From Thermotomaculum hydrothermale (GTDB taxonomy: Bacteria > Acidobacteriota > Holophagae > Thermotomaculales > Thermotomaculaceae): DNA of 64,000 nucleotides. Shown here piece after piece: positions 1 to 64,000 of this stretch. The DNA is taken from positions 1,932,501 through 1,996,500 of the forward strand of contig NZ_AP017470.1 of NCBI RefSeq assembly GCF_016592575.1. The letters are read 5' to 3'. The position numbers and the translations under genes are program-made. The notes beneath the pieces were generated by a model. It had not been told where the DNA came from. It searched no databases and worked only from the letters and a program-made list of their open reading frames with translations. Every line of letters begins with the position of its first letter. Within the stretch, counting starts at the first letter, position 1.

Positions 1-1863
1 ATCAAATTCTAACTTTGAGGAAAAATTAATTTCAAACCCTCTCCATTCATCCTTAAAGGATAAATTTTTTCCCTTTCCTTCAAATAAAACCCCTGCATTC
101 CCTACAAACCCACCGTCAAGTTGAAAATATTTGTCAGGTGCATCAGGGGATAGGGTAAAAAGATTAAATTCAACAGCAAAGTATTTAGAAGCAATGTGCT
201 CAAGGTTGTATTCAATCTCAATTTTTCTATCTTTTAACTCAACCTTCTTTTCAACCTGATTTTCAGAGTTTAAAAACTCAACTCCAGCCTTCCTTTTGCA
301 AATTCTGTAATTGAGGTTTCTTTCAATAAAATTCCTGTCAATTTCAAAATTCAAAAACTCTATATCCTCTGCGGAAGGCAAGGTATTAAATTTATGCTCA
401 ATAAAAGAAAGCCTCTGATATTTATCGTAAACAAGGTATTTATCAAGGTCTGGCTCCTTCAATGCCGGGGTGTCGTGAACCCCAACCATTTCCTTCTTTC
501 CACCTTCAAAAACATACCTATGGTAAAACTCCTTTTGTCTTGTAAAGGTTGACTGAATATTTGTTCCGACAGGAACTAAATCCAGAGAAATTAGCCTGCC
601 ACCTCTGTGGGGTTCAAAAATAAGCTTTAAATCCCTATTCCAGAGAATAACCTCGTTTTTCCCGTCAAAGTTTATGTCTTTTTCTTCCTTTACAATTTCA
701 ACCCCTAATTGTTCAAAAAGCAGATTTTCACCTTTAATAATGTTTTCAAACACGGCATTCCTTAAATGGGGAAGGTAAATTCCCCCAAAAACACCGTGCC
801 AGTATGCACAGTTACATTGAGACTTTAAAAGGTACTGTCTTTGCTTATCTGTCTGGCAATTGTTTGAAAAATCTATCATCCTTGAGTACATAATCAGGCT
901 TTCAGGGTATTTTTTTCTGAAATTTCTATAACTCCCACCCCTTATAAATCTTGCCAAATCAGACCTATTTTCAAACTCTCTGTATAAATCTTCTAATTTC
1001 TGCTGGTCATCAGGATATAAAGCCCATTCCATCATCTCCCTGTATGATGCATCGGGGAGATAACACAAACCTTGAGGGGAGTAATTTTTTAATACCCTTT
1101 CAAAAGTGGTTACTTCAAGCCAATCCTGTTTAAGACATTCATTAATAAACCTTGAAAGCCATTTTTCTTTATAGATTAAATCAAAAGTTCCAGGCCAGCT
1201 TCCAAATTTTTCGCCATCGTCTCCATAGACAATAATTGCTTCATCTTCTTCCCTATCAAGAAATGTTTTTAAATAATCAAGCACCTCATTTACAGGTTTA
1301 AATGGAATTAAATACCTTAACTTCTCATTTAACGGAAATACATAAACAAACTTCCCTCTGTCTTCAGCCACATAGTAACCTGAAGGCACTTTATTAAATC
1401 CAGCATAGAGAAAATGGGTATGGTCAACCATTGTAAACTTAACTCCTGCTTTAGCCATGTCGTAAACAAGCCCCTGCTCCCACACCCTTTCTGCAAGCCA
1501 GAACCCATCAGGGTTACAATTAAAATTCTCAAAAAGGTATTTTTGCATATATTTAATCTGGTCTATTCTATCTTTAGATTTTATAAAGGAAAGAATAGGC
1601 TCATAAAAAGCACCGCCGATTAATTCAACCTGGCCTCTTTTTACCATTAAGTTAAGCAGTTCAAAATACTCTGGAGTGTTCTCTTCAAGCCACTCCAAGA
1701 GGGGACCGCTGTAATGTAAAGAAACAGGGAAATCAGGGTGCTTCTCAAACTCTTTTAAAAAAGGTAGATAACTCTCCCTATAAACACTTTTAAATACATA
1801 ATCAAGGTTGCCTACAGGCTGATGAGAATGCAGACAAAGTATAAATTTTACTTTCCGTGCCAC
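1..1863 (-). CDS. GH57 4-alpha-glucanotransferase, C-terminus beyond window edge
   Basis: Glycoside hydrolase family 57 enzyme that probably transfers maltooligosaccharide units between alpha-1,4-glucans in the cytoplasm. Read directly on the minus strand: motif HSHQPVGN at residues 12-19, GGAFYEPIL near 83-91, WLAERVWE with the likely nucleophile Glu125, and YGDDGEKFG near 213-221 with the acid/base Asp. The spacing is almost identical to the Thermococcus litoralis glucanotransferase (Glu123/Asp214). The rest of the visible 621 codons corresponds to the DUF1925/DUF1926 region of such enzymes. The start is a GTG preceded by GGAG seven bases upstream; an in-frame TAG lies two codons before it, so no earlier start is possible. 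It overlaps the end of the preceding lipoprotein gene by 16 bases, suggesting translational coupling. An alpha-amylase activity cannot be excluded. The gene runs off the left edge, so the stop codon is not seen. Confidence 0.88.
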   Translation of the reverse strand, partial: MARKVKFILCLHSHQPVGNLDYVFKSVYRESYLPFLKEFEKHPDFPVSLHYSGPLLEWLEENTPEYFELLNLMVKRGQVELIGGAFYEPILSFIKSKDRIDQIKYMQKYLFENFNCNPDGFWLAERVWEQGLVYDMAKAGVKFTMVDHTHFLYAGFNKVPSGYYVAEDRGKFVYVFPLNEKLRYLIPFKPVNEVLDYLKTFLDREEDEAIIVYGDDGEKFGSWPGTFDLIYKEKWLSRFINECLKQDWLEVTTFERVLKNYSPQGLCYLPDASYREMMEWALYPDDQQKLEDLYREFENRSDLARFIRGGSYRNFRKKYPESLIMYSRMIDFSNNCQTDKQRQYLLKSQCNCAYWHGVFGGIYLPHLRNAVFENIIKGENLLFEQLGVEIVKEEKDINFDGKNEVILWNRDLKLIFEPHRGGRLISLDLVPVGTNIQSTFTRQKEFYHRYVFEGGKKEMVGVHDTPALKEPDLDKYLVYDKYQRLSFIEHKFNTLPSAEDIEFLNFEIDRNFIERNLNYRICKRKAGVEFLNSENQVEKKVELKDRKIEIEYNLEHIASKYFAVEFNLFTLSPDAPDKYFQLDGGFVGNAGVLFEGKGKNLSFKDEWRGFEINFSSKLEFD

Positions 1864-4775
1864 ATGCTATCTCCGTCCCTGTCAACAAATATTGGATTTG
1901 TAAAAGCAAGGGGCTGAACCCCTGGATAAATCCTTGCAAAATCACCTTGAGGGTAAATCCCTGATGCAATGTTTTCAAGTGTTGCTCCGCACTCAACTAC
2001 AATATAACTATCAGTTGAGGGAAGTGCAACATTAACAGTCTTAGAATATCTGTTGACATTGTCAGATTGTGGGACGGGTTCTCTGAAAACAACCTCGCCA
2101 TTGACAATAATTCTTACTTCATCTACCGGTATCCAGTCTGGTGCTTTAATGTTTATACTAACATCCACACTGTTTGAAGAAACAGAAACTGTATCTCCTG
2201 GCATTGCTGAATTAACTTTAACATCTAAGAATGGTCCTGTTGAAACAAATGAATGCCCTGTGGCAAATTGAGCAAGAAAATCATCTTCATTAAAACTCTG
2301 CCCATCTGGCATTTCATAGTAAACATAGGTTCTCGGATTTCCAGTAAAATAAGGAGTTGCGCCAGGCCAGTTGCTTGCCCCGAAAGCAAGTTTTTTCTCT
2401 CCTGAATTCAACAGGTTAAACCAATCAAGCCTGTTTTTAAGGTAATCAGAGTATTTAACATTCTCAAGAACCTCAATTAATGAAAAAACATTGTTTGTGG
2501 TTCCTGTTCCATGCTCTGAAACCCTTGAAAAATAAGAATTATCAGGATTTATCGGCACAGGGGAATTTAAAGCCTCAAATAATCCCCTTTTCACTCCGTT
2601 AGGTAAAGCGGAATTATCCCTTGGATTTATTAAACCAGCATAGAGGTTATCAAGCTGCATTTTAGTTTTTAAAGTATCGAAAACAGTGGCAAATTCTCTG
2701 TCTCCTGTTTCTCCAATACCGTATCCTTTTAAACCTTCAACCCTCTTTACAGGAAAAACAAGGAATTCTCCAAATCCCTCCGGGTATGCTGCCTTTGGAG
2801 AAAAACTCTTAATGGTTGCACCTGTTAACACCCTTATATCATCATCAGAAAAATCTACACTATTTGTGGTTTCTTTTTTATATCTACTTTTTAAAGCAGC
2901 GTGATAATCAAGCAAATCAGCAACAGTGTTAATATCAGCAGTCATTATTATCTTTACATGCTCAGACAATGCTTCCATGGTTCTCTCAATACCGTTAACA
3001 GTACAATTGTAACTAAAGTTGGTTAATACTGCAGGGTCAAAGGGGATATAATTCCCATTATCAACAACCTTTGTTAAAGAAACTTCAAGAGATTCAGGAG
3101 AAATATTTACAACAGGATTGCCATCTTCATCTTCTCCCTTAGAAATTCCAACCTGATTTACGGAAATAGAATAAAGTGGACCTGCACTAATTACAAAATC
3201 ATAATCTCCCAACATAAGAGGTATCTTTCTATCTCCGTAATAAAGGAAGTAGTAGTTTAAACTGCCATTCTCAACCTCTTCCTGCTCGCCAAAGTTAATG
3301 GTTTTAGAAGGGTCTAAGGGGAAAATACTTACCCTTGCTGGAATAATAGTCCCATTTGAGTCCTTAACTATTGTTTCAACTCTTCCTATTAAATCAGGAT
3401 AGAGGCTTATCTCACCTACATCAAGTTTTGACCCGGGCTCAACAATAATCTGTCTCTCTTCCTCTGTTTCATCGCCTTCAACATCAGGGTCTCCAGCATC
3501 AAAGAAAGTATAAGTATTTTCAACATAATCTTTTATTCCATTTCCACTTACCCTTAATTGATAGGTACCTGCTGGAAGGTAAACGCTAAATCCTCCAGTA
3601 TTAGAAGTTCTATAAGCAAGCATTGGAACCGGAATTGGAGAATTTACTATCTCATTCCCGTCAAAATACTTTCCTGGAATTATCTGCTCAAATTGAACGA
3701 TCATATTCTGCTGGTCTAAATTATAGTTCACATAACCTGAAATTCTTGCAAGATCAACCATAAAGTTAAGGGGGTTAGAACTTGCATCCTCAAAAATATT
3801 TAATGCATTAAAGAATGCAGTATACATATTTGCAGAGAGTGCAGGGATAATGTACCTTTCAAATGTTATAGAACCGTGTGGAGAAACAACATCTGTAGTT
3901 TTGCCAACCTTACTAACAACAGTATAAGTTCCCCCGCTTTTTTCATAAGCCTGATTGGAAGAATCAAACTGGCACATAACAACACCATCATCAGGGGAGA
4001 ACTCTATTAAAGCCTGGAAGGGTTGAACATGCTGTTCAAATGCAACAAAGGGAGCGTACACTATGCCATGAGAAGCATTTTCTGGTGCATAACCATAACC
4101 TGGTGCAGGGACAAAACGCCTTGAAGTATTACCTCCGGTAAAAACAAAATCACCTATAGTAAAAATAGGAGCCTGCCTGTCACTTGTGTTTTCTACAACA
4201 GTTGTCATTTTCAAATAAGTAGAATTTCTTTCTATATAGTAAACCGTTGTTACCTTTAAATCTTTAACTAGCCTGGTTTGCGGGTCAACAGCAAAGCCTG
4301 CATTAGCAAATTCCCCGCTTTTGTCCATAACATAACCTTCACAAACCAAAGAAGCAGATTCATCACTTATTGTATCTACTTTAATATTTGTATATGCAAC
4401 AGGGGTGTTTAAATTGTTATTTACCACCTGAAAAATTTGATTAATATTATCGTTGTTGTAACTTTCCTTATTTCCCAATGCATCAACAGCAATATTTGTT
4501 ATATCAACAATTGTACCGCCTGTTGGGGCAAGAAAATTCTGTTTCCTCTCCCCTAAAATTCCACCATCAACAATTACGTCAAACCTGTTGTTTGAAAGGT
4601 AAAAATCATCATAAGCACCCATTGTTTTAGGAGAATCACTTATATACAGTTTTGCATTATTTTCATCAGTCCTTGAAACAACAGAAACAGGTGCCTCAAT
4701 ACCCGTTGAGTGGTAACAGGCCGAACCTGCTAATATAAAAACAAGAAGAAAGACAAAGTTTATATGTTTTTTCAT
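1848..4775 (-). CDS. Large lipoprotein with degenerate CehA/McbA (PHP)-like domain
   Basis: A 975-residue surface or periplasmic lipoprotein of unknown function. The N-terminus is a lipoprotein signal peptide with lipobox AGSAC, lipidated Cys near residue 20. Residues about 30-330 look like a beta-rich domain; 345-470 contain a carboxypeptidase-regulatory-like beta fold (SVYLPAGTYQLRVSG). Residues about 580-870 follow the CehA/McbA branch of PHP metallohydrolases: an ILT-type strand, LTGATIKS, then NPRTYVYYE and FATGHSFVSTGPFLDVKVN near the end. The usual metal-binding TDHN and SDSH motifs appear here as TADIN (612-616) and GASNWPG (799-805), so metal binding is probably lost. The gene is followed with overlap by the GH57 gene, so a glycan-related role is possible but unproven. 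The family assignment is from pattern memory only. Confidence 0.6.
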   Translation of the reverse strand: MKKHINFVFLLVFILAGSACYHSTGIEAPVSVVSRTDENNAKLYISDSPKTMGAYDDFYLSNNRFDVIVDGGILGERKQNFLAPTGGTIVDITNIAVDALGNKESYNNDNINQIFQVVNNNLNTPVAYTNIKVDTISDESASLVCEGYVMDKSGEFANAGFAVDPQTRLVKDLKVTTVYYIERNSTYLKMTTVVENTSDRQAPIFTIGDFVFTGGNTSRRFVPAPGYGYAPENASHGIVYAPFVAFEQHVQPFQALIEFSPDDGVVMCQFDSSNQAYEKSGGTYTVVSKVGKTTDVVSPHGSITFERYIIPALSANMYTAFFNALNIFEDASSNPLNFMVDLARISGYVNYNLDQQNMIVQFEQIIPGKYFDGNEIVNSPIPVPMLAYRTSNTGGFSVYLPAGTYQLRVSGNGIKDYVENTYTFFDAGDPDVEGDETEEERQIIVEPGSKLDVGEISLYPDLIGRVETIVKDSNGTIIPARVSIFPLDPSKTINFGEQEEVENGSLNYYFLYYGDRKIPLMLGDYDFVISAGPLYSISVNQVGISKGEDEDGNPVVNISPESLEVSLTKVVDNGNYIPFDPAVLTNFSYNCTVNGIERTMEALSEHVKIIMTADINTVADLLDYHAALKSRYKKETTNSVDFSDDDIRVLTGATIKSFSPKAAYPEGFGEFLVFPVKRVEGLKGYGIGETGDREFATVFDTLKTKMQLDNLYAGLINPRDNSALPNGVKRGLFEALNSPVPINPDNSYFSRVSEHGTGTTNNVFSLIEVLENVKYSDYLKNRLDWFNLLNSGEKKLAFGASNWPGATPYFTGNPRTYVYYEMPDGQSFNEDDFLAQFATGHSFVSTGPFLDVKVNSAMPGDTVSVSSNSVDVSINIKAPDWIPVDEVRIIVNGEVVFREPVPQSDNVNRYSKTVNVALPSTDSYIVVECGATLENIASGIYPQGDFARIYPGVQPLAFTNPIFVDRDGDSMWHGK

Positions 4776-4780
4776 TTAAT

Positions 4781-5353
4781 TTACCTCTTTAAAAAATAGT
4801 AGAAAGCAAGCCAAGCAAGGAGAACTACCAATCCTGTCGCATGCTCTGAGTTGTGAAATATCTGTTTAAATTCCCATTTTTCTCCTGTATCTCTGAAAGG
4901 GGTAAGTCTCGGGATTATACTTCTTACATTTTCCCTGTATTCCCTGTACTCATCCCCAAATATATTTTCAAGCCTTGCAGTTTCTATCTTTATTTTTCTG
5001 GGGAGATAAAATCCAAAGAATGCAATTAAAACAAGGGCAAGAATATACCAATTTCTTGCAGTAACAGATAAACCTGACAAAATCAAAAGAGAACCTAAGT
5101 AAAGAGGGTCTCTTATATATGCATAGGGTCCAACAACAACAAGCTTTTTATTTTTCATCAAATAACCTGCTGCCCACAGCCTTATTAACTCTCCCAGCAC
5201 AACCATAAAGCCGCCTACAATAAAACTTAACTTCGTTGGCCTTGCATAGTAATAAAGCAGAAAAACAATTATTATCAGGCCTATATTTCTCCATGTTGGT
5301 TTTTTAATCCAGTTTTTTTTCACTATTGGAACATCTTTTATTTCTTCAGACAT
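4781..5353 (-). CDS. Isoprenylcysteine carboxyl methyltransferase-family membrane protein
   Basis: Integral membrane methyltransferase of the ICMT/phospholipid methyltransferase superfamily, which uses S-adenosylmethionine; the substrate is unknown. Several hydrophobic segments are visible, with the family signature GPYAYIRDPLYLGSLL followed by the C-terminal E..FGDEYREYRENV block that closes the SAM site. The start chosen is MSEEIKDV, preceded by GAGGGG with a five-base spacer. A longer frame opens ten codons upstream (to 5383) but lacks a ribosome site. It ends five bases before the large lipoprotein gene, so the two are probably one transcript with the GH57 gene. Bacterial members have been linked to lipid or quinone-like substrates, which cannot be decided here. 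Confidence 0.75.
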   Translation of the reverse strand: MSEEIKDVPIVKKNWIKKPTWRNIGLIIIVFLLYYYARPTKLSFIVGGFMVVLGELIRLWAAGYLMKNKKLVVVGPYAYIRDPLYLGSLLILSGLSVTARNWYILALVLIAFFGFYLPRKIKIETARLENIFGDEYREYRENVRSIIPRLTPFRDTGEKWEFKQIFHNSEHATGLVVLLAWLAFYYFLKR

Positions 5354-5435
5354 TTTTCCCCTCTCATTGCAAATTTTCATCAAAAATTATAACACACAAG
5401 AAAGAAACTCGACAATTAACATACAAAAAATCTGG

Positions 5436-5441
5436 TATACT
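5436..5441 (+). promoter_or_regulatory. Extended -10 promoter of the M20 peptidase gene
   Basis: TGG-TATACT forms an extended -10 element 29 bases before the ATG at 5471. The -35 region is poor (TCGACA lies 21 bases upstream, outside the usual spacing), as expected for an extended -10 promoter. The leader carries AAGGAG nine bases before the start. The divergent methyltransferase gene begins about 80 bases upstream. Confidence 0.5.
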
Positions 5442-5470
5442 ATAAATGAATTTCAAACAAGGAGTTATTT

Positions 5471-6703
5471 ATGGATGAAAAAGCAAAAATAAAGGCTTAT
5501 TTCAAAGAAAACGAGGGGAAAATAAGGGATAAAATTGTCTCTCTTGTTAGAGAAATGGTAAAGGAAAAAACTGTAAATGTTGTTTCAGAAAAGTTGAGCG
5601 AGCATCCCTACCTGAAATTTAGAGGCGAGGAGTACAGGGTAGGAAATATTGTTAAAAGGGAATTTGAGGAGCACAACATCCCATATGACGAATTTGCAAG
5701 AATGGAGGGAAGACCAAACATAATAGGTAAAATAGGGAAAGACAAAAACGGGAAAAGGCTTTTTATGGCCGCACACATGGATATTGTCCCTGCTGGAGAT
5801 GGCTGGGACACTGACCCATTTGAGGTTGTTGAAAAAGACGGAAAACTTTATGGAAGAGGAACCCTTGACAACAAAGGACCGCTTGCCTCAATAATTGTTG
5901 CTGGAGAGGTTTTGAAAGAGCTTGGAATTGAACTGGAAGGTGAGTTACAATTAGCTGCACTGTCAGACGAAGAGGCTGAAGACCCTGATGGGATTGATTA
6001 CGGGATAGGATACCTTCTTGAAGAAAAACTAATAAATCCAACTTTTGCAATAATCCCTGACATAGGTGAAAATATGGAGAGGATTGATATTGCGGAAAAG
6101 GGAAGAACTGTTTTTAAGGTTACTGCCCACGGGAAACAGGCGCATGGTTCCACCCCTGAAAAAGGAATTAATGCAGTTTATATGATGGCAAAAATGGTGT
6201 GTGAAATTGAAAAATTAAAGTTTGACTACACTGTTCATCCTGTTTTAGGAGACCCAACTTTAAATTTAGGAGAAATTCACGGTGGGGCAGCGGCAAATAT
6301 TGTCCCAGGCCAATGCGAGATACTGCTTGACATAAGAACCGTCCCTGGAATGACAAAAGAGCAGGTTATAAAAAAACTTGAAGAATGCGCCGCAAAAGTA
6401 GAAGGTGGAAAATTTACAATTGAATGTATGAGCTGGAATGAGCCTCATGCAGTTGACCCTGACAATGACCTTGTAAAGGCAATTCAGATAAATACAAAAG
6501 AAGTACTGGGATTTGAACCAGAACCTTTTGGAATGGGTGGAGGCACTTTTGCCAAAACATTAAATATATACGGTGTAACTGCAGTTGGCTGGGGGCCTGG
6601 AGATGATGAAGCCTTTCATGTTGCAAATGAATATGTTGAAATCAAACAATTAATTGACTTTGCTCTTCTAACCTGTCTGGTTGCAATTGATTTATTAAAT
6701 TAA
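5471..6703 (+). CDS. M20 family metallopeptidase (ArgE/DapE/PepV type)
   Basis: Cytoplasmic zinc-dependent peptidase or deacylase of 410 residues. The metal-site signature is complete: MAAHMDIVPAGDGWDTDPF around 98-116 (first His, bridging Asp nearby in GRGTLDNKGPLAS), then ALSDEEAED supplying the catalytic Glu pair, and a C-terminal His in DEAFHVANE. A dimerisation domain starts at EKGRTVFKVTAHGKQAHGSTPE. No signal peptide is present. Length and motifs fit the M20A subfamily that includes ArgE, DapE and dipeptidases; no neighbour belongs to arginine or lysine synthesis, so a dipeptidase is as likely as a biosynthetic deacylase. AAGGAG precedes the ATG. It stands alone, with its own promoter and a terminator after the stop. 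Confidence 0.85.
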   Translation: MDEKAKIKAYFKENEGKIRDKIVSLVREMVKEKTVNVVSEKLSEHPYLKFRGEEYRVGNIVKREFEEHNIPYDEFARMEGRPNIIGKIGKDKNGKRLFMAAHMDIVPAGDGWDTDPFEVVEKDGKLYGRGTLDNKGPLASIIVAGEVLKELGIELEGELQLAALSDEEAEDPDGIDYGIGYLLEEKLINPTFAIIPDIGENMERIDIAEKGRTVFKVTAHGKQAHGSTPEKGINAVYMMAKMVCEIEKLKFDYTVHPVLGDPTLNLGEIHGGAAANIVPGQCEILLDIRTVPGMTKEQVIKKLEECAAKVEGGKFTIECMSWNEPHAVDPDNDLVKAIQINTKEVLGFEPEPFGMGGGTFAKTLNIYGVTAVGWGPGDDEAFHVANEYVEIKQLIDFALLTCLVAIDLLN

Positions 6704-6708
6704 AAAAA

Positions 6709-6724
6709 GGGGAGATTTCTCCCC
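6709..6724 (+). terminator. Rho-independent terminator after the M20 gene
   Basis: GGGGAGA-TT-TCTCCCC forms a seven-base-pair stem (a six-pair stem with a four-base loop is more realistic), followed by TCTTTATTTTTT. The xerD-like start codon follows directly after the T-tract at 6737. Confidence 0.75.
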
Positions 6725-6736
6725 TCTTTATTTTTT

Positions 6737-7630
6737 ATGATTGAAAGATTTGCAAATTACCTTATGTCAGAAAGAGGGCTTTCAAAAAACACTGTTGAAT
6801 CGTATCTTTTTGACTTAACCCATTTTAAAGAATTCCTTGAATTAAACAAAATTAATATTGCAAAGGTAAAGGAAGAGGATTTAACTGGTTATATAGCCTA
6901 CCTGTATAATTCAGGTTATGCCCCCATGACTATAAAAAGGCATGTTGCAACACTGAGAAGCTTTTACAAATTTTTATTTAACGAAGGGGAGATAGCCTCC
7001 AACCCTGCTGAAATTTTAGAAACTCCCAAAGCATTCAAAATGCTCCCAAAATACCTGACAGATGAAGAGGTTGAAAAACTGTTAAATTTACCTGATATAT
7101 CAACCCCAACTGGACAGAGAGACAAAGCAATGATTGAGTTGCTTTACGCAACAGGATTAAGGGTATCAGAGCTAATAGATTTAAAGATGAACAACCTTAA
7201 TTTAGAGGAAAGATTTTTAATAACAATAGGCAAAGGCTCAAAAGAAAGGCTTGTGCCTTTCAGCAAAAAAGCATACAATTGCCTGAAAGAGTATATAAAT
7301 GATGGCCGGCTTAAATTATTAAAGGATAAAAAAAGTTATTTTCTCTTTCTCAACACAAGAGGAAACAAAATCACAAGGCAGGGATTCTGGAAAATACTTA
7401 AAGCGTATGGGCAAAAATTAGGAATTGCTCATAAACTTTCCCCGCACACTTTAAGACACACCTTTGCTACCCATTTGCTTGAACATGGGGCAGATTTAAG
7501 GGCAGTGCAGATTATGTTAGGCCACTCTGATATATCAACCACCCAGATTTATACCCATATTACCAATGAAAGACTAAAACAAATTTACTTTAACTATCAC
7601 CCAAGGGCTAAAAAGAAAGATAAAGATTAA
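6737..7630 (+). CDS. xerD: Tyrosine site-specific recombinase, XerD-like
   Basis: Chromosome-dimer resolution recombinase that acts at dif during division. Residues 1-85 form the SAM-like core-binding domain (MIERFANYLMSERGLSKNTV), and the catalytic domain carries Arg in LLYATGLRVSELI, Lys in IGKGSKERLVPF, HTLRHTFATHLL, the second His in LGHSDISTTQ, and the tyrosine nucleophile in IYTHI. HGADLRAVQIMLGHSDIS resembles XerD more than XerC. At 297 residues it is full length. There is no Shine-Dalgarno sequence: the ATG follows the T-tract of the upstream terminator, so expression may depend on read-through or an unrecognised promoter. It converges on ssb with a four-base overlap at the 3' ends. 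A phage-type integrase is less likely, given the housekeeping-length protein and lack of phage neighbours. Confidence 0.82.
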   Translation: MIERFANYLMSERGLSKNTVESYLFDLTHFKEFLELNKINIAKVKEEDLTGYIAYLYNSGYAPMTIKRHVATLRSFYKFLFNEGEIASNPAEILETPKAFKMLPKYLTDEEVEKLLNLPDISTPTGQRDKAMIELLYATGLRVSELIDLKMNNLNLEERFLITIGKGSKERLVPFSKKAYNCLKEYINDGRLKLLKDKKSYFLFLNTRGNKITRQGFWKILKAYGQKLGIAHKLSPHTLRHTFATHLLEHGADLRAVQIMLGHSDISTTQIYTHITNERLKQIYFNYHPRAKKKDKD

Positions 7631-8121
7631 AAAGGCACATCATCATCGCCTATATCATCTATAAAATCATCCTGCGGCTCTTCTATTTTATCCAATTCTT
7701 CTTTTATATCATCAATAGGCTCAGGCTCTTTAGCACCAGAAGTTTCCTCTACAACAGGGGCAGCGGCTGTCATAGAACTCTTCATCGCTTCGGCAGACCT
7801 TGGCGTTAAGGGAATTAGAGTTAACGCTCTGATTTCTGTCTTGTACCTTTTGTTACCGCTTGAATCATCCCAGCTTGAATACTCAATACTCCCCTCAATA
7901 AAGTAAAGGTTACCTTTTTTTACAACCCTTTCTCCCTTGTCAGCAAGTCTTCCCCACAATGCAATATTGTGCCATTCTGTCTTTTCCTGCCAATTACCCT
8001 GTGAATCCATATAACTCCTTGAGGTAGCAAGGGAAAACTTAGCAACCTTTGTGCCACCTGGAGTAAACCTGACATCAATATCCTGACCTGCTCTTCCAAT
8101 TAAAATAACCCTGTTAAACAT
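7627..8121 (-). CDS. ssb: Single-stranded DNA-binding protein
   Basis: Binds ssDNA in replication, recombination and repair. Residues 1-105 are the OB fold (MFNRVILIGRAGQDIDVRFTP, then EWHNIALWGRLADKGERVVKKG and YFIEGSIEYSSWDD), followed by an acidic, flexible region and the C-terminal protein-interaction tip DDDVPF, which recruits replication and repair partners. Length 164 is typical. GAGGTG lies just before the ATG. It is the second gene after the MCP-like gene, 12 bases downstream, so the two probably share a transcript. The 3' end overlaps the convergent xerD-like gene by four bases. Confidence 0.95.
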   Translation of the reverse strand: MFNRVILIGRAGQDIDVRFTPGGTKVAKFSLATSRSYMDSQGNWQEKTEWHNIALWGRLADKGERVVKKGNLYFIEGSIEYSSWDDSSGNKRYKTEIRALTLIPLTPRSAEAMKSSMTAAAPVVEETSGAKEPEPIDDIKEELDKIEEPQDDFIDDIGDDDVPF

Positions 8122-8133
8122 ATTTCACCTCTA

Positions 8134-9759
8134 TTAAAGTATTTTTTTTATATTGTTAGCCTTTTCAAGCAATACAATTGAATTTTTCAAATTAGCAATC
8201 CTCTTATGCTGTAACTCTTCAAGCATAAAGCCAAACTCTTTTACTGATTTATCATTATTAAATTCATTAATTACCAAATTTGCCTCATCAAGTTGTTTTG
8301 AAAAATCCTCAAGGCTTTTGAAAAGTTCAGTAATATAATTGGTAATAGTTGGAAGTGTGCTATTTATATAATCCAACAAAGTAGATGTTGCAATAACCAG
8401 GCTGTCAAAAGACTCTTTGTCCTTCTCAGCCTTATCAAGCTTTGCAAGATAATCTTTAAAAACAATCAAAACCTGTTTTACTGCACTGCTGTGATTTATT
8501 ATACCTTCTTTTATACTGTTAAGCAGAGTAACATTTTCTTCAATTGGCTCTATAATTTTTGAATAGCTTAGTTGCGTCATATTGGTATGGTGGGAAAGAT
8601 GGTCTAAATCAGTGGCAATTCTGGACAGTTCAACCCTGCTTTCTGTTTTCACTTTTTCAAAATCAACAAGCAGTTTAGAGGTTTCATTGTTTTTATCCAT
8701 TAATTCAGAAAAATAATTGTTTATTTGAGAATATTTTCGTTCAATATCTTCAACCAGTTTCTTTAATTCCTTTGCAACTGTTCCAAATTTTTTATCCCCT
8801 TGAGAAGATTCTGAAGCATAAATCAACGCGTTAAGAGACATTAAAGAAGTTTTTTTGTTTAGATTTGATACCTCTAAAAGCAAAGTTTTCAACTGATAAA
8901 AAATGTCATTTACAGTTCTGTTTACTCCAACAATCTCGTCAAATAAATCTTTTTCAATATCAAAGTTGTCCCTTATTTTCTCCACCCTCTCAATCAGAAT
9001 ATTTTTATGCTTATCAATTTTTTTTATTTCTTCCATCAGTTTACCTGAATGAGAGGTTAAGTTATTTAAAAACAAAATTATCTTATCTATATTTAGCACA
9101 AGGTTTTCACTAAATGACAAAAACCCTTTAATAACCATATTTGCATTTTTTATATCCTCTGAAGTTCTAACAATATAATCATTTACAATATCTTTTACTT
9201 TTTCAACAAGGTCAATAAGCTGCTCTTTAAATCTGCTGATTTCAACTGTTAGCTCAACAAAGGACTTCAGTTTATCTTCTACTTTAATATCAAATTCATC
9301 TTTTGAAATAGAAGAAATATAGTTAACCATCTCCCTGAATTTTTTGTTAAAATCACCGTAATCTTCAAGCAATTCATTAAATGAATAAATAACATCATTT
9401 ATCCTTGTTTTTACAAGGCTATTTGTCTCAACAAAATCATTTATAATCTGCTTTATCTCCTGAGATTTTATTAAAATCTCATTATGTAACTCTTCAAATA
9501 TAGAATCCTTCACAGGGGATGGCTCTCCCTTCGTAACAAGAGAATTGAGAGAATTTAATTGCTCTTTGATAAAATTTATTATTTTTGAAAAATACCATCT
9601 CAAAAATAGTGCAAAAACAGCAGAAATTAAAAGAAAAAACACAACAATATAAACAAAGGATTTTTCTTTTAAATAATAGTAAAGAACAAGACCAAAAGTT
9701 ATGGTAATAAGAACATATATAAAAAATACATTCAAAAGTTTTTGTTTAAAATTCCTCAT
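8134..9759 (-). CDS. Methyl-accepting-chemotaxis-like membrane coiled-coil protein
   Basis: A 541-residue inner-membrane protein with two adjacent N-terminal membrane helices (about 10-30 and 33-55) and a very short loop between them, then almost continuous coiled coil. Residues about 300-345 resemble the MCP signalling hairpin: TSLMSLNALIYASESSQG followed by KKFGTVAKELKKLVEDIE corresponds to the canonical T-NLLALNAAIEAARAGE...FAVVADEVRKLA. The match is degenerate, and no periplasmic sensor domain or HAMP is obvious. No che genes occur nearby. It may be a cytoplasm-facing signalling or scaffolding relative of MCPs rather than a true receptor. AAGGT precedes the ATG. The gene leads a short operon with ssb. 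Confidence 0.6.
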   Translation of the reverse strand: MRNFKQKLLNVFFIYVLITITFGLVLYYYLKEKSFVYIVVFFLLISAVFALFLRWYFSKIINFIKEQLNSLNSLVTKGEPSPVKDSIFEELHNEILIKSQEIKQIINDFVETNSLVKTRINDVIYSFNELLEDYGDFNKKFREMVNYISSISKDEFDIKVEDKLKSFVELTVEISRFKEQLIDLVEKVKDIVNDYIVRTSEDIKNANMVIKGFLSFSENLVLNIDKIILFLNNLTSHSGKLMEEIKKIDKHKNILIERVEKIRDNFDIEKDLFDEIVGVNRTVNDIFYQLKTLLLEVSNLNKKTSLMSLNALIYASESSQGDKKFGTVAKELKKLVEDIERKYSQINNYFSELMDKNNETSKLLVDFEKVKTESRVELSRIATDLDHLSHHTNMTQLSYSKIIEPIEENVTLLNSIKEGIINHSSAVKQVLIVFKDYLAKLDKAEKDKESFDSLVIATSTLLDYINSTLPTITNYITELFKSLEDFSKQLDEANLVINEFNNDKSVKEFGFMLEELQHKRIANLKNSIVLLEKANNIKKIL

Positions 9760-9836
9760 AAATTACCTTTTTGGCAAATTTTCGCAGTTTCTATTTTATT
9801 ATACACTAAATTTTCAAGCAAACAGACAATAAAAAA

Positions 9837-9854
9837 GGGGGCTTAATAGCCCCC
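9837..9854 (-). terminator. Terminator of the ntrC-pyrE-clc-alr-truA operon
   Basis: GGGGGC-TTAATA-GCCCCC hairpin; on the minus strand it is followed by six T residues. It lies 24 bases after the stop of the LysM-like lipoprotein gene, the last gene of the operon. Confidence 0.8.
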
Positions 9855-9877
9855 GATTAAAATCAAATGCCTGGATT

Positions 9878-11023
9878 TTATCTAACTGCGATTAACACCT
9901 TGCTCATTCTAAATTTGTCAGGATTAATCAAGAAGATTGTAGCACTTTTTTTGTCAGGGGAAATTTTAATCTGATAATCCTTATCCTTAATAAAATGGGA
10001 AGGCATTATGTAAATTCCACTAATTTTTACAAGTCCTGCATCTTCTGCATTAACAGTAATTGAATCAACCTCTCTTAAGTCTGCAGATTTATCAAACTTT
10101 ACAGCGTTGAATTTTTTCAGTTTTGGTTTTCCAAAGAGAAACCTTCCGACAATTCCCTTTTTCTTCAAGGCTTTGTAATTATCAACATGGTAAAAAACCG
10201 AGTTAAGCATTTTCTCTTTTTTCAGGTTTTCCTGAGAAAGTGCTTTATTTTTTGAGGTTAGCTTAGAAATTTGATTCTGCATATCAGCTTTTAACTGCTC
10301 TAATTCTCTTAACTGGGCAAGCAGTTCAGCTTTTCTTGCTTCAAGGTCTTTTACCTCTGCTGAGAGTTTTTCAGCCTCCTGTCTTGCCTTATCCCTTTCA
10401 TTGATTAACTTTGTTTTATAGTACCTTTTTATCTGATTGGGGCTCATATCGGCAGTGCCCTGGATAACAAAAGTTCCGAAAACACCATTGTCATAAAATA
10501 GATAAACTTCAAAGCCAGGAAGGAGATATTCAAGCAAATTAACCCTTTCAACAAGCTTTTGAGCCTCTTCAGGGGTTAACCCTTTTTGCTCTGTTAAAAA
10601 TTTCATACAAATATCGTAATGATTATCACCAGGCTGGACTACATAAGGCTTCGGCAATTTGTCTTTCAATTCCTGAATCTCTTTTCTCAACTGCTTAATT
10701 TCTTCATCTTTGTTAAGAATTTCCTGTATTATTGCAGAGTATGATGAATCCTTTTCCTGAGCAAGCCTTTTCTTTAAATAAGCCCTCTGCTCTGGTGTTA
10801 AAGCAAGCATTCTCATCTGCTCAGGGGTAAGTTTTTTATCTCCCTTTAACCCATACTCTGAAAGAAGTTGCCTGTAAGCCTCTTCTTTTTGTTTTAATTC
10901 ATCATTTAACTTGTCAATCTTCATTGCCATTTGTTCCATCTTTTTAACCTGCTGTTTCTCAAACCATGAGCATGAGCTTGTTAGCAAGGTTAAAATTAAA
11001 ACAAAAGAAAAAAGTTTTTTCAT
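9878..11023 (-). CDS. Coiled-coil lipoprotein with LysM-like segment
   Basis: Envelope lipoprotein of 381 residues, function unknown. The signal peptide MKKLFSFVLILTLLTSSC ends in a lipobox with Cys18. Residues 25-55, 95-125 and 215-275 are charged coiled coil. Between them, around 128-180, PYVVQPGDNHYDICMKFL resembles the start of a LysM peptidoglycan-binding motif (VxPGD..YDIC). The C-terminal 80 residues look like a small beta domain. The distribution of features (anchor, coiled coil, peptidoglycan-type motif) suggests a cell-envelope scaffold. It is the last gene of the operon, 16 bases after truA. A LysM call is tentative, because the second half of the motif is not convincing. Confidence 0.5.
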   Translation of the reverse strand: MKKLFSFVLILTLLTSSCSWFEKQQVKKMEQMAMKIDKLNDELKQKEEAYRQLLSEYGLKGDKKLTPEQMRMLALTPEQRAYLKKRLAQEKDSSYSAIIQEILNKDEEIKQLRKEIQELKDKLPKPYVVQPGDNHYDICMKFLTEQKGLTPEEAQKLVERVNLLEYLLPGFEVYLFYDNGVFGTFVIQGTADMSPNQIKRYYKTKLINERDKARQEAEKLSAEVKDLEARKAELLAQLRELEQLKADMQNQISKLTSKNKALSQENLKKEKMLNSVFYHVDNYKALKKKGIVGRFLFGKPKLKKFNAVKFDKSADLREVDSITVNAEDAGLVKISGIYIMPSHFIKDKDYQIKISPDKKSATIFLINPDKFRMSKVLIAVR

Positions 11024-11039
11024 TTTTCCTCCCTGTATT

Positions 11040-11777
11040 TTAATAATAAACCTTTTCTAAAAATAACCCCTTTGCATCAAGAGTAGGCCCGGCAAATTTT
11101 CTGTCTTTTTTCTCAAAAATTTCTGGCAGGGAATCAATACTAATCTTCCCTTTCCCTATCCACAGCAAAGTACCGGCAATATTTCTAACCATATGATGCA
11201 AAAAACTATCGCCTGTTATTATATATTCTAAAAAGCCATTGTTCAACAAATTAAATTTTGAAACTTTGATTTTTTTAACAGGATTTTTTGCAGTACACAT
11301 TGAATCCCTGAAAGAAGAGAAATCCTTTTCTCCTTTAAAAAACTCAGCTGCTTCAATCATTTTTTCAATATCAACCTTGCCTCTAATCTGGTAACAGTAA
11401 AACCTTTCAAATGGGGGAACAACATCACCTATAAAAAAGCGGTATTTATAAGTTTTCCCTTTTGCATTAAATCTGGGATGAAATGAAGTATCAACCTCTT
11501 CAACCTTAATTACCCTTATATCCTCAGGTAAAATAGAATTCAAGCCTTTTTTAATCACATACAAGGAATGAGATTTTTTTGTCTTAAAAGCGGCAACCTG
11601 GCCAAATGCATGCACTCCTGCATCTGTTCTCGATGCACCAATAAGTTTTACCTCATGGTCAACAAGGGTTTCAACTGCCTGCTTTACTACTCCCTGCACT
11701 GTTTTCACATCTGGTTGAATTTGCCAGCCAGAATAATTTGTCCCGTCGTATTGAAGGATTAATTTTATATTCCTCAT
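11040..11777 (-). CDS. truA: tRNA pseudouridine(38-40) synthase TruA
   Basis: Converts uridines 38-40 of the tRNA anticodon arm to pseudouridine. The catalytic motif GASRTDAGVHAFGQ contains the conserved Asp (about residue 52); the N-terminal LILQYDGTNYSGWQ and late DSFLHHMVRNIAGTL blocks are typical of the family. At 245 residues it is full length. It starts two bases after the alr stop, within the same operon. Confidence 0.95.
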   Translation of the reverse strand: MRNIKLILQYDGTNYSGWQIQPDVKTVQGVVKQAVETLVDHEVKLIGASRTDAGVHAFGQVAAFKTKKSHSLYVIKKGLNSILPEDIRVIKVEEVDTSFHPRFNAKGKTYKYRFFIGDVVPPFERFYCYQIRGKVDIEKMIEAAEFFKGEKDFSSFRDSMCTAKNPVKKIKVSKFNLLNNGFLEYIITGDSFLHHMVRNIAGTLLWIGKGKISIDSLPEIFEKKDRKFAGPTLDAKGLFLEKVYY

Positions 11778-11779
11778 TT

Positions 11780-12913
11780 TTAATCAATTATCTTTTTTTG
11801 AATATACGGGTTTAGTCTTGCTATTACCTCGTAATTAATTGTCCCTGTAAGAGAGGCAAGAGTATCGGCAGTTATCTCTTCTTCTCCACTTTTCCCTATT
11901 AAAACAACATCGTCATCAACACTTACCCTTTCAACATGAGTTACATCCACCATAAAAAGGTTCATGCAAACCCTTCCAACAACAGGGCATCTTTTACCTT
12001 CCACAAGAACAAAACCGTTGTTTGAAAGCCCTCTGTCGTAACCGTCTGAATAACCAACAGGCAACACAGCAATTACCATATCCCTGTTTGCCCTGTATGT
12101 TAAGCCATAACCTATGTACTCTCCAGCCTTTACCTTTTTTATTTGTAGTGGCTTTGTAATCCACGATAGGGCTGGCTTTAACCCATTTTTTCTATTGTAG
12201 CCTTTTGAGTTTAAGGAAACAATTGTCTCTCTACTGGGATAGTAACCGTAAAACGAAATACCAGGCCTTACAATCTCAGTCCTTGTCTCTTCAAAAAGCA
12301 TCAGTGCCGCAGAACAGGCATTGTGCTTATAGACACCTTTTTGGTTAAATTCTCCAATCACTCTGTTAAAAATCTCCATCTGTTTTTTTGCAAAACTATG
12401 GTCTGTTGTATCCTCTATGTTGGCAAAATGGGTTGAAAACCCAGAAAAATTTAATAAATTACTCTTTTCAATCCTCTCTGCAAGACTTAAAGCATCCTTT
12501 TCGTCAAGCCCAAGCCTGTGTGTTCCTGTTTCAACTTTTACAAAAAGTGAGATTTTTTTGTTTACTTTTCCAGCAATTTTCTCAAGTAAATCAACAGTTT
12601 GTTCAGAATAAACTGTAAAGTAAAGTTCTTTTGTTTTCAAAATCTCTATTAATTCTTTTTCACTTTTGTTTATATGCCCTAAAATCAAAATTGGATTATT
12701 TGTGTTTATTTCAAGCGCTTCATCAGTAGAATGAACACAGTAACCGTCAACATAGTCATCAACAATTGAAACAACCTCTTTCAAACCATGCCCATAAGCA
12801 TTTGACTTTACAACAGGGAAAAATTTAGAATTAGGCGCGAACGACTTTAAAAACCTTATATTATTTAAAAAAGCCTTTTTGCTTAGATAAATAGTTGACG
12901 AAGTTAACTTCAA
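11780..12913 (-). CDS. alr: Alanine racemase
   Basis: PLP-dependent enzyme that makes D-alanine for peptidoglycan. The PLP lysine lies in FFPVVKSNAYGHGL (about Lys37) and the second catalytic base, Tyr, is in the EYIGYGLTYRA region. Further family motifs are KVETGTHRLGL and LPVGYSDGYDRGLSN. At 377 residues it is full length. It sits one base from the ClC gene on one side and two from truA on the other, so all are co-transcribed. Its presence confirms a peptidoglycan wall. Confidence 0.95.
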   Translation of the reverse strand: MKLTSSTIYLSKKAFLNNIRFLKSFAPNSKFFPVVKSNAYGHGLKEVVSIVDDYVDGYCVHSTDEALEINTNNPILILGHINKSEKELIEILKTKELYFTVYSEQTVDLLEKIAGKVNKKISLFVKVETGTHRLGLDEKDALSLAERIEKSNLLNFSGFSTHFANIEDTTDHSFAKKQMEIFNRVIGEFNQKGVYKHNACSAALMLFEETRTEIVRPGISFYGYYPSRETIVSLNSKGYNRKNGLKPALSWITKPLQIKKVKAGEYIGYGLTYRANRDMVIAVLPVGYSDGYDRGLSNNGFVLVEGKRCPVVGRVCMNLFMVDVTHVERVSVDDDVVLIGKSGEEEITADTLASLTGTINYEVIARLNPYIQKKIID

Positions 12914-12914
12914 A

Positions 12915-14915
12915 TTACACCCCTTCTTTTTGCCTTAGTTTTCTGATATCTTCGTATTTACCAACAACAACAAAATTGTCCCCCTCATGAAGCACAGTTT
13001 CTGCATTGGGGATAAATGTATTTTTGCCTCTCTTAATTATCAAAACCTCAAGATTATAGTTATTCCTTATTGCAAGGTCTTTTAAACTCCTGTTTACAAA
13101 AGAATCAGGGACTTTTAACTCCATCAATCTCATCCCTTCCCCTAAATTCAATCCCTTTGTTACATCTTTATACTTTTTTCTTGTAATAACAGCCAAAGCC
13201 AATTCCCTCTTCTTAATCTCAAAATTGTAGAGGTTGATTATGTCATGGACAAAAACAATACCCCTGTACTCCATAGATTCACTATCCTTAACAACAGGGA
13301 TTTCTTCAATTGAATGCCTTCCTTCAATATCCATAGCATCCTGGAGATTGGAATCTTCTGTAAGATACACAGGGTCTTCTGCTATATCCTCTGCTATAAC
13401 AAGTTCTGCTAAAGCCTCTTTTTCGTAAAAAACAGATTTAATATTATTTAAAGTTAGAATTCCAACCAATTTATTTGATGGGCTTAAAACGGGGAAAACA
13501 CTTTGATTTGTGGAAAGAACAGTGTCAATAATATACTTTAAATTGTGGTTAATGTAAAAGAAAACACCTTCCTTTATAACAGAGTCTATTTTTACCTGCT
13601 TCAAGATTGACTCTTCCCTACCTTCTACAAGCTCAATTCCTTTAAGTTTAAGTTTTAATGTATAAATTGATTCCTTCTTTATTGCAGTTGCTATTAAGGT
13701 TGAAATAATACAGGTAAACATTAAAGGTGCAATAACCATATAATTCTGGGTAAGTTCAAAAATAATTATTATAGCCGTAATTGGTGCCTGGGTGGTGGCA
13801 GCAACAACAGCCCCCATTCCAACAAGGGCATAAGCACCAGCAGATGCTGCCTGTGGGAAAAGACTGTGAGTTATAACCCCTACTGCACCACCTGTTGCTG
13901 CTCCCAAAAAAAGTGAAGGGGCAAAAACACCACCTGATCCACCGGAGCCTAAGGTTATTGAGGTGGCTATAATTTTCATTGGAATCATAAGCAACAAAAT
14001 GTACAAAGGCCATTGATTGTGCAGAGCACCGTTTATTGATTCATAACCTACCCCGTAAATATAGGGAAAGTAAACCCCTATAAGTCCCACAATAAAACCG
14101 CCTATCATTGGCTGGACATACTCAGGGATAGGTGATTTTTCAAACCAATCTTCCAAATAATACAATGTAACAATAAAAGAAACTGCTATCAATCCTGCAA
14201 CAATACCTAAAAAAGTATAGGGCAACAATTCAAAAGGTGTATTTAAAGAGTAAGGAGGAACCACAAAAGCTACAAGGTTACCTTCAAAATGCCTTGCGAC
14301 AATTGTTGAAATAACAGAGGATATAATAATAGGGCTTAAAGCCGCAACACCAAAGTCTCCCAATATTATTTCAACGGAAAACAATGCCCCTGCAATAGGA
14401 GCGTTAAAGGCAGCGGCAATGCCCCCTGCTGCACCACAGGCAACAAGCGTTTGAATATCCCTTCTATCAAGATTAAAGTATTGGCCAACAGTTGAACCTA
14501 AAGATGCACCAATTTGAACAATAGGGCCTTCCCTTCCTACCGAGCCGCCAGAACCTATTGAAATTGCCGAAGCAATTGCCTTTACAAATGCAACCCTTGG
14601 CCTTATCTTGCCATCCTTCATTAACATTGCAAGCATAACCTCAGGCACACCGTGCCCCTTTGCCTCTTTCGCAAAAAAGTAAATAATTGGGCCTACAATC
14701 AAACCGCCAATAGCAGGGGCAAGGATTTTTCTATATGTTGGGATTGTATGCAAAACCTCAAGGAAGTTTTCGTATCCACTAAAAGAAAGTGTTGTTATAA
14801 ACCTGATTAATTGCCTTACACCAACTGCTCCTAACCCTGCACAGACTCCAACAATTACCGATAAAATTATGAGAAGTATTTGCTTGTTGGAAAATCTTGC
14901 GATTATCCCTTTCAT
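12915..14915 (-). CDS. ClC-family chloride channel/transporter with CBS and RCK-C domains
   Basis: Integral membrane anion channel or exchanger of 666 residues. The ClC core (about 1-420) contains the selectivity motifs GHGVPEV, GSGGSVGREGPIVQ (with the gating Glu of GREGP) and GSGGSGGVFAPSLFLGA. Two CBS domains follow (about 440-560), then a C-terminal TrkA-C/RCK-C-like domain (about 575-660: VPDSFVNRSLKDLAIRNNY, EGDNFVVVGKYEDI). The position of the proton-transfer glutamate of E. coli ClC (FIIEEM) reads FSVEII, where the second Glu is Ile, a feature of channel-type members. The CBS and RCK-C parts suggest control by nucleotides or another ligand. Its stop overlaps the pyrE side by one base (TAATG arrangement). 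Whether it is a channel or exchanger is inference. Confidence 0.85.
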   Translation of the reverse strand: MKGIIARFSNKQILLIILSVIVGVCAGLGAVGVRQLIRFITTLSFSGYENFLEVLHTIPTYRKILAPAIGGLIVGPIIYFFAKEAKGHGVPEVMLAMLMKDGKIRPRVAFVKAIASAISIGSGGSVGREGPIVQIGASLGSTVGQYFNLDRRDIQTLVACGAAGGIAAAFNAPIAGALFSVEIILGDFGVAALSPIIISSVISTIVARHFEGNLVAFVVPPYSLNTPFELLPYTFLGIVAGLIAVSFIVTLYYLEDWFEKSPIPEYVQPMIGGFIVGLIGVYFPYIYGVGYESINGALHNQWPLYILLLMIPMKIIATSITLGSGGSGGVFAPSLFLGAATGGAVGVITHSLFPQAASAGAYALVGMGAVVAATTQAPITAIIIIFELTQNYMVIAPLMFTCIISTLIATAIKKESIYTLKLKLKGIELVEGREESILKQVKIDSVIKEGVFFYINHNLKYIIDTVLSTNQSVFPVLSPSNKLVGILTLNNIKSVFYEKEALAELVIAEDIAEDPVYLTEDSNLQDAMDIEGRHSIEEIPVVKDSESMEYRGIVFVHDIINLYNFEIKKRELALAVITRKKYKDVTKGLNLGEGMRLMELKVPDSFVNRSLKDLAIRNNYNLEVLIIKRGKNTFIPNAETVLHEGDNFVVVGKYEDIRKLRQKEGV

Positions 14916-15559
14916 TACTCTCCTTTAAAGTAAGTTGAATACCAGTTTTCAGGGTCTTTTCTAAACTCGTTTATAATATCTGCATCTCTTTGAGAGAGAT
15001 AGTTTTTTTCAACAGCGTGTTGTAACAGAGATTCTATATTTTCAAGGGATTGATAACTTAACCCCACAGACTTAAAGTTATCATCAGCCTTTTTAAACTG
15101 ATAACTGAATATTGAAAAAACACCAACAACCTCTGCACCCTCTTCCCTGAGGTTTTTGACAACCTGCACAGAGGATTTCCCTGTTGAAATTAAGTCTTCA
15201 ATTACAATAACCCTTGAACCCTTTTCAAGCCTTCCTTCAACTGATTTGCCCTTTCCATGTTCCTTCTTTTGAGCCCTCACATAAACCATAGGAAGGGAGA
15301 GTTTTTCTGAAATCCATGCAGCAAAAGGGATAGCTGATGTTGCAGTCCCTGCAATTACATTAAACTCAAGGCCTGAATTGGTAATCTTTTCAATAAATGC
15401 ATCAACAACCTTCCTTCTTTCATCAACATAGGAAATAAAAAGCCTATTATCACAATAAATTGGAGACTTGATTCCCGAAACCCAGGTAAAAGGCGGGTCT
15501 AAAGATAGAGAAACAGCCTTAATCTTCAACAAACTTTCTGCAATACTAACCTTTCCCAT
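14915..15559 (-). CDS. pyrE: Orotate phosphoribosyltransferase
   Basis: Joins orotate to PRPP, giving OMP in pyrimidine synthesis. Visible motifs are the N-terminal PPFTWVSGIKSPIYCDNR hood, VIAGTATSAIPFAAWI, the Lys-rich loop VRAQKKEHGKGKSVEG, and the PRPP-binding VIVIEDLISTGKSS. The 214-residue length is normal. It overlaps the end of the NtrC-like gene by 14 bases, an unusual pairing that implies translational coupling. No other pyr genes are in the window. Confidence 0.93.
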   Translation of the reverse strand: MGKVSIAESLLKIKAVSLSLDPPFTWVSGIKSPIYCDNRLFISYVDERRKVVDAFIEKITNSGLEFNVIAGTATSAIPFAAWISEKLSLPMVYVRAQKKEHGKGKSVEGRLEKGSRVIVIEDLISTGKSSVQVVKNLREEGAEVVGVFSIFSYQFKKADDNFKSVGLSYQSLENIESLLQHAVEKNYLSQRDADIINEFRKDPENWYSTYFKGE

Positions 15560-16952
15560 AGTAATCTTCTAACTCCTTTACATTTATTTTATACTGCTCA
15601 ATCTTTTTATACATATTGCTTCTCGGCACCCCAATAACCTCTGCTGTTTTTGATATGTTAAAGTTGTTTTCTTTCAACTTTTCAATTATAAAATATTTTT
15701 CTGCCATTTCCCTTACCTCTTTTAATGTTTTTGCTTTTAAAAGGTTGGGCTGTTTTAACTCGGGAACCTTTTTAGCCTCTGATAGAGGAAGATTGTCTAA
15801 ACTAATTGAACCCGTTAAAACCTTTTCAACATCATCCTTGTTTATAACAGGCTTCTGACAGAGAATTACAATTTTTTCTATCTTATTTTTCAACTCTCTT
15901 ATATTGCCCCTGTATTCAAAACTCTTTAAATATTCAAGTGCATCCTTTTCAAACACAACATTGTCAAGCCTATTTTCTTTCGCCACAATACCTGCAAAAT
16001 GCTCAGCAAGGAGAGGAATATCGTCCTTTCTCTCCCTTAAAGGGGGCATCTCAATTTCTATAACATTAATTCTATAAAACAAGTCTTCCCTGAAATTCCC
16101 TTTCTCTATTTCTTTTTTCAAATCCTTGTTTGTTGCCGATATTACCCTTACATTTACAGGAACAGGATTGTTTGAGCCTATAGCATAAATTATTTTCTCC
16201 TGCAAAGCCCTTAAAACCTTTGCCTGGGTTTTGAAACTCATATCTCCAATTTCATCTAAAAATAGAGTTCCATTGTGTGCGGCAACAAACTTACCCTCTT
16301 TATCATCAATTGCACCTGTAAAAGAGCCCTTTACATGCCCGAATAATTCACTTTCAATTAACTCTTCAGGGATTGCGGCACAGTTAACCTCAACAAAATT
16401 TCCCTTCCTTCCGCTTTTCTCGTGGATATACCTTGCAATCATCTCCTTACCTGTTCCTGTCTCTCCAGTGATTAAAACAGGTGCACTTGTTTTTGCAACC
16501 CTCTCTGCAATAGCAAGCACTTTCCTAAAAGCCTCGCTTTCTCCTATTAGGAAAAAGTTATTATTATTTTCAAGATTATCAGTTTTTTTAATGGATTGTA
16601 TTGCATTTTTTACTGCAATCAGTATCTGCTCAGCACCAAGAGGCTTTTCAAGAAAATCAAAAGCGCCTTTTTGTACAGCTTCAACTGCTGTCTTTATATC
16701 CCCATGGCCTGAAATAATAATTACAGGGTTTGTAAAATCATTTTCTATAAGTTTTTCTAAAACCTCTAACCCATCCATAACAGGCATCTTTATATCAAGG
16801 AGAACAACATCTGGATTGTCGTTTAACGCTATCTTTAATCCGTCATAACCGCGGGTGGCCTTTAAAACAGAATATCCTTCAAGCGCCAGGATATTTGCTA
16901 TAGACTCAACAATGTCTTTTTCATCGTCAATAATTAAAACTCTTTCAGCCAT
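15546..16952 (-). CDS. NtrC-family sigma-54 response regulator
   Basis: Activates sigma-54 promoters on phosphorylation. Residues 1-120 form a receiver with phosphoacceptor Asp53 in DVVLLDIKMP, acidic pair DDE near 9-11, and Lys in FLEKPLG. The AAA+ domain (about 135-380) has Walker A GETGTGKE, the sigma-54 contact loop GSFTGA (the common GAFTGA has Ala at the second position; Ser is a known variant) and Walker B LFLDEIG. A Fis-type helix-turn-helix ends the protein (FNISKTAEVIGVPRSNMYKK). No partner histidine kinase is adjacent, so it is an orphan here. Its upstream region has a near-consensus TATAAT six bases before the ATG and a perfect 17-bp palindrome. It heads the operon that runs to 9878. 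Confidence 0.92.
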   Translation of the reverse strand: MAERVLIIDDEKDIVESIANILALEGYSVLKATRGYDGLKIALNDNPDVVLLDIKMPVMDGLEVLEKLIENDFTNPVIIISGHGDIKTAVEAVQKGAFDFLEKPLGAEQILIAVKNAIQSIKKTDNLENNNNFFLIGESEAFRKVLAIAERVAKTSAPVLITGETGTGKEMIARYIHEKSGRKGNFVEVNCAAIPEELIESELFGHVKGSFTGAIDDKEGKFVAAHNGTLFLDEIGDMSFKTQAKVLRALQEKIIYAIGSNNPVPVNVRVISATNKDLKKEIEKGNFREDLFYRINVIEIEMPPLRERKDDIPLLAEHFAGIVAKENRLDNVVFEKDALEYLKSFEYRGNIRELKNKIEKIVILCQKPVINKDDVEKVLTGSISLDNLPLSEAKKVPELKQPNLLKAKTLKEVREMAEKYFIIEKLKENNFNISKTAEVIGVPRSNMYKKIEQYKINVKELEDYYGKG

Positions 16953-16958
16953 GCCTCA

Positions 16959-16992
16959 ATTATAACAGTAAAAAATTTAGTTTAAAACTAAA
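16959..16992 (-). promoter_or_regulatory. Promoter and palindromic operator candidate of the NtrC-like gene
   Basis: On the minus strand TATAAT (16964-16959) ends six bases before the ATG, preceded by TG at the extended position. Upstream, 16976-16992 is a perfect palindrome with eight-base arms TTTAGTTT/AAACTAAA around one central base; it covers the -35 position. The site suits a dimeric regulator, perhaps autoregulation. It is separate from the ferritin terminator at 17005-17021. Confidence 0.5.
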
Positions 16993-17004
16993 GACAACAA
17001 AAAA

Positions 17005-17021
17005 CCCCGCATAAAGCGGGG
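17005..17021 (-). terminator. Terminator of the ferritin gene
   Basis: CCCCGC-ATAAA-GCGGGG hairpin; the minus strand continues with six T residues. It lies 23 bases after the ferritin stop codon. Confidence 0.85.
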
Positions 17022-17043
17022 TCAACGAAATATCTTTTTTTGT

Positions 17044-17550
17044 TTAATCTGTTTCAGGGGTATAGGTTCTTTCCCCCAATTCCCTGTCAAGCATAAACAA
17101 ACCGTGTTTGCTATCACCAATTAATTCAAGCCTGTGTATTATATCTCTGTCGTTTTCCTCTTCCTCTACCTGTTCATCAATAAACCACTGTAAAAAGTTC
17201 ATTGTCGGTCTGTCTTTTAATTCCTCTGCAAGATCAACAAGTTCATTAATGCACTTTGTGATAAACTGCTCGTGTTTTAATGTCTCTTTAAAAGCGTGCA
17301 ACGGTGAATCCCACTTTGACGGAGGCTCTTTAATTGCCATCAACTTTATATCGCCCCCCCTTGTTTGAATATAGTTATAAAACTTCATTGCATGCTCTGT
17401 CTCCTCTTTGTACTGAACCATCATCCAGTTTGCAAAGCCTTTAAGACCAATTGAATCAAACCATGCAGACATAGAGAGATAGAGGTAAGCCGAGAACAAT
17501 TCCTCATTTAATTGCTTATTTAAAGCTTCTTCCATTTTTTTGTCAAACAT
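17044..17550 (-). CDS. ftnA: Ferritin (FtnA-type iron storage protein)
   Basis: 24-mer iron-storage protein that oxidises Fe(II) and stores Fe(III). Residues of the ferroxidase centre are visible: Glu17 in LNEELFSAYLYL, Glu50 and His53 in YKEETEHAMKF, Glu94 in LKHEQF, and the Glu/Gln pair in IDEQVEEE. No haem-binding Met specific to bacterioferritin is evident, so FtnA is preferred. 168 residues is standard. AAGGAGG precedes the ATG by six bases. Single-gene transcript with its own terminator; 78 bases separate it from mscS upstream. Confidence 0.95.
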   Translation of the reverse strand: MFDKKMEEALNKQLNEELFSAYLYLSMSAWFDSIGLKGFANWMMVQYKEETEHAMKFYNYIQTRGGDIKLMAIKEPPSKWDSPLHAFKETLKHEQFITKCINELVDLAEELKDRPTMNFLQWFIDEQVEEEENDRDIIHRLELIGDSKHGLFMLDRELGERTYTPETD

Positions 17551-17628
17551 TTTTTCCTCCTTTTCTTTTTATAAATTAAATATATCACTTTTTCATAAAT
17601 AATTCAAATTATTATTTAATAATTTTTT

Positions 17629-18456
17629 TTATTTAGACAACCCCCCGTCTAAATGCACATCCATTTGAGGAAATGGAATTGAAATCCCATTTTTATCAAA
17701 CTCTATTTTCACATTTTCAAGAAGGTAAAAGTAGACATCCCAGTAATCAGCAGGATCAACCCATGCCCTAAGCTCAAGGTTTACAGAGCTATCCCCAAGC
17801 TCAATAACAAAAACCTCAGTCTTAGGCTCCTTTAAAATCTTTTCATTTTTCGATGCCACATCAAGCATAATCTTTTTTGCCTTTTTTATGTCGTCTGAGT
17901 AACCTATTCCAAATGTAGCGTCAACCCGCCTAATCTTTTCCTTTGTAAAATTAACAATAGAGGAGGTGGTTATTACATTGTTTGGAACGGTTATAACTTT
18001 GTTATCAAGGGTTTTTAATGTTGTATAGAAAAAACCTATATCCTGGACGATTCCGCTTGCAGAACCTAAATCAATAAAGTCTCCAATTGTAAACGGCCTG
18101 AAAATAACAAGTTGAATCCCTGATGCTATTTGAGAAAGGGAATCCTTCAACGCAAGGCCAATTCCTAAACCTACAGCTCCTATCAAAGCAAGCAGAGAGT
18201 TTATGTTAAAGCCCAGTCCAGTCAAAACTGAAAGAAGCACTACAAAAATAAGGGTGTAGTAAACAAGCTTTCTCACAAGATTTATAACAGCGGGATCAAC
18301 ATTTCTCTTTTTCATAATTGAAGCAACAACTTTACTTACCTTTGCACTTAAATAAAAGCCAACTATAAGAAATATCAAATACTTTAAAATAACTCCCCAG
18401 TTAGCTTGAAGCCAGAGAGAAACACTATTGTATAATTTCGCAAAATCCATAAACAC
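17629..18456 (-). CDS. Small MscS-family mechanosensitive channel
   Basis: Inner-membrane tension-gated channel that protects against hypo-osmotic shock. Three membrane helices occupy about 20-125, including the pore-lining TM3 region ALIGAVGLGIGLALKDSLSQIASG, rich in Gly and Ala. The beta domain follows with FRPFTIGDFIDLGSASGIVQDIGFFYTTLKTLDNKVITVPN, the family signature. 275 residues match E. coli MscS. AAGAGGTG precedes the ATG. A second, longer paralogue lies at 37688-38788. Confidence 0.9.
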   Translation of the reverse strand: MFMDFAKLYNSVSLWLQANWGVILKYLIFLIVGFYLSAKVSKVVASIMKKRNVDPAVINLVRKLVYYTLIFVVLLSVLTGLGFNINSLLALIGAVGLGIGLALKDSLSQIASGIQLVIFRPFTIGDFIDLGSASGIVQDIGFFYTTLKTLDNKVITVPNNVITTSSIVNFTKEKIRRVDATFGIGYSDDIKKAKKIMLDVASKNEKILKEPKTEVFVIELGDSSVNLELRAWVDPADYWDVYFYLLENVKIEFDKNGISIPFPQMDVHLDGGLSK

Positions 18457-18497
18457 CTCTTTTTATGAAATTCTTGAGATTATTTTACCACGGGAAG

Positions 18498-19142
18498 TTA
18501 AAAATTGAAATTGAAGCCTAAGTTAAAAACATTCCTTGCTTTTTTTCTCGCATTGTCTTCTCTTAAATAATTTATATTAAATTTGGTGTGTGAATTTAAT
18601 TTAAATTTAACACCTACATATAGCCTGTTTCTACAAAACTTATTATCCACTGAGGAAAATTGAGGTTCTTCAAAAACATACGGATTAAAGGCAAAATTTT
18701 TTACTTTCATTTTCTTTGATACACCAAATAAAAGGCGTAGCCTGTACCTGTCCTTCCCCCTTGAGCTTTTAAAATGCCTTCTCTCAAGCCTTACCCTTGT
18801 CACAAAATAGAAACTCTCCTCAATTGAAAAATTCCTTTTCACATCAACAAAAAACCTTTCCTCAACCTTTCCAGTTTTATCTTCCTGTTTGTAATTTAAG
18901 GAAATAGAGTACTTGCCCACCTTTTTACCAAATCCAAAAACCCAGTTTCTCGTGTTCAGTTTATTGAAATAATGTTCCTGATATTTGTGCTGCTCTGAAA
19001 AATTAAGAAAATAACCTGATTTTAAAGAGTATATTATTTTATTTGTAAACCATTGTTGATTTGTTGACCCTGTGCTTGCAAACAAAAGCACAGGGAAAAA
19101 GAAAATTATCAATAAAATATAAAAATTTTTAAACCACTTCAT
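18498..19142 (-). CDS. Predicted outer-membrane beta-barrel protein, DUF2490-like
   Basis: Probable outer-membrane protein of 214 residues. A signal peptide (about 1-22, ending LLFAS) precedes alternating beta strands. The RVRLERRHFKSSRGKDRYRLR block, the NRLYVGVKFKL strand and the terminal Phe (LGFNFNF) fit DUF2490-type barrels. Function unknown. It sits five bases downstream of the CDF metal exporter gene in the same direction, so they may be co-transcribed. The ribosome-binding sequence is weak. Confidence 0.6.
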   Translation of the reverse strand: MKWFKNFYILLIIFFFPVLLFASTGSTNQQWFTNKIIYSLKSGYFLNFSEQHKYQEHYFNKLNTRNWVFGFGKKVGKYSISLNYKQEDKTGKVEERFFVDVKRNFSIEESFYFVTRVRLERRHFKSSRGKDRYRLRLLFGVSKKMKVKNFAFNPYVFEEPQFSSVDNKFCRNRLYVGVKFKLNSHTKFNINYLREDNARKKARNVFNLGFNFNF

Positions 19143-19146
19143 ATTT

Positions 19147-20064
19147 TTAATGCCTATGATTATTATGGTTTTTTATTAAAGACTTGTCATCTTTCCTATT
19201 AAACTCGCTCTGTAATGTAACATGGGTTATACCAAAATTTGAATTAAGAAATTTTTCCATTTTTTCAATCTCCTTAGTTGCTTTTTCCAGAGATATATTT
19301 TCCTTGAAATCAACATGCGCTTCAAGAAAAACCTCATGGTCGCTCAATCTCCATAGATGCAAATGGTGTACATTATCCACAAATTCAAAATCCTCAAGAC
19401 CTTTTTTTACATCTTCAATTTTAATATTTTCTGGTGCAAATTGCATTAAAACTTCTATAGTTTCTTTAACAAGAGCAAAAGATTCTTTTCCAAGATATAC
19501 TGCAATTACAATTGAAATTATCGGGTCAACATAGTACAAATTCCATTGAAGCATTACAAGGCCGCCTACAAAAACAGCAACTGAAGTCATAACATCGGTT
19601 AGAAGGTGCAAATAGGCAGATTTAATATTCATATTATTAGATGCATCTTTCTTTATAATCAATACACTTAAAAAATTGAGAATTATGCTTAAAAGAGCAA
19701 GGTAAATAACAATTAAAGACTTTACCTCTTCAGGCTTTATCAATTTTAAAACAGCGTGATACAAAAGGGAAATTGCTATTCCAACCAATACCGCAGAGTT
19801 AAAGAGAGCTGCAATTATCTCCGCCCTTCTATAACCAAAGGTTTTTCTTTCATCAGGGTCTTTTCCTGCAAGGTGGTTTGCCACCCAGCTAACAATTAAA
19901 GCCACAACATCGGAGAAATTGTGCATTGCATCACTTAAAAGAGAGAGGGAGTTTGAGTACAAAGCCCCTATCACCTGCGCAACAGTTATGAAAATATTGA
20001 TCAAAATTGTGATAAAAAGCCTAAAACCGCTCAATTTATGTTCATGGTGGTGATGGTGAGCCAT
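19147..20064 (-). CDS. Cation diffusion facilitator (zinc/cadmium/cobalt efflux)
   Basis: Inner-membrane divalent-metal/H+ antiporter of the CDF family. Six membrane helices are visible. The zinc site on TM2 appears as SLLSDAMHNFSDVVAL, and on TM5 as SAYLHLLTDVMTS. A cytoplasmic ferredoxin-like domain occupies about 215-295 (HHLHLWRLSDHEVFLEAHVDF). Both tails are His-rich (MAHHHHHEHK and NHNNHRH), natural metal-sensing or metal-binding extensions. 305 residues is usual. The metal is most likely zinc, with cadmium or cobalt possible. AAGGAGAAGG precedes the ATG. It follows the arsenic operon after a 107-base gap and could be read from it. Confidence 0.92.
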   Translation of the reverse strand: MAHHHHHEHKLSGFRLFITILINIFITVAQVIGALYSNSLSLLSDAMHNFSDVVALIVSWVANHLAGKDPDERKTFGYRRAEIIAALFNSAVLVGIAISLLYHAVLKLIKPEEVKSLIVIYLALLSIILNFLSVLIIKKDASNNMNIKSAYLHLLTDVMTSVAVFVGGLVMLQWNLYYVDPIISIVIAVYLGKESFALVKETIEVLMQFAPENIKIEDVKKGLEDFEFVDNVHHLHLWRLSDHEVFLEAHVDFKENISLEKATKEIEKMEKFLNSNFGITHVTLQSEFNRKDDKSLIKNHNNHRH

Positions 20065-20171
20065 ATCTATTTACCTTCTCCTTTCTCAAAATCAAACACA
20101 CTCTTTTTAATCAAAAACCACTTGTCTCAAATTTTAAAGCAAACAATTAAAATTCTCCCGACACGCTTCCT

Positions 20172-20924
20172 TTAAAGTAAAACCTTTATTAAAAGTTTAA
20201 CCGCCACTCCTAAAAGAATAATTCCAAACATCTGCTTAATCCAGCGCGCTTTCATTTTTTCCTTCATTACCTTTGCTCCTATTTGAGAAGCAATTATAAC
20301 AGCTATTGAAGTTGCAATCATTAAAGGCCAGTTAAAATGCCCCTCTGCAATATGCCCTGCAAAACCTGAAAAAGAGCTAAAAATAACAACAAAAGCACTT
20401 GTTGCCGCAGCTTCCTTTGTTTTATACCCCATTGCAAGCATCATTGGCACAAACAAAAAACCACCGCCTACTCCTAAAAGGCCTGCAATAAACCCAATAA
20501 AAAAACCGCCAATAGACATCAAAATCATTTTGGGAAGCTCTTTCATTTTCTTTTCTTTTTCTTTTTGTCCTGCAGAAAGAAGCATCTTCCCTCCGGCAAA
20601 TATCATTGCAATTGCAAATAAGATAATAAGTGTTTTAGTGGGAACAAACTTTGTAAAATATGCACCAACTGGTGCTCCCAAAAAAGAGGATACTATCAAA
20701 GGGATTGAGCCTTTTATGTCAACCATTTTTGCCCTGATATAGTAAACCGCGGCAGACAATGCAGTTAAGCCGTTCAGTAAAAGCCCTGTTGGGATTGCAA
20801 CACTTTTAAAATCATAGTGAAACCAATGGAAAACCGGGATGTAAAGCATTGCACCACCTAACCCAAGCATAGAAAAAATAAAAGCAAGAAGAAAAATTAC
20901 AAGAGTTACTATTAAAAGAATCAT
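20172..20924 (-). CDS. TauE/SafE-family anion exporter (first copy)
   Basis: Inner-membrane transporter of the TauE/SafE/TSUP family (sulfite, sulfonate or related anions). Two repeats carry the family motif: FSMLGLGGAMLYIPVF at the N-terminus and IGFIAGLLGVGGGFLFVPMML in the second half; about eight membrane helices. It is the final gene of the arsenic-associated cluster, after the FmdE-family gene, and resembles the second TauE copy at 21689-22438. Substrate unknown; because of location, an arsenic or sulfur anion is possible. Confidence 0.8.
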   Translation of the reverse strand: MILLIVTLVIFLLAFIFSMLGLGGAMLYIPVFHWFHYDFKSVAIPTGLLLNGLTALSAAVYYIRAKMVDIKGSIPLIVSSFLGAPVGAYFTKFVPTKTLIILFAIAMIFAGGKMLLSAGQKEKEKKMKELPKMILMSIGGFFIGFIAGLLGVGGGFLFVPMMLAMGYKTKEAAATSAFVVIFSSFSGFAGHIAEGHFNWPLMIATSIAVIIASQIGAKVMKEKMKARWIKQMFGIILLGVAVKLLIKVLL

Positions 20925-20958
20925 GGCTCACTCTCCATTTTGTATTTTTTAAAAAACC

Positions 20959-20974
20959 GGGGGGAAACTCCCCC
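20959..20974 (-). terminator. Possible terminator or attenuator between FmdE and TauE genes
   Basis: GGGGGG-AAACT-CCCCC hairpin in the 93-base gap; on the minus strand it is followed by GGTTTTTT. It may end the arsC-to-fmdE transcript, leaving the last tauE gene under partial read-through. Confidence 0.6.
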
Positions 20975-21017
20975 AGCCTAATTTTTATCATCTATAGGTT
21001 TTGGCACTATAAAAATA

Positions 21018-21671
21018 TTACCACTTGTAATTAGTGCAATCCACACAAACAGGCTTACCGTCTTCCATCTTAATGTAATTTTCTGCAACAACATGACCGC
21101 AAACAGAGCACTCAACAAGTTTAAAGCATGGTTTTCCCTTTTCAACTTTAAAGTCAAATGGTCCTTCAATCTCAACAACATCTTCAAGCTTTAAAGTAAA
21201 AGGCCTTTTAAAACCAGGGACTGCAATATCTTCTGGAACATCAGTTGGATTTATACCCTTGCTTCTGTACTCTGTAATAAAAGGAGCACTAAAAGCCTTG
21301 TGCAACATTTCATTTCTTAAAGTTACCTTTACAGCCTTTCCCTCTTTTTTATTTATTAAATAAAAAGTCCACTTTCCTTTAGGCTCTTTTTTCATAAGCC
21401 CCTTGCCAAAGGTGCAACCTGTTGCAAACTGAACACCGTCAGCAAAACATCCTGCAGCGTGACCATCACCTATGTTAAGAATTACCATTGAGTCCATATT
21501 TCTTTCCCTTTTCATACCGAAAGCCTTTAAAGCTGCAAGGCCTGCCACATAGCCCATAGGCATTCCACCGCATACATGGCCATGAATATTCAAAGCGGAA
21601 TATAAAAACTCTCTCTCTTCATCGCTCAAACCTTCAATTGAGTTAACAATTGCACGATGCTTATCAAACAT
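21018..21671 (-). CDS. FmdE-family protein with C-terminal zinc ribbon
   Basis: Relative of formylmethanofuran dehydrogenase subunit E, a family often found with no methanogenesis genes. The family block is YSALNIHGHVCGGMPMGYVAGLAALKAFG with conserved His and Cys, then ILNIGDGHAAGCFADGVQFATGCTFGKG. The C-terminal 50 residues form a zinc ribbon (CSVCGHVV and CVDC). Soluble, 217 residues, no signal peptide. It lies 17 bases after the second TauE gene in the arsenic cluster, with AGGAGG before its ATG. A metal-binding or redox role is plausible, but the reaction is unknown. No other methanofuran genes were seen. Confidence 0.8.
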   Translation of the reverse strand: MFDKHRAIVNSIEGLSDEEREFLYSALNIHGHVCGGMPMGYVAGLAALKAFGMKRERNMDSMVILNIGDGHAAGCFADGVQFATGCTFGKGLMKKEPKGKWTFYLINKKEGKAVKVTLRNEMLHKAFSAPFITEYRSKGINPTDVPEDIAVPGFKRPFTLKLEDVVEIEGPFDFKVEKGKPCFKLVECSVCGHVVAENYIKMEDGKPVCVDCTNYKW

Positions 21672-21688
21672 AATTACCTCCTAAAAAA

Positions 21689-22438
21689 TTAATGTGCAAA
21701 AATAACATTTTTAATAATTAAAATAGCTGCAATTAAAAGCAAAACAATTGCAAAGATTTTCTTTACAGCTTTACCTTTTAACTTTGTTGCCATAAAGTTG
21801 GAGCCTAACTGGCTTCCAGCAAAAACCGCAACAACGCACTCTCCCCACAAAACCCAGTTTGGCTTTGCCGCAATTGCAATGTGGGACACAAAACTTGAAA
21901 CACCTGAAAATGTGACCGCCAAAGCAGAGGTTGCAGCCGCTGCCTTAGCATCTATCCCTGCCATATAGAGAAGGGGAACAACAAAAGAACCCCCACCTCT
22001 CCCAATTAAACCTGCAAGGAATCCCAATCCGCTTCCACCTAACAATCCTAAAACAGTCCTGTTTTTATCTGTCATCTTATTTTTAGGCTGCCAGCCAATC
22101 CACATTAAAGTCCCGGAAATTGCAGTAAATAATGCAAATATAAAAATTAGAAGTCTTGTTGGAACAATCTTTGAAAAGTAAGCACCAATTGGAGCAAAAG
22201 CAAGCATTGTAATTCCAAATAAAAGGCCTATTCTCCAATCAATTAACTTTTTTCTGGCATAGGTTATTGTGGCAGAACTGCTATTTACCACACTTAAAAG
22301 AATGCCAAGGGGAAGAGCCTCAGTTTTAAAATCAAGCCCACTCCAGAATAGAATTGGGATATAAATTTGAGCACCTCCCATTCCAAGCATTGAAAACAAA
22401 AAGGCAATAAAGAAAAACATTACTGGTATCCACCACAT
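21689..22438 (-). CDS. TauE/SafE-family anion exporter (second copy)
   Basis: Second TSUP-family membrane protein of the cluster: FSMLGMGGAQIYIPILFW and FLAGLIGRGGGSFVVPLLYMA are the two repeat motifs, with about eight helices. The GMGGAQ and GRGGGSF variants differ from its paralogue, so substrates may differ. Its ATG starts directly after the arsR stop (TAA-ATG), so it is translated with the arsenic genes. The pairing with ArsR and Acr3 suggests export of an arsenic- or sulfur-containing anion, an inference. Confidence 0.8.
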   Translation of the reverse strand: MWWIPVMFFFIAFLFSMLGMGGAQIYIPILFWSGLDFKTEALPLGILLSVVNSSSATITYARKKLIDWRIGLLFGITMLAFAPIGAYFSKIVPTRLLIFIFALFTAISGTLMWIGWQPKNKMTDKNRTVLGLLGGSGLGFLAGLIGRGGGSFVVPLLYMAGIDAKAAAATSALAVTFSGVSSFVSHIAIAAKPNWVLWGECVVAVFAGSQLGSNFMATKLKGKAVKKIFAIVLLLIAAILIIKNVIFAH

Positions 22439-22801
22439 TTATTCTTGCCCCCTATCCAGCTTAATAGAGCAACTCTCCTTGCTCACTTTATTAACAATAT
22501 CAGCTAAATTTTTAAAATCTTTGCTTCTTTCAAAATGATTTTTTAACAACTTAATCAAATCTAAAACAAATTCATCATTTGAAAGTTTATAAAAAACCCA
22601 TTTTCCGTCTCTTCTTCCTTCAACAATATTTGCGTTTTGTAAAATTTTCAAATGGCTTGAAATTGTTGAAAAAGAAACTGGAAGAATATCCACAATCTCG
22701 CATACACACATCTCTCTTATTGAAAGCATTAGCACAATAGCAAGCCTGTTTGGGTCTCCAAGCGCTTTAAAAACCTGAGAATTGAAATTGAGATTATTCA
22801 T
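22439..22801 (-). CDS. arsR: ArsR-family arsenic-responsive repressor
   Basis: Winged-helix dimeric repressor released by As(III). [16 protein letters not shown] is the N-terminal family signature; [10 protein letters not shown] holds the CxC pair (residues 32 and 34) that binds arsenite in classical ArsR; the recognition helix is [12 protein letters not shown]. 120 residues is typical. It overlaps acr3 by eight bases and is third in the operon, rather than first. Confidence 0.92.
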
Positions 22802-23852
22802 CTATTGTTTCTCCATAAATCCTTTTCTTAAAATATAAAGCAAGGTCAACAAGCAAAATCATAACAGGCACTTCAACCAATGGCCCAATAACAGCAGCGA
22901 AAGCCTCACCTGAATTTATTCCAAAAACAGCAACCGCAACCGCAATAGCCAGCTCAAAGTTGTTAGACGCAGCAGTAAAACTTAAGGTTGTATTTTTCGG
23001 ATAATCTGCACCCGCTTTTCTTCCCATATAAAACGACACAAGAAACATAATTACAAAATAGAGAAGCAATGGAATTGCAACCTTAACAACATCCATTGGG
23101 ATTGAAACAATAAGCTTACCCTTTAAACTGAACATAACAACAATAGTAAAGAGAAGAGCAATTAAGGTGATAGGTGAAATCTTTGGCACAACAGTTTTAT
23201 GGTACCTTTCCTTTCCCATTGCTTTAACACCAATATACCTTGTCAAAGCACCTAAAATAAAAGGAACACCTAAATAAATAAAAACACTCTTTGCAATTTG
23301 CGACATTGTAACATCAACCTTAGTCCCTTCAAGCCCCAATTTTTCAGGTAAAACAAGGAGAAAAACATATGCATATACAGAGTAAAAGAGAACCTGAAAA
23401 ATTGAGTTAAAAGCAACAAGCCCCGCAGCGTATTCAGTATCCCCTTTTGCAAGTTCATTCCACACAATAACCATTGCTATACACCTTGCAAGCCCTATCA
23501 AAATCAATCCGTTCATATACTCCGGATAATCCCTCAAAAACACAACAGCAAGAATAAACATTAAGACAGGACCAACCAACCAGTTTTGAATTAAACTTAA
23601 AGTTAAAACCTTTGTGTTTTTGAAAACATCCGGCGTCTCTTCATACTTAACCTTTGCAAACGGAGGGTACATCATTAAAATAAGGCCAATTGCAATAGGA
23701 ATATTTGTCGTGCCAATTGAAAAGCTATTTATAAAATCTTTAAAAGATGGAACAAAATAACCTAACCCAACCCCCAAAAGCATTGCAAGGAAAATCCATA
23801 AGGTTAAATACCTATCAAGAAATGACAGCTTTTTTGCAACACCATCTGTCAT
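22794..23852 (-). CDS. acr3: Arsenite efflux transporter Acr3
   Basis: Inner-membrane As(OH)3/H+ antiporter of the bile/arsenite/riboflavin superfamily with ten predicted helices. Family hallmarks are [19 protein letters not shown], the thiolate-bearing [19 protein letters not shown] (Cys about residue 123) and [20 protein letters not shown]. 352 residues is normal. It starts four bases inside the end of arsC. Exports the arsenite made by ArsC. Confidence 0.95.
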
Positions 23853-24274
23853 AAACGCTCCTCTACAATCTTTCTTAAATCGTTTTTTACAAAATACTTA
23901 ATTAAATCTCTAATCTTTCTAAACTCATTTAACACCTCTTTCCTGCTTCCCTTTGCCTTTGCAGGATCTTTAAAGCCTTTGTGAAAAATAAAGGCCTTTT
24001 TTAAATAGGCAGGACAATTTTCGTGGGCATCTCCGCATAGGGTTATTACAAAATCAAAATCAATATCCCCCAATTCAGCAAGAGTCTTTGAGTAATGCCC
24101 ACTCATATCAATATTGTCCTCTTTCATAATCTCAAGCATAAAAGGATTAAGCCCATGCTTTTCAGTCCCGGCAGAGTAAACCTCAACAAGGTCTGATAAA
24201 TACTTTTTCCCATAGCCCTCAGCCATCTGGCTACGGCATGAATTCCCGGTACACAAAAATAAAAGTTTTTTCAT
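23849..24274 (-). CDS. arsC: Arsenate reductase, thioredoxin-coupled (LMW-PTP type)
   Basis: Reduces arsenate to arsenite with electrons from thioredoxin. The phosphatase-like P-loop is [14 protein letters not shown] (nucleophile Cys9-10 region), and the two resolving cysteines are in [11 protein letters not shown] (about 81 and 88), the feature that separates this ArsC from ordinary LMW phosphatases. It is the first gene of the operon; SD sequence GAGG lies six bases before the ATG. Confidence 0.95.
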
Positions 24275-24298
24275 ATAAAACCTCGCTCCATCATTTCT

Positions 24299-24322
24299 AC
24301 ATTTTTATAAATATCAAAATGT
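24299..24322 (-). promoter_or_regulatory. Candidate ArsR operator upstream of arsC
   Basis: Inverted repeat ACATTTT-(10 bases)-AAAATGT spans a TATAAA -10 candidate (minus strand, 24309-24304) 25 bases before the arsC start. Its position and A/T-rich character fit an ArsR-family operator. A matching -35 is not clear (TTGTAA would leave only 14 bases of spacing), so the exact promoter is uncertain. Confidence 0.4.
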
Positions 24323-24343
24323 TTTACAAAAAGCAAGAAAAAA

Positions 24344-24359
24344 CCCCCTTAAAAGGGGG
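24344..24359 (-). terminator. Terminator after the DUF3857 gene pair
   Basis: CCCCCTT-AA-AAGGGGG hairpin; the minus strand continues GTTTTTTC. It lies seven bases after the stop of the second DUF3857 gene and insulates the arsenic operon downstream. Confidence 0.8.
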
Positions 24360-24365
24360 CAATTT

Positions 24366-26243
24366 CTAATTATTGTTTTTAACAACAATAGGAGATTTTA
24401 ACGACTTGATATACTTTTTATAAGCCTTTCTGTAACTTTTGTAATCTGAAGAAGGAATTCTCATTGCTTTCCTTACATACACCGCTTTGGCAATTATCTT
24501 TCCATTAGAAAACTCAATATGGCGGTTAAAAGAAAAATATTTGTTGTCTATTGACACATCCTGAGGTAATTTAACAATTGTGTAACCATCAGGCAAAACC
24601 CATTCGGCATTTCTCTCAAAAGTCAATTTTTTACTAAAAACAATATCAACTTTTCTGGTTCTTTTTCTAAAAGGGTTTTTATATTTACTTGTCATCGGGA
24701 AAGGAATTATCAGAATCCCATCTGTTGTTTTTATTCCGTAATCAATTGCACTTACCCAGTAGGTGGTTTCAACGGTATCCAGTCCGTTTTTCACCTCTTC
24801 GTCATCCAATTTAGCCCCCATAATTTGGTCCTGAATAAATTCGTTATACTTTTTAGTTTCATTATCCTCATTTATTCCATCTAAAAACCACTTCTCAGAA
24901 TAGGCTGGCAAACCTTTTTTAAATTCGGCAATTACAAAAGAGGCTGAATTGTTCTTGTTAAGCTTACACTTTGAAACAATTCTCACTTTGTTTTCCTTTT
25001 CAGAAAAAACAGGCAATTTAATCAGTTTTCCGCCATCTCCTAAAACAAGCAAACCGTAAGTACCCTGTAACGCAGAAGGGAAAAATGGCGGTTCGGTAAT
25101 TCTATCAGTAACATCAAAGATTAGATAGGGTGTACCGTCTATTGTTAAATTCTTTAAATTTGCAGTTTCATTATCAAGTTTAACTGCAACAATAACATGG
25201 TTGAATTGAATACCGGGGAAATCCGGGTAAACCTGCCCATAAATATACCCTTTAGCCAGAACAGGGTATGCATCAAACCCTAAATTCTTTAGCAGATTTA
25301 TTGCCAGAAAACTTTTATCCTTACAATCTCCATATTTTCTGTCAATAACGAAACTGCATTTTTTAGGGACAATCCTTCCGTTTCCCAGTTCTATATCAAC
25401 ATAATTGACTTTTTTAGCCACAAAATCGAGAACCTTTTTTACTTTCTCGCTTTTTGACAATTCTCCTGAAAGCTCAATAGAAGATGTGTCTGTAAGATCT
25501 AACGAAAGCCTTGCAAGTTGCCAGAATTTTTTCGCAACTTCTTCCCATGAATTTTCATCACCTGTGAAGCATGCAGCAACAACAGGATAGAGGTCAGTTT
25601 TAGGTGGCATATTTTTTCTATCTTTTATGTATTCAACATTTTGAATTTTAAAAATATCTCCATCTCTTTTTACAATTCCATTTTTGTCATTCAACACAGC
25701 AACCTTTTTTGCACCTTTAACCTCTATTTCACTTTCCAGAATATCTCCGTCCTCTCCGAAGCTTAAAAAATAGTCCTGAAATAAATCCTTCTTTTTAAGC
25801 TCAAATTCAAGAATTATCACATCCCCCTTTTCAAGAGAATCAAAGGTAACAACAAGCTTTCGGCTATCATCGACAAAATTCTCACTTAATGCCAGGTCTG
25901 TCATATCCTTTATTTTATAACGCTCTCTAACCATTCCTGTGCCATCAAGCCTGTAAACAACTGCCTTCACAACTGTGTCACTGGCATTATAAGGAATTGC
26001 AACAGTTGAATAATCAACAGTGCCTTTAATGTTTTCGATTTTTACCATTTTTTTCAAACTGTATAGAACAAAATCACCATCCTTTTCCAATTTTGTTTTT
26101 TCGTAAAGAAACCTGACAGGGGCACCGCTATCAGTTTGCCCCTTTATATATTTTACAAAGTAAGGCTTAGCCCAATCAGGCATACTCCTTGCCAAAACAG
26201 ATATTGAAGCAAACAAACAGAAAATTATTAGAAGTTTTTTCAT
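24366..26243 (-). CDS. DUF3857/transglutaminase-like secreted protein
   Basis: Periplasmic protein of 625 residues with a signal peptide (about 1-18, ISVLARS). DUF3857 spans about 55-220. The transglutaminase-like core follows with an intact Cys-His-Asp triad: Cys307 in YGDCKDKSF, His349 in FNHVIVAV, Asp377 in IFDVTD. A C-terminal beta domain (DUF3858-like) ends the protein. Its substrate is unknown; such proteins usually act on peptides or proteins in the envelope. ATGA overlap with the upstream gene at 26240-26243 couples their translation. Confidence 0.8.
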   Translation of the reverse strand: MKKLLIIFCLFASISVLARSMPDWAKPYFVKYIKGQTDSGAPVRFLYEKTKLEKDGDFVLYSLKKMVKIENIKGTVDYSTVAIPYNASDTVVKAVVYRLDGTGMVRERYKIKDMTDLALSENFVDDSRKLVVTFDSLEKGDVIILEFELKKKDLFQDYFLSFGEDGDILESEIEVKGAKKVAVLNDKNGIVKRDGDIFKIQNVEYIKDRKNMPPKTDLYPVVAACFTGDENSWEEVAKKFWQLARLSLDLTDTSSIELSGELSKSEKVKKVLDFVAKKVNYVDIELGNGRIVPKKCSFVIDRKYGDCKDKSFLAINLLKNLGFDAYPVLAKGYIYGQVYPDFPGIQFNHVIVAVKLDNETANLKNLTIDGTPYLIFDVTDRITEPPFFPSALQGTYGLLVLGDGGKLIKLPVFSEKENKVRIVSKCKLNKNNSASFVIAEFKKGLPAYSEKWFLDGINEDNETKKYNEFIQDQIMGAKLDDEEVKNGLDTVETTYWVSAIDYGIKTTDGILIIPFPMTSKYKNPFRKRTRKVDIVFSKKLTFERNAEWVLPDGYTIVKLPQDVSIDNKYFSFNRHIEFSNGKIIAKAVYVRKAMRIPSSDYKSYRKAYKKYIKSLKSPIVVKNNN

Positions 26244-28195
26244 TCTATCTCCCTTAAAACAACCTTGGGATTTGACGCTGCCAACAATTCGTCAAATAGC
26301 GTTTTAAACTGCCAGACAGCTGTTTTGGGATAAACACTATATTTATTCTGCTGGAAAACTTTTACTTTAAATGTTTTAGAATCAAGTTTTGAGTATTCTG
26401 TTTTGTAAGAAAACCCGAGACGGCTTACAGTTTTTGCTTCCGGAAGGGTATTTATCTCAATATCTTCAGGGAGATGATAGGTAATTTCACATTTTTGTTG
26501 CTCAGGATATTTAAAAATAATCGGCGAATACCTTTTGTCAACGGCAAATGGATTTTCATCATACCTTGGAAACAATAAAGGCTTAAATATCAGGTTATCA
26601 CCTAATTCCTCAAACTCATAGGGGTAGGAAAAAGAGTATTCAACAATTAGAGGTTTATTATAAACCTTTAGATTTTTTAATTTAAAATCAATTAACTTAG
26701 CATCGTCACCAAATTGCTCTTGAATTGTTTGCTCAAAAATTTCTCTTATTTGCTTATCATTTAAAAACAATGCATAACTTTTCAAATTGTAACTTTCATA
26801 GAAATTCAAAGTTTCAGTTGCTTTCACTGTCATCTTTTCATCCCCTAATGTAACATCCATAACACTCTCACTTACCGCTTTATCTGCTGGCATATCTTTT
26901 ATTTTTTCAAAAGAAGCTCCGTTTTCACTAATAAAATAGATTTCAGTATTTCTGGCACCGTAAGGGATATACCCAAAAGGCAGCATCCCTTTGCCAGGAG
27001 CAAGGTAATAGCTTTTGCCTCCAACCTCAACCTTTAACAACCATTCTTCAAACTGACTTAATGTTCTCATTGTTCTCAAAAATTTCCCACTATCCCAGGG
27101 GACATATAGCCCAATACTTATCTTTGCGTCAGGAATTGCATTTTTTATAAAACAAAGGGTTAATAGATCAATTTGCAGTTCTGTAAGGTAAGGCAAGTTT
27201 ACAATCTTTTTCACCTTTATATCCGCCTTTGTAACCTTCTTTAAGTATTTTTTTGTTAAATTCTCTCTCTCAGATTTGCTTAACATATAAATAGACTTGT
27301 AATGAGTTACAACATAATCATATATATCCTTTAAAATCTGCTCATTGGTTTTTCCCTGTACCCCTATTTCATTTTTCAATATCTTCTTTATTGTCCTATT
27401 TGCTTTTAAAAATTTCCTGCCCTGGTAATCGAAAAAGTTAGTTGCTGTTTCCTGCCAATAATAACCGGGGTTAAGCATGTAAGAGGTGTAATAAAAAATA
27501 ATCTGCTCCCTCAATGAAGAATATGGGTAAGAATAATCTTCTTTGGGAAGCCCTGGAATATCGGTAAACACAATATTAACAATCTTTTTATCCTTCTGTT
27601 TATCTTCTGTAATCTTAGGACGCTGGTGCAAATTATCTCCAGTATATCCCCAGGTCATATACGAAGGGGCAATAAACTTCAATTCACATCTTTTAGTATA
27701 AACCTCACCCTGAGAATAAAATCTGTTTATTTCCCTTATGTAATCTTTAATTTTGGAAAAAGAATACTCAACTACAGAGCCTTCAACAAGAGAAGGGAAA
27801 GCAAAACTAATCTCTACTACTTTTTCTCCCCATTTCTTTGCAACATCTTTTTTTACAATATCAGCATCCTTTAATTTATAAATCTTTCCATCGGGAGACC
27901 AAACTATTGCTTTTAAGTCCTCTATCTTTTCCTTTTTAGGGTTGTAATAAATCTTTACATTTTTAAGGTCGTCAATCCCTTTTTTGGTAAAAACTTTAAA
28001 TTTCACATAGTACTCTTCTTTAGATTCTTTTTTTGTATAAGTATCATCTACCACAACCTTCCTTAAAATTACTATTGCATCTTTTCCACCCTTAAAAGGC
28101 TCAGGTTTTAAATTTTTGTCAGCATCGGTAATTTCCGCAACACTCTGAAATGCAAATAAAAAAAGAAAGAAAACAAAAAAAATTCCCTTTTTCAT
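26240..28195 (-). CDS. DUF3857 secreted protein, transglutaminase core apparently inactive
   Basis: 651-residue paralogue of the next gene with signal peptide (about 1-19, FQSVAE). It has the same DUF3857-then-transglutaminase layout: VKFKVFTKKGIDDLKNV at the N-terminal part, then EQILKDIYDYVVTHYKSIYM opening the core. The expected GDCKD catalytic segment reads NLPYLTELQIDLLTL and no matching His/Asp positions are evident, so the enzymatic triad seems lost. It likely serves as partner or adaptor of the active copy. GGAGG lies six bases before the ATG. First gene of the two-gene transcript. Confidence 0.7.
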   Translation of the reverse strand: MKKGIFFVFFLFLFAFQSVAEITDADKNLKPEPFKGGKDAIVILRKVVVDDTYTKKESKEEYYVKFKVFTKKGIDDLKNVKIYYNPKKEKIEDLKAIVWSPDGKIYKLKDADIVKKDVAKKWGEKVVEISFAFPSLVEGSVVEYSFSKIKDYIREINRFYSQGEVYTKRCELKFIAPSYMTWGYTGDNLHQRPKITEDKQKDKKIVNIVFTDIPGLPKEDYSYPYSSLREQIIFYYTSYMLNPGYYWQETATNFFDYQGRKFLKANRTIKKILKNEIGVQGKTNEQILKDIYDYVVTHYKSIYMLSKSERENLTKKYLKKVTKADIKVKKIVNLPYLTELQIDLLTLCFIKNAIPDAKISIGLYVPWDSGKFLRTMRTLSQFEEWLLKVEVGGKSYYLAPGKGMLPFGYIPYGARNTEIYFISENGASFEKIKDMPADKAVSESVMDVTLGDEKMTVKATETLNFYESYNLKSYALFLNDKQIREIFEQTIQEQFGDDAKLIDFKLKNLKVYNKPLIVEYSFSYPYEFEELGDNLIFKPLLFPRYDENPFAVDKRYSPIIFKYPEQQKCEITYHLPEDIEINTLPEAKTVSRLGFSYKTEYSKLDSKTFKVKVFQQNKYSVYPKTAVWQFKTLFDELLAASNPKVVLREIE

Positions 28196-28377
28196 GTGAC
28201 CTCCACAACTTTTAAATATAAAAATTATTTTAAAGAAGGGACTTAAAAATTCAAGTAAAAAATATGAACAATTTTTAAATTTTTAACACAGCTAAGAATC
28301 TGTAACAAAAAAGAATGAATTAAAACACTTATAAGCAAAAAACAAGAAAAAACACCGACAAAAAATTAAACCTTTTT

Positions 28378-28484
28378 CTAATTATAATACAAAAATTTTA
28401 CCAGCATTTCGGCAATTTGTTTATCTTCTGGTTCGGTGATTTTGATGTTGAAATGCCAGTCTTTTACAGGGAATTTTGAATAGA
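28378..28484 (-). pseudogene. Displaced 3' end of an ispD gene (ghost copy)
   Basis: On the minus strand this stretch reads in frame as an IspD C-terminus without a start: PVKDWHFNIKITEPED, KQIAEMLVKF, LYYN and a TAG stop. The real IspD ends PIKDWHFNIKITEPED, KETAEMLVKL, LQTE. It lies 3.37 kb from the intact gene in the same orientation, and the SIR2-like gene ends inside it. It is best explained as the original or foreign ispD 3' end separated by insertion of the intervening genes. Confidence 0.75.
28397..28471. repeat. Direct repeat, left copy (ispD 3' end)
   Basis: 75 bases matching 31765-31839 at 69 of 75 positions, same orientation. The differences respect the IspD reading frame (several are third-position changes), so the two copies probably diverged as functional alleles. 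Together they flank the SIR2/UDG island. Confidence 0.9.
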
Positions 28485-29390
28485 TTTAATTATTTCACCG
28501 TATGAACATTCATAGCTATTATCTTTTAACTTATAGGGTTTAATTGTTACCCCATAAGATTTTAAAAGAGAAAGTTTTGCTTTTTCTTGTTTCGTCTTTT
28601 TCTCTGAATTTTCAATATAGTGATAAACTGTTTTGCTAATGTTCTCTTTTTTCTGTCTAAGCTTTTCTTTATAAATAGTAAGCCACCATAAATCAATCTC
28701 TGTATAATCAAAAGAAAATCCAACTATGTGTACATCACAACCAAGAAAAAGGTCAACCCATGAATATTTTTCATAATTCTTTATTTCATTTATAGAAGCT
28801 TTAGGATTTGGAGAGAAAAAAGGAGAAATTATATTTTCGCCATCTTTTCTGGGGATTCCTGTTGTTAGATAATTCCTGATTTTCTGTATATAACCAACAT
28901 AATGCTCGTGTCCAAACGTAATACTATTAGGAACATCTGCTTCTCCATGAATATGCCACACAAACTTTTCCCCACATTTTCTTCTTCTAAACATACTGTA
29001 TTTTGTTTCTCTAAAAACATTTGCAGTTCTCATTTTTTCATTACTTTTAATGTTCTCATTTTTAGAATTTTCAATATTATAGTCATAATTTGTTGTTAAT
29101 ATGTGAGTTGCTCCTATATTGCAGAATTTCTCATGAAATTCATTAGGTTTTAAATTTTTAACCAAATTAGCAATTGTTCTCTTCAACTCTATTTCTTTAT
29201 TATTCTGTGATTTCATTGCCCTTATAGCAATTTCTTCAAAAAGCAAAGTAAAAGGTTTTTCTTTTTTATTCTTTATTACTTTTTGTAAGTTAATTTTCTT
29301 TATTAAATCGTCCAGCAAATTCTCCCAGGAATAGTTTGTTTTTAACCTATTGATACCATTACCCAATAGCAATACTTTATCTGTACTCAT
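28464..29390 (-). CDS. SIR2-like domain protein, putative defence NADase
   Basis: 308 residues, cytoplasmic. The SIR2_2-type Rossmann core is visible: VLLLGNGINRL at 6-16, LTTNYDYNIE with Asn101 and Asp103, HIHGE with His148, and DVHIVGFSFDYTEID near 225-240. Asn and His are the positions needed for NAD+ hydrolysis in ThsA-like effectors, so NADase activity is plausible. SIR2-domain proteins of this kind are frequent in antiphage systems (Thoeris, DSR and others), but no ThsB-type TIR partner or Argonaute is here. GGGGGAG precedes the ATG. Very A+T-rich and Lys/Asn/Ile-rich relative to neighbours. Its last codons lie in the ispD repeat, so its 3' end was formed at the junction or reaches into it. 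Confidence 0.72.
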   Translation of the reverse strand: MSTDKVLLLGNGINRLKTNYSWENLLDDLIKKINLQKVIKNKKEKPFTLLFEEIAIRAMKSQNNKEIELKRTIANLVKNLKPNEFHEKFCNIGATHILTTNYDYNIENSKNENIKSNEKMRTANVFRETKYSMFRRRKCGEKFVWHIHGEADVPNSITFGHEHYVGYIQKIRNYLTTGIPRKDGENIISPFFSPNPKASINEIKNYEKYSWVDLFLGCDVHIVGFSFDYTEIDLWWLTIYKEKLRQKKENISKTVYHYIENSEKKTKQEKAKLSLLKSYGVTIKPYKLKDNSYECSYGEIIKSIQNSL

Positions 29391-29553
29391 AAAACTCCCC
29401 CTTTATTAAGCATATTTAACTTCCAAACTAAAATTTGCTACCAAAGACTATATTTTACATCTCACAACCGTTAGAATCCGTTTTAGTTCAAGAATCTTTT
29501 TAGCCATGCATTAAATTTTTATCAATTATTCCTCTTTAATGTTTTTGCTTGAT

Positions 29554-29581
29554 TTAATATAAACATTAGAAAACCCATCAA
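29554..29581 (-). promoter_or_regulatory. Possible promoter of the SIR2-like gene
   Basis: Minus strand TTGATG (29581-29576), 16-base spacer, TATTAA (29559-29554), within the 228-base gap between the glycosylase and SIR2 genes. It would give a leader of about 155 bases. In A+T-rich DNA this can be chance. I saw nothing else definite in the gap. Confidence 0.25.
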
Positions 29582-29618
29582 GTATAAACAATCTTATAAC
29601 CTCAATATTTGCTTATTA

Positions 29619-30242
29619 TTAGATATTAGTATCATATAATTTTAACATTCCTTTAATAAAATCTTTTTTGCCACCATAGGAAGGATGACGAATGTAAATT
29701 ATTTCTTGAAAAGGGAATAATTGGCTTAATACTGCTTCACCAACCCTTCCAATAGCTGCAATCTTTTGAGGTTTAAAGATTTCATAAACCATTTTTAAGT
29801 ATTTTAGCCCCTCTTCAATTTCCTTTTCCCTTGGCTTTCTGTTACTTTCATCAACCCCTTTTTCATGTGGATGAAATGGAAAAGCATTCCATAAAATAGG
29901 TGCTGGTTTGTTGTATTCAATCAAAAAACTCCAGAGTATTGTTGCTGTGTTTTCTGAAACACTTTCTGATTCTTCATGGATTAGGTTAATTTTATCTCTT
30001 AATTTTTTGAATATTTCGTGTTGAGAATATCTTATTATAGTTTCACTTGTAAATGGAATTCCTGTCAACCGACATCCCCTGTATCCAGGAGCCTCACCAA
30101 CCAGGAGAATGCGCGAATTATTTTCTAAAAGATATTCAAAATATAACCTTAAATTATTAAGCATATATTCATTTTGATATGGATTAAATACTTCATTAGA
30201 TGATTTTTTATTTAACAACATTTCTAACAATTCATTTAACAC
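29619..30242 (-). CDS. Uracil-DNA-glycosylase-superfamily protein
   Basis: Predicted DNA glycosylase of 207 residues. Motif A ILLVGEAPGYRGCRLTGIPF (46-64) and the late RHPSYGG (184-190; His185) mark the UDG fold. Between them, ILWNAFPFHPH is characteristic of a widespread family annotated as uracil-DNA glycosylase. It lacks the N-terminal Fe-S cysteines of family 4/5 enzymes. It starts with GTG and overlaps the upstream Cys-rich gene by seven bases, so they are co-translated and probably act together. UDG-fold enzymes can remove modified bases from phage DNA (Brig1 is the described case); a repair role is the alternative. Confidence 0.75.
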   Translation of the reverse strand: MLNELLEMLLNKKSSNEVFNPYQNEYMLNNLRLYFEYLLENNSRILLVGEAPGYRGCRLTGIPFTSETIIRYSQHEIFKKLRDKINLIHEESESVSENTATILWSFLIEYNKPAPILWNAFPFHPHEKGVDESNRKPREKEIEEGLKYLKMVYEIFKPQKIAAIGRVGEAVLSQLFPFQEIIYIRHPSYGGKKDFIKGMLKLYDTNI

Positions 30243-30910
30243 CCTCTACTGCCTCCATAAAGATATTCAAGCTGCTTAATCCTAAAACCAGTTGATTTCT
30301 TCCCCCAGAAACAGTTTTGTTTTACCGGGCACTCATTACATATTTTATTTATCCTGCATCTCCCGGATTTAGTGGTAAGCATTTGCATAATTTTTTGCGT
30401 TTCTTTTTGATATTTTTTACTAATATTTTCATGTGAGTTTATTTTAGATTTTAAATTGTTAAGAATTCTATCCATATCATTTTTTATACTGGAATCACCC
30501 CAGCTTACAGGGACACCTCTTGCTTTATAATCTATATCAATGCACTTGTCTTTCGGCAAAAGGACTGATTCTGATGCAGAGAATCCTATTCTGGGATATT
30601 GAAAAGTATTTCCAACTTTAAAGTAACCTATAATTTTGTTTTTACTATCACCTGAAATATTTGTGTGCCGAGTATAAAAAATCACATACTTTTTGTATTT
30701 TGTAGGTTTGGAATTTTTAAGAAAATTTCTAACTTCGCGACAATGGCACCCATCATCGTAAGATAATGTTTCAAATTTAGGGTATTCGTAATGGCCAGTA
30801 TTTGTTGGATTACACATAAAGAAATCCCGGTGCATTACTTCCTTTGAGAATAAACAACAACCATTCGGCATATCAGGGAGTGAATTATAGTAAAACAAAA
30901 TCCAAATCAT
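30236..30910 (-). CDS. Cysteine-rich protein with endonuclease III-like Fe-S loop
   Basis: 224 residues, function not recognised with confidence. Near the C-terminus Cys185-x5-Cys191-x2-Cys194-x5-Cys200 (CRINKICNECPVKQNC) closely matches the [4Fe-4S] loop of endonuclease III/MutY (C-x6-C-x2-C-x5-C). The N-terminal half has five more Cys (18, 19, 33, 55, 57). The order FETLSYDDG, then YVIFYTRHTNIS, then IIGYFKVG resembles Nmad-type nucleotide-modification-associated domains; that is a weak similarity from memory. It directly precedes and overlaps the glycosylase gene. Possible roles are recognition of modified bases, or a base-modification enzyme. No HhH glycosylase core is evident. Confidence 0.5.
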   Translation of the reverse strand: MIWILFYYNSLPDMPNGCCLFSKEVMHRDFFMCNPTNTGHYEYPKFETLSYDDGCHCREVRNFLKNSKPTKYKKYVIFYTRHTNISGDSKNKIIGYFKVGNTFQYPRIGFSASESVLLPKDKCIDIDYKARGVPVSWGDSSIKNDMDRILNNLKSKINSHENISKKYQKETQKIMQMLTTKSGRCRINKICNECPVKQNCFWGKKSTGFRIKQLEYLYGGSRGC

Positions 30911-31050
30911 CTTATCATCCCTTTTTTAGTTAAAAGTCAAATTGTTATATATACCTTTACAACATAAAAAAGGTTAAAAAAACAACTCATATAAAATTGA
31001 ATTAGCACAAATTATGTCAAATATCCTTTAAAAATTAAAATCCTCACATT

Positions 31051-31509
31051 TCATTGCTTTGACTCTTGAATAGCTGCAATCTGTTCCTGGGCTCTCTTTC
31101 TAAATTCAAGCGGTGCTGCTATTTTATGAAAAGGCTCTTTTGTCCCCCCGGAACCAGTTATAATTATGGTTCCAAAATTTAATATCCTCCCCCAAATCCC
31201 TTGATTAACACTTATTGCTTCCACTTTAGTTAAAAGTATTTCAAGGGAATGTCTTCGAATAAACCCTACCTTTACAATAATTCTTTTGTTTGTCACAGCA
31301 AACTCCGAAGTGGAATATGTTATAAAAGAAAAAAGCCCTTGAAAAATAGCAAGCAGTATAAAAAACCAGCCAAACGGTGCTAACTTATTCATAAAAAAAA
31401 TAATGGCTATAAGCAAAAATAGCACTGACCAGATAAAAATAATCCAATGCAATTTTGCCTGATATACAAGTTTCTCTCCTGCCAAAAGATTTTTTTCAAT
31501 ATAACTCAT
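31051..31509 (-). CDS. bPH2 (DUF304) small membrane protein
   Basis: 152 residues with two membrane helices (about 23-43 and 47-66) followed by a bacterial PH-like domain: YSTSEFAVTNKRIIVKVGFIRRHSLEILLTKVEAISVNQ is the family signature. Its role is unknown; members are envelope proteins of the YdbS/YdbT kind. AGGAGGG lies six bases before the ATG. It is inside the segment bounded by the ispD repeats, but 140 bases upstream of the Cys-rich gene, so it may be an unrelated passenger. Confidence 0.75.
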   Translation of the reverse strand: MSYIEKNLLAGEKLVYQAKLHWIIFIWSVLFLLIAIIFFMNKLAPFGWFFILLAIFQGLFSFITYSTSEFAVTNKRIIVKVGFIRRHSLEILLTKVEAISVNQGIWGRILNFGTIIITGSGGTKEPFHKIAAPLEFRKRAQEQIAAIQESKQ

Positions 31510-31745
31510 ATTTTCCCTCCTGTTAGATAAACTAAACTTTATTTAAAATAAGAATTTTTTAGATATGCACCATTTGCTATTCTTTTATTTATTAGCAAGT
31601 GATAAATTTTACTTTTCGTAAAAAAATCAAACATCTTTCTGCACCTAATTCGATTTGTTTTTATATAAAGAATTCTAATACTTAACTAATAAAAAAGCAA
31701 ACGGTTTTTTTAAAAATTAGATAGGCTGGATTATAAATGAAATTA

Positions 31746-32435
31746 TTATTCAGTCTGTAATAACTTTACCAGCATTTCGGCAGTTTCTTTGTCTTCAGGT
31801 TCGGTGATTTTGATGTTGAAGTGCCAGTCTTTTATAGGGTAGGGGTTATAGCCGAATTCGGTTAGCATTGTGGATTCATCTGTGTAAAAGATATTTGATT
31901 TGTCAAAACAGTCTTTCAATATCCCAAGCCTTGCACCCTGCGGGGTTGTTACAGTTACAAGGTCTTTTCTTATTAGTGTTTCATAAAATCCGTCATCATT
32001 TAGCCTTCTTACCGTCCCGCTTATGGGGATAAAGGGCACGGCACAACCTGTTTCAGCAGTTTTTTCAATTATTTTTTTTACAACTTCCAAATTCAAAAAA
32101 GGCCTTACTCCGTCGTGAACAATTACAACCTTTGATTTGTCTTCTTCTTTTTCGTAGATAAAGTCAATGGCATTTTTAACAGAATGGAATCTCTCATTTC
32201 CCCCTTTAACCAGATAAACAGGAAAAGAAAAATAATTGGTTAAGTATTCGCATTCTTTTTTAAAATCACCTGGATATGTTAAGACACAGTACTGAGGTTT
32301 TATTTTAGAGAAAAAGCCTAATGTTAACTCAATAAGCCTTTTGTCCCCTATTTTTTCAAACTGCTTGGGATATGGCTTGCAAAACCTTCTCCCTATTCCC
32401 CCAGCCGTGACAATTAAAATGTAATTTCCTTCCAT
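31746..32435 (-). CDS. ispD: 2-C-methyl-D-erythritol 4-phosphate cytidylyltransferase
   Basis: Third step of the MEP isoprenoid pathway: CTP plus MEP gives CDP-ME. The nucleotidyltransferase start reads ILIVTAGGIGRRFCKPYPKQF (usual consensus AAGxGxRMG), with VVIVHDGVRPF for metal and substrate binding, and TTPQGARLGILKD. The C-terminal DWHFNIKITEPEDKETAEMLV is the substrate/dimer segment. The 229 residues are full length. SD GGAG lies five bases before the ATG. A diverged copy of its last 75 bases lies at 28397-28471. No ispF is adjacent, although the two often occur together. Confidence 0.92.
   Translation of the reverse strand: MEGNYILIVTAGGIGRRFCKPYPKQFEKIGDKRLIELTLGFFSKIKPQYCVLTYPGDFKKECEYLTNYFSFPVYLVKGGNERFHSVKNAIDFIYEKEEDKSKVVIVHDGVRPFLNLEVVKKIIEKTAETGCAVPFIPISGTVRRLNDDGFYETLIRKDLVTVTTPQGARLGILKDCFDKSNIFYTDESTMLTEFGYNPYPIKDWHFNIKITEPEDKETAEMLVKLLQTE
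31765..31839. repeat. Direct repeat, right copy (inside ispD 3' end)
   Basis: Partner of 28397-28471 (69/75 identical, same orientation). This copy is in the intact ispD reading frame. Confidence 0.9.
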
Positions 32436-32516
32436 AAAATCTCCAATAAGGCTTGTTTCTTTTTAGATTAACTATTTTTTTCTTTTAAATCAAGTGATAA
32501 GAGGGGATTTTAGGGG

Positions 32517-33260
32517 TTAAAAGACTTTTTTCGCTGTTTTTTTAAGGATAAAATCCCTGACAAATGCAGGCATACAGGATAAAAACCTTAGCACAAAATA
32601 AAAGAATTTCGGGAAAGCATACTCTTTTTTGTTTTTTTCAATTGCATACTCAATTTTGTTAAGGGCATAGTCTAACTCCATTAAAAATGGCATTTTGAAT
32701 TTATTTTTTGCAGTTAACGGGGTTTTTATAAAACCGGGCATTATGTTTATCACTTTAACATTGTGAAAATGCCCTAAGTTTCTCAATGATTCGCAGTATG
32801 AGTTTAACGCCCTTTTCGTTGATGAGTATGCAGTTGAAGAGGGGGAGGCAATGATTGAGGCAAGGGAAGAGATTACAACAGCCTTGCCCTTTTTGTTTTC
32901 AATCATTTTTTTAACAATTGGCTCTAAAAAGGCGTGTACCCCTAAAACATTTAAGTGGTAGGTTTTTTTAAAGGATTGAAAATCAGGCACCTCAAGGCCA
33001 TGCCCTGTTGAGGTGCCTGCATTTGCTATTGCAATGTCAATGAAATTTTCTTTCAAAATATCGTTTAGAATTTCCTGAAACTTCTCAAAATCAGTAATGT
33101 CAACAGGGTAAATATTCACCCTATCAGGGGCTAATTCTTTCAACTCTTCAAGCTTTTCCTTTCTCCTTGCAAATAGAAAAAGGGTGTGGCCTTTTTTTAT
33201 GTATCTTTTTGCAAGGCCATAGCCTATTCCACTTGAAGCCCCTGTAATTGCAATATTCAT
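32517..33260 (-). CDS. Short-chain dehydrogenase/reductase
   Basis: NAD(P)-dependent oxidoreductase of the classical SDR family, 247 residues. The cofactor motif TGASSGIG is at 7-14, NAG at about 78-80 (IANAGTS), the catalytic Ser in VISSLAS, and Tyr-x3-Lys as YSSTKRALNSY. The C-terminal part of about 40 residues is hydrophobic, as in membrane-associated SDRs acting on lipids. Substrate unknown. It starts eight bases after valS ends, and ispD follows in the same direction after 81 bases. Confidence 0.88.
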   Translation of the reverse strand: MNIAITGASSGIGYGLAKRYIKKGHTLFLFARRKEKLEELKELAPDRVNIYPVDITDFEKFQEILNDILKENFIDIAIANAGTSTGHGLEVPDFQSFKKTYHLNVLGVHAFLEPIVKKMIENKKGKAVVISSLASIIASPSSTAYSSTKRALNSYCESLRNLGHFHNVKVINIMPGFIKTPLTAKNKFKMPFLMELDYALNKIEYAIEKNKKEYAFPKFFYFVLRFLSCMPAFVRDFILKKTAKKVF

Positions 33261-33268
33261 AAACCCCC

Positions 33269-35905
33269 TTATTTCAAAGCATTCAAATTCTGCAATAGAA
33301 CCTCGTGTTTTTCTTTTAACTCCCTGAAAATGTTTCTATTCTTTTCAACAACATCTTTTGGCGCTCTTGCAAGGAAGTTTTCATTATTAAGTTTCTTTTC
33401 AACCTTTTCCATTTCCTTTTCTATCTTTGCAATCTCTCTTTTAATCCTCTCCCTTTCAGCGTCTTTATCAAGTATGCCCTCAAGAGAGACCCCGATTTCT
33501 GTACCCTTTGCCGCAGCCTTTGAGTACATTTTGTTTTCATCAAATTTTTCAACACACTCCAACTTTTCAGCATTGGTTAAAAGTGAAATTAAGTCTTTTT
33601 CCCTTTCAATAAGAGATTTAACCTCATCGTTTAACGGAATTAACTCAATCTCAATCTTTCTTGACGGTGGGATTTTTTTCTCAGTTCTAATTCCCCTGAT
33701 TTTTGAGATTAACTCCTGTAATGTTTCAAATTCATTTTCAGCCTTTTCATCAATCCAATCCTGCCTGAAAACAGGGAATTGCTCAATCGCTATGCTTTCT
33801 TTGTGCCCTGGAAGTTTCTGGTACAACTCTTCGGTAATGTATGGCATAAAGGGGTGCAAGAGTTTCAAAACCCTTGAAAGTACAAGCACAAGGAGTTTTT
33901 TAACATTTTCCTCACCCTTTAATAGCCTTTTCTTTGTGCTTTCTATGTACCAGTCGCAGAAGTCGTGCCACAAGAAATGGTAAAGGGTGTTTGCCGCTTC
34001 GTGAAACCTGAATTTGTCTATGTTTTCGTCAACATTTTTGGTGGCTTTTGAGAGTTTTGAAAGTATCCATTTGTCTGCAAGGGTTAAATTGGAGTAATCA
34101 ACTGTTGAGGCATCAACGCTTTCATCAATGTTCATTAAAACAAACCTTGTTGCGTTCCATATTTTATTGCAAAAAGCCCTGTAACCGTCAAGCCTTTCCT
34201 CTGACAGTGAGATGTCTGTCCCCGGAACAGCCATAATTGAAAGGGTAAACCTTAAAGCGTCTGTTCCAAACTTTTCCATTACTTCCAATGGGTCAATTAC
34301 ATTCCCCTTTGATTTTGACATCTTCTGGCCGTGGGCATCCCTTACAAGTGCGTTAAAGTAAACAGTGTAAAAGGGAACATCTCCCATAAATTTCAACCCC
34401 ATCATTATCATTCTGGCAACCCAGAAGAAGAGAATGTCAAAGCCTGTTAAGAGAACGCTTGTTGGGTAGAATGTTTTTAAATCATCTGTTTCATCCGGCC
34501 AGCCTAATGTTGAGAAAGGCCACAAAGCTGAAGAAAACCAGGTATCTAAAACATCTGTTTCCTGCTCTATATTTTTTGAACCGCATTTTTCGCACGCATC
34601 AGGATTAACTTCAGCAACAGTAACATGGCCGCAATCTTTGCAGTACCACGCGGGGATTCTGTGTCCCCACCACAACTGTCTGGAAATACACCAGTCGTGT
34701 ATGTTTCTCATCCATTCGTAATAGGTTTTTTTCCACTTTTCAGGAACAAATTTAATCTTATCCTCTTCAACAACCTTTAATGCAGGCTCTGCAAGGGGTT
34801 TAATCTTAACAAACCACTGGGTTGAAACAGCAGGCTCAATTATTGTTGAACACCTGTCACACTCTCCAACAGCGTGTTTGTGAGGCTCAATCTTTAAAAG
34901 AAGGCCTAACTCCTTCATCTTTTCAACAACCTTCTTCCTTGCCTCAAACCTGTCCATCCCTTCAAACTCTTTGCCTGCCGCAGCAGTCATCTTGCCGTGC
35001 TTGTCTATTACCTCAATTATGTCAAGATTATGCCTTAATCCGCATTCATAGTCGTTCGGGTCGTGAGCAGGGGTTACCTTTACGCAACCTGTCCCAAATT
35101 CTTTATCAACAAAATCGTCTGCAATAACAGGCACTTCTCTATTTACAATTGGAATAATTACAGTTTTGCCAACTAAATCTTTATACCTTTCATCCTCAGG
35201 GTGAACGGCAACAGCAGTATCCCCTAACATTGTTTCAGGCCTTGTGGTTGCAACAATAACATACTCCCCTTCCCTGTCTTTTATGGGGTATTTAAAGTGC
35301 CACATGTGGCCATCTCTATCCTTATGTTTAACCTCTAAATCAGATATTGCTGTTTCACACCTTGGACACCAGTTTACAATCATTGAGTCTTTGTATATTA
35401 AACCCTCTTTGTAAAGGGTAACAAATACCTTTCTCACCGCCCTCGAAAGGCCAGGGTCAAGGGTGAAGCGAAACCTTGTCCAATCAACTGAACAACCTAA
35501 CTTCCTCAACTGGTTTTTTATTGCGTCTTCGTTTTCCTCTTTCCACTGCCACACTCTTTTCTCAAACTCTTCCCTTCCTAAATCTTTCCTTGTTTTTCCC
35601 TCTTTTGCAAGCTGTTTTTCAACAACATTCTGGGTTGCAATTCCAGCGTGGTCAACGCCGGGAAGCCAGAGGGTATTAAACCCCTTCATTCTTTTATACC
35701 TGACCACAACATCGTGAAGGGTGTATACAAGTGCATGCCCCATGTGAAGATTTCCTGTAATATTTGGTGGGGGGATTACAACAGAAAAGGGTGGCTTGTC
35801 GCTTTTTGCATCAGCAACAAAGTAACCCTTTTTCTCCCACATTTCATACCATTTCTTTTCCGCCTCTTTGTGATTGTAAGCCTTGTCAATTAATATTTTT
35901 CCCAT
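33269..35905 (-). CDS. valS: Valyl-tRNA synthetase
   Basis: Charges tRNA-Val. Class Ia motifs: HIGH as PPPNITGNLHMGHAL (44-58) and KMSKS as GQKMSKSKGNVIDP. The editing domain has TTRPETMLGDTAVAVHP. A C-terminal coiled coil (about 810-870: KREIAKIEKEMEKVEKKL) grips the tRNA. Zinc-ribbon cysteines are seen as CKDCGH and CEKCGS. 878 residues is standard. SD GGGGTGA precedes the ATG. It follows cstA by four bases. Confidence 0.97.
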   Translation of the reverse strand: MGKILIDKAYNHKEAEKKWYEMWEKKGYFVADAKSDKPPFSVVIPPPNITGNLHMGHALVYTLHDVVVRYKRMKGFNTLWLPGVDHAGIATQNVVEKQLAKEGKTRKDLGREEFEKRVWQWKEENEDAIKNQLRKLGCSVDWTRFRFTLDPGLSRAVRKVFVTLYKEGLIYKDSMIVNWCPRCETAISDLEVKHKDRDGHMWHFKYPIKDREGEYVIVATTRPETMLGDTAVAVHPEDERYKDLVGKTVIIPIVNREVPVIADDFVDKEFGTGCVKVTPAHDPNDYECGLRHNLDIIEVIDKHGKMTAAAGKEFEGMDRFEARKKVVEKMKELGLLLKIEPHKHAVGECDRCSTIIEPAVSTQWFVKIKPLAEPALKVVEEDKIKFVPEKWKKTYYEWMRNIHDWCISRQLWWGHRIPAWYCKDCGHVTVAEVNPDACEKCGSKNIEQETDVLDTWFSSALWPFSTLGWPDETDDLKTFYPTSVLLTGFDILFFWVARMIMMGLKFMGDVPFYTVYFNALVRDAHGQKMSKSKGNVIDPLEVMEKFGTDALRFTLSIMAVPGTDISLSEERLDGYRAFCNKIWNATRFVLMNIDESVDASTVDYSNLTLADKWILSKLSKATKNVDENIDKFRFHEAANTLYHFLWHDFCDWYIESTKKRLLKGEENVKKLLVLVLSRVLKLLHPFMPYITEELYQKLPGHKESIAIEQFPVFRQDWIDEKAENEFETLQELISKIRGIRTEKKIPPSRKIEIELIPLNDEVKSLIEREKDLISLLTNAEKLECVEKFDENKMYSKAAAKGTEIGVSLEGILDKDAERERIKREIAKIEKEMEKVEKKLNNENFLARAPKDVVEKNRNIFRELKEKHEVLLQNLNALK

Positions 35906-35909
35906 TCTA

Positions 35910-37607
35910 TCACCCCGTAATTTCTTTCTTTTTCAACACAAACAATGCCTCAATAACCATCCATATTTCAAGGATAAATACTGATATGCCTATCAAAAGT
36001 AAAAGTATATTATGCTTTTTAAAAAAATCAAGGATATTGTAAACCATGGCAAAGCCTGTCATCAAAATCATAAACACCATCGGGGTTGCAACATAAATCA
36101 AAGGTGCTTTTTTCTTTTTAAGGTAAACAGTTATTACCAGAAGGGCAAGCCCTGCTAACAGCTGGTTTACTGAGCCAAAGAGAGGCCATAAAATAAGGGC
36201 ACCTTTACCCCCTTTATTTGAAAAAGCAAGTAAAGCAGCGGTTGCAACCGCAATAAATGTTGCAATGTACTTGTTAGAGAGTGCCTTAACCTTGTAATCA
36301 AGGGCTAACTCTGAAATAACATACCGTTGAATCCTTGACGCTGTATCAAGCGTTGTATTTGCAAAAGAAACTAAAAACACACCTAAAATAGTAGCAGAAA
36401 GATTTTTAGGAATTCCTAATTTTTCAATCATATTTACTGCTCCTGTAACAAAGGCGGCAAGCTTTGCCCCCAACCCTTTAATTGCAGTCCAGGAAAGATA
36501 ATGGTGCATATAGGCTTCTTTCCCGGTTAAAACAATCCCGTTTGCTCCGTGGGTGCCAAGCCCTATACCTGCAATGCAGGCAACAATAACAAGCATTGCA
36601 AGAAAACCCTCGGCAAGCATTCCCCCGTAACCTATAAAAACTGCATCGCTTTCCTTTTCAATCTGCTTTGAGGTTGTCCCTGAAGCAACAAGGGAGTGGA
36701 AGCCTGAAATTGCCCCGCAGGCAATAATTATAAATAGAAATGGAAACATTGGGGGAGCGCCCTGGGGGTGAAGCCTTAAAGCAGGGGCAACAATTTTAGG
36801 ATGAGCAACAAAAACAGCAAGGGCCATTAAAACCAAAATCAAAATCAATTGCAAAGCGTTTATAAAGTCTCTTGGCTGCAACAATACCCACACTGGCAAA
36901 ACAGACGCAATAAAGCAATATATAAAGAGGATTATCATCCATACCTCTGTGCCGCTTAAACCAAACATCGACGGCATTTTTACAGGGTAATAAGTTCCAA
37001 AGTAAATTGTAATGTACATAAGGATAATTGCTATTAGAGAGGCTATGTAAATGTTTCCATTTTTTTTGTAAACATAAAAGCCAACACCCATTGAAATTGG
37101 AATCTGAAGCCAAACAGGCCAAACAGAGCCGGGATACATGGTAAAAAGTATTGCAATAATCAGGGCAAAAACCGCAATCACCATCCACAGTTCAAAGAAA
37201 ATTATAAGGAGAAACAAAAGCCTTGTCCTTCTATTGATAAGCCTTGTGGTAATTTCCCCTATTGAGTTTCCCTTATTTCTCATTGAAACAACAACAGAGC
37301 CTAAATCGTGTATTGCACCCATAAAGATAGAACCCAATATAACCCAGAGCATAGCAGGGATAAAGCCCCAGATTACTGCTATTGTTGGCCCGACAATAGG
37401 ACCAAGTCCTGCAATTGAGGTAAAGTGGTGGCCAAAAAGTATTTCTTTTTTGGTGGGGATATAGTCTATATCATCTCTTAAATAGTGCGCTGGGGTTGTA
37501 TTTTCATTATTCAACTTAAAAAGCTTTTTCCCTAAGAACTTTCCGTAAAGGTTGTACGCAATAATATAAAGAATAAATGTGAGGGCAACTATTGCAATTG
37601 AGTTCAT
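35910..37607 (-). CDS. cstA: CstA-family carbon starvation transporter
   Basis: Inner-membrane transporter for peptides or pyruvate, 565 residues with at least 13 helices. Family motifs: YIPTKKEILFGHHFTSIAG, PIVGPTIAVIWGFIPAMLWV, GAIHDLGS and SGFHSLVASGTTSKQIEKES. The length matches the short CstA group. GGGGGAT precedes the ATG. It heads a run with valS, the SDR and ispD. Confidence 0.92.
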   Translation of the reverse strand: MNSIAIVALTFILYIIAYNLYGKFLGKKLFKLNNENTTPAHYLRDDIDYIPTKKEILFGHHFTSIAGLGPIVGPTIAVIWGFIPAMLWVILGSIFMGAIHDLGSVVVSMRNKGNSIGEITTRLINRRTRLLFLLIIFFELWMVIAVFALIIAILFTMYPGSVWPVWLQIPISMGVGFYVYKKNGNIYIASLIAIILMYITIYFGTYYPVKMPSMFGLSGTEVWMIILFIYCFIASVLPVWVLLQPRDFINALQLILILVLMALAVFVAHPKIVAPALRLHPQGAPPMFPFLFIIIACGAISGFHSLVASGTTSKQIEKESDAVFIGYGGMLAEGFLAMLVIVACIAGIGLGTHGANGIVLTGKEAYMHHYLSWTAIKGLGAKLAAFVTGAVNMIEKLGIPKNLSATILGVFLVSFANTTLDTASRIQRYVISELALDYKVKALSNKYIATFIAVATAALLAFSNKGGKGALILWPLFGSVNQLLAGLALLVITVYLKKKKAPLIYVATPMVFMILMTGFAMVYNILDFFKKHNILLLLIGISVFILEIWMVIEALFVLKKKEITG

Positions 37608-37687
37608 TTTATCCCCCTTTTCAAAGATACAATCACTTTATTTTACTGCATTAGAGGAAAATAATAAAGGCAGGGATAAAGGGTTTA

Positions 37688-38788
37688 TCAATTCTTCTCT
37701 GGTGTTTTTTCAATGTAAATGCTTTGAGATGGAAAGGCGAAGTTTACGCCCTCTTTTTGAAGCAATTTCATAATTGAGAGGTTGAACTCTTCCTTAATTT
37801 CAAGGTATCTCTTCCAGTTTGTTGTTGTGGTAAAGCAATAGACAAATATTTCAAGCCAGCTGTCTGCAAATGTGGTGAAATTAACAAGGTAAAAATCGTG
37901 TGCTATCTCACTATGCGCTTCAATTAAGGCCTTTATTCCTGAAATCACTGTTTCAACCTTTTCAGGAGGGGTTGAGTATTCCACACCAATTGTAAACTTT
38001 ATCCTTCTTCTGTCCCTGTTTGAGAAATTCTCAATTGACTCGTTTGCTATTTTAAAGTTTGGAACAGTTATAAGGGATTTTTCAAATGTTCTTATCTTTG
38101 TGCTTCTAAAACCTATCTCTTCAACAACACCCTCAACACTTCCCATTTTTACCCAATCCCCTATTTTAAAAGGAGAATCAACAAGAATTACAATTGAACC
38201 AAAAAAGTTGGATACAGCGTCCTTTGCAGCAAGGGCAACGGTTAAACCGCCTAAACCTAAAGAGGCAATCAATCCAGAAACAGAATAGCCCATATTCTGA
38301 ATAAGAAAGAGTATTCCTAAAATAACAGAGACAACCTTTAAAGACTTTCTTGCAACAACTGCAATCTGGTCGTCTAATGAAGATTTGGTTTTTGCCGTCC
38401 ACTCTGAAAGAAGAATGACAAAAGCATCAATAAGAACAAAACTTAAACGAATTACAACAAAAACAATTAGAAAGAGAAACACATTATCAACAATTTTTTT
38501 AAAAAGAGGGTGGCTTATATCTGTTTTAAACAGAGATGCAATTATATAAATTGCAATTACCAGAATAAAAGAGTTAATAACAGGGGGAATATTTTCAGTA
38601 AGAAAATCATCACTTTTGGTTTTCGTTTTTCCTGCAATCTTTCCTAAAAGAGAAAAGAACCTGCCAACAACAACCCTTTTCAGAAAAAAAGCTAAAAATA
38701 AAACAAGAAGGGCTATTAAGCCCTTCCTGACATACTCATTTTGTATAAATTGAGTTAAAAACTCGTTATTCAGCATACAAACTGTCAA
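37688..38788 (-). CDS. MscS-family mechanosensitive channel (long form)
   Basis: Membrane protein of 366 residues with about five N-terminal helices instead of the three in the MscS paralogue at 17629. The pore helix and beta domain are SGLIASLGLGGLTVALAAKDAVSNFFGS and DSPFKIGDWVKMGSVEGVVEEIGFRSTKIRTFEKSLITVPN. It overlaps the acyl-CoA synthetase gene by 23 bases in the predicted longest form (an internal start is possible) and is in the same operon, an unusual link of fatty-acid activation with osmoprotection. Confidence 0.88.
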   Translation of the reverse strand: MTVCMLNNEFLTQFIQNEYVRKGLIALLVLFLAFFLKRVVVGRFFSLLGKIAGKTKTKSDDFLTENIPPVINSFILVIAIYIIASLFKTDISHPLFKKIVDNVFLFLIVFVVIRLSFVLIDAFVILLSEWTAKTKSSLDDQIAVVARKSLKVVSVILGILFLIQNMGYSVSGLIASLGLGGLTVALAAKDAVSNFFGSIVILVDSPFKIGDWVKMGSVEGVVEEIGFRSTKIRTFEKSLITVPNFKIANESIENFSNRDRRRIKFTIGVEYSTPPEKVETVISGIKALIEAHSEIAHDFYLVNFTTFADSWLEIFVYCFTTTTNWKRYLEIKEEFNLSIMKLLQKEGVNFAFPSQSIYIEKTPEKN

Positions 38789-40571
38789 TAATATCTTTGT
38801 ATTTTTCGTTTATTACCCTTCTTTTTACCTTCAAAGTAGGTGTTAATTCTCCTCCGTCCTGGGTTAATTCCTGAGGTAGAAGCGCAAACTTTTTAATCTG
38901 CTCATACCTTGCAAGGTCCTGGTTAACCTTATCAACTTCTTTCTGAATTAAATCTTTTACAAGCTGTTTTTCTATTAAATCCTCACGGGAAGTGAAATCA
39001 ACTGCATTTTGTTTAGCCCATTTTTCAAGCACATCAAAATCAGGCACTATTAAAGCAGAGATATACTTTCTCTTATCCCCTATTAAAACAGCCTGAGTTA
39101 TGTATTTACTTGCCTTCAAAGCGTTTTCAATAGGCTGAGGAGCAACATTTTTACCGCCTGAGGTAACAATAATTTCCTTTTTCCTGTCTGTAATAACGAG
39201 GAATCCGTCTTCATCAATCATTCCTATATCCCCTGTGTGGAACCAGCCGTCCTCATCAATAGCCTCTTTTGTATCTTCAGGCCTTTTATAATATCCCTTC
39301 ATAACATTTGGGCCTTTGCAAAGGATTTCTCCGTCTTCTGCAATCTTAACCTGAACATTGGGGATAGGAAGGCCAACTGTACCTGGTTTTATTTTGTCAA
39401 AAGTGTTAACAGAAATAACTGGTGAGGTTTCAGTTAAACCATATCCTTCAAGAATAATTAAATCGGCAGCAAGGAAAAACTCTGCTATCTCTTTGCCTAA
39501 AGGAGCACCACCTGATATAAAAAACCAGAGCCTTCCGCCAGTTTTCTCTTTCAACTTACTGAAAACAAGCTTTTTTGCAAGGTTATACTTAAACTTGAGC
39601 ATACCAGAGGGTTTCTTGCCTCTAACCCTTAAATCAACGATCTGGGAACCTACATTTTTTGCCCATAAGAATATTTTCTTCTTCAAGCCTCCACCTGACA
39701 ATGCCGAATCCAGCACCTTGGCATAAATCTTTTCATAAAGCCTTGGGACTGAAACCATACAGGTGGGCTTAACTTCAAGCATATTCTGGGCAACAGTATC
39801 AATACTTTCAGCAAAAGCTATGGTTGCACCATTGTACAACATCAGATAGTAGCCAGCCATCCTTTCGAGAGAATGGCTCAAAGGCAGAAAAGAAAGAGCT
39901 GTAAGTTTCCCTGGTTTTATCCTTTCCCCTAATACGTGTTTGGTTGAATCAACCACATTGCTAACAAGGTTGTTGTGGGTTAACATAACCCCCTTCGGGT
40001 CTCCCGTTGTCCCTGATGTATAAATCAAAGTGAGCAAGTCTTCCGGTTTTCTTGATTGCCATCTCTTTTTATACTCTTCTGAATTTTTTGCTTTATACTC
40101 TTTCCCCTTTTCAATAAGCTCGTCAAAAGTCATCACATTTTCTTTATCAACCTTTGTGTTATCCATTACAATTATGTACTTTAAGTTTGGGCAATCTTTC
40201 CATACGCTTTCAATTTTTTCATACTGAAGCATATTTTCAACAAATATCCACTCTGCGTCAGAGTCGTTTATAATGTATGCCGCCTGATGCCCTAAAAGTG
40301 TAGGATATATTGATGCGGTAACCCCGCCAGAAGTAACAATTCCAAGGTCGGCTAACACCCATTCAAGCCTATTATGAGATATTATTGCCACCTTGGAATC
40401 AGGTTTTACCCCTAATGAAATCAACCCATTAGCAAGGTTCTCTACTTTCTCCCTAACTTCCTTACACTTTAACCCGACATACACCCCATCTTTTTTGTAC
40501 TTAAACATAACATGTTCAGGATGATTGTCCACAAGGTCAAAAAACAAATGACATATAGTCTTAATTTCCAT
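38766..40571 (-). CDS. fadD: Long-chain acyl-CoA synthetase (FadD-type AMP-forming)
   Basis: Activates fatty acids to acyl-CoA via an acyl-AMP. Motifs: the P-loop LLTLIYTSGTTGDPKGVMLTHNN, ISGGAPLGKEIAEFF, EGYGLTETSPVISVN and GWFHTGDIGMIDEDGFLVITDRKKEIIVTSGGKNV with the terminal Lys domain. About 601 residues, a long FAA1-like form, with no membrane segment. The chosen ATG (MEIKTI) has GGGGGG just upstream; a TTG five codons earlier (40586) has no SD. It lies 48 bases downstream of the TetR-type regulator, with one transcript expected. Confidence 0.92.
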   Translation of the reverse strand: MEIKTICHLFFDLVDNHPEHVMFKYKKDGVYVGLKCKEVREKVENLANGLISLGVKPDSKVAIISHNRLEWVLADLGIVTSGGVTASIYPTLLGHQAAYIINDSDAEWIFVENMLQYEKIESVWKDCPNLKYIIVMDNTKVDKENVMTFDELIEKGKEYKAKNSEEYKKRWQSRKPEDLLTLIYTSGTTGDPKGVMLTHNNLVSNVVDSTKHVLGERIKPGKLTALSFLPLSHSLERMAGYYLMLYNGATIAFAESIDTVAQNMLEVKPTCMVSVPRLYEKIYAKVLDSALSGGGLKKKIFLWAKNVGSQIVDLRVRGKKPSGMLKFKYNLAKKLVFSKLKEKTGGRLWFFISGGAPLGKEIAEFFLAADLIILEGYGLTETSPVISVNTFDKIKPGTVGLPIPNVQVKIAEDGEILCKGPNVMKGYYKRPEDTKEAIDEDGWFHTGDIGMIDEDGFLVITDRKKEIIVTSGGKNVAPQPIENALKASKYITQAVLIGDKRKYISALIVPDFDVLEKWAKQNAVDFTSREDLIEKQLVKDLIQKEVDKVNQDLARYEQIKKFALLPQELTQDGGELTPTLKVKRRVINEKYKDIIDSLYAE

Positions 40572-40619
40572 TATCCCCCCCGACAATTTTTGTTAACTTG
40601 GTTTTATTTTACTATAACC

Positions 40620-41204
40620 TTATTTTTTTGCAATACCGTAAACAAAGGTATTTACGAGAATGTCAGCATCTTTTTCAAGTTTGTAATTTTTATTTGCAAT
40701 TAACCAGGAGGTAACCATTTCATCTATAATTCCAAAAAGGATCTTTGCACAAAAACGGGGGTTTAATTCCTTGAAAAGGCCTTTTTCCTGCCCTTCAAGG
40801 ATAACTCCTTCTATAATTTTAAAATAATCAGCAAGCCTTGTTTTAGACAATCGTTCCATAAAAACGATGTTATGCCTGAATTCTATTTGAAAAACCATAG
40901 CAAGGTCCCTATTTGCCCCTAAATGCTTTAAATGCAAAAATACAATCTTTTTAAGTTTTTCAATTGGATCATGAATATCCTCAAGCAACTTTTTAGACTC
41001 TTCTACAAAAACCTGCAATGCTTCATCAAAAATTGCTGAGAGCAGTTCTTCTTTGCTTGAAAAATAGATATATATTGTCCCGTCTGCAACCCCTGCTTCT
41101 TTTGCAATTTCAGAGACCCTTGAGTTAAAATAACCATTTCTTGCAAAAATTTTGATTGCGGCATCAATTATTTTTCTCTTTTTTTCTTCTTTTTTTAACT
41201 TCAT
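40620..41204 (-). CDS. fadR: TetR-family regulator, FadR-like
   Basis: DNA-binding repressor of the TetR family: N-terminal helix-turn-helix KKRKIIDAAIKIFARNGY..VSEIAKEAGVADGTIYIYFSSKEELLSAIF. The remainder is a helical ligand-binding domain, as in FadR (acyl-CoA responsive) of Bacillus and Thermus. I chose MKLKKEE because a -35/-10 promoter and a palindromic operator lie just upstream of it; the longer frame to 41270 would run through that operator and over the promoter. Its target is the fadD gene downstream and itself. The FadR symbol rests on context and operator sequence. Confidence 0.75.
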   Translation of the reverse strand: MKLKKEEKKRKIIDAAIKIFARNGYFNSRVSEIAKEAGVADGTIYIYFSSKEELLSAIFDEALQVFVEESKKLLEDIHDPIEKLKKIVFLHLKHLGANRDLAMVFQIEFRHNIVFMERLSKTRLADYFKIIEGVILEGQEKGLFKELNPRFCAKILFGIIDEMVTSWLIANKNYKLEKDADILVNTFVYGIAKK

Positions 41205-41218
41205 TGGGCACCAACCTT

Positions 41219-41242
41219 TAATGAATGAACTCTCATTCATTA
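41219..41242. promoter_or_regulatory. FadR-type palindromic operator
   Basis: Perfect 10-base arms TAATGAATGA and TCATTCATTA around a four-base spacer ACTC. TGAATGA-type half-sites are the hallmark of TetR-family FadR of Bacillus and Thermus. It overlaps the start point of the promoter at 41242-41270, placing the repressor where it blocks transcription. Confidence 0.8.
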
Positions 41243-41270
41243 TTAAACCACAAAACATATTATATTTCAA
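41242..41270 (-). promoter_or_regulatory. Promoter of the fadR-fadD-mscS operon
   Basis: Minus strand -35 TTGAAA (41270-41265), 17-base spacer ending in TGG, -10 TTTAAT (41247-41242). Near-consensus, and immediately followed by the operator. Confidence 0.7.
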
Positions 41271-41304
41271 ACTATGATATAAAAAAATAAAAAAGTCGTT
41301 ATGC

Positions 41305-41310
41305 TATAAT
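41305..41310 (+). promoter_or_regulatory. Consensus -10 of ktrB, probably leaderless
   Basis: TATAAT with TG three bases upstream (TGCTATAAT). It ends nine bases before the ktrB ATG and no SD exists in between, so the mRNA should begin at or just before the start codon. Confidence 0.65.
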
Positions 41311-41319
41311 TAGTTCGCT

Positions 41320-42666
41320 ATGATAAAAGAGTTTTTATTAAAGTATAAACTTTGGGTAACTAAACCTGAATCAGCTCTTGTAATATCCTTTGCCATAGTT
41401 ATTCTTGCGGGAGCAATACTTTTAACCTTACCAATATCAAGCACTCCTGGAAACAGCACATCATTTTTAGATGCATTATTCACCTCAACCTCTGCAACAT
41501 GTGTAACAGGCTTAATAGTATTTGATACAGGAACGCATTTTTCAATATTTGGCCAGGTGGTTATTCTTACCCTTATTCAATTAGGGGGACTTGGCATAAT
41601 GACCTTTACTGCAATATTTGTCTGGCTAAGTAAAAAAGCATATTCAGTTCAAACTCACTATACAATTCAGGACACATTCGGCGGGGATATTGAAAAACTT
41701 TCCATTGAAAATTTATTAAAATTTATTGTTAGTGCAACCTTTACAATTGAAGGGCTTGGCGCTGCAATATTATTCTTCAAACTTAAAGAAATTTACCCGA
41801 CAGGGAAGGCACTCTATTCCGCAATTTTTCACTCTATATCAGCATTCTGTAATGCTGGATTTTCAATTTATTCAGACAGCCTTATTCAATTTAGACAATC
41901 ATGGATTACCTTAACCACAATAATGTTGCTAATTATTTTTGGAGGATTGGGGTACCCTGTCCTCTTTGAACTTAGAGAAAAAATTTTAGGAAAAAGAAAA
42001 AAAACAAGTTTTCATACAAAGCTTGTTTTAGCCACAACATTAAGCCTTATTTTTGGAGGAGCTTTTTTTATCTGGTTAGGAGACCACTCTTTAACAATAC
42101 TTGATTCCCTCTTTCAATCAGTAACAACAAGAACTGCAGGATTTAATTCTGTTGATATTGGTAAACTTCCATCCTCTTCTCTTTTTATTATGATTATGCT
42201 TATGTTTATTGGAGGCTCTCCGGGCTCTTGCGCAGGGGGAATTAAAACAACAACATTTAGCGGATATTTAATACTTGTAAAAGATTGGTTTTTTGGAGAG
42301 CACAGAAAAAGGTTATTTGAAAGAAAACTCACTCAGGAAACAAAAGATAAAATAAAATCTGTAATAACACTGGCCTTTTCTACAGTTGTTGTTTCTTTCA
42401 CAATACTTCTTTTTAGCGAACAAGCAATAATAACAACTTACAGAGAGGCTTTCAGAAACCTTTTGTTCGAAGTAGTCTCTGCTTTTGGTACAGTAGGACT
42501 ATCAACCGGAATAACCTCCAACTTAAGCAATGTAGGAAAACTTGTTATAATAATTGATATGTTTTTTGGAAGGGTGGGGCCTTTAGCAATAGTAACTTCC
42601 CTTCTTTTCGGAAGGAGAAAGAAGAAAAAGATAGATTATCCTGAACAAAAAATAATGATAGGCTAA
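41320..42666 (+). CDS. ktrB: K+ transporter membrane subunit KtrB/TrkH
   Basis: Inner-membrane potassium uptake channel-transporter of the SKT family, 448 residues. The four selectivity-filter segments are visible: SATCVTGLIVF, SAFCNAGFSIY, TTRTAGFNSVDI and SAFGTVGLSTGI. The third filter, TTRTAGFNSV, and the 448-residue length suggest KtrB (Na+-coupled) more than TrkH. It is followed ten bases later by the ktrA gate subunit. There is no Shine-Dalgarno sequence; translation appears leaderless. Confidence 0.9.
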   Translation: MIKEFLLKYKLWVTKPESALVISFAIVILAGAILLTLPISSTPGNSTSFLDALFTSTSATCVTGLIVFDTGTHFSIFGQVVILTLIQLGGLGIMTFTAIFVWLSKKAYSVQTHYTIQDTFGGDIEKLSIENLLKFIVSATFTIEGLGAAILFFKLKEIYPTGKALYSAIFHSISAFCNAGFSIYSDSLIQFRQSWITLTTIMLLIIFGGLGYPVLFELREKILGKRKKTSFHTKLVLATTLSLIFGGAFFIWLGDHSLTILDSLFQSVTTRTAGFNSVDIGKLPSSSLFIMIMLMFIGGSPGSCAGGIKTTTFSGYLILVKDWFFGEHRKRLFERKLTQETKDKIKSVITLAFSTVVVSFTILLFSEQAIITTYREAFRNLLFEVVSAFGTVGLSTGITSNLSNVGKLVIIIDMFFGRVGPLAIVTSLLFGRRKKKKIDYPEQKIMIG

Positions 42667-42676
42667 GGAGAATAAA

Positions 42677-43354
42677 ATGAAAACTGTTTGTATCATAGGA
42701 TTAGGGCAATTTGGAGAACATTTAGCCATATCCCTTTCAAAGCACGGGGCACATGTAATAGCAATAGACAATGACCAGGAAAAGGTTAACAAAATTGCAG
42801 ATAATGTGGCTCACGCCTATGTTGCAGATGCAAAAGATAAAGAGGTGCTTGAAACACTGATACCTAAAGATGTTGATGCCTGTGTTGTGAGTTTAGGAGA
42901 GCAGATTGAACCAAGTATTCTCTGTGCACTCCACCTTACCAACATCGGTATTAAAAGAATAATAGTAAAGGCTATAAGCGACGACCATGCCTCTATCCTT
43001 AAAGCAATAGGCGCCCATGAAGTTGTTTTCCCGGAAAGAGATATGGCTGAAAAAACAGCTAAAAATTTAATTGAAAGAAATATGGCAGACTTGCTGACAC
43101 TAACAGAAGAATACTCAATAAAAGACATAGAACCATTAAACGAATTTATAGGCAAAAGCCTTATAGAACTTGATTTGAGAAATAGGTACAAAATCTATGT
43201 CATTGCCTTAAAAGACAAACACAACCCGGAAGATATAATCATTCTCCCTTACGGTGACACGAAAATCCAGCATAACCATATACTAACTGTGGTAGGAAAA
43301 GACGAAGATATTAACAATATAATTACCAAAAGAGCAGAAGAGCTTGCACTATGA
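42677..43354 (+). CDS. ktrA: K+ transporter regulatory subunit KtrA/TrkA
   Basis: Cytoplasmic RCK protein that binds NAD(H) or ATP/ADP and gates KtrB. The Rossmann start is IIGLGQFGEHLAISLSKHGA; VVSLGEQIEPSIL and EVVFPERDMAEKTA follow. A C-terminal TrkA-C domain occupies about 135-220. 225 residues is the normal single-RCK size. AAGGAG precedes the ATG. It overlaps the following gene by ATGA. Confidence 0.93.
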   Translation: MKTVCIIGLGQFGEHLAISLSKHGAHVIAIDNDQEKVNKIADNVAHAYVADAKDKEVLETLIPKDVDACVVSLGEQIEPSILCALHLTNIGIKRIIVKAISDDHASILKAIGAHEVVFPERDMAEKTAKNLIERNMADLLTLTEEYSIKDIEPLNEFIGKSLIELDLRNRYKIYVIALKDKHNPEDIIILPYGDTKIQHNHILTVVGKDEDINNIITKRAEELAL

Positions 43355-43968
43355 AAAAAATAACCTTTTTTCTAATCTTGTTTTTTTCAATTTCAGGTTT
43401 TGCAAAAGAGTACAGGTATAAATACACATTTTATCCTCTGCCAAAACCAAACCTTTATATAAAAAACAGAAGAGCGGTAATCTCCTCAATGGGACTTACA
43501 ATTTCAGTTGAACAGGTTGATGAGGTACCATTTGGGAAGGATTTTGAAGTTTTCAAAGTTAAACCAAATGTTTTTTTTATTTATTTTAAAATCAAAATCA
43601 CCAACTTTTCTGGCAAAAAAGTGTACCTTGACCCGAATTTTATAGCCCTTGTTTCAAATAAAAAAGAGTATAGAAAACCTCTTCTCTATAACGATATGTA
43701 CAGGGCTCTGGCACAGAAGTACCCGCAGGAAAAGATAAATAAAGTGCTTTCTCAATACATTTTAGACTTTGTAAATCCAATTTCACCAGGCACGAGGACT
43801 GTGAGGTACCTTGTAATGAGAAACTTCAGAGAAAAGGTAAAAAACGCAATGCTAAAATTTGACCCGGTTACAATAGGAACAGAACAGACAAAGTTTTTAA
43901 TAATCTATTCTGTGAAAGGTGAGAGATTCAATGCTGAACAGTTTTACAAAAAGAAAAAAGATTTTTAA
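43351..43968 (+). CDS. Secreted protein of unknown function
   Basis: 205 residues with a signal peptide (MKKITFFLILFFSISGFA). The rest looks beta-rich, with short hydrophobic strands such as FFIYFKIKITNFSGKKVYLDPN that resemble an immunoglobulin-like periplasmic domain. I do not recognise the family. It overlaps ktrA by four bases (ATGA) and lptD by 38, so it is likely translated with lptD and could serve LPS transport, though no direct evidence supports this. Confidence 0.5.
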   Translation: MKKITFFLILFFSISGFAKEYRYKYTFYPLPKPNLYIKNRRAVISSMGLTISVEQVDEVPFGKDFEVFKVKPNVFFIYFKIKITNFSGKKVYLDPNFIALVSNKKEYRKPLLYNDMYRALAQKYPQEKINKVLSQYILDFVNPISPGTRTVRYLVMRNFREKVKNAMLKFDPVTIGTEQTKFLIIYSVKGERFNAEQFYKKKKDF

Positions 43969-45931
43969 ATTAGCCTTAATTCTTTTTCTAAGTGTTTTTA
44001 CAGCAAAAGCAGACCAATTTACTGTAAAGGCAGACAAAATTAAAACAGACACAAAAAACAAGATTGTTTACCTTTACGGCAACTGCCTTATTAAAGGGAA
44101 AAGCATAAGATTGAAAGCAGACAAAATAAAAATAGATAAAAATAAAGGTGTAATAATAGCATCCGGCAACGTTGAATTTGATAAAAACCAGGTTAAGGGG
44201 ACAGGGAAAAAACTTGTATATTACACTGATTCAGAGCAGGCAACTATATTTAAAGGAGAATTGATTTTAGAATCAGATTATGCATTTTACGCCGAGGAGA
44301 TAACCTATCTTTCAGGGGATAAGTATAGATTGAAAAACTGTACATTTACCACCTGTCCAAAAGGATGTGATTACTGGGGGTTTCATGCAAACAAAGTTAA
44401 TGTAAAAAAAGAAGGATACGCATCTTTCAAATCTTTAAAATTTCAAATAAAGAAAAAATCTGTCTTTTATCTACCATTTTTCATTTATCCTGCAAAAACA
44501 CAAAGGGCTTTCGGGCTTTTAGTCCCTGAATTTGGAAATTCCTCAAAGCACGGATTTAATTACAGGCAGGAGTTATTTATCCCAATAGGACAATCTCAGG
44601 ACATAACATTAGGAATTGACTATTACTCAAAGGCAGGCACAGGGACAACCTTTGAATACAGGGAAAGTTTTAGAAAGGGAGAATTTGCAAAATTCAAAAT
44701 TTACTCTATAAAAGACAGAATTATTGACCAGAGAAGAACAATGGGGGAATTAAATTACACATACACCAAAAGTCCTGAAAACACTTATCAGTTTAAAGCA
44801 TTTTTGGGAGATGATTACAACTTGATAACTGATTATACCTTTAACAGATACGACCTTGCAATGAGAGACTTTTACGGATACGGAAGCTTTTACAAAAAAC
44901 TATCTGAACACTTTACAATTTCAGCATCAGCTTATCTTGATAAACCTATTTTTAACGACCAGATAATTTACTCATCTACCCTGCCATCAATATCAATTTA
45001 CGGGGAAAACTTTAAATTTTGGGGAAGAGATTTAAGATTAATAGGGGATATAAGCATTTTGTCTGACGATAGAATATCAAACAACACCTTTTCAAGGGAA
45101 TACTTTAAGTTTGAATCCTCAAAGTATTTTAACAAAGGCTTTTTTATTATTAAAGAAAATCTCTCATTAAAAACTTTAAATTACTCTGATTCAGATTTAA
45201 ACAATAATTCTGTTTTTGATTTTTCATATACCTTTCAATTGCCATATCTATCAAAAGATTATTCTAATTTTAGAAACGATATAATTCCTTTTGTAAAAAT
45301 AGGTTATAGAGACAACTCTGGGAAATTCAACATTCTATACCACGATTTAGAAGATTACATCAACCCATCTGGAGTATATTTAAAGGCAGGTGTTACCTCT
45401 AACTTTATATTTTCCGATAGAACAGGCTTTTTCTCCATTTACGGAGAAAAGAATTTAAATTCAAACAACTATATAGACCCAAACGACCCGCAAAAAAAAT
45501 CAGAGTTTTCAAGTATAAACGGATACCTCTCAATCCCGGTAACAAAAAACCTTATCTTCTCTTCATTAATCAGGTACAACCCTAAAACAAACAATGTTGA
45601 CACCCTTACCTTAAACACAAAATTCAACAATCTATACCTGACTTATTTAAAGGGATACATTTACGGTGAAGACAAAACAAGAAATTCATTAATCGGAAGA
45701 TACGATAGGGAATTAAGCAGAAACTGGAAAGCAATAGTGCAGTTTGATTACGACTTTTCCCTTGATGATTTCAGGTATAAAAGGATAACCTTTGCTTACT
45801 TTAGAAAGTGCATAGGTGTAAACGTAACCTATCAGAACAACTCTTACTCAACAACCACCACAAATCAATTTACAGTATCCCTTGTACTTAGAAGCATTGG
45901 TGAGTTATTCAAATATAGATTGGGATTGTAA
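43931..45931 (+). CDS. lptD: LptD-like LPS-assembly outer-membrane protein
   Basis: Outer-membrane protein that inserts lipopolysaccharide. Signal peptide about 1-27 (ILFLSVFTAKA). The LptA/OstA jellyroll (about 28-130: VKADKIKTDTKNKIVYLYGNC, GKSIRLKADKIKID, ASGNVEFDKNQVKGTGKK) is followed by the LptD-specific RLKNCTFTTCPKGCDYWGFHANKVN with a cysteine cluster, and the barrel entry KKSVFYLPFFIYPAKTQRAFGLLVPEFGNS. Strands then continue to the C-terminal LRSIGELFKYRLGL. 667 residues, slightly short for LptD (about 780) but of the family's layout. ATG chosen at 43931 with AGGTGAG before it; a GTG four codons upstream is the alternative. No lptE is nearby. Confidence 0.82.
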   Translation: MLNSFTKRKKIFKLALILFLSVFTAKADQFTVKADKIKTDTKNKIVYLYGNCLIKGKSIRLKADKIKIDKNKGVIIASGNVEFDKNQVKGTGKKLVYYTDSEQATIFKGELILESDYAFYAEEITYLSGDKYRLKNCTFTTCPKGCDYWGFHANKVNVKKEGYASFKSLKFQIKKKSVFYLPFFIYPAKTQRAFGLLVPEFGNSSKHGFNYRQELFIPIGQSQDITLGIDYYSKAGTGTTFEYRESFRKGEFAKFKIYSIKDRIIDQRRTMGELNYTYTKSPENTYQFKAFLGDDYNLITDYTFNRYDLAMRDFYGYGSFYKKLSEHFTISASAYLDKPIFNDQIIYSSTLPSISIYGENFKFWGRDLRLIGDISILSDDRISNNTFSREYFKFESSKYFNKGFFIIKENLSLKTLNYSDSDLNNNSVFDFSYTFQLPYLSKDYSNFRNDIIPFVKIGYRDNSGKFNILYHDLEDYINPSGVYLKAGVTSNFIFSDRTGFFSIYGEKNLNSNNYIDPNDPQKKSEFSSINGYLSIPVTKNLIFSSLIRYNPKTNNVDTLTLNTKFNNLYLTYLKGYIYGEDKTRNSLIGRYDRELSRNWKAIVQFDYDFSLDDFRYKRITFAYFRKCIGVNVTYQNNSYSTTTTNQFTVSLVLRSIGELFKYRLGL

Positions 45932-45987
45932 ACAATTATAAAAAGTTATCGTATATATTAAAGACAAAAAAAATCAGGAGAAGAGAT

Positions 45988-47487
45988 ATGAGGAAATTTC
46001 TGGTTTTATCTTTATTAATTTTTTTTAGCACAAGCATTTTTGCACAGGGGGAAAAACTCACACTTGAAAAGGCAATCCGGTTGGCATTAAAAAATAACCT
46101 TGACATTCAAATTTCAGAAATCTCATACAAACAGGCAAAAAACAATGTTTACTCCGCATTGGGGATTTACGATTTAAAGTTTGACTTAACGGCAGAGCAC
46201 CAGGACTCAACCCAGCCACCAAGAACATTGCTTGATGCGTCCCGCTCTGTACAGGATTTCTTAAACTTCTCCTTAACCCAGAAGGTTTCAACAGGTGCAA
46301 CAGTAACATTTACCACAACCTCTTACAAATACAAAACAGCAAACTATGCGTTTTCATTTTTAAACCCTGTTTACGGAACAACATTTAAATTGAGAGTTGA
46401 CCAGCCTCTTTTAAACGGCTTTGGCAAGAAAAATGTTGAATACCAGATAAAGGTAAACAGGCACATGGAAGAAAAGGCAAAGGAACAGTTCAGACAGCAG
46501 GTAATGAATTTAATTGAAGAAACATCAAGCTCATACCTTGACCTCGTTTATGCATACAAAAACCTTCAGGTTGCAAAAGATTCTCTCAAGCTTGCAAAAG
46601 AGCAATACAACATTACAAAGCAGAAAATTGAGGTCGGCACAATGGCAGAAGTGGAAATATATCAAGCTGAGGCAAACCTTGCATCAGCAGAGCAACAGTT
46701 AATTGAGGCACAAAACCTTGTTCAGCAGACTGAAGACAACCTGAAAAAATTGCTAAACATAAAAGAAAATCAGTGGGACATTGTTTTTGAACCTGATTAC
46801 AAGCTTGAATTTACCCCTCAAAAAATAAACCCTGAAGAGTACATAAAAACAGCACTTAAAAAAAACCCCCAGATTAAGATTAAAAAGATTGAAAACCAGA
46901 TATCAAAATTAGATGTTTTATTTAAGAAAAACCAGAAACTCCCAAGCGTTAATTTTTACGCTTCCGTTGCCTATGCCGGTAACAATGCAATACATACCTA
47001 TGACAATGAAGGGAAACCTATTGTTATTCCAGGCTCATTAGGAGATGCAATTGACATGGCTTTAGACTTTGACAACCAGACATGGATTGTTGGAATAAAC
47101 ATCTCTTACAAATTCCAGAACAGGGCAGCAAAGGCTGCGTACAAAAATGCAATTTTAGGGGAAAAGAGTTCAGAATTATCCCTTAAAAACACAATTTATA
47201 CAATTACAGTAAATGTGAAAAACGCAATAAGAAATGTAAAAGCTGCTGAAAGGGCATACTTCGCAGCTCAAAAAACAAGGATTTTAAGGGAAAAGGATTT
47301 AGAGGCTGAAAAGAAAAAATTCGTTAACGGGATGTCAACAAACTTCCTTGTTTCCCAGAAAGAAGACGAATTGGCAAAGGCAAAGGTAAATGAACTAAAT
47401 GCTCTTGTAAAGTACAAAAAAGCTATTCTTGACCTTGAAAAACAGGCAGGAATTCTGCTTGATAAATTAAACTTTAAAATAGACTAA
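45988..47487 (+). CDS. TolC-family outer-membrane efflux protein
   Basis: Outer-membrane channel of a tripartite efflux or type I secretion system, 499 residues. Signal peptide about 1-20 (FFSTSIFAQG). The OEP repeats begin LTLEKAIRLALKNNLDIQI and recur as EEYIKTALKKNPQIKIKKIE; long coiled-coil segments (QVMNLIEETSSSYLDLVYAYKNLQVA) form the periplasmic tunnel. No membrane-fusion or pump gene is nearby, so the partner is elsewhere. AGGAGAAG precedes the ATG. It converges on the methyltransferase gene with a four-base overlap. Confidence 0.88.
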   Translation: MRKFLVLSLLIFFSTSIFAQGEKLTLEKAIRLALKNNLDIQISEISYKQAKNNVYSALGIYDLKFDLTAEHQDSTQPPRTLLDASRSVQDFLNFSLTQKVSTGATVTFTTTSYKYKTANYAFSFLNPVYGTTFKLRVDQPLLNGFGKKNVEYQIKVNRHMEEKAKEQFRQQVMNLIEETSSSYLDLVYAYKNLQVAKDSLKLAKEQYNITKQKIEVGTMAEVEIYQAEANLASAEQQLIEAQNLVQQTEDNLKKLLNIKENQWDIVFEPDYKLEFTPQKINPEEYIKTALKKNPQIKIKKIENQISKLDVLFKKNQKLPSVNFYASVAYAGNNAIHTYDNEGKPIVIPGSLGDAIDMALDFDNQTWIVGINISYKFQNRAAKAAYKNAILGEKSSELSLKNTIYTITVNVKNAIRNVKAAERAYFAAQKTRILREKDLEAEKKKFVNGMSTNFLVSQKEDELAKAKVNELNALVKYKKAILDLEKQAGILLDKLNFKID

Positions 47488-48470
47488 TTCTTTACCCCGA
47501 CAATTACATCAGAATTAAATCCTGTTGGGGTATTTGAAACAAAAGAAAAATTTGCTTCTTTAAAAAACTCTCTTATCTCTCTTTCAGTATAGGTATCTCC
47601 ATTTTTGGTGTGAACAAGCATATTAATTGCAAAAAACACAGACCACGGGGGAGAAACCCTGTCTTCATTGACTAAAAAGTCGTGAATAATTATCCTTCCC
47701 TTATCTTTCAGCGCATTATTGCACCTTTTAAAAATCTTTATAACCTCGTCTTTGCCGTGTGCGTGAATAATGTTAGAAAGAAGTATAACATCGTAACCTT
47801 CACCAATAGAATCTTTAAGATAATCCCCTTCAATATAATGAATATTTTTAAAATCCCCTGCCTTTGACACAAACTTTTTTGTTATTGGAATAACATCAGT
47901 TAAATCAAAGATAAAAACATCAATATCTGGATACCTTCTTGCAACCTCAACAGAGTTTGCCCCGCTTCCTCCCCCTAAATCAAGGAATTTTTTGCAGTTT
48001 GAAAAATCAATCAAGTCAATCAATTTAGGTGCCCTTTCAGAAGCATACTGCTGCATTGCTGTAATAAATGGCTCAAGCCAGTTTTCAATAGGCTTACCAA
48101 ACCCTAACTCCCTTGAAGGAATCCCATTTTTTACAACATCAGTTAAAAGCGACCAGCCGTAAAAAACATGGCATTGGTGAGTTAAGCCCAAAAGGTAATC
48201 TCTGCTTTTTTTATCAAGATAGGTGTTTGCTGCATCAGTATTTTTAAACCTTCCGTCTCTTTTTTCAAGCAAACCTAAAACAACAAGTGTATTTAAAAGC
48301 CTGTCAAGGTATCTCTCTTTAACCTTCAATTCCTCAGCAAGTTCACCTGATGACTTAAACTCACTTAAATGTGAAAAAATATCCAGTTCACAGGCTGCCA
48401 AAAACACCCTGCTCTCCTGCCACTTCCTCGCAAGGTTCATCAAATCATCTTTGGTTATTGGTTTATGCAT
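47484..48470 (-). CDS. SAM-dependent O-methyltransferase-type protein with winged-helix domain
   Basis: 328 residues. The N-terminal 90 form a winged-helix dimerisation domain (SSGELAEELKVKERYLDRLLNTLVVLGLLEKRDGRF). The Rossmann methyltransferase follows with motif I KKFLDLGGGSGANSVEVARRYP and the acidic IFDLTDV, then DVILLSNIIHAHGKDEVIKIFKRCN. It belongs to the hydroxyindole/plant O-methyltransferase group (AcrR-like dimers). Substrate unknown. It runs opposite to the tolC-like gene and shares a 76-base divergent region with the cupin gene. Confidence 0.82.
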   Translation of the reverse strand: MHKPITKDDLMNLARKWQESRVFLAACELDIFSHLSEFKSSGELAEELKVKERYLDRLLNTLVVLGLLEKRDGRFKNTDAANTYLDKKSRDYLLGLTHQCHVFYGWSLLTDVVKNGIPSRELGFGKPIENWLEPFITAMQQYASERAPKLIDLIDFSNCKKFLDLGGGSGANSVEVARRYPDIDVFIFDLTDVIPITKKFVSKAGDFKNIHYIEGDYLKDSIGEGYDVILLSNIIHAHGKDEVIKIFKRCNNALKDKGRIIIHDFLVNEDRVSPPWSVFFAINMLVHTKNGDTYTEREIREFFKEANFSFVSNTPTGFNSDVIVGVKN

Positions 48471-48546
48471 AGTTTTGCCCCCTTTTTTCTATAAAAAACT
48501 TTACCATAAATGTTAATCCTGATAAAAATTAAATGGGAGGTGTTAT

Positions 48547-48909
48547 ATGTTTGTTTCACACATAGATAAAATAGAGGGAATTAAGTTAAAGGGAGATAAT
48601 CTAAAAGATGCGGTAAAAAAGGTTTTAATAGGCCCTAAAGAGGGATGGGAAGACCATGTTATGAGGCTTTTTTCATTGAAAGAGGGGGGATATACCCCAA
48701 AGCATTCCCACCCCTGGATTCATGTAAATATAATTTTAGAAGGTAAAGGCACCCTGTTTTTAGAGGGGAAAGAGTATGAAGTTGAAAGGGGAAGCGTTGC
48801 GTTAGTCCCGGAAAATGCACTTCATCAATACAGGGCAGACAGAGGAGAAAAACTTGAATTTATTTGCATTGTTCCTTTAAAAGGTGAAAGTGGATATCAA
48901 TTAAAATAG
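48547..48909 (+). CDS. Cupin-domain protein
   Basis: Small metal-binding beta-barrel protein, 120 residues. Cupin motif 1 is GGYTPKHSHPWIHVNIILEGKGTLFL with His ligands near 56 and 58, and motif 2 is VALVPENALHQYRA with His near 91. Cupins of this size are often metal-binding enzymes or sugar and small-molecule sensors; the function is unknown. GGGAGG precedes the ATG by six bases. It stands alone on the plus strand, converging with the 159-aa gene (overlap 9 bases). Confidence 0.85.
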   Translation: MFVSHIDKIEGIKLKGDNLKDAVKKVLIGPKEGWEDHVMRLFSLKEGGYTPKHSHPWIHVNIILEGKGTLFLEGKEYEVERGSVALVPENALHQYRADRGEKLEFICIVPLKGESGYQLK

Positions 48910-49380
48910 TTTAAATTTTTTGCTTTGAAAAATCCTGAAATCCCCATTACCAACAGGCTCAAGCCTGTATCTTATGTTAAAAGTTTCAGGATAACCATCA
49001 GGGTTTTCCATATCAAGTTCAACATCTGCGTAAATATAAACATTAGAGGAAGAAAGCTTGTCTAAATAGTACCAGATACCGCGCTTTCTCCCCAAAGTCC
49101 TTCTTCTAACATACCTGCTTCTTGCTTCAATTTTGTCAATAAAGTAATCTGAAAGTTTGTATTCCTTCCACTCCCTTAAATCACCCTTAAAATCAGAGGG
49201 CATTATTCGCCAGACTTTATTGTTCAATTTCCCAGACTTCCATCTGTCCAACTGCTCTGTAAGATAGGACTCGGCTTTGTTTTTTACCTTTGTTTTAACA
49301 TTACTCTGATATCCCCAAAAACCTGCCAGCAACACCAATATTACTATTGTGCTAATAATTCCAGACTTATAATTTCCCAT
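48901..49380 (-). CDS. Small membrane-anchored protein, unknown
   Basis: 159 residues: an N-terminal membrane helix (about 8-26) followed by a soluble, charged domain with beta strands (YADVELDMENPDGYP, FNIRYRLEPV). I do not recognise the family. Its SD sequence GGGGG is five bases before the ATG but lies inside a predicted long stem. It lies 180 bases after the porin gene on the same strand. Confidence 0.5.
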   Translation of the reverse strand: MGNYKSGIISTIVILVLLAGFWGYQSNVKTKVKNKAESYLTEQLDRWKSGKLNNKVWRIMPSDFKGDLREWKEYKLSDYFIDKIEARSRYVRRRTLGRKRGIWYYLDKLSSSNVYIYADVELDMENPDGYPETFNIRYRLEPVGNGDFRIFQSKKFKLF

Positions 49381-49385
49381 TTTGT

Positions 49386-49434
49386 CCCCCTTTTTCTTTA
49401 AATATTATCAAAATCCAGAAAAAGAAAAAAGGGG
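49386..49434 (-). promoter_or_regulatory. Leader hairpin that buries the Shine-Dalgarno of the 159-aa gene
   Basis: On the minus strand CCCC-TTTTTT-C-TTT pairs with AAA-G-AAAAA-GGGG (about 13 pairs, one bulge), with a loop of about 20 bases. The right arm holds the SD, ending five bases before the ATG. There is no T-tract behind it, so it is not a terminator; a translation-control element such as an RNA thermometer is possible. Confidence 0.4.
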
Positions 49435-49560
49435 ATTACTAAATATCAAGAAAACCAAAAAGAAAATATTGCTATTGTTAACCACAACATAATCCGTTTT
49501 CTCATAAAAAAATTATAATTAATACTGAAATTATTAAATTTTTCCCCTTTCTTATTAATT

Positions 49561-50646
49561 TTAGAATTTAAGGTTTATATCAAACTGAAAACGCTTTTGA
49601 CTTTGTGAGTTATCAATTATCCTCTTCATATCGTAGTAATCAATTGAGAGGTAAACATTCTTCATTAAGCCGTATTTAAACTCTAACTCAAGTCCCTTTG
49701 CGTCTGTTTTTCCGCTGAAGGCATCTGAATCAGGGAAGATATCAAGCCATACATCTTTTTCAAGATATCTGTAATTTGCACTGAAGGAAAAATCTCCGTA
49801 TGATTTTATCTTTTTACCAAAAGCCAGACCAAGCGTGTAAGCTGAATCTTCATTATCTGCGTCCGAATTGGAAGCATATTCCCCAAAAAGTTTGAAAAAG
49901 CTAATATACCTTCCGTCTATCTTCCACTTTAACTCAATATTAGGATTTAATACACTGTATCCATACTTTAAAACACCGTTTTCATAGGTATTTGAATGTG
50001 AAGAATATTCAAATAAATTGCCTGTTTCGTGCACCGCCGACATATAGGCAATGCCTAACTTTGCCTGAAAATCCCCTTTTTTATAAATTAAACCAGGCTG
50101 GACAATGTAAACAAAAGGGTCTGCTCCTGAATCCTTGTACTCATCAACAACAATATAGGAAGCGTTGAAAAAGAGCCTCAAGTTTTCTGTTAGTTTTTTA
50201 TTAAAAATCAAACCGACTCCCTCTGGTGCTATATCGTAATCCCACAAAAAGTTTGAAGGAATAAAAATTGCCTTCTTAATCCCTTTAAATTTTCCGCCCC
50301 ATATTTTTAAATTATCTGTTGCTTTGTACTGAATAAAGGCATAGTAAAGGTTTAACTCTTTTGAAGAATCTGAATCCCCTAAAGTCACATTTTGAGACCT
50401 TGGGTCACCGCTTCCAGTTGCAATGCCAATACCTAAATCAATTTTGGCGTTAATCTTTGTTGTAATCCCCAACTTAAACTGAATCCTCGTCCTGTCCCTG
50501 TCAACCTTGTCAGTCTGGTCAATAAACTCCTCTCTCAACCTGAATTTTCCGTTTAATTTTGTGTTTGTTATCCATGAAGGCAAAGACTGTGCAAAGACAC
50601 CGGTTGCCATAATTAGCATTGCAATCAAAAGAAACTTTTTCTTCAC
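49561..50646 (-). CDS. Putative phosphate-regulated porin
   Basis: Outer-membrane beta-barrel channel of 361 residues. Signal peptide about 1-20 (MLIMATGVFAQ). The rest alternates amphipathic strands (RTRIQFKLGITTKINAKIDLGIGIATGSG, ELNLYYAFIQYKATDNLKIWGGKFKG), the layout of bacterial 'putative porin' families, and ends FQFDINLKF with terminal Phe. GTG start, with AGGAGG five bases upstream. Directly downstream of phoR and driven by a promoter with a Pho-box array, so a phosphate-starvation porin is likely; anion selectivity is inference. Confidence 0.75.
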   Translation of the reverse strand: MKKKFLLIAMLIMATGVFAQSLPSWITNTKLNGKFRLREEFIDQTDKVDRDRTRIQFKLGITTKINAKIDLGIGIATGSGDPRSQNVTLGDSDSSKELNLYYAFIQYKATDNLKIWGGKFKGIKKAIFIPSNFLWDYDIAPEGVGLIFNKKLTENLRLFFNASYIVVDEYKDSGADPFVYIVQPGLIYKKGDFQAKLGIAYMSAVHETGNLFEYSSHSNTYENGVLKYGYSVLNPNIELKWKIDGRYISFFKLFGEYASNSDADNEDSAYTLGLAFGKKIKSYGDFSFSANYRYLEKDVWLDIFPDSDAFSGKTDAKGLELEFKYGLMKNVYLSIDYYDMKRIIDNSQSQKRFQFDINLKF

Positions 50647-50686
50647 ATTAACCTCCTGAAAAATTCTTCAATGGTATTGTTTCAAC

Positions 50687-50730
50687 AAATTGTTAAGAAA
50701 AGATTATGTTTTTGTTAAGAAACGGTTAAG
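50687..50730 (-). promoter_or_regulatory. Pho-box array, four 11-bp direct repeats
   Basis: Minus strand reads CTTAACcgttt, CTTAACaaaaa, CATAATctttt, CTTAACaattt, each 11 bases. Direct repeats of TTAACA/CTTAAC with an 11-bp period are the known binding sites of PhoB/PhoP/SphR-type OmpR-family regulators. TACCAT follows ten bases downstream as a plausible -10, the standard distance. The phoB-like gene is less than 2 kb away. Confidence 0.8.
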
Positions 50731-50733
50731 AGT

Positions 50734-52461
50734 TTAAGAAATGTAAACCTTGAAAACAGAGCCCTTATTTAACCTGCTTTCAACAATAATTTCACCTGAA
50801 TAAAGTTCCACAATGTGCTTCACTATTGAAAGCCCCAAACCTGTACCACCACTCTTTTTTGAGCGAGATTTATCAACAACATAGAATCTTTCAAATATTC
50901 TCCCTAATTTATCCTCTGATATTCCAATCCCTGTATCTTTTACAGAAACCAAAAGCCTGCTGTTTTCAATTTTGCACAAAACTTCAACATAGCCTTTTTC
51001 AGTGTACCTTACCGCATTGTCAACAAGGTTTATAAGCAATTGCTCAAAGGTAAACCTGTCAATGTGAAAAAACAAATTCTCCTGACACATAACCTTCAAC
51101 TCTAAATTCTTGCTCTCAGCCTTCTTTTTAAAAAGCAAAGCAATAGAATTTACCAACTGACAAATGTCAGTCTCTTCTCTCTCAATTTTTTTCACCTTAC
51201 TGTCTTCAAGCCTTGAGAGAATAAGTAAATCATTGATAAGCCTTGCCATTCTTTCAATATTGCTTTCAATTAAGGGAAGATATGGGGAATCAACCCCGTC
51301 GTTTTTCATAGTTTCAACAAAACCTTTAAGAATTGTAATAGGCGTTTTTAATTCGTGAGTTGCATTTGCCACAAAATCCTTCTTCATCTTCTGCAATTTA
51401 ACCTTTTCAGTTAAATCGTAAAAAGTTAAGAGAATCTCTCCACTTTCTTCAAGAAAAGAGGCTGAAACATCAAAATAATAGTTGTTAATTTTTAACTTAA
51501 AAGACTTTTTACCTGAATGTTCTAAATTTTTAACAAAACTTACAAAATCATTGTCCCTTATTACCTCCCAGATAAATTTGCCTGAAATCTCATTTACATT
51601 AAAAACCTTTGAAAATCTATTGTTAGAAAACAAAATCCTGCCTTCTCTATCAAGCAAAACAACCGCTTCGTTAAGACTATTTGTCAATACCTTCAACCTA
51701 TTTTTTTCCTGTTCAATTATTGAAACATCTCTCTTTAAAGCATTTACCATATTGTTAAAGCCGTTTGCAATTACTGCAAACTCATCATCAGACTTCACAT
51801 AAACCTCAACATCAAGATTCCCATCTTTAACATTGTTTATTGCTTCAAGCATTCTGTCTAAAGGTTTAAAAAGCGATTTAAAGTAAAAAAACAGGATTAG
51901 AGAGGATATTAAAAACAATACCAGAGTAATAAAAATTATTGTTTTAGAGAATAGAGTAAGTGTTTTTTCAATTCCTGTTAAAAAGGTGCTAATCCTGATA
52001 AAACCTAAACTTTCGCCATTGCTTTTTAGAGGCATTGCAACATAGAGGAGTTTTTTCTTTAATGTATGGCTAAACCTTATTGAATAGCCAAATCCACCCT
52101 TTAAACTGTCAATCACTTCAGGCCTGTTTTTGTGGTTTTCCATCTTCAATGGATTGTAATTTGAATCAGCAACAACCTTACCATCTAAAAGAATAACAGT
52201 AATCCTTAACCCTGTTTTTTTGCCAATTCTTTTTACCTCTCTATCAAGGCCTTTAAAATCTTTATTTTTTAGATAAGAAACAACCTCTTTTGAATAAATT
52301 AAGGCATCGTTTTTCAAATCATTGATTAATACCTTTATATAGATGCTTTTAAAAACAGTGTAATTTACAGCAATTGAAAAGAGGGAGAAAACAAAGAGAA
52401 GGATTGCAACAAAAAACAATATTTTTTTAAAGATTTTGTTACCCTTTAAACTTATAGCCAA
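50734..52461 (-). CDS. phoR: PhoR-like sensor histidine kinase
   Basis: 575 residues. Two membrane helices (about 15-35 and 170-195) flank a periplasmic region; then HAMP (ILFFYFKSLFKPLDRMLEAINNVKDG), a PAS domain (LTNSLNEAVVLLDREGRILFSNN), HisKA with the autophosphorylated His in FVANATHELKTPITILKGF, and the HATPase (LINLVDNAVRYTEKG, VKDTGIGISEDKLGRIFERFYVVDKSRSKKSGGTGLGLSIVKHI). This layout is that of PhoR/WalK kinases. It overlaps phoB by 23 bases. The PhoR call is supported by the Pho box after it. Confidence 0.88.
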   Translation of the reverse strand: MAISLKGNKIFKKILFFVAILLFVFSLFSIAVNYTVFKSIYIKVLINDLKNDALIYSKEVVSYLKNKDFKGLDREVKRIGKKTGLRITVILLDGKVVADSNYNPLKMENHKNRPEVIDSLKGGFGYSIRFSHTLKKKLLYVAMPLKSNGESLGFIRISTFLTGIEKTLTLFSKTIIFITLVLFLISSLILFFYFKSLFKPLDRMLEAINNVKDGNLDVEVYVKSDDEFAVIANGFNNMVNALKRDVSIIEQEKNRLKVLTNSLNEAVVLLDREGRILFSNNRFSKVFNVNEISGKFIWEVIRDNDFVSFVKNLEHSGKKSFKLKINNYYFDVSASFLEESGEILLTFYDLTEKVKLQKMKKDFVANATHELKTPITILKGFVETMKNDGVDSPYLPLIESNIERMARLINDLLILSRLEDSKVKKIEREETDICQLVNSIALLFKKKAESKNLELKVMCQENLFFHIDRFTFEQLLINLVDNAVRYTEKGYVEVLCKIENSRLLVSVKDTGIGISEDKLGRIFERFYVVDKSRSKKSGGTGLGLSIVKHIVELYSGEIIVESRLNKGSVFKVYIS

Positions 52462-53107
52462 CCCCCCTGATGTTTTCTATCTGCCTGCCTAAATCCCCTA
52501 ACTTATCCCTTAAGTGCTTCAAATGAACATCAACAGTCCTCTCTGAAACATACTTTTCCTTCCAGGCAAGGTTAATAATCTTCGTTCTTGAAAATACCTT
52601 GTCAGGATTTTCTATAAAGAGTTTTAAAAGATTAAACTCTGTCAATGTTAAATCAAGCTTTTTACCGTCTAAAAAAGCTTCGTGAGTTTCAAGGTTTATC
52701 AAAATCCTGTTTTTGTAATTTATCTCATTTAACCCTTTGCCAGCCCTCTTTAAAACAGCCTTAACCCTTGCCATCAACTCCCTTATGGAAAAAGGCTTTG
52801 TAATATAATCATCAGCCCCCTTTTCAAACCCTGCTACCTTATCGTCTTCCTTATCCCTTGCAGTAAGCATAATTACAGGAATATCCTTAAAGTTTTCATC
52901 TTCTCTTAACATTTTCAATATAGAAAATCCATCAATCTCAGGAAGCATAACATCAAGGATAATAAGGTCTGGAATATGGCTTTCAAGCTCAGAAGAAAGA
53001 GAATTTCCATCTTCAAAGGATTTTACAAAAAATCCCTCTTTCTTCAGGTTGATTTCAAGCAAGGTTAGAATATCAACCTCATCGTCAACAACAAAAATCC
53101 TTCTCAT
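52439..53107 (-). CDS. phoB: PhoB-like response regulator
   Basis: OmpR/PhoB-family activator, 222 residues. Receiver 1-115 with VDDEVDILTLLE, phosphoacceptor Asp in LIILDVMLPEIDG, TAR in VIMLTARDKEDD and Lys in YITKPFSIRELMARVKA. The winged-helix domain has RTKIINLAWKEKYVSERTVDVHLKHLRDKLG and RGVGYKF. Its likely promoter, TGG-TATAGT at 53115-53120, ends seven bases before the ATG, so the transcript would be leaderless. Confidence 0.93.
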   Translation of the reverse strand: MRRIFVVDDEVDILTLLEINLKKEGFFVKSFEDGNSLSSELESHIPDLIILDVMLPEIDGFSILKMLREDENFKDIPVIMLTARDKEDDKVAGFEKGADDYITKPFSIRELMARVKAVLKRAGKGLNEINYKNRILINLETHEAFLDGKKLDLTLTEFNLLKLFIENPDKVFSRTKIINLAWKEKYVSERTVDVHLKHLRDKLGDLGRQIENIRGVGYKFKG

Positions 53108-53114
53108 ATAAGAA

Positions 53115-53120
53115 ACTATA
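53115..53120 (-). promoter_or_regulatory. Extended -10 promoter of phoB
   Basis: TGG-TATAGT on the minus strand, ending seven bases before the ATG, with no SD between. No Pho-box repeat was seen here, so phoBR itself may not be autoregulated. Confidence 0.5.
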
Positions 53121-53199
53121 CCAGAAAACGAAGAAATTTTATTGTTTTTTAGCCATTCAAATTTACATTCAACCTTAAATTTTTTATTTAATAAAAAAA

Positions 53200-53215
53200 G
53201 GGGGCTAAAGCCCCC
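53200..53215 (-). terminator. Terminator of the mbx operon
   Basis: GGGGGCT-AA-AGCCCCC hairpin with an A-tract on the left (T-tract for the minus strand) and TAATTTTTTT on the right, so it can act both ways. It lies 24 bases after the last mbx gene and separates it from phoB. Confidence 0.85.
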
Positions 53216-53239
53216 GTAATTTTTTTAAGAATGAAATCT

Positions 53240-55054
53240 CTATTTATTGCTTAAATACTCGTCAATACCTTTTACAGCCTTTAAACCATCTGCAATAGCA
53301 GAGATAGCGTCAGCAGTCCAGTTTACTGCGTCGCCGCCTGCAAATATTCCCTCAATCTTTGTCATACCACGCTCGTTAACTGGAATTTTACCCCACTGTA
53401 AGTCAAGCTTTTCCACAACTTCATCTGGAAGGAAGGAATAATCAGCCTTTTGCCCGATTGCAGCAATAACATTATCGCATTCCCATACTTCGTAAGCACC
53501 TTCAATAGGCACAGGTCTTGGCCTTCCGCCTTTCGGGTCTGGTTGCATTTCAGCCCTCTGGATTTTAATAGCTTTAACCTTCCCGTTTTCCCCAATAATC
53601 TCAACAGGAATTGTCTGAGTTCTGAATACAACTCCCTCTTCATGGGCTTCGTGGATTTCCTCAAAGTCAGCTGGCATATCCTGTTCTCTTCTTCTATATG
53701 AGAGTGTAACATCAACACCAAATCTCCTGAGTACCCTTACGCAGTCCATAGCAACATTTCCACCGCCTATAACAACTGCCTTTTGGCCTACATTTATCTT
53801 TTCACCAAAATTAACTGCCCTTAATAATGGCAATGCCTGAATTGAGCCTTCTAAGTCTTCCCCTTCAACACCTAACTTCATTGGTTGGGTCAATCCTATG
53901 CCAAGGTAAACAGCGTCAAACTCTTCTTTCAGTTTTTCAAATGAAACTTCATTTTCTGATTTAGGCTCACCTTTTACAACCTTTGTGTTTTCTCTGATTT
54001 CAACACCAACAGATTTAATGTGGTTCAACTGCTTGTCAAGTGAAGGTATCGGGAACCTATACTTGGGAATTCCCGCCATTGTCATACCACCTGCCTTAGG
54101 CATCTCTTCAAAAATAACAGTTTCATAGCCTTTAAGCCTTAAATAGTAAGCAACTGTTAAACCGGAAGGGCCACCACCAACAATTGCAACCCTTTTGCCG
54201 TTTAATGGCTTAGGCTCTAAATTAAGTATTTCTTCATAGCTTTCAAACTGCTCGCAGGCAAATCTTTTCAGCCACCTGATTGCAATTGCATTGTCCTTCC
54301 CTGCCCTGTGGGTCATTATGCAGTTAAACTCACACCTTCTTGTACAAACCTTACCACACATTTCAGGAAGCGGGTTGTTATCGTAAATAATCCTGACAGA
54401 TTCGTCAAACTGTCCGTCCCTGATTGCCTTAATATAATCCGGGATATGCATCCTGTCAGGACATGCAGAGATACATAATCCACAACCAGTGCACCTTTCA
54501 GCCTCTCTCTTAGCCTCTTCAACTGTATAGCCGTAAACAGCCTCAGCAAAGGTTTTAACCCTTTCCTCAGGTGGCATAACCCTCATTGGAACTCTTTCAA
54601 GGTCAAGGAGTGAATCAAGCTCTGTTTCACATGTCCAGCCAACCTCTTTTTCATACTCTTTTCTCTCAAGTCCAGGAATGTACAGGAAGGTATCCGGGTC
54701 TTCATCAACATAAACATACTCTGTTGATAGTTTCAAAGAGCCTGTCGGGCAAACATCAACACAGAGTGCACACCAGCAGCATCTTCCGTAATCAACCTTC
54801 GGCCTTAACCCTGAATCTCCCTTTTTAGGTTCAATCCCCTCAACTTTAACCATATCTATTGTTTCATTCATGCATATCTTTGCACAGTTTCCACAACCGA
54901 CACACTTTTCAAGGTCGTTTATGTGAAAACCTCTATACCTCTTTGCAGTTTTCTTCTTTTCATACGGATACCTGACAGTATGAGGGTGTTTACCGAGATA
55001 CTTCAAAGCGGTAAACGGTGACACAATTCCTTTTAAATCAATTCCCCATCCCAT
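53240..55054 (-). CDS. MbxN/NuoI-like ferredoxin fused to GltD/NfnB-type flavoprotein
   Basis: 604 residues joining two modules. Residues 1-130 match the MbhN/MbxN/NuoI subunit: two [4Fe-4S] motifs CVGCGNCAKICMNE and CCWCALCVDVCP. Residues about 150-604 are a GltD-like NAD(P)H oxidoreductase with more clusters (CTGCGLCISACPD, MCGKVCTRRCEFNC), the FAD motif VAIVGGGPSGLTVAYYL and the NAD(P) motif AVVIGGGNVAMDCVRVLRRFG. No glutamate synthase large subunit is near. This terminal subunit should pass electrons between the quinone-free Mbx core and NAD(P)H, with ferredoxin as the low-potential partner. Similar Mbx operons with a glutamate-synthase-beta-like gene are known in Thermotogales. Last gene of the operon. 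Confidence 0.85.
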   Translation of the reverse strand: MGWGIDLKGIVSPFTALKYLGKHPHTVRYPYEKKKTAKRYRGFHINDLEKCVGCGNCAKICMNETIDMVKVEGIEPKKGDSGLRPKVDYGRCCWCALCVDVCPTGSLKLSTEYVYVDEDPDTFLYIPGLERKEYEKEVGWTCETELDSLLDLERVPMRVMPPEERVKTFAEAVYGYTVEEAKREAERCTGCGLCISACPDRMHIPDYIKAIRDGQFDESVRIIYDNNPLPEMCGKVCTRRCEFNCIMTHRAGKDNAIAIRWLKRFACEQFESYEEILNLEPKPLNGKRVAIVGGGPSGLTVAYYLRLKGYETVIFEEMPKAGGMTMAGIPKYRFPIPSLDKQLNHIKSVGVEIRENTKVVKGEPKSENEVSFEKLKEEFDAVYLGIGLTQPMKLGVEGEDLEGSIQALPLLRAVNFGEKINVGQKAVVIGGGNVAMDCVRVLRRFGVDVTLSYRRREQDMPADFEEIHEAHEEGVVFRTQTIPVEIIGENGKVKAIKIQRAEMQPDPKGGRPRPVPIEGAYEVWECDNVIAAIGQKADYSFLPDEVVEKLDLQWGKIPVNERGMTKIEGIFAGGDAVNWTADAISAIADGLKAVKGIDEYLSNK

Positions 55055-55065
55055 AGCTTAACCCC

Positions 55066-56166
55066 TTATCTTTCAATCTCAGGCGGGCATGTGCCCAGTG
55101 AGTTCATAATCATTGCAACATCAGCAAGTTGCTCGCCTACAAGCATATCTTCAAGAAGGCTTATCCCGTGCACATAAGCAGGTCCCCTTACATTCATCCT
55201 TCTAATGTACTCGCTGCCATCGGTTACCATGTAATAACCAAATTCACCCCTTGCAGACTCTGTCTTCACATAGGTTTCACCTGCTTTTAACTTCCAGTTC
55301 ATTGGGTAAGGTATTTTAGTTCTGTAAGGCCCGTCAGGAATATACTTTATAATCTGCCTCAAAATTTTAATTGACTGCTCCATTTCTCTTCTTCTAACTA
55401 AAGCCCTTGCGTAAACATCCCCACCTGTTTCAGTAATTACATCAAAATCAAGTTTATCGTAAATCTCATAAGGGTCATCTTTTCTAACATCGGAAGGAAT
55501 GCCACAAGCCCTTAAAGGAGGCCCAACAACTCCTCTTTCAATAGCAGTTTCAGGGTCAATTACCGCAGTACCTATTGCCCTCTTTTTGAAAACAGCATTG
55601 TCAAAGAAAAGCCTGTCAAATTCAGGTAATTTTGATTCAATTAAATCAAGCACATCTGAAAGCTTGTCAAGGAAGCCATCTGGTAAATCCCTTCTAACTC
55701 CACCGGGGATTATGTACATGTGGTAAACTCTGCCGCCTGTTAGCTCTTCAAACAGGTCAAGGATGTAATCCCTGTATCCAACAGCCCATTGAGGAACAGT
55801 GTACAAACCTGTTGAGCCTGCCTGCCCCCCCATCCATAGGTGATAGGCTGCAAGCCTTGACATTTCAAGAACCATTACCCTTATCCACTTTGCCCTTTCA
55901 GGAACTTCAAGCCCTGTAATCTCCTCAATAGCCCTTGCAAAGTTTTCTTCGTTAGGGTCTGGCTCTGGAACACAAATTCTGCAGACAATTGTAAAAGCCT
56001 GCATTGCTGTTCTTCTTTCAACAAGCTTTTCAAAAGCCCTGTGAAGGTATCCAACATGTGTTTTAGCTTTTTGTATAGTTTCACCTATCAAGTCAAGTTC
56101 AACACTCATATTCCCTGTAATACCAGGGTGCTGAGGCCCGTGAAATATCTTTACTAACTTGCTCAT
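55066..56166 (-). CDS. MbxL/NuoD-like large subunit
   Basis: Soluble-arm catalytic-type subunit, 366 residues. The fold motif HGPQHPGITGNMSVELDL is typical of NuoD/[NiFe] large subunits. The N-terminal pair is kept as VCRICVPEP, but the C-terminal pair is reduced to one Cys in LGTCPPEIER; hydrogenases need CxxC at both ends, so it cannot carry a NiFe site. This matches Mbx/MBS rather than Mbh. The start MSKLVK is chosen: ATG overlaps the NuoC stop as ATGA and GGAG lies six bases upstream; a longer form to 56178 has no SD. Confidence 0.88.
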   Translation of the reverse strand: MSKLVKIFHGPQHPGITGNMSVELDLIGETIQKAKTHVGYLHRAFEKLVERRTAMQAFTIVCRICVPEPDPNEENFARAIEEITGLEVPERAKWIRVMVLEMSRLAAYHLWMGGQAGSTGLYTVPQWAVGYRDYILDLFEELTGGRVYHMYIIPGGVRRDLPDGFLDKLSDVLDLIESKLPEFDRLFFDNAVFKKRAIGTAVIDPETAIERGVVGPPLRACGIPSDVRKDDPYEIYDKLDFDVITETGGDVYARALVRRREMEQSIKILRQIIKYIPDGPYRTKIPYPMNWKLKAGETYVKTESARGEFGYYMVTDGSEYIRRMNVRGPAYVHGISLLEDMLVGEQLADVAMIMNSLGTCPPEIER

Positions 56167-56705
56167 TTCCTTCTCCATTCGTCAAATGCTTCGCCTATAT
56201 AATCTCTTGGTTTGTAATTTTCTTCCCTTCCCTCACGCCACTCATAGTGTTCATTTACATAGTGAAGGGTATCAAAATCCCTTCTCATAGGAGGCATTCC
56301 CTTCCAGTTTTCAAGGATAAACTCCTCTAATCTTGGATGCCCTATAAAGTTAACACCGTACATTTCCCAGATTTCCCTTTCATAAGTGCAAAGCTGTCTC
56401 CACATATCGTGAAGAGAGTGAAATTCTGGATTTTCCCTGTCAATTAAGGTTTTAACAGCCACATTTACCTTTTTTTCAGGGTGCCAGACTATATAGACAA
56501 GCTCAAACTTTCCATCTTCAAGCCAATCGACACAGGAAAGCATAACAAAATGCTTAAACCCTTCCACATCTTTTAAGTGGGCAAGCGCTCCCCTGACATT
56601 GCTGTTTGAAACAGTTATAGAAAGAAGGTTATCTTTCGGAAAATAACTTTTTTCAGGGGAGAACATACCATCAAGTCTCTGTTTTAACTCTTCAATGTAA
56701 TTCAT
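56163..56705 (-). CDS. MbxK/NuoC-like subunit
   Basis: 180-residue soluble subunit of the peripheral arm. The family signature is TYEREIWEMYGVNFIGHPRLEEFIL followed by PPMRRDFD; VDWLEDGKFELVYIVWHPEKK is the N-terminal beta domain. It carries no cofactor and bridges the large and small subunits. It starts four bases inside the end of the NuoB-like gene and overlaps the large subunit by ATGA. Confidence 0.9.
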   Translation of the reverse strand: MNYIEELKQRLDGMFSPEKSYFPKDNLLSITVSNSNVRGALAHLKDVEGFKHFVMLSCVDWLEDGKFELVYIVWHPEKKVNVAVKTLIDRENPEFHSLHDMWRQLCTYEREIWEMYGVNFIGHPRLEEFILENWKGMPPMRRDFDTLHYVNEHYEWREGREENYKPRDYIGEAFDEWRRK

Positions 56706-57259
56706 ATTCCCCCCTCAAAGTTCCAAGTATAATCTGGAAGAAAATCATCTCCCAAAACCTCTCTTTGATTCTTTTTGTACCACTCAATATTTTCTCTGTA
56801 CTTTTTCGCCCCTTCTGCTTTCCCCTCTTCAATCCTTTTCTGTAAAGATATTATTCCCTGAATGATAGCTTCAGGCCTTGGCATACAACCTGCCACATAA
56901 ACATCAACAGGGATATAAAGGTCTAACTTTTTAATTGTATTGTAAGAATCCCAGTACATCCCCCCGTTAATTGTGCAGGAACCTAAAGCCATAACGTATT
57001 TAGGGTCGTACATTTGTTCGTAAGTTCTTATTACCCTCTTTAAACTCTTTGTAGCAAGGTAACCTGAAATAATTAGTAAATCAGCCTGTCTCGGGGTAGC
57101 TGCTCCCCTTAAACCAAACCTTTCAGCATCGTACCTTGAAGTCATTGTTGGGGGAAGCTCAATTGCCCCACAACCTGTGCCGTAAGCAAGAACCCAGATA
57201 GAATGCTTTCTCGCCCAATTTGCTATGTATTCCCAAACTCCTGGATTATCAGTACACAT
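56702..57259 (-). CDS. MbxJ/NuoB-like small Fe-S subunit
   Basis: 185 residues, binds the cluster nearest the membrane (N2 equivalent). Cys30 in YGTGCGAIELPP, Cys94 in ALGSCTINGGMYWDSY and Cys124 in VAGCMPRPEAIIQG are visible. In complex I the first site is a tandem pair (ACCAIE); here the second member is Gly31, so only three Cys ligands remain in these blocks. The rest of the fold is canonical. Overlaps NuoC by four bases. Confidence 0.88.
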   Translation of the reverse strand: MCTDNPGVWEYIANWARKHSIWVLAYGTGCGAIELPPTMTSRYDAERFGLRGAATPRQADLLIISGYLATKSLKRVIRTYEQMYDPKYVMALGSCTINGGMYWDSYNTIKKLDLYIPVDVYVAGCMPRPEAIIQGIISLQKRIEEGKAEGAKKYRENIEWYKKNQREVLGDDFLPDYTWNFEGGI

Positions 57260-57262
57260 ATT

Positions 57263-58174
57263 TCACCTCACCATCTCTATTACAAGGGCAATTAGCCCGA
57301 TTAAAGTCGGGTATCTCCACATAAAATCAACAGCCTGCTCAACCTTGAAACGGGAATAAACTGCACTAACAAAAAGAACAGTTAAAAACAACAAAAAGGT
57401 TTTCCCGATTAAAATCAATATGGTTGCAGCACCACCCATAAAAAGGTCAACCCATAAGGTAAGCTTTAAAAATCCAAAAATACCCCTTGATGTCATCATT
57501 AAAGCAAGGTATTTTCCACCAAATTCAGTTGCAGGACCACTTGCCACCTCCTGAGGAGCCCCAGGGATATCAAAAGGGCTTGCCCCCATCATTCCCCAGA
57601 AAGAAAACAGGGAAGCAATAAATGCAAGCGGGAGTTTAAACATTCCCCAGTGTGTAATTCCACCTGCCTGCAATTCCATTATTTTATTTATTGATGCAGT
57701 GTTGTAATGAGCCATAAGAACAATAATTGCAATAAAGTAAGGTATTTCAAGGCCTATCAGCCTCGTCAATCCCCTTGTAACTCCCATTACTCCAAAAGGA
57801 ACTCCACCCTGGCCGACACCTAATGCCATACCAAGTGAACCAAGAACCATCAAATAGGTCACAAGTATTAAATCGCCTTCAAATGAAAAGCCTTTAAGCC
57901 ATACTCCATTGTTCAGGAGAGGCACAAAGTAAAGGCATGATACAATACCTGTAACCATTATAATAGGCCCAAGGTGAAACATTACTCCGTGAGAACCTGC
58001 CTCTCTCTTCCTGTAAAGCTTAAAAACGTCAATAAGATTTTGAAAAACTGGAGGTCCCCACCTTCTGTGAATTCTACCTATAATATTTCTCGCAATCCCC
58101 ATGTAAAGCATACCCACAATAAACGCAATAAACGGATATGCGACAATGTTTAATATTTTCATTCCCATGCTCAT
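57263..58174 (-). CDS. MbxM/NuoH-like membrane subunit
   Basis: Membrane subunit joining the peripheral arm to the ion-pumping arm, 303 residues with about eight helices. Motifs RIHRRWGPPVFQNLIDVFKLYRKR and the NuoH loop SPFDIPGAPQEVASGPATEFGGKYLALMM are typical. There is no quinone tunnel signature that I can identify. It sits three bases from both neighbours. Confidence 0.9.
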   Translation of the reverse strand: MSMGMKILNIVAYPFIAFIVGMLYMGIARNIIGRIHRRWGPPVFQNLIDVFKLYRKREAGSHGVMFHLGPIIMVTGIVSCLYFVPLLNNGVWLKGFSFEGDLILVTYLMVLGSLGMALGVGQGGVPFGVMGVTRGLTRLIGLEIPYFIAIIVLMAHYNTASINKIMELQAGGITHWGMFKLPLAFIASLFSFWGMMGASPFDIPGAPQEVASGPATEFGGKYLALMMTSRGIFGFLKLTLWVDLFMGGAATILILIGKTFLLFLTVLFVSAVYSRFKVEQAVDFMWRYPTLIGLIALVIEMVR

Positions 58175-58177
58175 CTC

Positions 58178-60061
58178 TTATCTCCCTAAAAACATAATAA
58201 TAACAACAAGAGTTAAAACCGAATAAAGCATATAGATTTGCCCATCTCCGTTAAACACAATGTCTTTAACAACAGATGCAATTCCATTTACCTGCTCGGC
58301 AACCTTGTTGTAAAAATTTGTAATATGCCTGCTTAAACTTGCCCCTACCCAGGGGATTCTATGCAATTCTACACCTATCCCATAGCCATAGTGCAATGGG
58401 GTCTCTTCGGTAGGAGTTTCAGCAGCCCAGTATATATCCAGCCTGTGAAGTTTCTTTGATTTCGGAAAAAACAGAGTGTACCATATTAAAACTATTACAA
58501 AAATTACTCCAAGAACATTTATAACAACAAATCCATTAAACCCACCTAATGCAGCTGAAAGGGTATATGGTGTTGTTGAAGTAAATGCGGCTTTAAATCC
58601 AAGTGAAGCAACCGCTTTGTTTATATAGGGAACAATAAGCCCTGGAAAAACACCGAAAATTGCAAGGGCAAGCATTAATGGCACCTGAGCAAACCACAAA
58701 AACACAGGCACCTCTTTTGCCTCTAACAATTCAGGTGAAGATGGATGTCCTAAAAATATACCGTAAATCAGTTTATAGCAGTAAAGGAAAGCGGTGGTTG
58801 AGGAAACAATCATTGCAATAAGCAGGAAGTAGTGTTGAGACTTTAAAAGAGACATATAGATTACCCACTTTGAAGCAAAACCACCGAAAGGAGGCATACC
58901 AGCCAATCCTATAATCCCAAAGAGAACAGCAAGAAATGAAAGAGGCATTCTTGTTATCAAAGCCCCTAATTCAGAAAATTTATCTTTACCTGTCCTGTAT
59001 ATAACGCCTGCAACGGTTATGAAGAGTAAAAGCTTCATTATTGTATGCATTACTGCGTGGTATAACCCACCTGCAACACCTAAGGCTGTGCCAATACTCA
59101 TTGCCGTAACAATGTAACCCACCTGGGCAACAGAAGAGTAAGCAAGGAGTTTTTTAACCTCATCCTGAACAATTGCCCTAAAGGTTGCAAAAACAGATGT
59201 TATAACTCCAAGCCAGGCAATTGCATAACCTAAGGTTGAAGTGCCTTTAATTGAAGATATTCCCTTCAAATTAGCAAAACCGATAAGAGCACCAAAGAAC
59301 AACAAAAATCCGTAAACACCCATTTTTGAAAGAGTGCCGGAGAAAAACCCTGTAAATGAGTTTTCACTCTCTGTGTATGCATCAGGTGCCCAAACATGCA
59401 AAGGCATGGTTGCCATTTTTACTAAAAATCCAATTGCAAAGAATATTGAAATTAAAATAACCTTTGAATCAGGCATTAATGCTAATGCTGTGCCAATCTT
59501 ATCAAAGTGGAAAGAGCCTGCTGAAGCGTAAACCATAAGCATGGCTACCAGCATAAAGTAAGCACCTGCAACATTGAAAACAATGTAAGTTAAGCCTGTC
59601 TTTCTTGGATTTTTTCCATTCATAATAACAAGGAAATAGGAAGACCAGGTCATCATTTCCCAGAAAATAAAGAATGAGATTAAATCTCTTGCATATACAA
59701 TTCCTAAAAGTGAGCCAGCAACTATATTGAAAAACAGGTAAAAAGTTCCGTGATAGTCCTTATCCTTAACAAGGGCAAATGCAGTAAAAGCAATAAAGAG
59801 GTAGGAAAAGACAATCAATATTGCAAAGAATGCGCTTAAAGCATTTGTCCCGAATTTTAAGCCTTCAAAATAGGCCGGGAGATTGAAATTGTAATTAAAG
59901 AAAATAACTTTATCAAAAGGTGTTTTAAAAACAAAATAACAGACTGTTAGAGCAGACGCTAATGTTAACCCCTCTCTTGCAGGCTTAACTATCTTGCCTA
60001 AAAAGTAAGCGAGAATACCCGCTAAAATCGGGATTAAAACAACATTGTTAGGCCCTATCAT
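58178..60061 (-). CDS. Second antiporter-like subunit (MbxH'/NuoL-like)
   Basis: 627 residues, about 16 helices. The proton/sodium-antiporter fold has VWAPDAYTESENSFTGFFSGTLSKMGVYGF with the conserved Lys, and AYSSVAQVGYIVTAMSIGTA. It is longer at the C-terminus, with an additional amphipathic stretch as in NuoL. A duplicated antiporter subunit beside MrpD is the distinguishing mark of the Mbx/MBS operon (absent from Mbh). It overlaps the next upstream gene by ATGA. Confidence 0.88.
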   Translation of the reverse strand: MIGPNNVVLIPILAGILAYFLGKIVKPAREGLTLASALTVCYFVFKTPFDKVIFFNYNFNLPAYFEGLKFGTNALSAFFAILIVFSYLFIAFTAFALVKDKDYHGTFYLFFNIVAGSLLGIVYARDLISFFIFWEMMTWSSYFLVIMNGKNPRKTGLTYIVFNVAGAYFMLVAMLMVYASAGSFHFDKIGTALALMPDSKVILISIFFAIGFLVKMATMPLHVWAPDAYTESENSFTGFFSGTLSKMGVYGFLLFFGALIGFANLKGISSIKGTSTLGYAIAWLGVITSVFATFRAIVQDEVKKLLAYSSVAQVGYIVTAMSIGTALGVAGGLYHAVMHTIMKLLLFITVAGVIYRTGKDKFSELGALITRMPLSFLAVLFGIIGLAGMPPFGGFASKWVIYMSLLKSQHYFLLIAMIVSSTTAFLYCYKLIYGIFLGHPSSPELLEAKEVPVFLWFAQVPLMLALAIFGVFPGLIVPYINKAVASLGFKAAFTSTTPYTLSAALGGFNGFVVINVLGVIFVIVLIWYTLFFPKSKKLHRLDIYWAAETPTEETPLHYGYGIGVELHRIPWVGASLSRHITNFYNKVAEQVNGIASVVKDIVFNGDGQIYMLYSVLTLVVIIMFLGR

Positions 60062-61542
60062 AAGCCACCTCCAACAGAGCCTAACATTGCGGCTATATAG
60101 TTAGAACGGTTCATAATGTCCATTGTCACTCCCTTCAAATAAGGTGTTAAAACTCCAGGGAAAAGACCAATTCCCACAATAGCAACAACCAAAATCACAA
60201 GAGGAATTACAGAAAACAAAGGAATTGCTTTCTTTTCAATCCTTGTTGGCTCCGGCTCTTTAAACATAATTTGAAGAACCCTGAAATAGTAAACCCCTTC
60301 AATTACACTTGCAGCTAAAATAAGCATTACAAGTAAAATATGCTCTGCCTTAACCGCAGCAGTTAGAATCATCAACTTACTCATAAAACCGTTAAGAGGT
60401 GGGAAGCCCATAACACCCAAAGCAGCTATAGCAAAAATACCTGCCAAAAAGGGATATTTTTTACCAATACCCTTTAAATCCTCAAAGGTGCTTCCACCAG
60501 CTGCCTTTGCAAGCAAGCCTATGGTTAAAAACAAGGTTGCCTTTAATATTGCATGGTTTATAAAGTGGAAAATTGCGCCCTTTAAAGCCCCTGTCGTTCC
60601 AATGCCTATAGCAAAAAGGATAAGCCCTATCTGCCCAAGAGAGGAGTAACCTAACATCCTTCTAACATCCTTTTGCCTCAGGGCAGAGAGTTCTGAAACA
60701 ATCACAGTGAGAACTCCGAACACTAAAAGGGCTTTAACAAAAACTGGCATATTTACCACTGTGAATAAAAACCTTACCATTGCGTAAAGGCCTGCTTTAA
60801 CAGTTACTGCAGAGAACAAAGCAGCAACAGGCGCCGGTGCTCCCTGATAAACATCGGGAGCCCATGCATTTAAAGGAAACATCTCAGATTCAATCCCAAA
60901 ACCTAAAAACAGGAAAGACACTGCAAGAAATGCAACTTTGGGATTCATTTGAGAAAACCTGTTTGCAATATCAGCAATGTTTAAAGTACCCAATTGATTG
61001 TAAATTAAGGCAATCCCTAAAAGGAGTAATGTGGAAGATATTGAGCCAACAAGCAAAAATTTGATACCAGCTTCACTTCCCTTTCTATCCTTTTTTATAG
61101 CAGTTAACGCGTATGATGAAATACTTGTTATCTCCAAAAATACAAACATATTGAATATATCACCTGTAAGCACAATACCTGTGGAACCCATTACCACAAG
61201 AAGGATAAGCATCGAAAACTTTTCCTGAGTTTCTGTGGTATTGTCCTTTAACAGGTAAAGTGATACAAGAAAACCCATTAGAGAGATAAGGCAAGCCATA
61301 AAAATAGAAAAGGGAGTTATCGCAAGGTTAATGCCAAAAGGAGGCTTATAACCTGCAACAATTACCCTGATTGGCTTAACAAAAACCTTTGGAAGAAAGT
61401 AAAAACCTGCCACTGTATTAAACAGCAAGGTTAAACTCATTGCATACAAACCAGCCTTTTTATGGATATACCCTAACAGGGGTATTAAAAACGCAACAAA
61501 TAGCGGAACGCCAACCATCAAAATAGGACTAAACCAGCTCAC
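60058..61542 (-). CDS. MrpD/MbxH-type antiporter subunit
   Basis: 494 residues with about 14 helices. Conserved signature NAWAPDVYQGAPAPVAALFSAVTVKAGLYA holds the channel Lys, and RMLGYSSLGQIGLILFAIG follows. Homologous to NuoN/NuoM and MrpD; here it translocates Na+ or H+ as part of the membrane arm. It starts two bases after the MrpC-like gene. Confidence 0.9.
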   Translation of the reverse strand: MSWFSPILMVGVPLFVAFLIPLLGYIHKKAGLYAMSLTLLFNTVAGFYFLPKVFVKPIRVIVAGYKPPFGINLAITPFSIFMACLISLMGFLVSLYLLKDNTTETQEKFSMLILLVVMGSTGIVLTGDIFNMFVFLEITSISSYALTAIKKDRKGSEAGIKFLLVGSISSTLLLLGIALIYNQLGTLNIADIANRFSQMNPKVAFLAVSFLFLGFGIESEMFPLNAWAPDVYQGAPAPVAALFSAVTVKAGLYAMVRFLFTVVNMPVFVKALLVFGVLTVIVSELSALRQKDVRRMLGYSSLGQIGLILFAIGIGTTGALKGAIFHFINHAILKATLFLTIGLLAKAAGGSTFEDLKGIGKKYPFLAGIFAIAALGVMGFPPLNGFMSKLMILTAAVKAEHILLVMLILAASVIEGVYYFRVLQIMFKEPEPTRIEKKAIPLFSVIPLVILVVAIVGIGLFPGVLTPYLKGVTMDIMNRSNYIAAMLGSVGGGL

Positions 61543-61544
61543 AA

Positions 61545-61913
61545 CTACCCCCTCATCTTCTTAATCTTTGAAACATTGAGAGTTCCGTAATGTTCATAAA
61601 CCCTGATAACAATTGATAACCCCAGTGCTAAAACAGCAACACCAATAACAATAGCAGTAAGAACAAGTGCCTGGGGGACAGGGTCAACCATTTGACCTGG
61701 AGTTAACCCCTGTTTTGAAAATATTGGTGCAGTTTTCCCTGAAATATAACCTATTGTTATAAAAAACAGGTTAACCCCTGTATCCACAATTCCCAGCGCA
61801 ATCATAATTTTTATCAAATTCCTTTTAGTTAAAGCACCAAAAAGACCTATAATAAACAACAATAGAACTCCAAAAAGAACAATATAATGTGTATTCATTA
61901 ACAACGCCTTCAT
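61545..61913 (-). CDS. MrpC/MbxG-like subunit (NuoK family)
   Basis: 122-residue membrane protein with three helices: YIVLFGVLLLFIIGLFGALTKRNLIKIMIALGIVDTGVNLFFI and the pair QALVLTAIVIGVAVLALGLSIVIRVYEHYGTLN. Counterpart of NuoK. Overlaps the MrpB-like gene by four bases. Confidence 0.88.
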   Translation of the reverse strand: MKALLMNTHYIVLFGVLLLFIIGLFGALTKRNLIKIMIALGIVDTGVNLFFITIGYISGKTAPIFSKQGLTPGQMVDPVPQALVLTAIVIGVAVLALGLSIVIRVYEHYGTLNVSKIKKMRG

Positions 61914-62620
61914 CCCACTACCCCCATCATATTATCAAGCAATCCGGTTAGCTCTGAACCCACCTTAAAACCAACTGCAACATAGATTATTGGGATTACT
62001 CCTGAACTGAAAAGTTCTCCAACTTTTCCAAGGGGTAGAAAATTTGCAAGAAAACTTCCAAGCAAAAACAAACCAAACAGGCCAACTGTTACAAAGGTTA
62101 AACCTGCAAGGCTTTCTGTCCATTTAATGTATCCGTGTTTAATCTCGTACCCTTCAATGGCTAACATCATAAACAGAAAGCTTGTGGCAATAACCGTTCC
62201 TCCCTGGAAGCCACCACCTGGAGATAAATGCCCATGGATAAAAATGTATGCACCAAAAAGTATGGTAATCGGCAATAAAGGCTTAACCCCGTACTGCAAC
62301 ATAGCATTTGCCGGGGTTTTTTGTTTTTTCACCTTTCTTTCTCCAGACAAAATTGCCGCCAATCCAGTTGCTGCAAGGAATAAAACAGTAACCTCGCCCA
62401 ATGTATCAAATCCTCTGTAATTCACAACAATTGAGGTAACCACATTTGCTGATTCGGTATCTTTAATATCATTCTCAAGGTAATATTTAGCCACGCCTTT
62501 AACATTATTTAAATCCAGCAAACTTACAACTGAAAAAAACTGAAAAGCAAAGTATAAAACAACAAAAAACACAAATATATTTTTAACTCTAAATCTTCTC
62601 TTTAACCCAACCTTATTCAT
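61910..62620 (-). CDS. MrpB/MbxF-like membrane subunit
   Basis: About 236 residues with hydrophobic helices. The MnhB domain motif is YGVKPLLPITILFGAYIFIHGHLSPGGGFQGGTVIATSFLFMMLAIEG. The start MNKVGLKRRF at 62620 is preferred: GGAG lies seven bases before it, while the frame to 62644 has no site. It ends four bases into the MrpC gene. Confidence 0.88.
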   Translation of the reverse strand: MNKVGLKRRFRVKNIFVFFVVLYFAFQFFSVVSLLDLNNVKGVAKYYLENDIKDTESANVVTSIVVNYRGFDTLGEVTVLFLAATGLAAILSGERKVKKQKTPANAMLQYGVKPLLPITILFGAYIFIHGHLSPGGGFQGGTVIATSFLFMMLAIEGYEIKHGYIKWTESLAGLTFVTVGLFGLFLLGSFLANFLPLGKVGELFSSGVIPIIYVAVGFKVGSELTGLLDNMMGVVG

Positions 62621-62621
62621 A

Positions 62622-62882
62622 CTATTGCTCCTCGTGCTTTTCAAATCTATCTGTTTTCCTTATGGCTATGAGGAAAACAAAGGTTGATAAACCTGCACCA
62701 ATAGCTGCTTCAGTCATTGCCACATCAGGCGCATGAAGAATTAAAAATAGAATACTTGCCATCAGGGAGACAACAGAAGACCCTAAAACAGAGGAGACAA
62801 GGTCATGTGTGATTATGGCAAAATACGCTGCCACAATCATTACCACCACACAGAAAACAGTTACAATCAACACAATATTCAT
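62622..62882 (-). CDS. DUF4040/MbxD-like subunit
   Basis: Small membrane protein of 86 residues with three helices: ITHDLVSSVLGSSVVSLMASILFLILHAPDVAMTEAAIGAGLSTFVFL, the MrpA-C-terminal/MbhD signature. The start MNIVLIV at 62882 has GAGGAG seven bases upstream; the longer reading to 62927 overlaps the MrpG gene and lacks an SD. Confidence 0.85.
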   Translation of the reverse strand: MNIVLIVTVFCVVVMIVAAYFAIITHDLVSSVLGSSVVSLMASILFLILHAPDVAMTEAAIGAGLSTFVFLIAIRKTDRFEKHEEQ

Positions 62883-62883
62883 T

Positions 62884-63228
62884 TTAATTCTCCTCTTCGT
62901 TTTTATAGTACTGTTCACACTCGTCAATCACCAGTTTGTAAGGCTTAACTCCACTTCTTAAAGAAGCCCTTGCAAGTACAGAAGAAGAAAGAGGGTTGGT
63001 CATTAAAATGAAAAGAGTGAGTAAAAAGCATTTTATCCACCAATCAGGATGCAAAAAACCAACTCCCATTATTGTGCACATAGCACCTAAAGTACTCGCT
63101 TTGGTACCAGCCTGAAGCCTGTTATATAAATCAGGCATTCTAACAATGCCAATAGCCGACACAAACATAAAAAAGCAACCTATAACAAGTAAAATGTTCC
63201 CTATATAAGTGAATGCTGTATGCAACAT
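62884..63228 (-). CDS. MrpG/MbxC-like subunit
   Basis: 114 residues with three helices; IGNILLVIGCFFMFVSAIGIVRMPDLYNRLQAGTKASTLGAMC is the MnhG signature with the RMPDLYNRLQA segment. Downstream it abuts the DUF4040 gene. Confidence 0.9.
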   Translation of the reverse strand: MLHTAFTYIGNILLVIGCFFMFVSAIGIVRMPDLYNRLQAGTKASTLGAMCTIMGVGFLHPDWWIKCFLLTLFILMTNPLSSSVLARASLRSGVKPYKLVIDECEQYYKNEEEN

Positions 63229-63482
63229 TATAGCCCCCCTTCAAAGTAACGGGCAACTACAACGGTACCCACAAAACCGATAAGGGCATAAACCATTGCC
63301 ACATCTAAATAGATATATCTGTCAAAAACAAAAGATAATACCACCATTAACGCAACAGCAACAACTGTCATAAAATCCAGTGCCATAACTCTATCACTTG
63401 CAGTGGGGCCTTTCAAAAAACGGATAAACGCAGTAAAAAGGCTAATTCCGATTAAAATAACAATAACATTGATAAAAGTCAT
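63228..63482 (-). CDS. MrpF/MbxB-like subunit
   Basis: 84-residue membrane protein, three helices; RFLKGPTASDRVMALDFMTVVAVALMVVL is the MnhF signature. It overlaps MrpG by one base and MrpE by four. Confidence 0.9.
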   Translation of the reverse strand: MTFINVIVILIGISLFTAFIRFLKGPTASDRVMALDFMTVVAVALMVVLSFVFDRYIYLDVAMVYALIGFVGTVVVARYFEGGL

Positions 63483-63970
63483 TCAACACCTCCAAGATGC
63501 CTTTCAAAAGCGCCCTTGATAATCTTTCCGGCTGCATGAGGTTCTGTTTCCTGAACATCAATCCAGTGAATAAAGAGTTCATCTCCCTTAATGTCAAGAG
63601 TCATGGTTCCCGGAGTCAGGGTAATAGAGTTGGCAAGCCAGAGCTTATCCATATCTTCAGTCAACTTTGTTTTAACCCTTACAATCCCTGGATTAATCGG
63701 CAAAGATGGAGAAAGAACCCTTTTTGCAACATCAACATTGGCCTTTACCAGTTCAACAAAAAAAACAAAAAGATAAACAATCTTTCCCCAAATCCTTTTC
63801 GGGTGCAAATGATAAATTCCCCTTCTTGTAAAAAGAGGCCCTGTAAACAAAGAAATTACAATTGCCACAAACAACCCTACAATTAGTTCATCTTCATGTA
63901 GGGATCCAGTAAGCAAAACCCAAATCGCAAACAGGAAAATAATTGTAAAAATTAATCTTGATATTTTCAC
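63479..63970 (-). CDS. MrpE/MbxA-like subunit
   Basis: 163 residues: two N-terminal helices and the soluble MnhE domain VKTKLTEDMDKLWLANSITLTPGTMTLDIKGDELFIHWID. GTG start with GGGAGG upstream. First gene of the operon inside the window; only 30 bases remain upstream, so its promoter may lie beyond the edge. Confidence 0.88.
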   Translation of the reverse strand: MKISRLIFTIIFLFAIWVLLTGSLHEDELIVGLFVAIVISLFTGPLFTRRGIYHLHPKRIWGKIVYLFVFFVELVKANVDVAKRVLSPSLPINPGIVRVKTKLTEDMDKLWLANSITLTPGTMTLDIKGDELFIHWIDVQETEPHAAGKIIKGAFERHLGGVE

Positions 63971-64000
63971 TGCCCCTCCCTATATTTTTTTAAACTACTC

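What the first reader, a model, noticed from the sequence alone, without database searches (positions are those of the whole stretch)
28378..31839. 3.4-kb SIR2/UDG/Fe-S island inserted at the 3' end of ispD, bounded by 75-bp direct repeats
Seen: 28397-28471 and 31765-31839 match at 69/75 positions, in the same orientation. One copy is the end of intact ispD; the other reads as an ispD end with no start, and the SIR2 gene stops inside it. Between them lie a SIR2-like protein, a UDG-superfamily glycosylase, a protein with an EndoIII-like Fe-S loop and a bPH2 protein. The SIR2 gene is A+T-rich: four hand-counted 60-base lines give 25% G+C, against 46% in two lines of valS. Inference: an accessory, defence-like cassette that uses ispD's 3' end as integration target, the ends acting as attL/attR. 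No integrase is inside, so it may be a remnant, mobilised in trans, or brought in by recombination with a foreign ispD locus.
Basis: partly seen in the sequence, partly recalled or inferred. Interest (0 to 1): 0.88.

Follow-up and report, generated by a model that had tools for sequence, protein, structure and literature searches.

The report
Foreign gene island behind ispD
A roughly 3.3-kb block of foreign genes, including a DNA-base-removing enzyme with a never-described partner protein that travels as a mobile gene cassette in archaea, was added behind the housekeeping gene ispD and left the old end of ispD stranded on its far side.

Summary
Two congeners show the insert-free site: ispD is followed directly by an arsC-like gene. 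The DUF3857 pair beyond the orphan end is also absent there. None of the four cargo genes was found in any congener searched.

The attL/attR reading is not supported. The island carries no integrase, the genome's only tyrosine recombinases are XerC and XerD, and the two ispD ends differ in a coding-like way. Addition of a donor segment by recombination inside ispD, pushing the resident ispD end downstream, fits better.

The main new point is the cargo. Protein 3 and the UDG-superfamily protein form a two-gene operon, about 60-62% identical in two archaea. There the shared DNA block begins and ends exactly at integron attC-type cores. Protein 3 matches no known family and was seen in 3 genomes in all. 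The UDG keeps glycosylase catalytic motifs but lacks the Fe-S cysteines of family 4. The SIR2 protein keeps its presumed NADase motifs.

Likely role: DNA-base excision and NAD-based defence, inferred and untested.

The parts
28378..28471 (-). orphan ispD 3' end (30 codons plus stop, PVKDWHFNIKITEPEDKQIAEMLVKFLYYN*), right-hand copy of the repeat; probably the resident ispD end
   Evidence: repeat; unique pair in genome; codon comparison
28464..29390 (-). SIR2-like protein, 308 aa, presumed NADase motifs TTNYD and WHIHG; last codons and stop lie in the ispD-derived junction
   Evidence: PF13289 4e-9, PADLOC ThsA 4e-10, PDB ThsA 0.002; relatives on a Salmonella conjugative element and a Vibrio plasmid
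29619..30242 (-). UDG-superfamily DNA glycosylase, GTG start, overlaps protein 3 by 7 nt; motifs GEAPG, WNAFPFHP, IRHPS; no Fe-S cysteines
   Evidence: PF03167 1e-10; archaeal partners 60-62%; alignment; Foldseek to SMUG1 / family 4
30236..30910 (-). protein 3: unknown 224-aa protein, near-invariant N-terminal 60 residues, C-terminal C-x2-C-x5-C; operon partner of the UDG
   Evidence: no Pfam/NCBIfam/PDB match; two archaeal homologues at 62%
31051..31509 (-). bPH2-domain membrane protein, relatives are phage accessory (moron) genes
   Evidence: PF03703 8e-15, phrog_3707 1e-35, 280 phage records, absent from congeners
31746..32435 (-). intact ispD; its last 94 nt (31746-31839) are the left-hand copy of the repeat
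   Evidence: PF01128 9e-36
24366..28195 (-). two DUF3857 genes beyond the orphan ispD end; also absent at the ispD-arsC junction of G003/G004
23849..24274 (-). arsC-like gene, right flank of the insert-free site (directly after ispD in congeners)
32517..33260 (-). short-chain dehydrogenase, left flank conserved in congeners (83-84%)

Best explanation
The segment 28472-31745 is horizontally acquired accessory DNA added at the 3' end of ispD. SHOWN: the repeat, the insert-free site in two congeners, absence of the cargo from the relatives searched, and a conserved protein 3-UDG operon in archaea. INFERRED, insertion: DNA from a related lineage carrying an ispD end plus cargo recombined with the resident ispD by homology on the ispD side and joined without long homology on the SIR2 side (homology-facilitated illegitimate recombination), or a circle with an ispD end integrated by one crossover. 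Either way ispD stays intact and the resident end is left behind the cargo. INFERRED, cargo: the UDG removes an altered base from DNA, protein 3 (probably a metal- or Fe-S-binding partner) recognises or presents the substrate, and the SIR2 protein destroys NAD+ on infection. The most likely benefit is defence against phages or other foreign DNA. SIR2 and bPH2 are probably separate passengers, not subunits of the same machine.
For: Insert-free site in G003/G004. Cargo absent from relatives: protein 3 from 60 relatives and 395 genomes of the phylum; SIR2 in one distant member of the phylum only; bPH2 in one genus of the class only; second UDG absent from G001, G003 and G004. SIR2 and UDG GC3 about 2 s.d. 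low. No integrase; tyrosine recombinases are XerD and XerC only. The two ispD ends are closer to each other (89%) than to congeners (67-74%) yet differ mainly at third positions, and the orphan keeps the congener state at three positions where intact ispD does not. An analogous architecture, with a gene's 3' end shifted behind newly inserted genes and HFIR proposed, is described in PMC5361080. Operon: same order and overlapping ORFs in L047 and L085. Glycosylase residues kept. Brig1, a UDG-superfamily defence gene, lies near a ThsA-like SIR2 gene (PMC11078745); the SIR2 here scores as ThsA-like and its relatives sit on a conjugative element or beside DUF6119.
Against: No donor locus carrying ispD with this cargo was found, so the HFIR and single-crossover routes are not separated from each other or from a lost site-specific system. 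The third-position test rests on nine differences (P=0.04). In the archaea the pair lies beside housekeeping genes, not an obvious defence island, and no SIR2 accompanies it. No phage carries the UDG or protein 3. Protein 3 has no usable structure model (pLDDT 38). No PADLOC model matches UDG or protein 3.
Confidence: 0.5

Rival explanations
1. Site-specific integrative island (or its integrase-less remnant, a cis-mobilizable element): the ispD 3' end is attB and the two repeats are attL and attR.
For: The architecture is what such islands leave: target gene restored, second end distal, one direct repeat, 3.4-kb unit; insert-free site in congeners.
Against: No integrase in the insert; only XerC/XerD among tyrosine recombinases genome-wide; mismatches spread through the repeat with a coding-like pattern; no other element at this site seen; the one literature search found no report of ispD as a target (one unrelated paper).
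Confidence: 0.22
2. Protein 3-UDG is a DNA-repair pair for a damaged base (for example deaminated bases in hot habitats), not a defence system; SIR2 is an unrelated neighbour.
For: UDG keeps catalytic motifs; Foldseek nearest SMUG1 and family 4; housekeeping neighbours in the archaea; a 42% relative stands without protein 3 in family member G005.
Against: The genome already has a strong family-4-type UDG at 1217397; very patchy distribution, 3 genomes; mobile cassette context in archaea.
Confidence: 0.35
3. Local tandem duplication of ispD with decay of one copy and later gene gain between the copies.
For: The two ends are nearest relatives of each other.
Against: Only the last 94 nt exist in the second copy, cut exactly at the end of the SIR2 gene; no 5' remnant anywhere in the genome.
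Confidence: 0.05
4. Integron integrase inserted the cargo directly as gene cassettes at a secondary site.
For: In two archaea protein 3-UDG is bounded by attC-type cores.
Against: No convincing attC site in 28000-32500 of the window; cassette insertion does not create a 94-nt copy of the target gene; no integron integrase among the genome's tyrosine recombinases.
Confidence: 0.08

Closest known systems
Orphaned 3' ends behind newly inserted modules in Vibrio T6SS effector loci, also proposed for Rhs loci (PMC5361080)
   Same: Conserved gene whose 3' end is replaced together with new cargo; the displaced resident 3' end remains downstream; no integrase; HFIR proposed.
   Different: There the target is a toxin/effector gene with selection for new ends; here it is a housekeeping gene whose protein ending is barely changed, and the cargo is unrelated to ispD.
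Brig1 / Brig3-BapA defensive DNA glycosylases (PMC11078745, PMC13160076)
   Same: UDG-superfamily enzyme as accessory gene; Brig3 is in a two-gene operon with a partner; Brig1 lies near a ThsA-like SIR2 gene.
   Different: The partner here is a Cys-rich protein of no known family, not described as a glucosyl hydrolase; sequence relation to Brig was not testable; found in archaea as well.
Family 4 UDG and SMUG1/SMUG2
   Same: GEAPG motif A with the glutamate, conserved Asn block, HPS motif B; nearest solved relatives 4zbx, 5h0j, 5h98.
   Different: No Fe-S cysteines (a single Cys), extra conserved GYxGCxxTGIPFTS, WNxFPxHP and RHPSxGGK blocks; scores below the curated family-4 cut-off.
Archaeal integron cassettes / CALINs (PMC9668308)
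   Same: In L047 and L085 the shared block begins at GTTATGC/GTTAAGC and ends at GCCTAAC/GCTTAAC, with attC-like hairpins after the UDG.
   Different: No integron integrase shown there; the bacterial copy in the window has lost or never had the attC.

Membership tests
Integrase-type genomic island (attL/attR at a gene 3' end) | target gene restored and flanking direct repeats | tested here: met
Integrase-type genomic island (attL/attR at a gene 3' end) | insert-free site in relatives | tested here: met
   G003 and G004, (DUF3857 pair also missing there)
Integrase-type genomic island (attL/attR at a gene 3' end) | tyrosine integrase in the element or the genome | tested here: not met
   only XerD and XerC; serine recombinases not searched
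Integrase-type genomic island (attL/attR at a gene 3' end) | excision / circular form | not testable with these tools
   needs PCR or reads
Homology-facilitated illegitimate recombination product | homology at one end, resident gene end left beyond the insert | tested here: met
Homology-facilitated illegitimate recombination product | donor locus with the intact joint | tested here: inconclusive
   no donor found; IspD searched in 40 relatives, cargo proteins in 58 to about 400 genomes each
UDG superfamily (PF03167) | profile match and catalytic motifs A and B | tested here: met
   1e-10; GEAPG and HPS
Family-4 UDG | Fe-S cluster cysteines and score over the curated cut-off | tested here: not met
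   one Cys only; 34.5 bits versus 125.3
Brig defensive glycosylases | sequence homology to Brig1/Brig3 | not tested
Brig defensive glycosylases | excision of a modified phage base and phage protection | not testable with these tools
   experiment needed
SIR2 defence NADase | SIR2 profile with catalytic Asn and His motifs | tested here: met
   PF13289 4e-9; TTNYD and WHIHG shared with homologues
Thoeris | ThsA SIR2 plus SLOG domain and a TIR ThsB gene | tested here: not met
   308-aa protein matches only the SIR2 part of ThsA (residues 8-176); no TIR domain among the four island genes
HhH/EndoIII Fe-S glycosylase (protein 3) | C-x6-C-x2-C-x5-C and HhH domain | tested here: not met
   first Cys not conserved; no Pfam domain
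Integron gene cassette (archaeal protein 3-UDG) | bounded by R'' (GTTRRRY) and R' (RYYYAAC) cores with attC hairpin | tested here: met
   GTTATGC and GTTAGCC depart slightly from consensus; scan alone gives chance hits about every 8 kb, so the exact borders carry the weight
Integron gene cassette (window copy) | attC site next to the genes | tested here: not met

The most novel reading that the evidence does not exclude
Protein 3 and its UDG-superfamily partner are an undescribed two-component base-excision system, with protein 3 as a new Cys-rich DNA- or base-recognition factor that supplies in trans the metal-cluster function its glycosylase lacks. The pair moves between archaea and bacteria as an integron cassette and serves as defence against DNA with altered bases.
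Probability: 0.3. Interest if true: 0.7.

Novelty: new variant of a known kind. Interest (0 to 1): 0.5.

Why it matters
It defines a conserved operon, protein 3-UDG, whose first protein lies outside every profile library searched and whose second is a testable enzyme, shared at 60-62% identity by a bacterium and archaea. The archaeal copies are bounded like integron cassettes, a concrete vehicle for cross-domain transfer. The ispD junction is a clear case of gene addition that copies a housekeeping gene's end with no integrase in evidence, a signature that would readily be called attL/attR.

Tried and rejected
Integrase-type att sites: only XerC/XerD found. Integron insertion at ispD: no attC in the island. 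Protein 3 in plasmids, phages and IMG/VR: none. Protein 3 structure: pLDDT 38, not used; PDB profile hits non-significant. A PUA/EVE-like reader domain for protein 3 was considered from its strand pattern but has no support. EndoIII-type Fe-S loop: first Cys not conserved. UDG model pLDDT 68, used only for fold class. A MazG-UDG theme: plasmid UDG relatives are operonic with MazG-type proteins, but that partner is unrelated to protein 3. Truncation of SIR2 by the junction: homologues end within a few residues, so at most a few codons are lost. Rfam and terminator scans of the island: nothing. G001 could not settle the site because its contig ends 9 nt after the IspD match.
Full report
OBSERVATION. 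The repeat is real: 28391-28471 and 31759-31839 agree at 90% over 81 nt in direct orientation, 3368 nt apart, and nothing else in the 2.32-Mb genome matches comparably. In reading frame the two ends are PIKDWHFNIKITEPEDKETAEMLVKLLQTE* (intact ispD) and PVKDWHFNIKITEPEDKQIAEMLVKFLYYN* (orphan). The SIR2 stop codon TAA is part of the ispD-derived sequence CCTGTAAAAGAC. The four genes are as described, with protein 3 matching nothing in Pfam, NCBIfam or PDB.

INSERT-FREE SITE. In congeners G003 and G004 the order is valS-SDR-ispD-arsC-arsR, with ispD and the arsC-like gene ~80-100 bp apart. The last ~70 bp before arsC align with the window's sequence upstream of its arsC at 24274. So relative to these genomes the window carries two extra blocks: the 3.3-kb island and, beyond the orphan ispD end, two DUF3857 genes. 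The DUF3857 pair is also in G001 (78% and 61%) and distantly in G005, but on contigs that do not settle its position. A simple order of events is ispD-DUF3857-DUF3857-arsC first, then the island; this order is inferred. Protein 3, SIR2 and bPH2 have no homologue in any congener searched, and those congeners in which a UDG was found have only one (G003 does not appear in the part of the SIR2 search output that is shown; G002 is 83% complete and the others 89-97%).

HOW IT GOT THERE. The island encodes no recombinase, and the genome's only two tyrosine recombinases are XerD (window 6737-7630) and XerC, both over their curated cut-offs. The nine differences between the aligned 27 codons of the two ends include six at third positions (P=0.04); five are synonymous. 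The orphan keeps the state shared by all three congeners at three positions where ispD differs; ispD keeps it at one, and matches two of the three at another. The numbers are small, but they suggest that both ends diverged as working ispD genes in separate lineages, that the orphan may be the resident end, and that at least the present end of ispD came with the island. That is what homology-facilitated illegitimate recombination, or a single crossover with a circle bearing an ispD end, would leave. The same shift of a resident 3' end behind new cargo is described for Vibrio T6SS loci, where HFIR was proposed (PMC5361080). Site-specific integration with a lost integrase cannot be excluded.

THE P3-UDG OPERON. 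A genome-collection scan found one relative of protein 3, in a Methanophagales MAG contig (62%), followed by a UDG that is also about 60-62% identical. Profile searches found no other in 396 genomes of the window's phylum or 58 of the archaeal class, and one more in 394 genomes of the archaeal phylum, again with the UDG. The archaeal pairs are closer to each other (70% and 78%) than to the window's (60-62%). The first 60 residues of protein 3 are almost invariant; near the C-terminus C-x2-C-x5-C is conserved, with further invariant Cys at 18, 33, 55, 123 and 224, so a metal or Fe-S site is likely but not of EndoIII type.

ARCHAEAL CASSETTES. The two archaeal loci are alike at the DNA level only from L047:529 to 1833 (78%), that is from GTTATGC/GTTAAGC to GCCTAAC/GCTTAAC. 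These are the R'' and R' cores that bound integron cassettes, and attC-like hairpins follow the UDG stop in both (L047:1827-1914, L085:10835-10918). A simple scan for such sites gives chance hits about every 8 kb in shuffled DNA, so the weight lies in both borders coinciding with the ends of shared sequence. Archaeal integrons and attC clusters without integrase are known (PMC9668308). The window copy has no convincing attC.

FUNCTION. The UDG keeps motif A GEAPG, the Asn block and HPS, so it is probably active, but lacks the Fe-S cysteines of family 4 and scores far below that family's cut-off. The genome has another, ordinary family-4-like UDG. The SIR2 protein keeps TTNYD and WHIHG; its best relatives (37-38%) sit on a Salmonella integrative conjugative element that also carries a DGQHR gene and dndE, and on a Vibrio plasmid beside a DUF6119 gene. 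Brig1, a defensive UDG-superfamily glycosylase, also lies near a ThsA-like SIR2 gene (PMC11078745), and Brig3 works with an operon partner (PMC13160076). Defence by base excision plus an independent NADase is therefore the leading reading; DNA repair is the main rival. bPH2 relatives are common phage accessory genes.

LIMITS. Serine recombinases were not searched, the protein 3 model is unusable, and nothing functional is shown.

Noticed in passing
L047:449-535, L047:1827-1914, L085:10835-10918: attC-like integron sites around the archaeal P3-UDG block; a pRiA4 ORF3-like gene follows as the apparent next cassette in the Methanophagales contig, with a further possible degenerate site after it.
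   Followed up: partly
L060:3778-5657, L086:2796-4621, L088:2637-4546: Plasmid relatives of the UDG in Sphingomonas, Rhizobium and Bradyrhizobium overlap a nucleoside-triphosphate pyrophosphohydrolase gene (MazG plus MazG_C in the Sphingomonas copy) by 4 nt, near thymidylate synthase, dCTP deaminase or a Shedu gene; their motif A has decayed to IARDLGYRGG.
   Followed up: partly
L055:7995-8945: The nearest SIR2 relative lies inside a Salmonella Infantis integrating conjugative element that also carries a DGQHR gene and dndE.
   Followed up: partly
window 24366-28195: A DUF3857 gene pair is present or absent at the ispD-arsC junction within the genus, so this junction varies independently of the island.
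   Followed up: partly
window 31539-31634, - strand: A 31-codon ORF (MFDFFTKSKIYHLLINKRIANGAYLKNSYFK) between ispD and bPH2, possibly the remnant of another gene.
   Followed up: no
L092:7357-8741: A tyrosine recombinase split over two frames about 18 kb from the P3-UDG block in archaeon G472; not shown to be an integron integrase.
   Followed up: no
L041 (G001:C115) end at 6089: The G001 contig breaks 9 nt after the IspD match, as it might if a repeat lay there; not resolvable from this assembly.
   Followed up: partly

What the first reader, a model, noticed from the sequence alone, without database searches (positions are those of the whole stretch)
29619..30910. Coupled UDG-fold glycosylase and Fe-S-loop/Nmad-like protein: possible modified-DNA recognition pair
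Seen: the two genes overlap by seven bases; the glycosylase has GEAPG and RHPS; the partner carries C-x5-C-x2-C-x5-C at 185-200, one residue short of the EndoIII cluster loop, and five additional N-terminal Cys. Known: UDG-fold enzymes can remove modified phage bases (Brig1 acts on alpha-glucosyl-hydroxymethylcytosine). Inference: the pair may detect and excise hypermodified bases, with the SIR2 protein downstream as an abortive effector. The Nmad resemblance is weak.
Basis: partly seen in the sequence, partly recalled or inferred. Interest (0 to 1): 0.75.

Follow-up and report, generated by a model that had tools for sequence, protein, structure and literature searches.

The report
Paired DNA glycosylase and cysteine-rich Nmad3-like protein
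Two overlapping genes, one for a DNA-base-removing enzyme and one for a rare cysteine-rich protein distantly related to a domain linked to modified DNA bases, travel together between a bacterium and two archaea, and may form a small system that attacks chemically altered foreign DNA.

Summary
In detail: two minus-strand genes (30910-30236 and 30242-29619) overlap by 7 bases, with the motifs and cysteines stated. The pair is real: the only two other copies found, in two archaeal MAGs (one a Methanophagales), keep gene order and overlap at 62-64% identity. Locally it is a recent insertion: genus-mates have ispD followed by arsC, and the insertion lies between 81-nt repeats of the ispD 3' end.

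The glycosylase models very well (pLDDT 95) as a SMUG1-like UDG-superfamily fold, without Fe-S cysteines. The genome has a separate ordinary UDG, so this is not its housekeeping copy.

The partner matches no Pfam family. A profile built from PF18754 (Nmad3) members ranks its archaeal homologues first (E 3e-4 to 6e-4); profile-profile score is 40.7 against at most 23.6 in shuffles. So the "weak Nmad" idea is strengthened, as a divergent Nmad3-like core. The claimed EndoIII loop is not: C185 is not conserved; C-x2-C-x5-C-x23-C is. SIR2 is not part of the conserved unit.

Best reading: a Brig3-BapA-like two-component module excising modified bases from invading DNA. Substrate, defence role and metal are untested. 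New variant of a known kind.

The parts
30236..30910 (-). CysP: 224-aa cysteine-rich protein, divergent Nmad3-like
   Evidence: no Pfam/PADLOC/NCBIfam hit
30602..30784 (-). Nmad3-like core of CysP (residues 43-103: PKFETLSYD...VIFYTRH...IIGYFKVG)
   Evidence: profile match
30239..30340 (-). invariant C-terminal cysteines C191-x2-C194-x5-C200-x23-C224, candidate Fe-S or Zn site
   Evidence: invariant in three homologues
29619..30242 (-). UDG-superfamily DNA glycosylase, 207 aa, GTG start, overlaps CysP by 7 bases
   Evidence: PF03167; model pLDDT 95.3; SMUG1-like
30084..30098 (-). glycosylase motif GEAPG (residues 49-53)
29886..29888 (-). N119, invariant Asn of WNAFPFHPH, in the place expected for the base-reading Asn
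   Evidence: invariant in 14 sequences; role inferred
29679..29690 (-). glycosylase motif RHPS (residues 185-188)
28464..29390 (-). SIR2_2 protein, 308 aa; island neighbour, not part of the conserved pair
   Evidence: PF13289 4.4e-9; ThsA-type PADLOC hit 3.7e-10; absent from archaeal loci
31051..31509 (-). bPH_2 (bacterial PH domain) protein inside the island; relation unknown
28391..28471 (+). left direct repeat: decayed copy of ispD 3' end
   Evidence: 81 nt, 90% identical to 31759-31839
31759..31839 (+). right direct repeat: 3' end of the intact ispD (31746-32435)
   Evidence: ispD hit twice in own genome

Best explanation
A horizontally moved, translationally coupled two-protein module that acts on DNA carrying a modified base. 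CysP recognises (and possibly strips or exposes) the modification through an Nmad3-like domain held by a C-terminal Cys4 metal site; the SMUG1-like glycosylase then cuts the base from the sugar, leaving abasic sites that block replication of the invading DNA. It works like the Brig3-BapA operon. Shown: conserved pair with overlap, UDG fold, retained Asn and His-Pro-Ser motif, Nmad3-like similarity, recent insertion. Inferred: complex formation or hand-over, metal, modified-base substrate, anti-phage role.
For: Pair conserved across domains at about 62%. UDG model pLDDT 95.3, Foldseek best hits SMUG1 1e-9. Nmad3 profile finds CysP homologues first among 1,878 ORFs and beats 150 shuffled profiles (16.8 vs 4.6 bits; hhalign 40.7 vs 23.6). 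The genome has another UDG shared with its genus-mates, so uracil repair is already covered. Other members of this UDG family lie beside MazG_C (L012, L014, L052), Nmad2 (L052) or HNH (L045) genes on plasmids and prophage-like contigs. Brig3 (a 5hmC glycosylase with residual uracil activity) with BapA (ASCH-like partner) is an experimentally shown operon of this logic (PMC13160076); UDG, MazG, MazG-C and NMAD domains also occur among the predicted defence systems of PMC13092281.
Against: No substrate data. Only three copies of the pair are known, and only the bacterial one is seen next to a defence-type gene. The window CysP itself scores only E 0.11 against the Nmad3 profile and fails Pfam's own model. 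I know of no established biochemical function for Nmad3. The CysP structure model is unusable (pLDDT 38). Many UDGs of this family stand without CysP.
Confidence: 0.45

Rival explanations
1. An accessory repair module: the glycosylase removes uracil or another deaminated or oxidised base from the host's own DNA, and CysP is a helper (metal-bearing DNA-binding or handover factor).
For: Nearest solved folds are SMUG1, UdgX and family-4 UDGs, all repair enzymes; the candidate base-reading Asn and HPS motif are kept.
Against: The genome already has a UDG shared by its genus-mates; the CysP gene is absent from all eight family-mates and from 296 other phylum genomes, and the pair is an insertion.
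Confidence: 0.25
2. A nucleotide-pool or self-marking system: the pair protects or edits DNA of the mobile element that carries it (for example removing wrongly placed modified bases) rather than attacking invaders.
For: Related UDGs sit beside MazG_C nucleotide enzymes and, on one plasmid, near a thymidylate synthase; one Nmad3 gene sits beside a 7-cyano-7-deazaguanine synthase.
Against: No modification-making gene lies beside the pair in any of its three loci.
Confidence: 0.15
3. The three genes CysP, UDG and SIR2 are one abortive-infection system: base excision is the sensor and SIR2 depletes NAD+.
For: SIR2 lies in the same 3.3-kb insertion; SIR2_2/ThsA-type match. Brig1 also lies near a ThsA-like gene (PMC11078745).
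Against: SIR2 is absent from both archaeal loci, is 228 bp away, and has relatives on plasmids. Co-residence in a defence island is enough to explain it.
Confidence: 0.1

Closest known systems
Brig3-BapA operon (5hmC glycosylase plus glucosyl hydrolase)
   Same: Two-gene operon of a DNA glycosylase and a partner; defence against modified-base phages is the proposed function here and shown there (PMC13160076).
   Different: BapA is described as a two-barrel ASCH-like protein of at least 252 residues; CysP is 224 aa, Nmad3-like and has a Cys4 tail.
Brig1 alpha-glucosyl-hmC glycosylase
   Same: UDG superfamily; found near a ThsA-like SIR2 gene (PMC11078745).
   Different: Acts alone; closest to a family-4 UDG by its authors' Dali result, while this one is SMUG1-like.
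Nmad3 (PF18754, nucleotide modification associated domain 3)
   Same: Core PxFETxxY...FY...IIGYFxV aligns with profile support well above shuffles.
   Different: Below Pfam's cut-off; extra invariant cysteines; paired with a glycosylase.
SMUG1 / SMUG2, UdgX and family-4 UDGs
   Same: Fold and motif positions.
   Different: GEAPG instead of the SMUG Asn motif (own knowledge); no family-4 Fe-S cysteines; 13-21% identity in the Foldseek list.
Fe-S loops of EndoIII, Cas4 and AddB (from own knowledge)
   Same: C-x2-C-x5-C spacing is shared by all of them.
   Different: The fourth cysteine here is C224 or one of the N-terminal ones, not C185; metal not shown.
UDG-MazG_C neighbourhoods and NMAD/UDG predicted systems (DefensePredictor)
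   Same: Same UDG family or same domain types in predicted defence.
   Different: Different partner protein; none validated for this UDG.

Membership tests
UDG superfamily (PF03167) | Pfam model above gathering score | tested here: met
   42.1 bits against 24.3, E 1.2e-10
UDG superfamily (PF03167) | alpha/beta UDG fold | tested here: met
   pLDDT 95.3, SMUG1 probability 1.00, TM 0.65-0.72
Family-4 UDG (TIGR00758) | score above subfamily cut-off and Fe-S cysteines | tested here: not met
   34.5 bits against 125.3; only one Cys in the protein
Brig-type antiviral glycosylase | excises a phage modified base and protects cells | not testable with these tools
   needs enzyme and plaque assays
Brig-type antiviral glycosylase | sequence homology to Brig1 or Brig3 | not tested
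Nmad3 (PF18754) | Pfam model above gathering score | tested here: not met
   no hit for CysP at E up to 10 nor for its homologues at E up to 1 or 10
Nmad3 (PF18754) | remote homology to Nmad3 members | tested here: met
   top hits of 1,878 ORFs, E 3e-4 and 6e-4; hhalign 40.7 vs max 23.6 in 150 shuffles; window copy alone weak, E 0.11
Nmad2 (PF18753) | remote homology | tested here: not met
   hhalign score 23.8, probability 4, about the level of the best Nmad3 shuffle
EndoIII-type Fe-S cluster loop | four conserved cysteines C-x6-C-x2-C-x5-C | tested here: not met
   first Cys absent in both homologues; spacing x5
4Fe-4S or Zn protein in general | bound metal | not testable with these tools
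   eight invariant cysteines are only compatible with it
SIR2-coupled abortive system | SIR2 conserved with the pair | tested here: not met
   absent from both other loci
Integron gene cassette (archaeal copies) | attC sites flanking the genes | tested here: inconclusive
   attC-like elements at L022 449-535 and 1827-1914 exactly flank the pair, but shuffles give 0.8 hits per locus; no IntI above cut-off

The most novel reading that the evidence does not exclude
A new two-protein immune module, carried as a mobile two-gene cassette across archaea and bacteria, in which an Nmad3-like metalloprotein reads or strips a base modification that no known glycosylase handles and passes the base to a SMUG1-like enzyme. 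It would give the Nmad3 domain its first function.
Probability: 0.3. Interest if true: 0.8.

Novelty: new variant of a known kind. Interest (0 to 1): 0.58.

Why it matters
Base excision of modified phage DNA is a recently recognised form of immunity, with few proven cases. A second partner type for a UDG-fold enzyme, conserved between domains of life, would show that pairing a glycosylase with a modification-handling protein is a recurring design. It would also make the function of the uncharacterised Nmad3 domain directly testable, in a two-gene module small enough for a single plasmid.

Tried and rejected
CysP by direct homology: no hits in plasmids, phages, IMG/VR (three approaches) or PDB. 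CysP structure: pLDDT 38; its Foldseek list (EVE and YTH proteins among noise, best E 0.17) was not used as evidence. HTH_36 hit of an archaeal CysP (0.0015, below cut-off): weak, covers 27 residues that overlap the edge of the Nmad3-like core, rejected. Nmad2: rejected. CysP-like proteins beside other UDGs of the family: none found. Integron explanation for the window copy: no attC-like site there. Integron integrase in the archaeal genomes: the hits miss the cut-off, the same model rings in all 14 control genomes, and the G325 protein looks like a plain Xer-type recombinase. The Marinobacter neighbour looked ASCH-like by eye but had no Pfam hit, so it is not claimed. Iyer 2013 and Burroughs 2015 were not held.

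Full report
Observation. GEAPG, RHPS and the cysteine spacing C185-x5-C191-x2-C194-x5-C200 are all present.

The pair is conserved. A scan of one genome per species found one relative of the 224-aa protein (called CysP here), in a Methanophagales MAG, 62% identical over the full length. The next gene is the UDG, again overlapping. A search of 394 genomes of that archaeal phylum found one more copy, G331, with the same order and a 7-base overlap. G331 is not among the 58 genomes of the Methanophagales copy's class, so it probably belongs to another class. The window's UDG groups with these two archaeal UDGs (support 94/95), next to UDGs without CysP; the UDG of another genus of its own family (G013) is only 44% identical. 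The pair thus appears to move as a unit between domains. CysP was absent from 296 other genomes of the window's phylum, from 60 relatives, and from plasmids, phages and viral contigs.

Local origin. In genus-mates G299 and G205 ispD is followed directly by arsC. In the window bPH_2, CysP, UDG and SIR2 lie between two copies of an 81-nt stretch of the ispD 3' end, 90% identical, and two DUF3857 genes follow. G+C is lowest here, 28-29%. This looks like an insertion with a duplicated target or attachment site; no recombinase lies within it.

Archaeal setting. In the Methanophagales contig the pair sits exactly between two attC-like elements (L022 449-535 and 1827-1914), and a similar repeat follows the next gene. 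Integrons are reported in archaea as platforms for cross-domain transfer (PMC9668308), which would explain the spread. But the box patterns are weak on their own (0.8 hits per shuffled locus) and no integron integrase reached its cut-off, so this stays a suggestion.

Glycosylase. PF03167 matches at 1.2e-10. With a 14-sequence alignment the model is excellent (pLDDT 95.3, pTM 0.91), and the best solved folds are SMUG1 enzymes (E 1e-9, TM 0.65-0.72), then UdgX and family 4. N119, H186-P187 and an NRxPxxxE stretch are conserved, the Pro of the latter nearly so. Family-4 membership fails by score, and Fe-S cysteines are missing. The genome carries another UDG, present in its genus-mates. Relatives of the island UDG lie on plasmids and prophage-like contigs; several sit beside MazG_C genes, one of them with an Nmad2 gene nearby, and one beside an HNH nuclease.

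CysP. No library recognised it. Reading Nmad3 members gathered from other genomes showed the same run of motifs: P-x-F-E-T-x-x-Y, F-Y, I-I-G-Y-F-x-V. A nine-sequence Nmad3 profile put the two archaeal CysP proteins first among 1,878 ORFs (E 3e-4 and 6e-4), with the window copy at E 0.11. Against 150 column-shuffled or reversed profiles the scores were 16.8 versus at most 4.6 bits, and 40.7 versus at most 23.6 in hhalign. Nmad2 gave only background. I take CysP as a divergent Nmad3-like protein, below the formal Pfam threshold. The second half of a Halorientalis Nmad3 protein, next to a 7-cyano-7-deazaguanine synthase, also matches the CysP profile weakly.

Cysteines. Eight are invariant in three proteins: C18, C33, C55, C123, C191, C194, C200, C224. 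C185 is not. The EndoIII analogy therefore loses its first ligand; C-x2-C-x5-C with a fourth cysteine elsewhere fits Fe-S staples such as Cas4 and AddB (own knowledge) as well as zinc sites.

Mechanism. The published Brig3-BapA operon pairs a glycosylase with a partner that removes the sugar from the base, and is modelled as flipping that base out (PMC13160076). The same logic fits here: CysP handles the modification, the UDG removes the base. This is inference; the substrate could be uracil. SIR2 is best treated as a neighbour in the island.

Novelty. NMAD, MazG-C and UDG domains are already named among predicted defence systems (PMC13092281), and defence by DNA glycosylases is proven, so this is a new variant of a known kind, with an unusual cross-domain distribution and a partner that none of the libraries searched here recognises.

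Noticed in passing
window 28391-28471 and 31759-31839: 81-nt direct repeats of the ispD 3' end flank the island; genus-mates have ispD followed directly by arsC.
   Followed up: yes
L022 449-535, 1827-1914, about 2648-2731; L021 9835-9920: attC-like elements around the archaeal copies of the pair; possible integron cassette array in Methanophagales, the next gene being a PRiA4_ORF3 protein.
   Followed up: partly
L011, L012, L014, L052: The same UDG family is directly downstream of MazG/MazG_C genes (MazG_C by Pfam in L012, L014, L052; annotated pyrophosphatase in L011) on plasmids and a prophage-like contig, and forms a tree clade (100/100) with L006 and L007.
   Followed up: partly
L052 5065-5670: Nmad2 gene two genes downstream of a UDG of this family.
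   Followed up: partly
L045 2498-2782 and L046 1188-1472: HNH nuclease gene directly upstream of a UDG of this family.
   Followed up: no
C-termini of CysP, L056-L058 (Nmad2) and L067: Several Nmad-type proteins end exactly in a cysteine (GGSRGC, SNQVC, CWTTC, KCKSSC, GCGGC, SSGGC); possible functional tail.
   Followed up: no
L067 4001-5293: Halorientalis protein joins an Nmad3 domain to a second domain weakly like CysP, beside a 7-cyano-7-deazaguanine synthase and a PfkB kinase.
   Followed up: partly
window 24366-28195: Two large DUF3857/transglutaminase-like genes beyond the left repeat, also missing between ispD and arsC in genus-mates.
   Followed up: no
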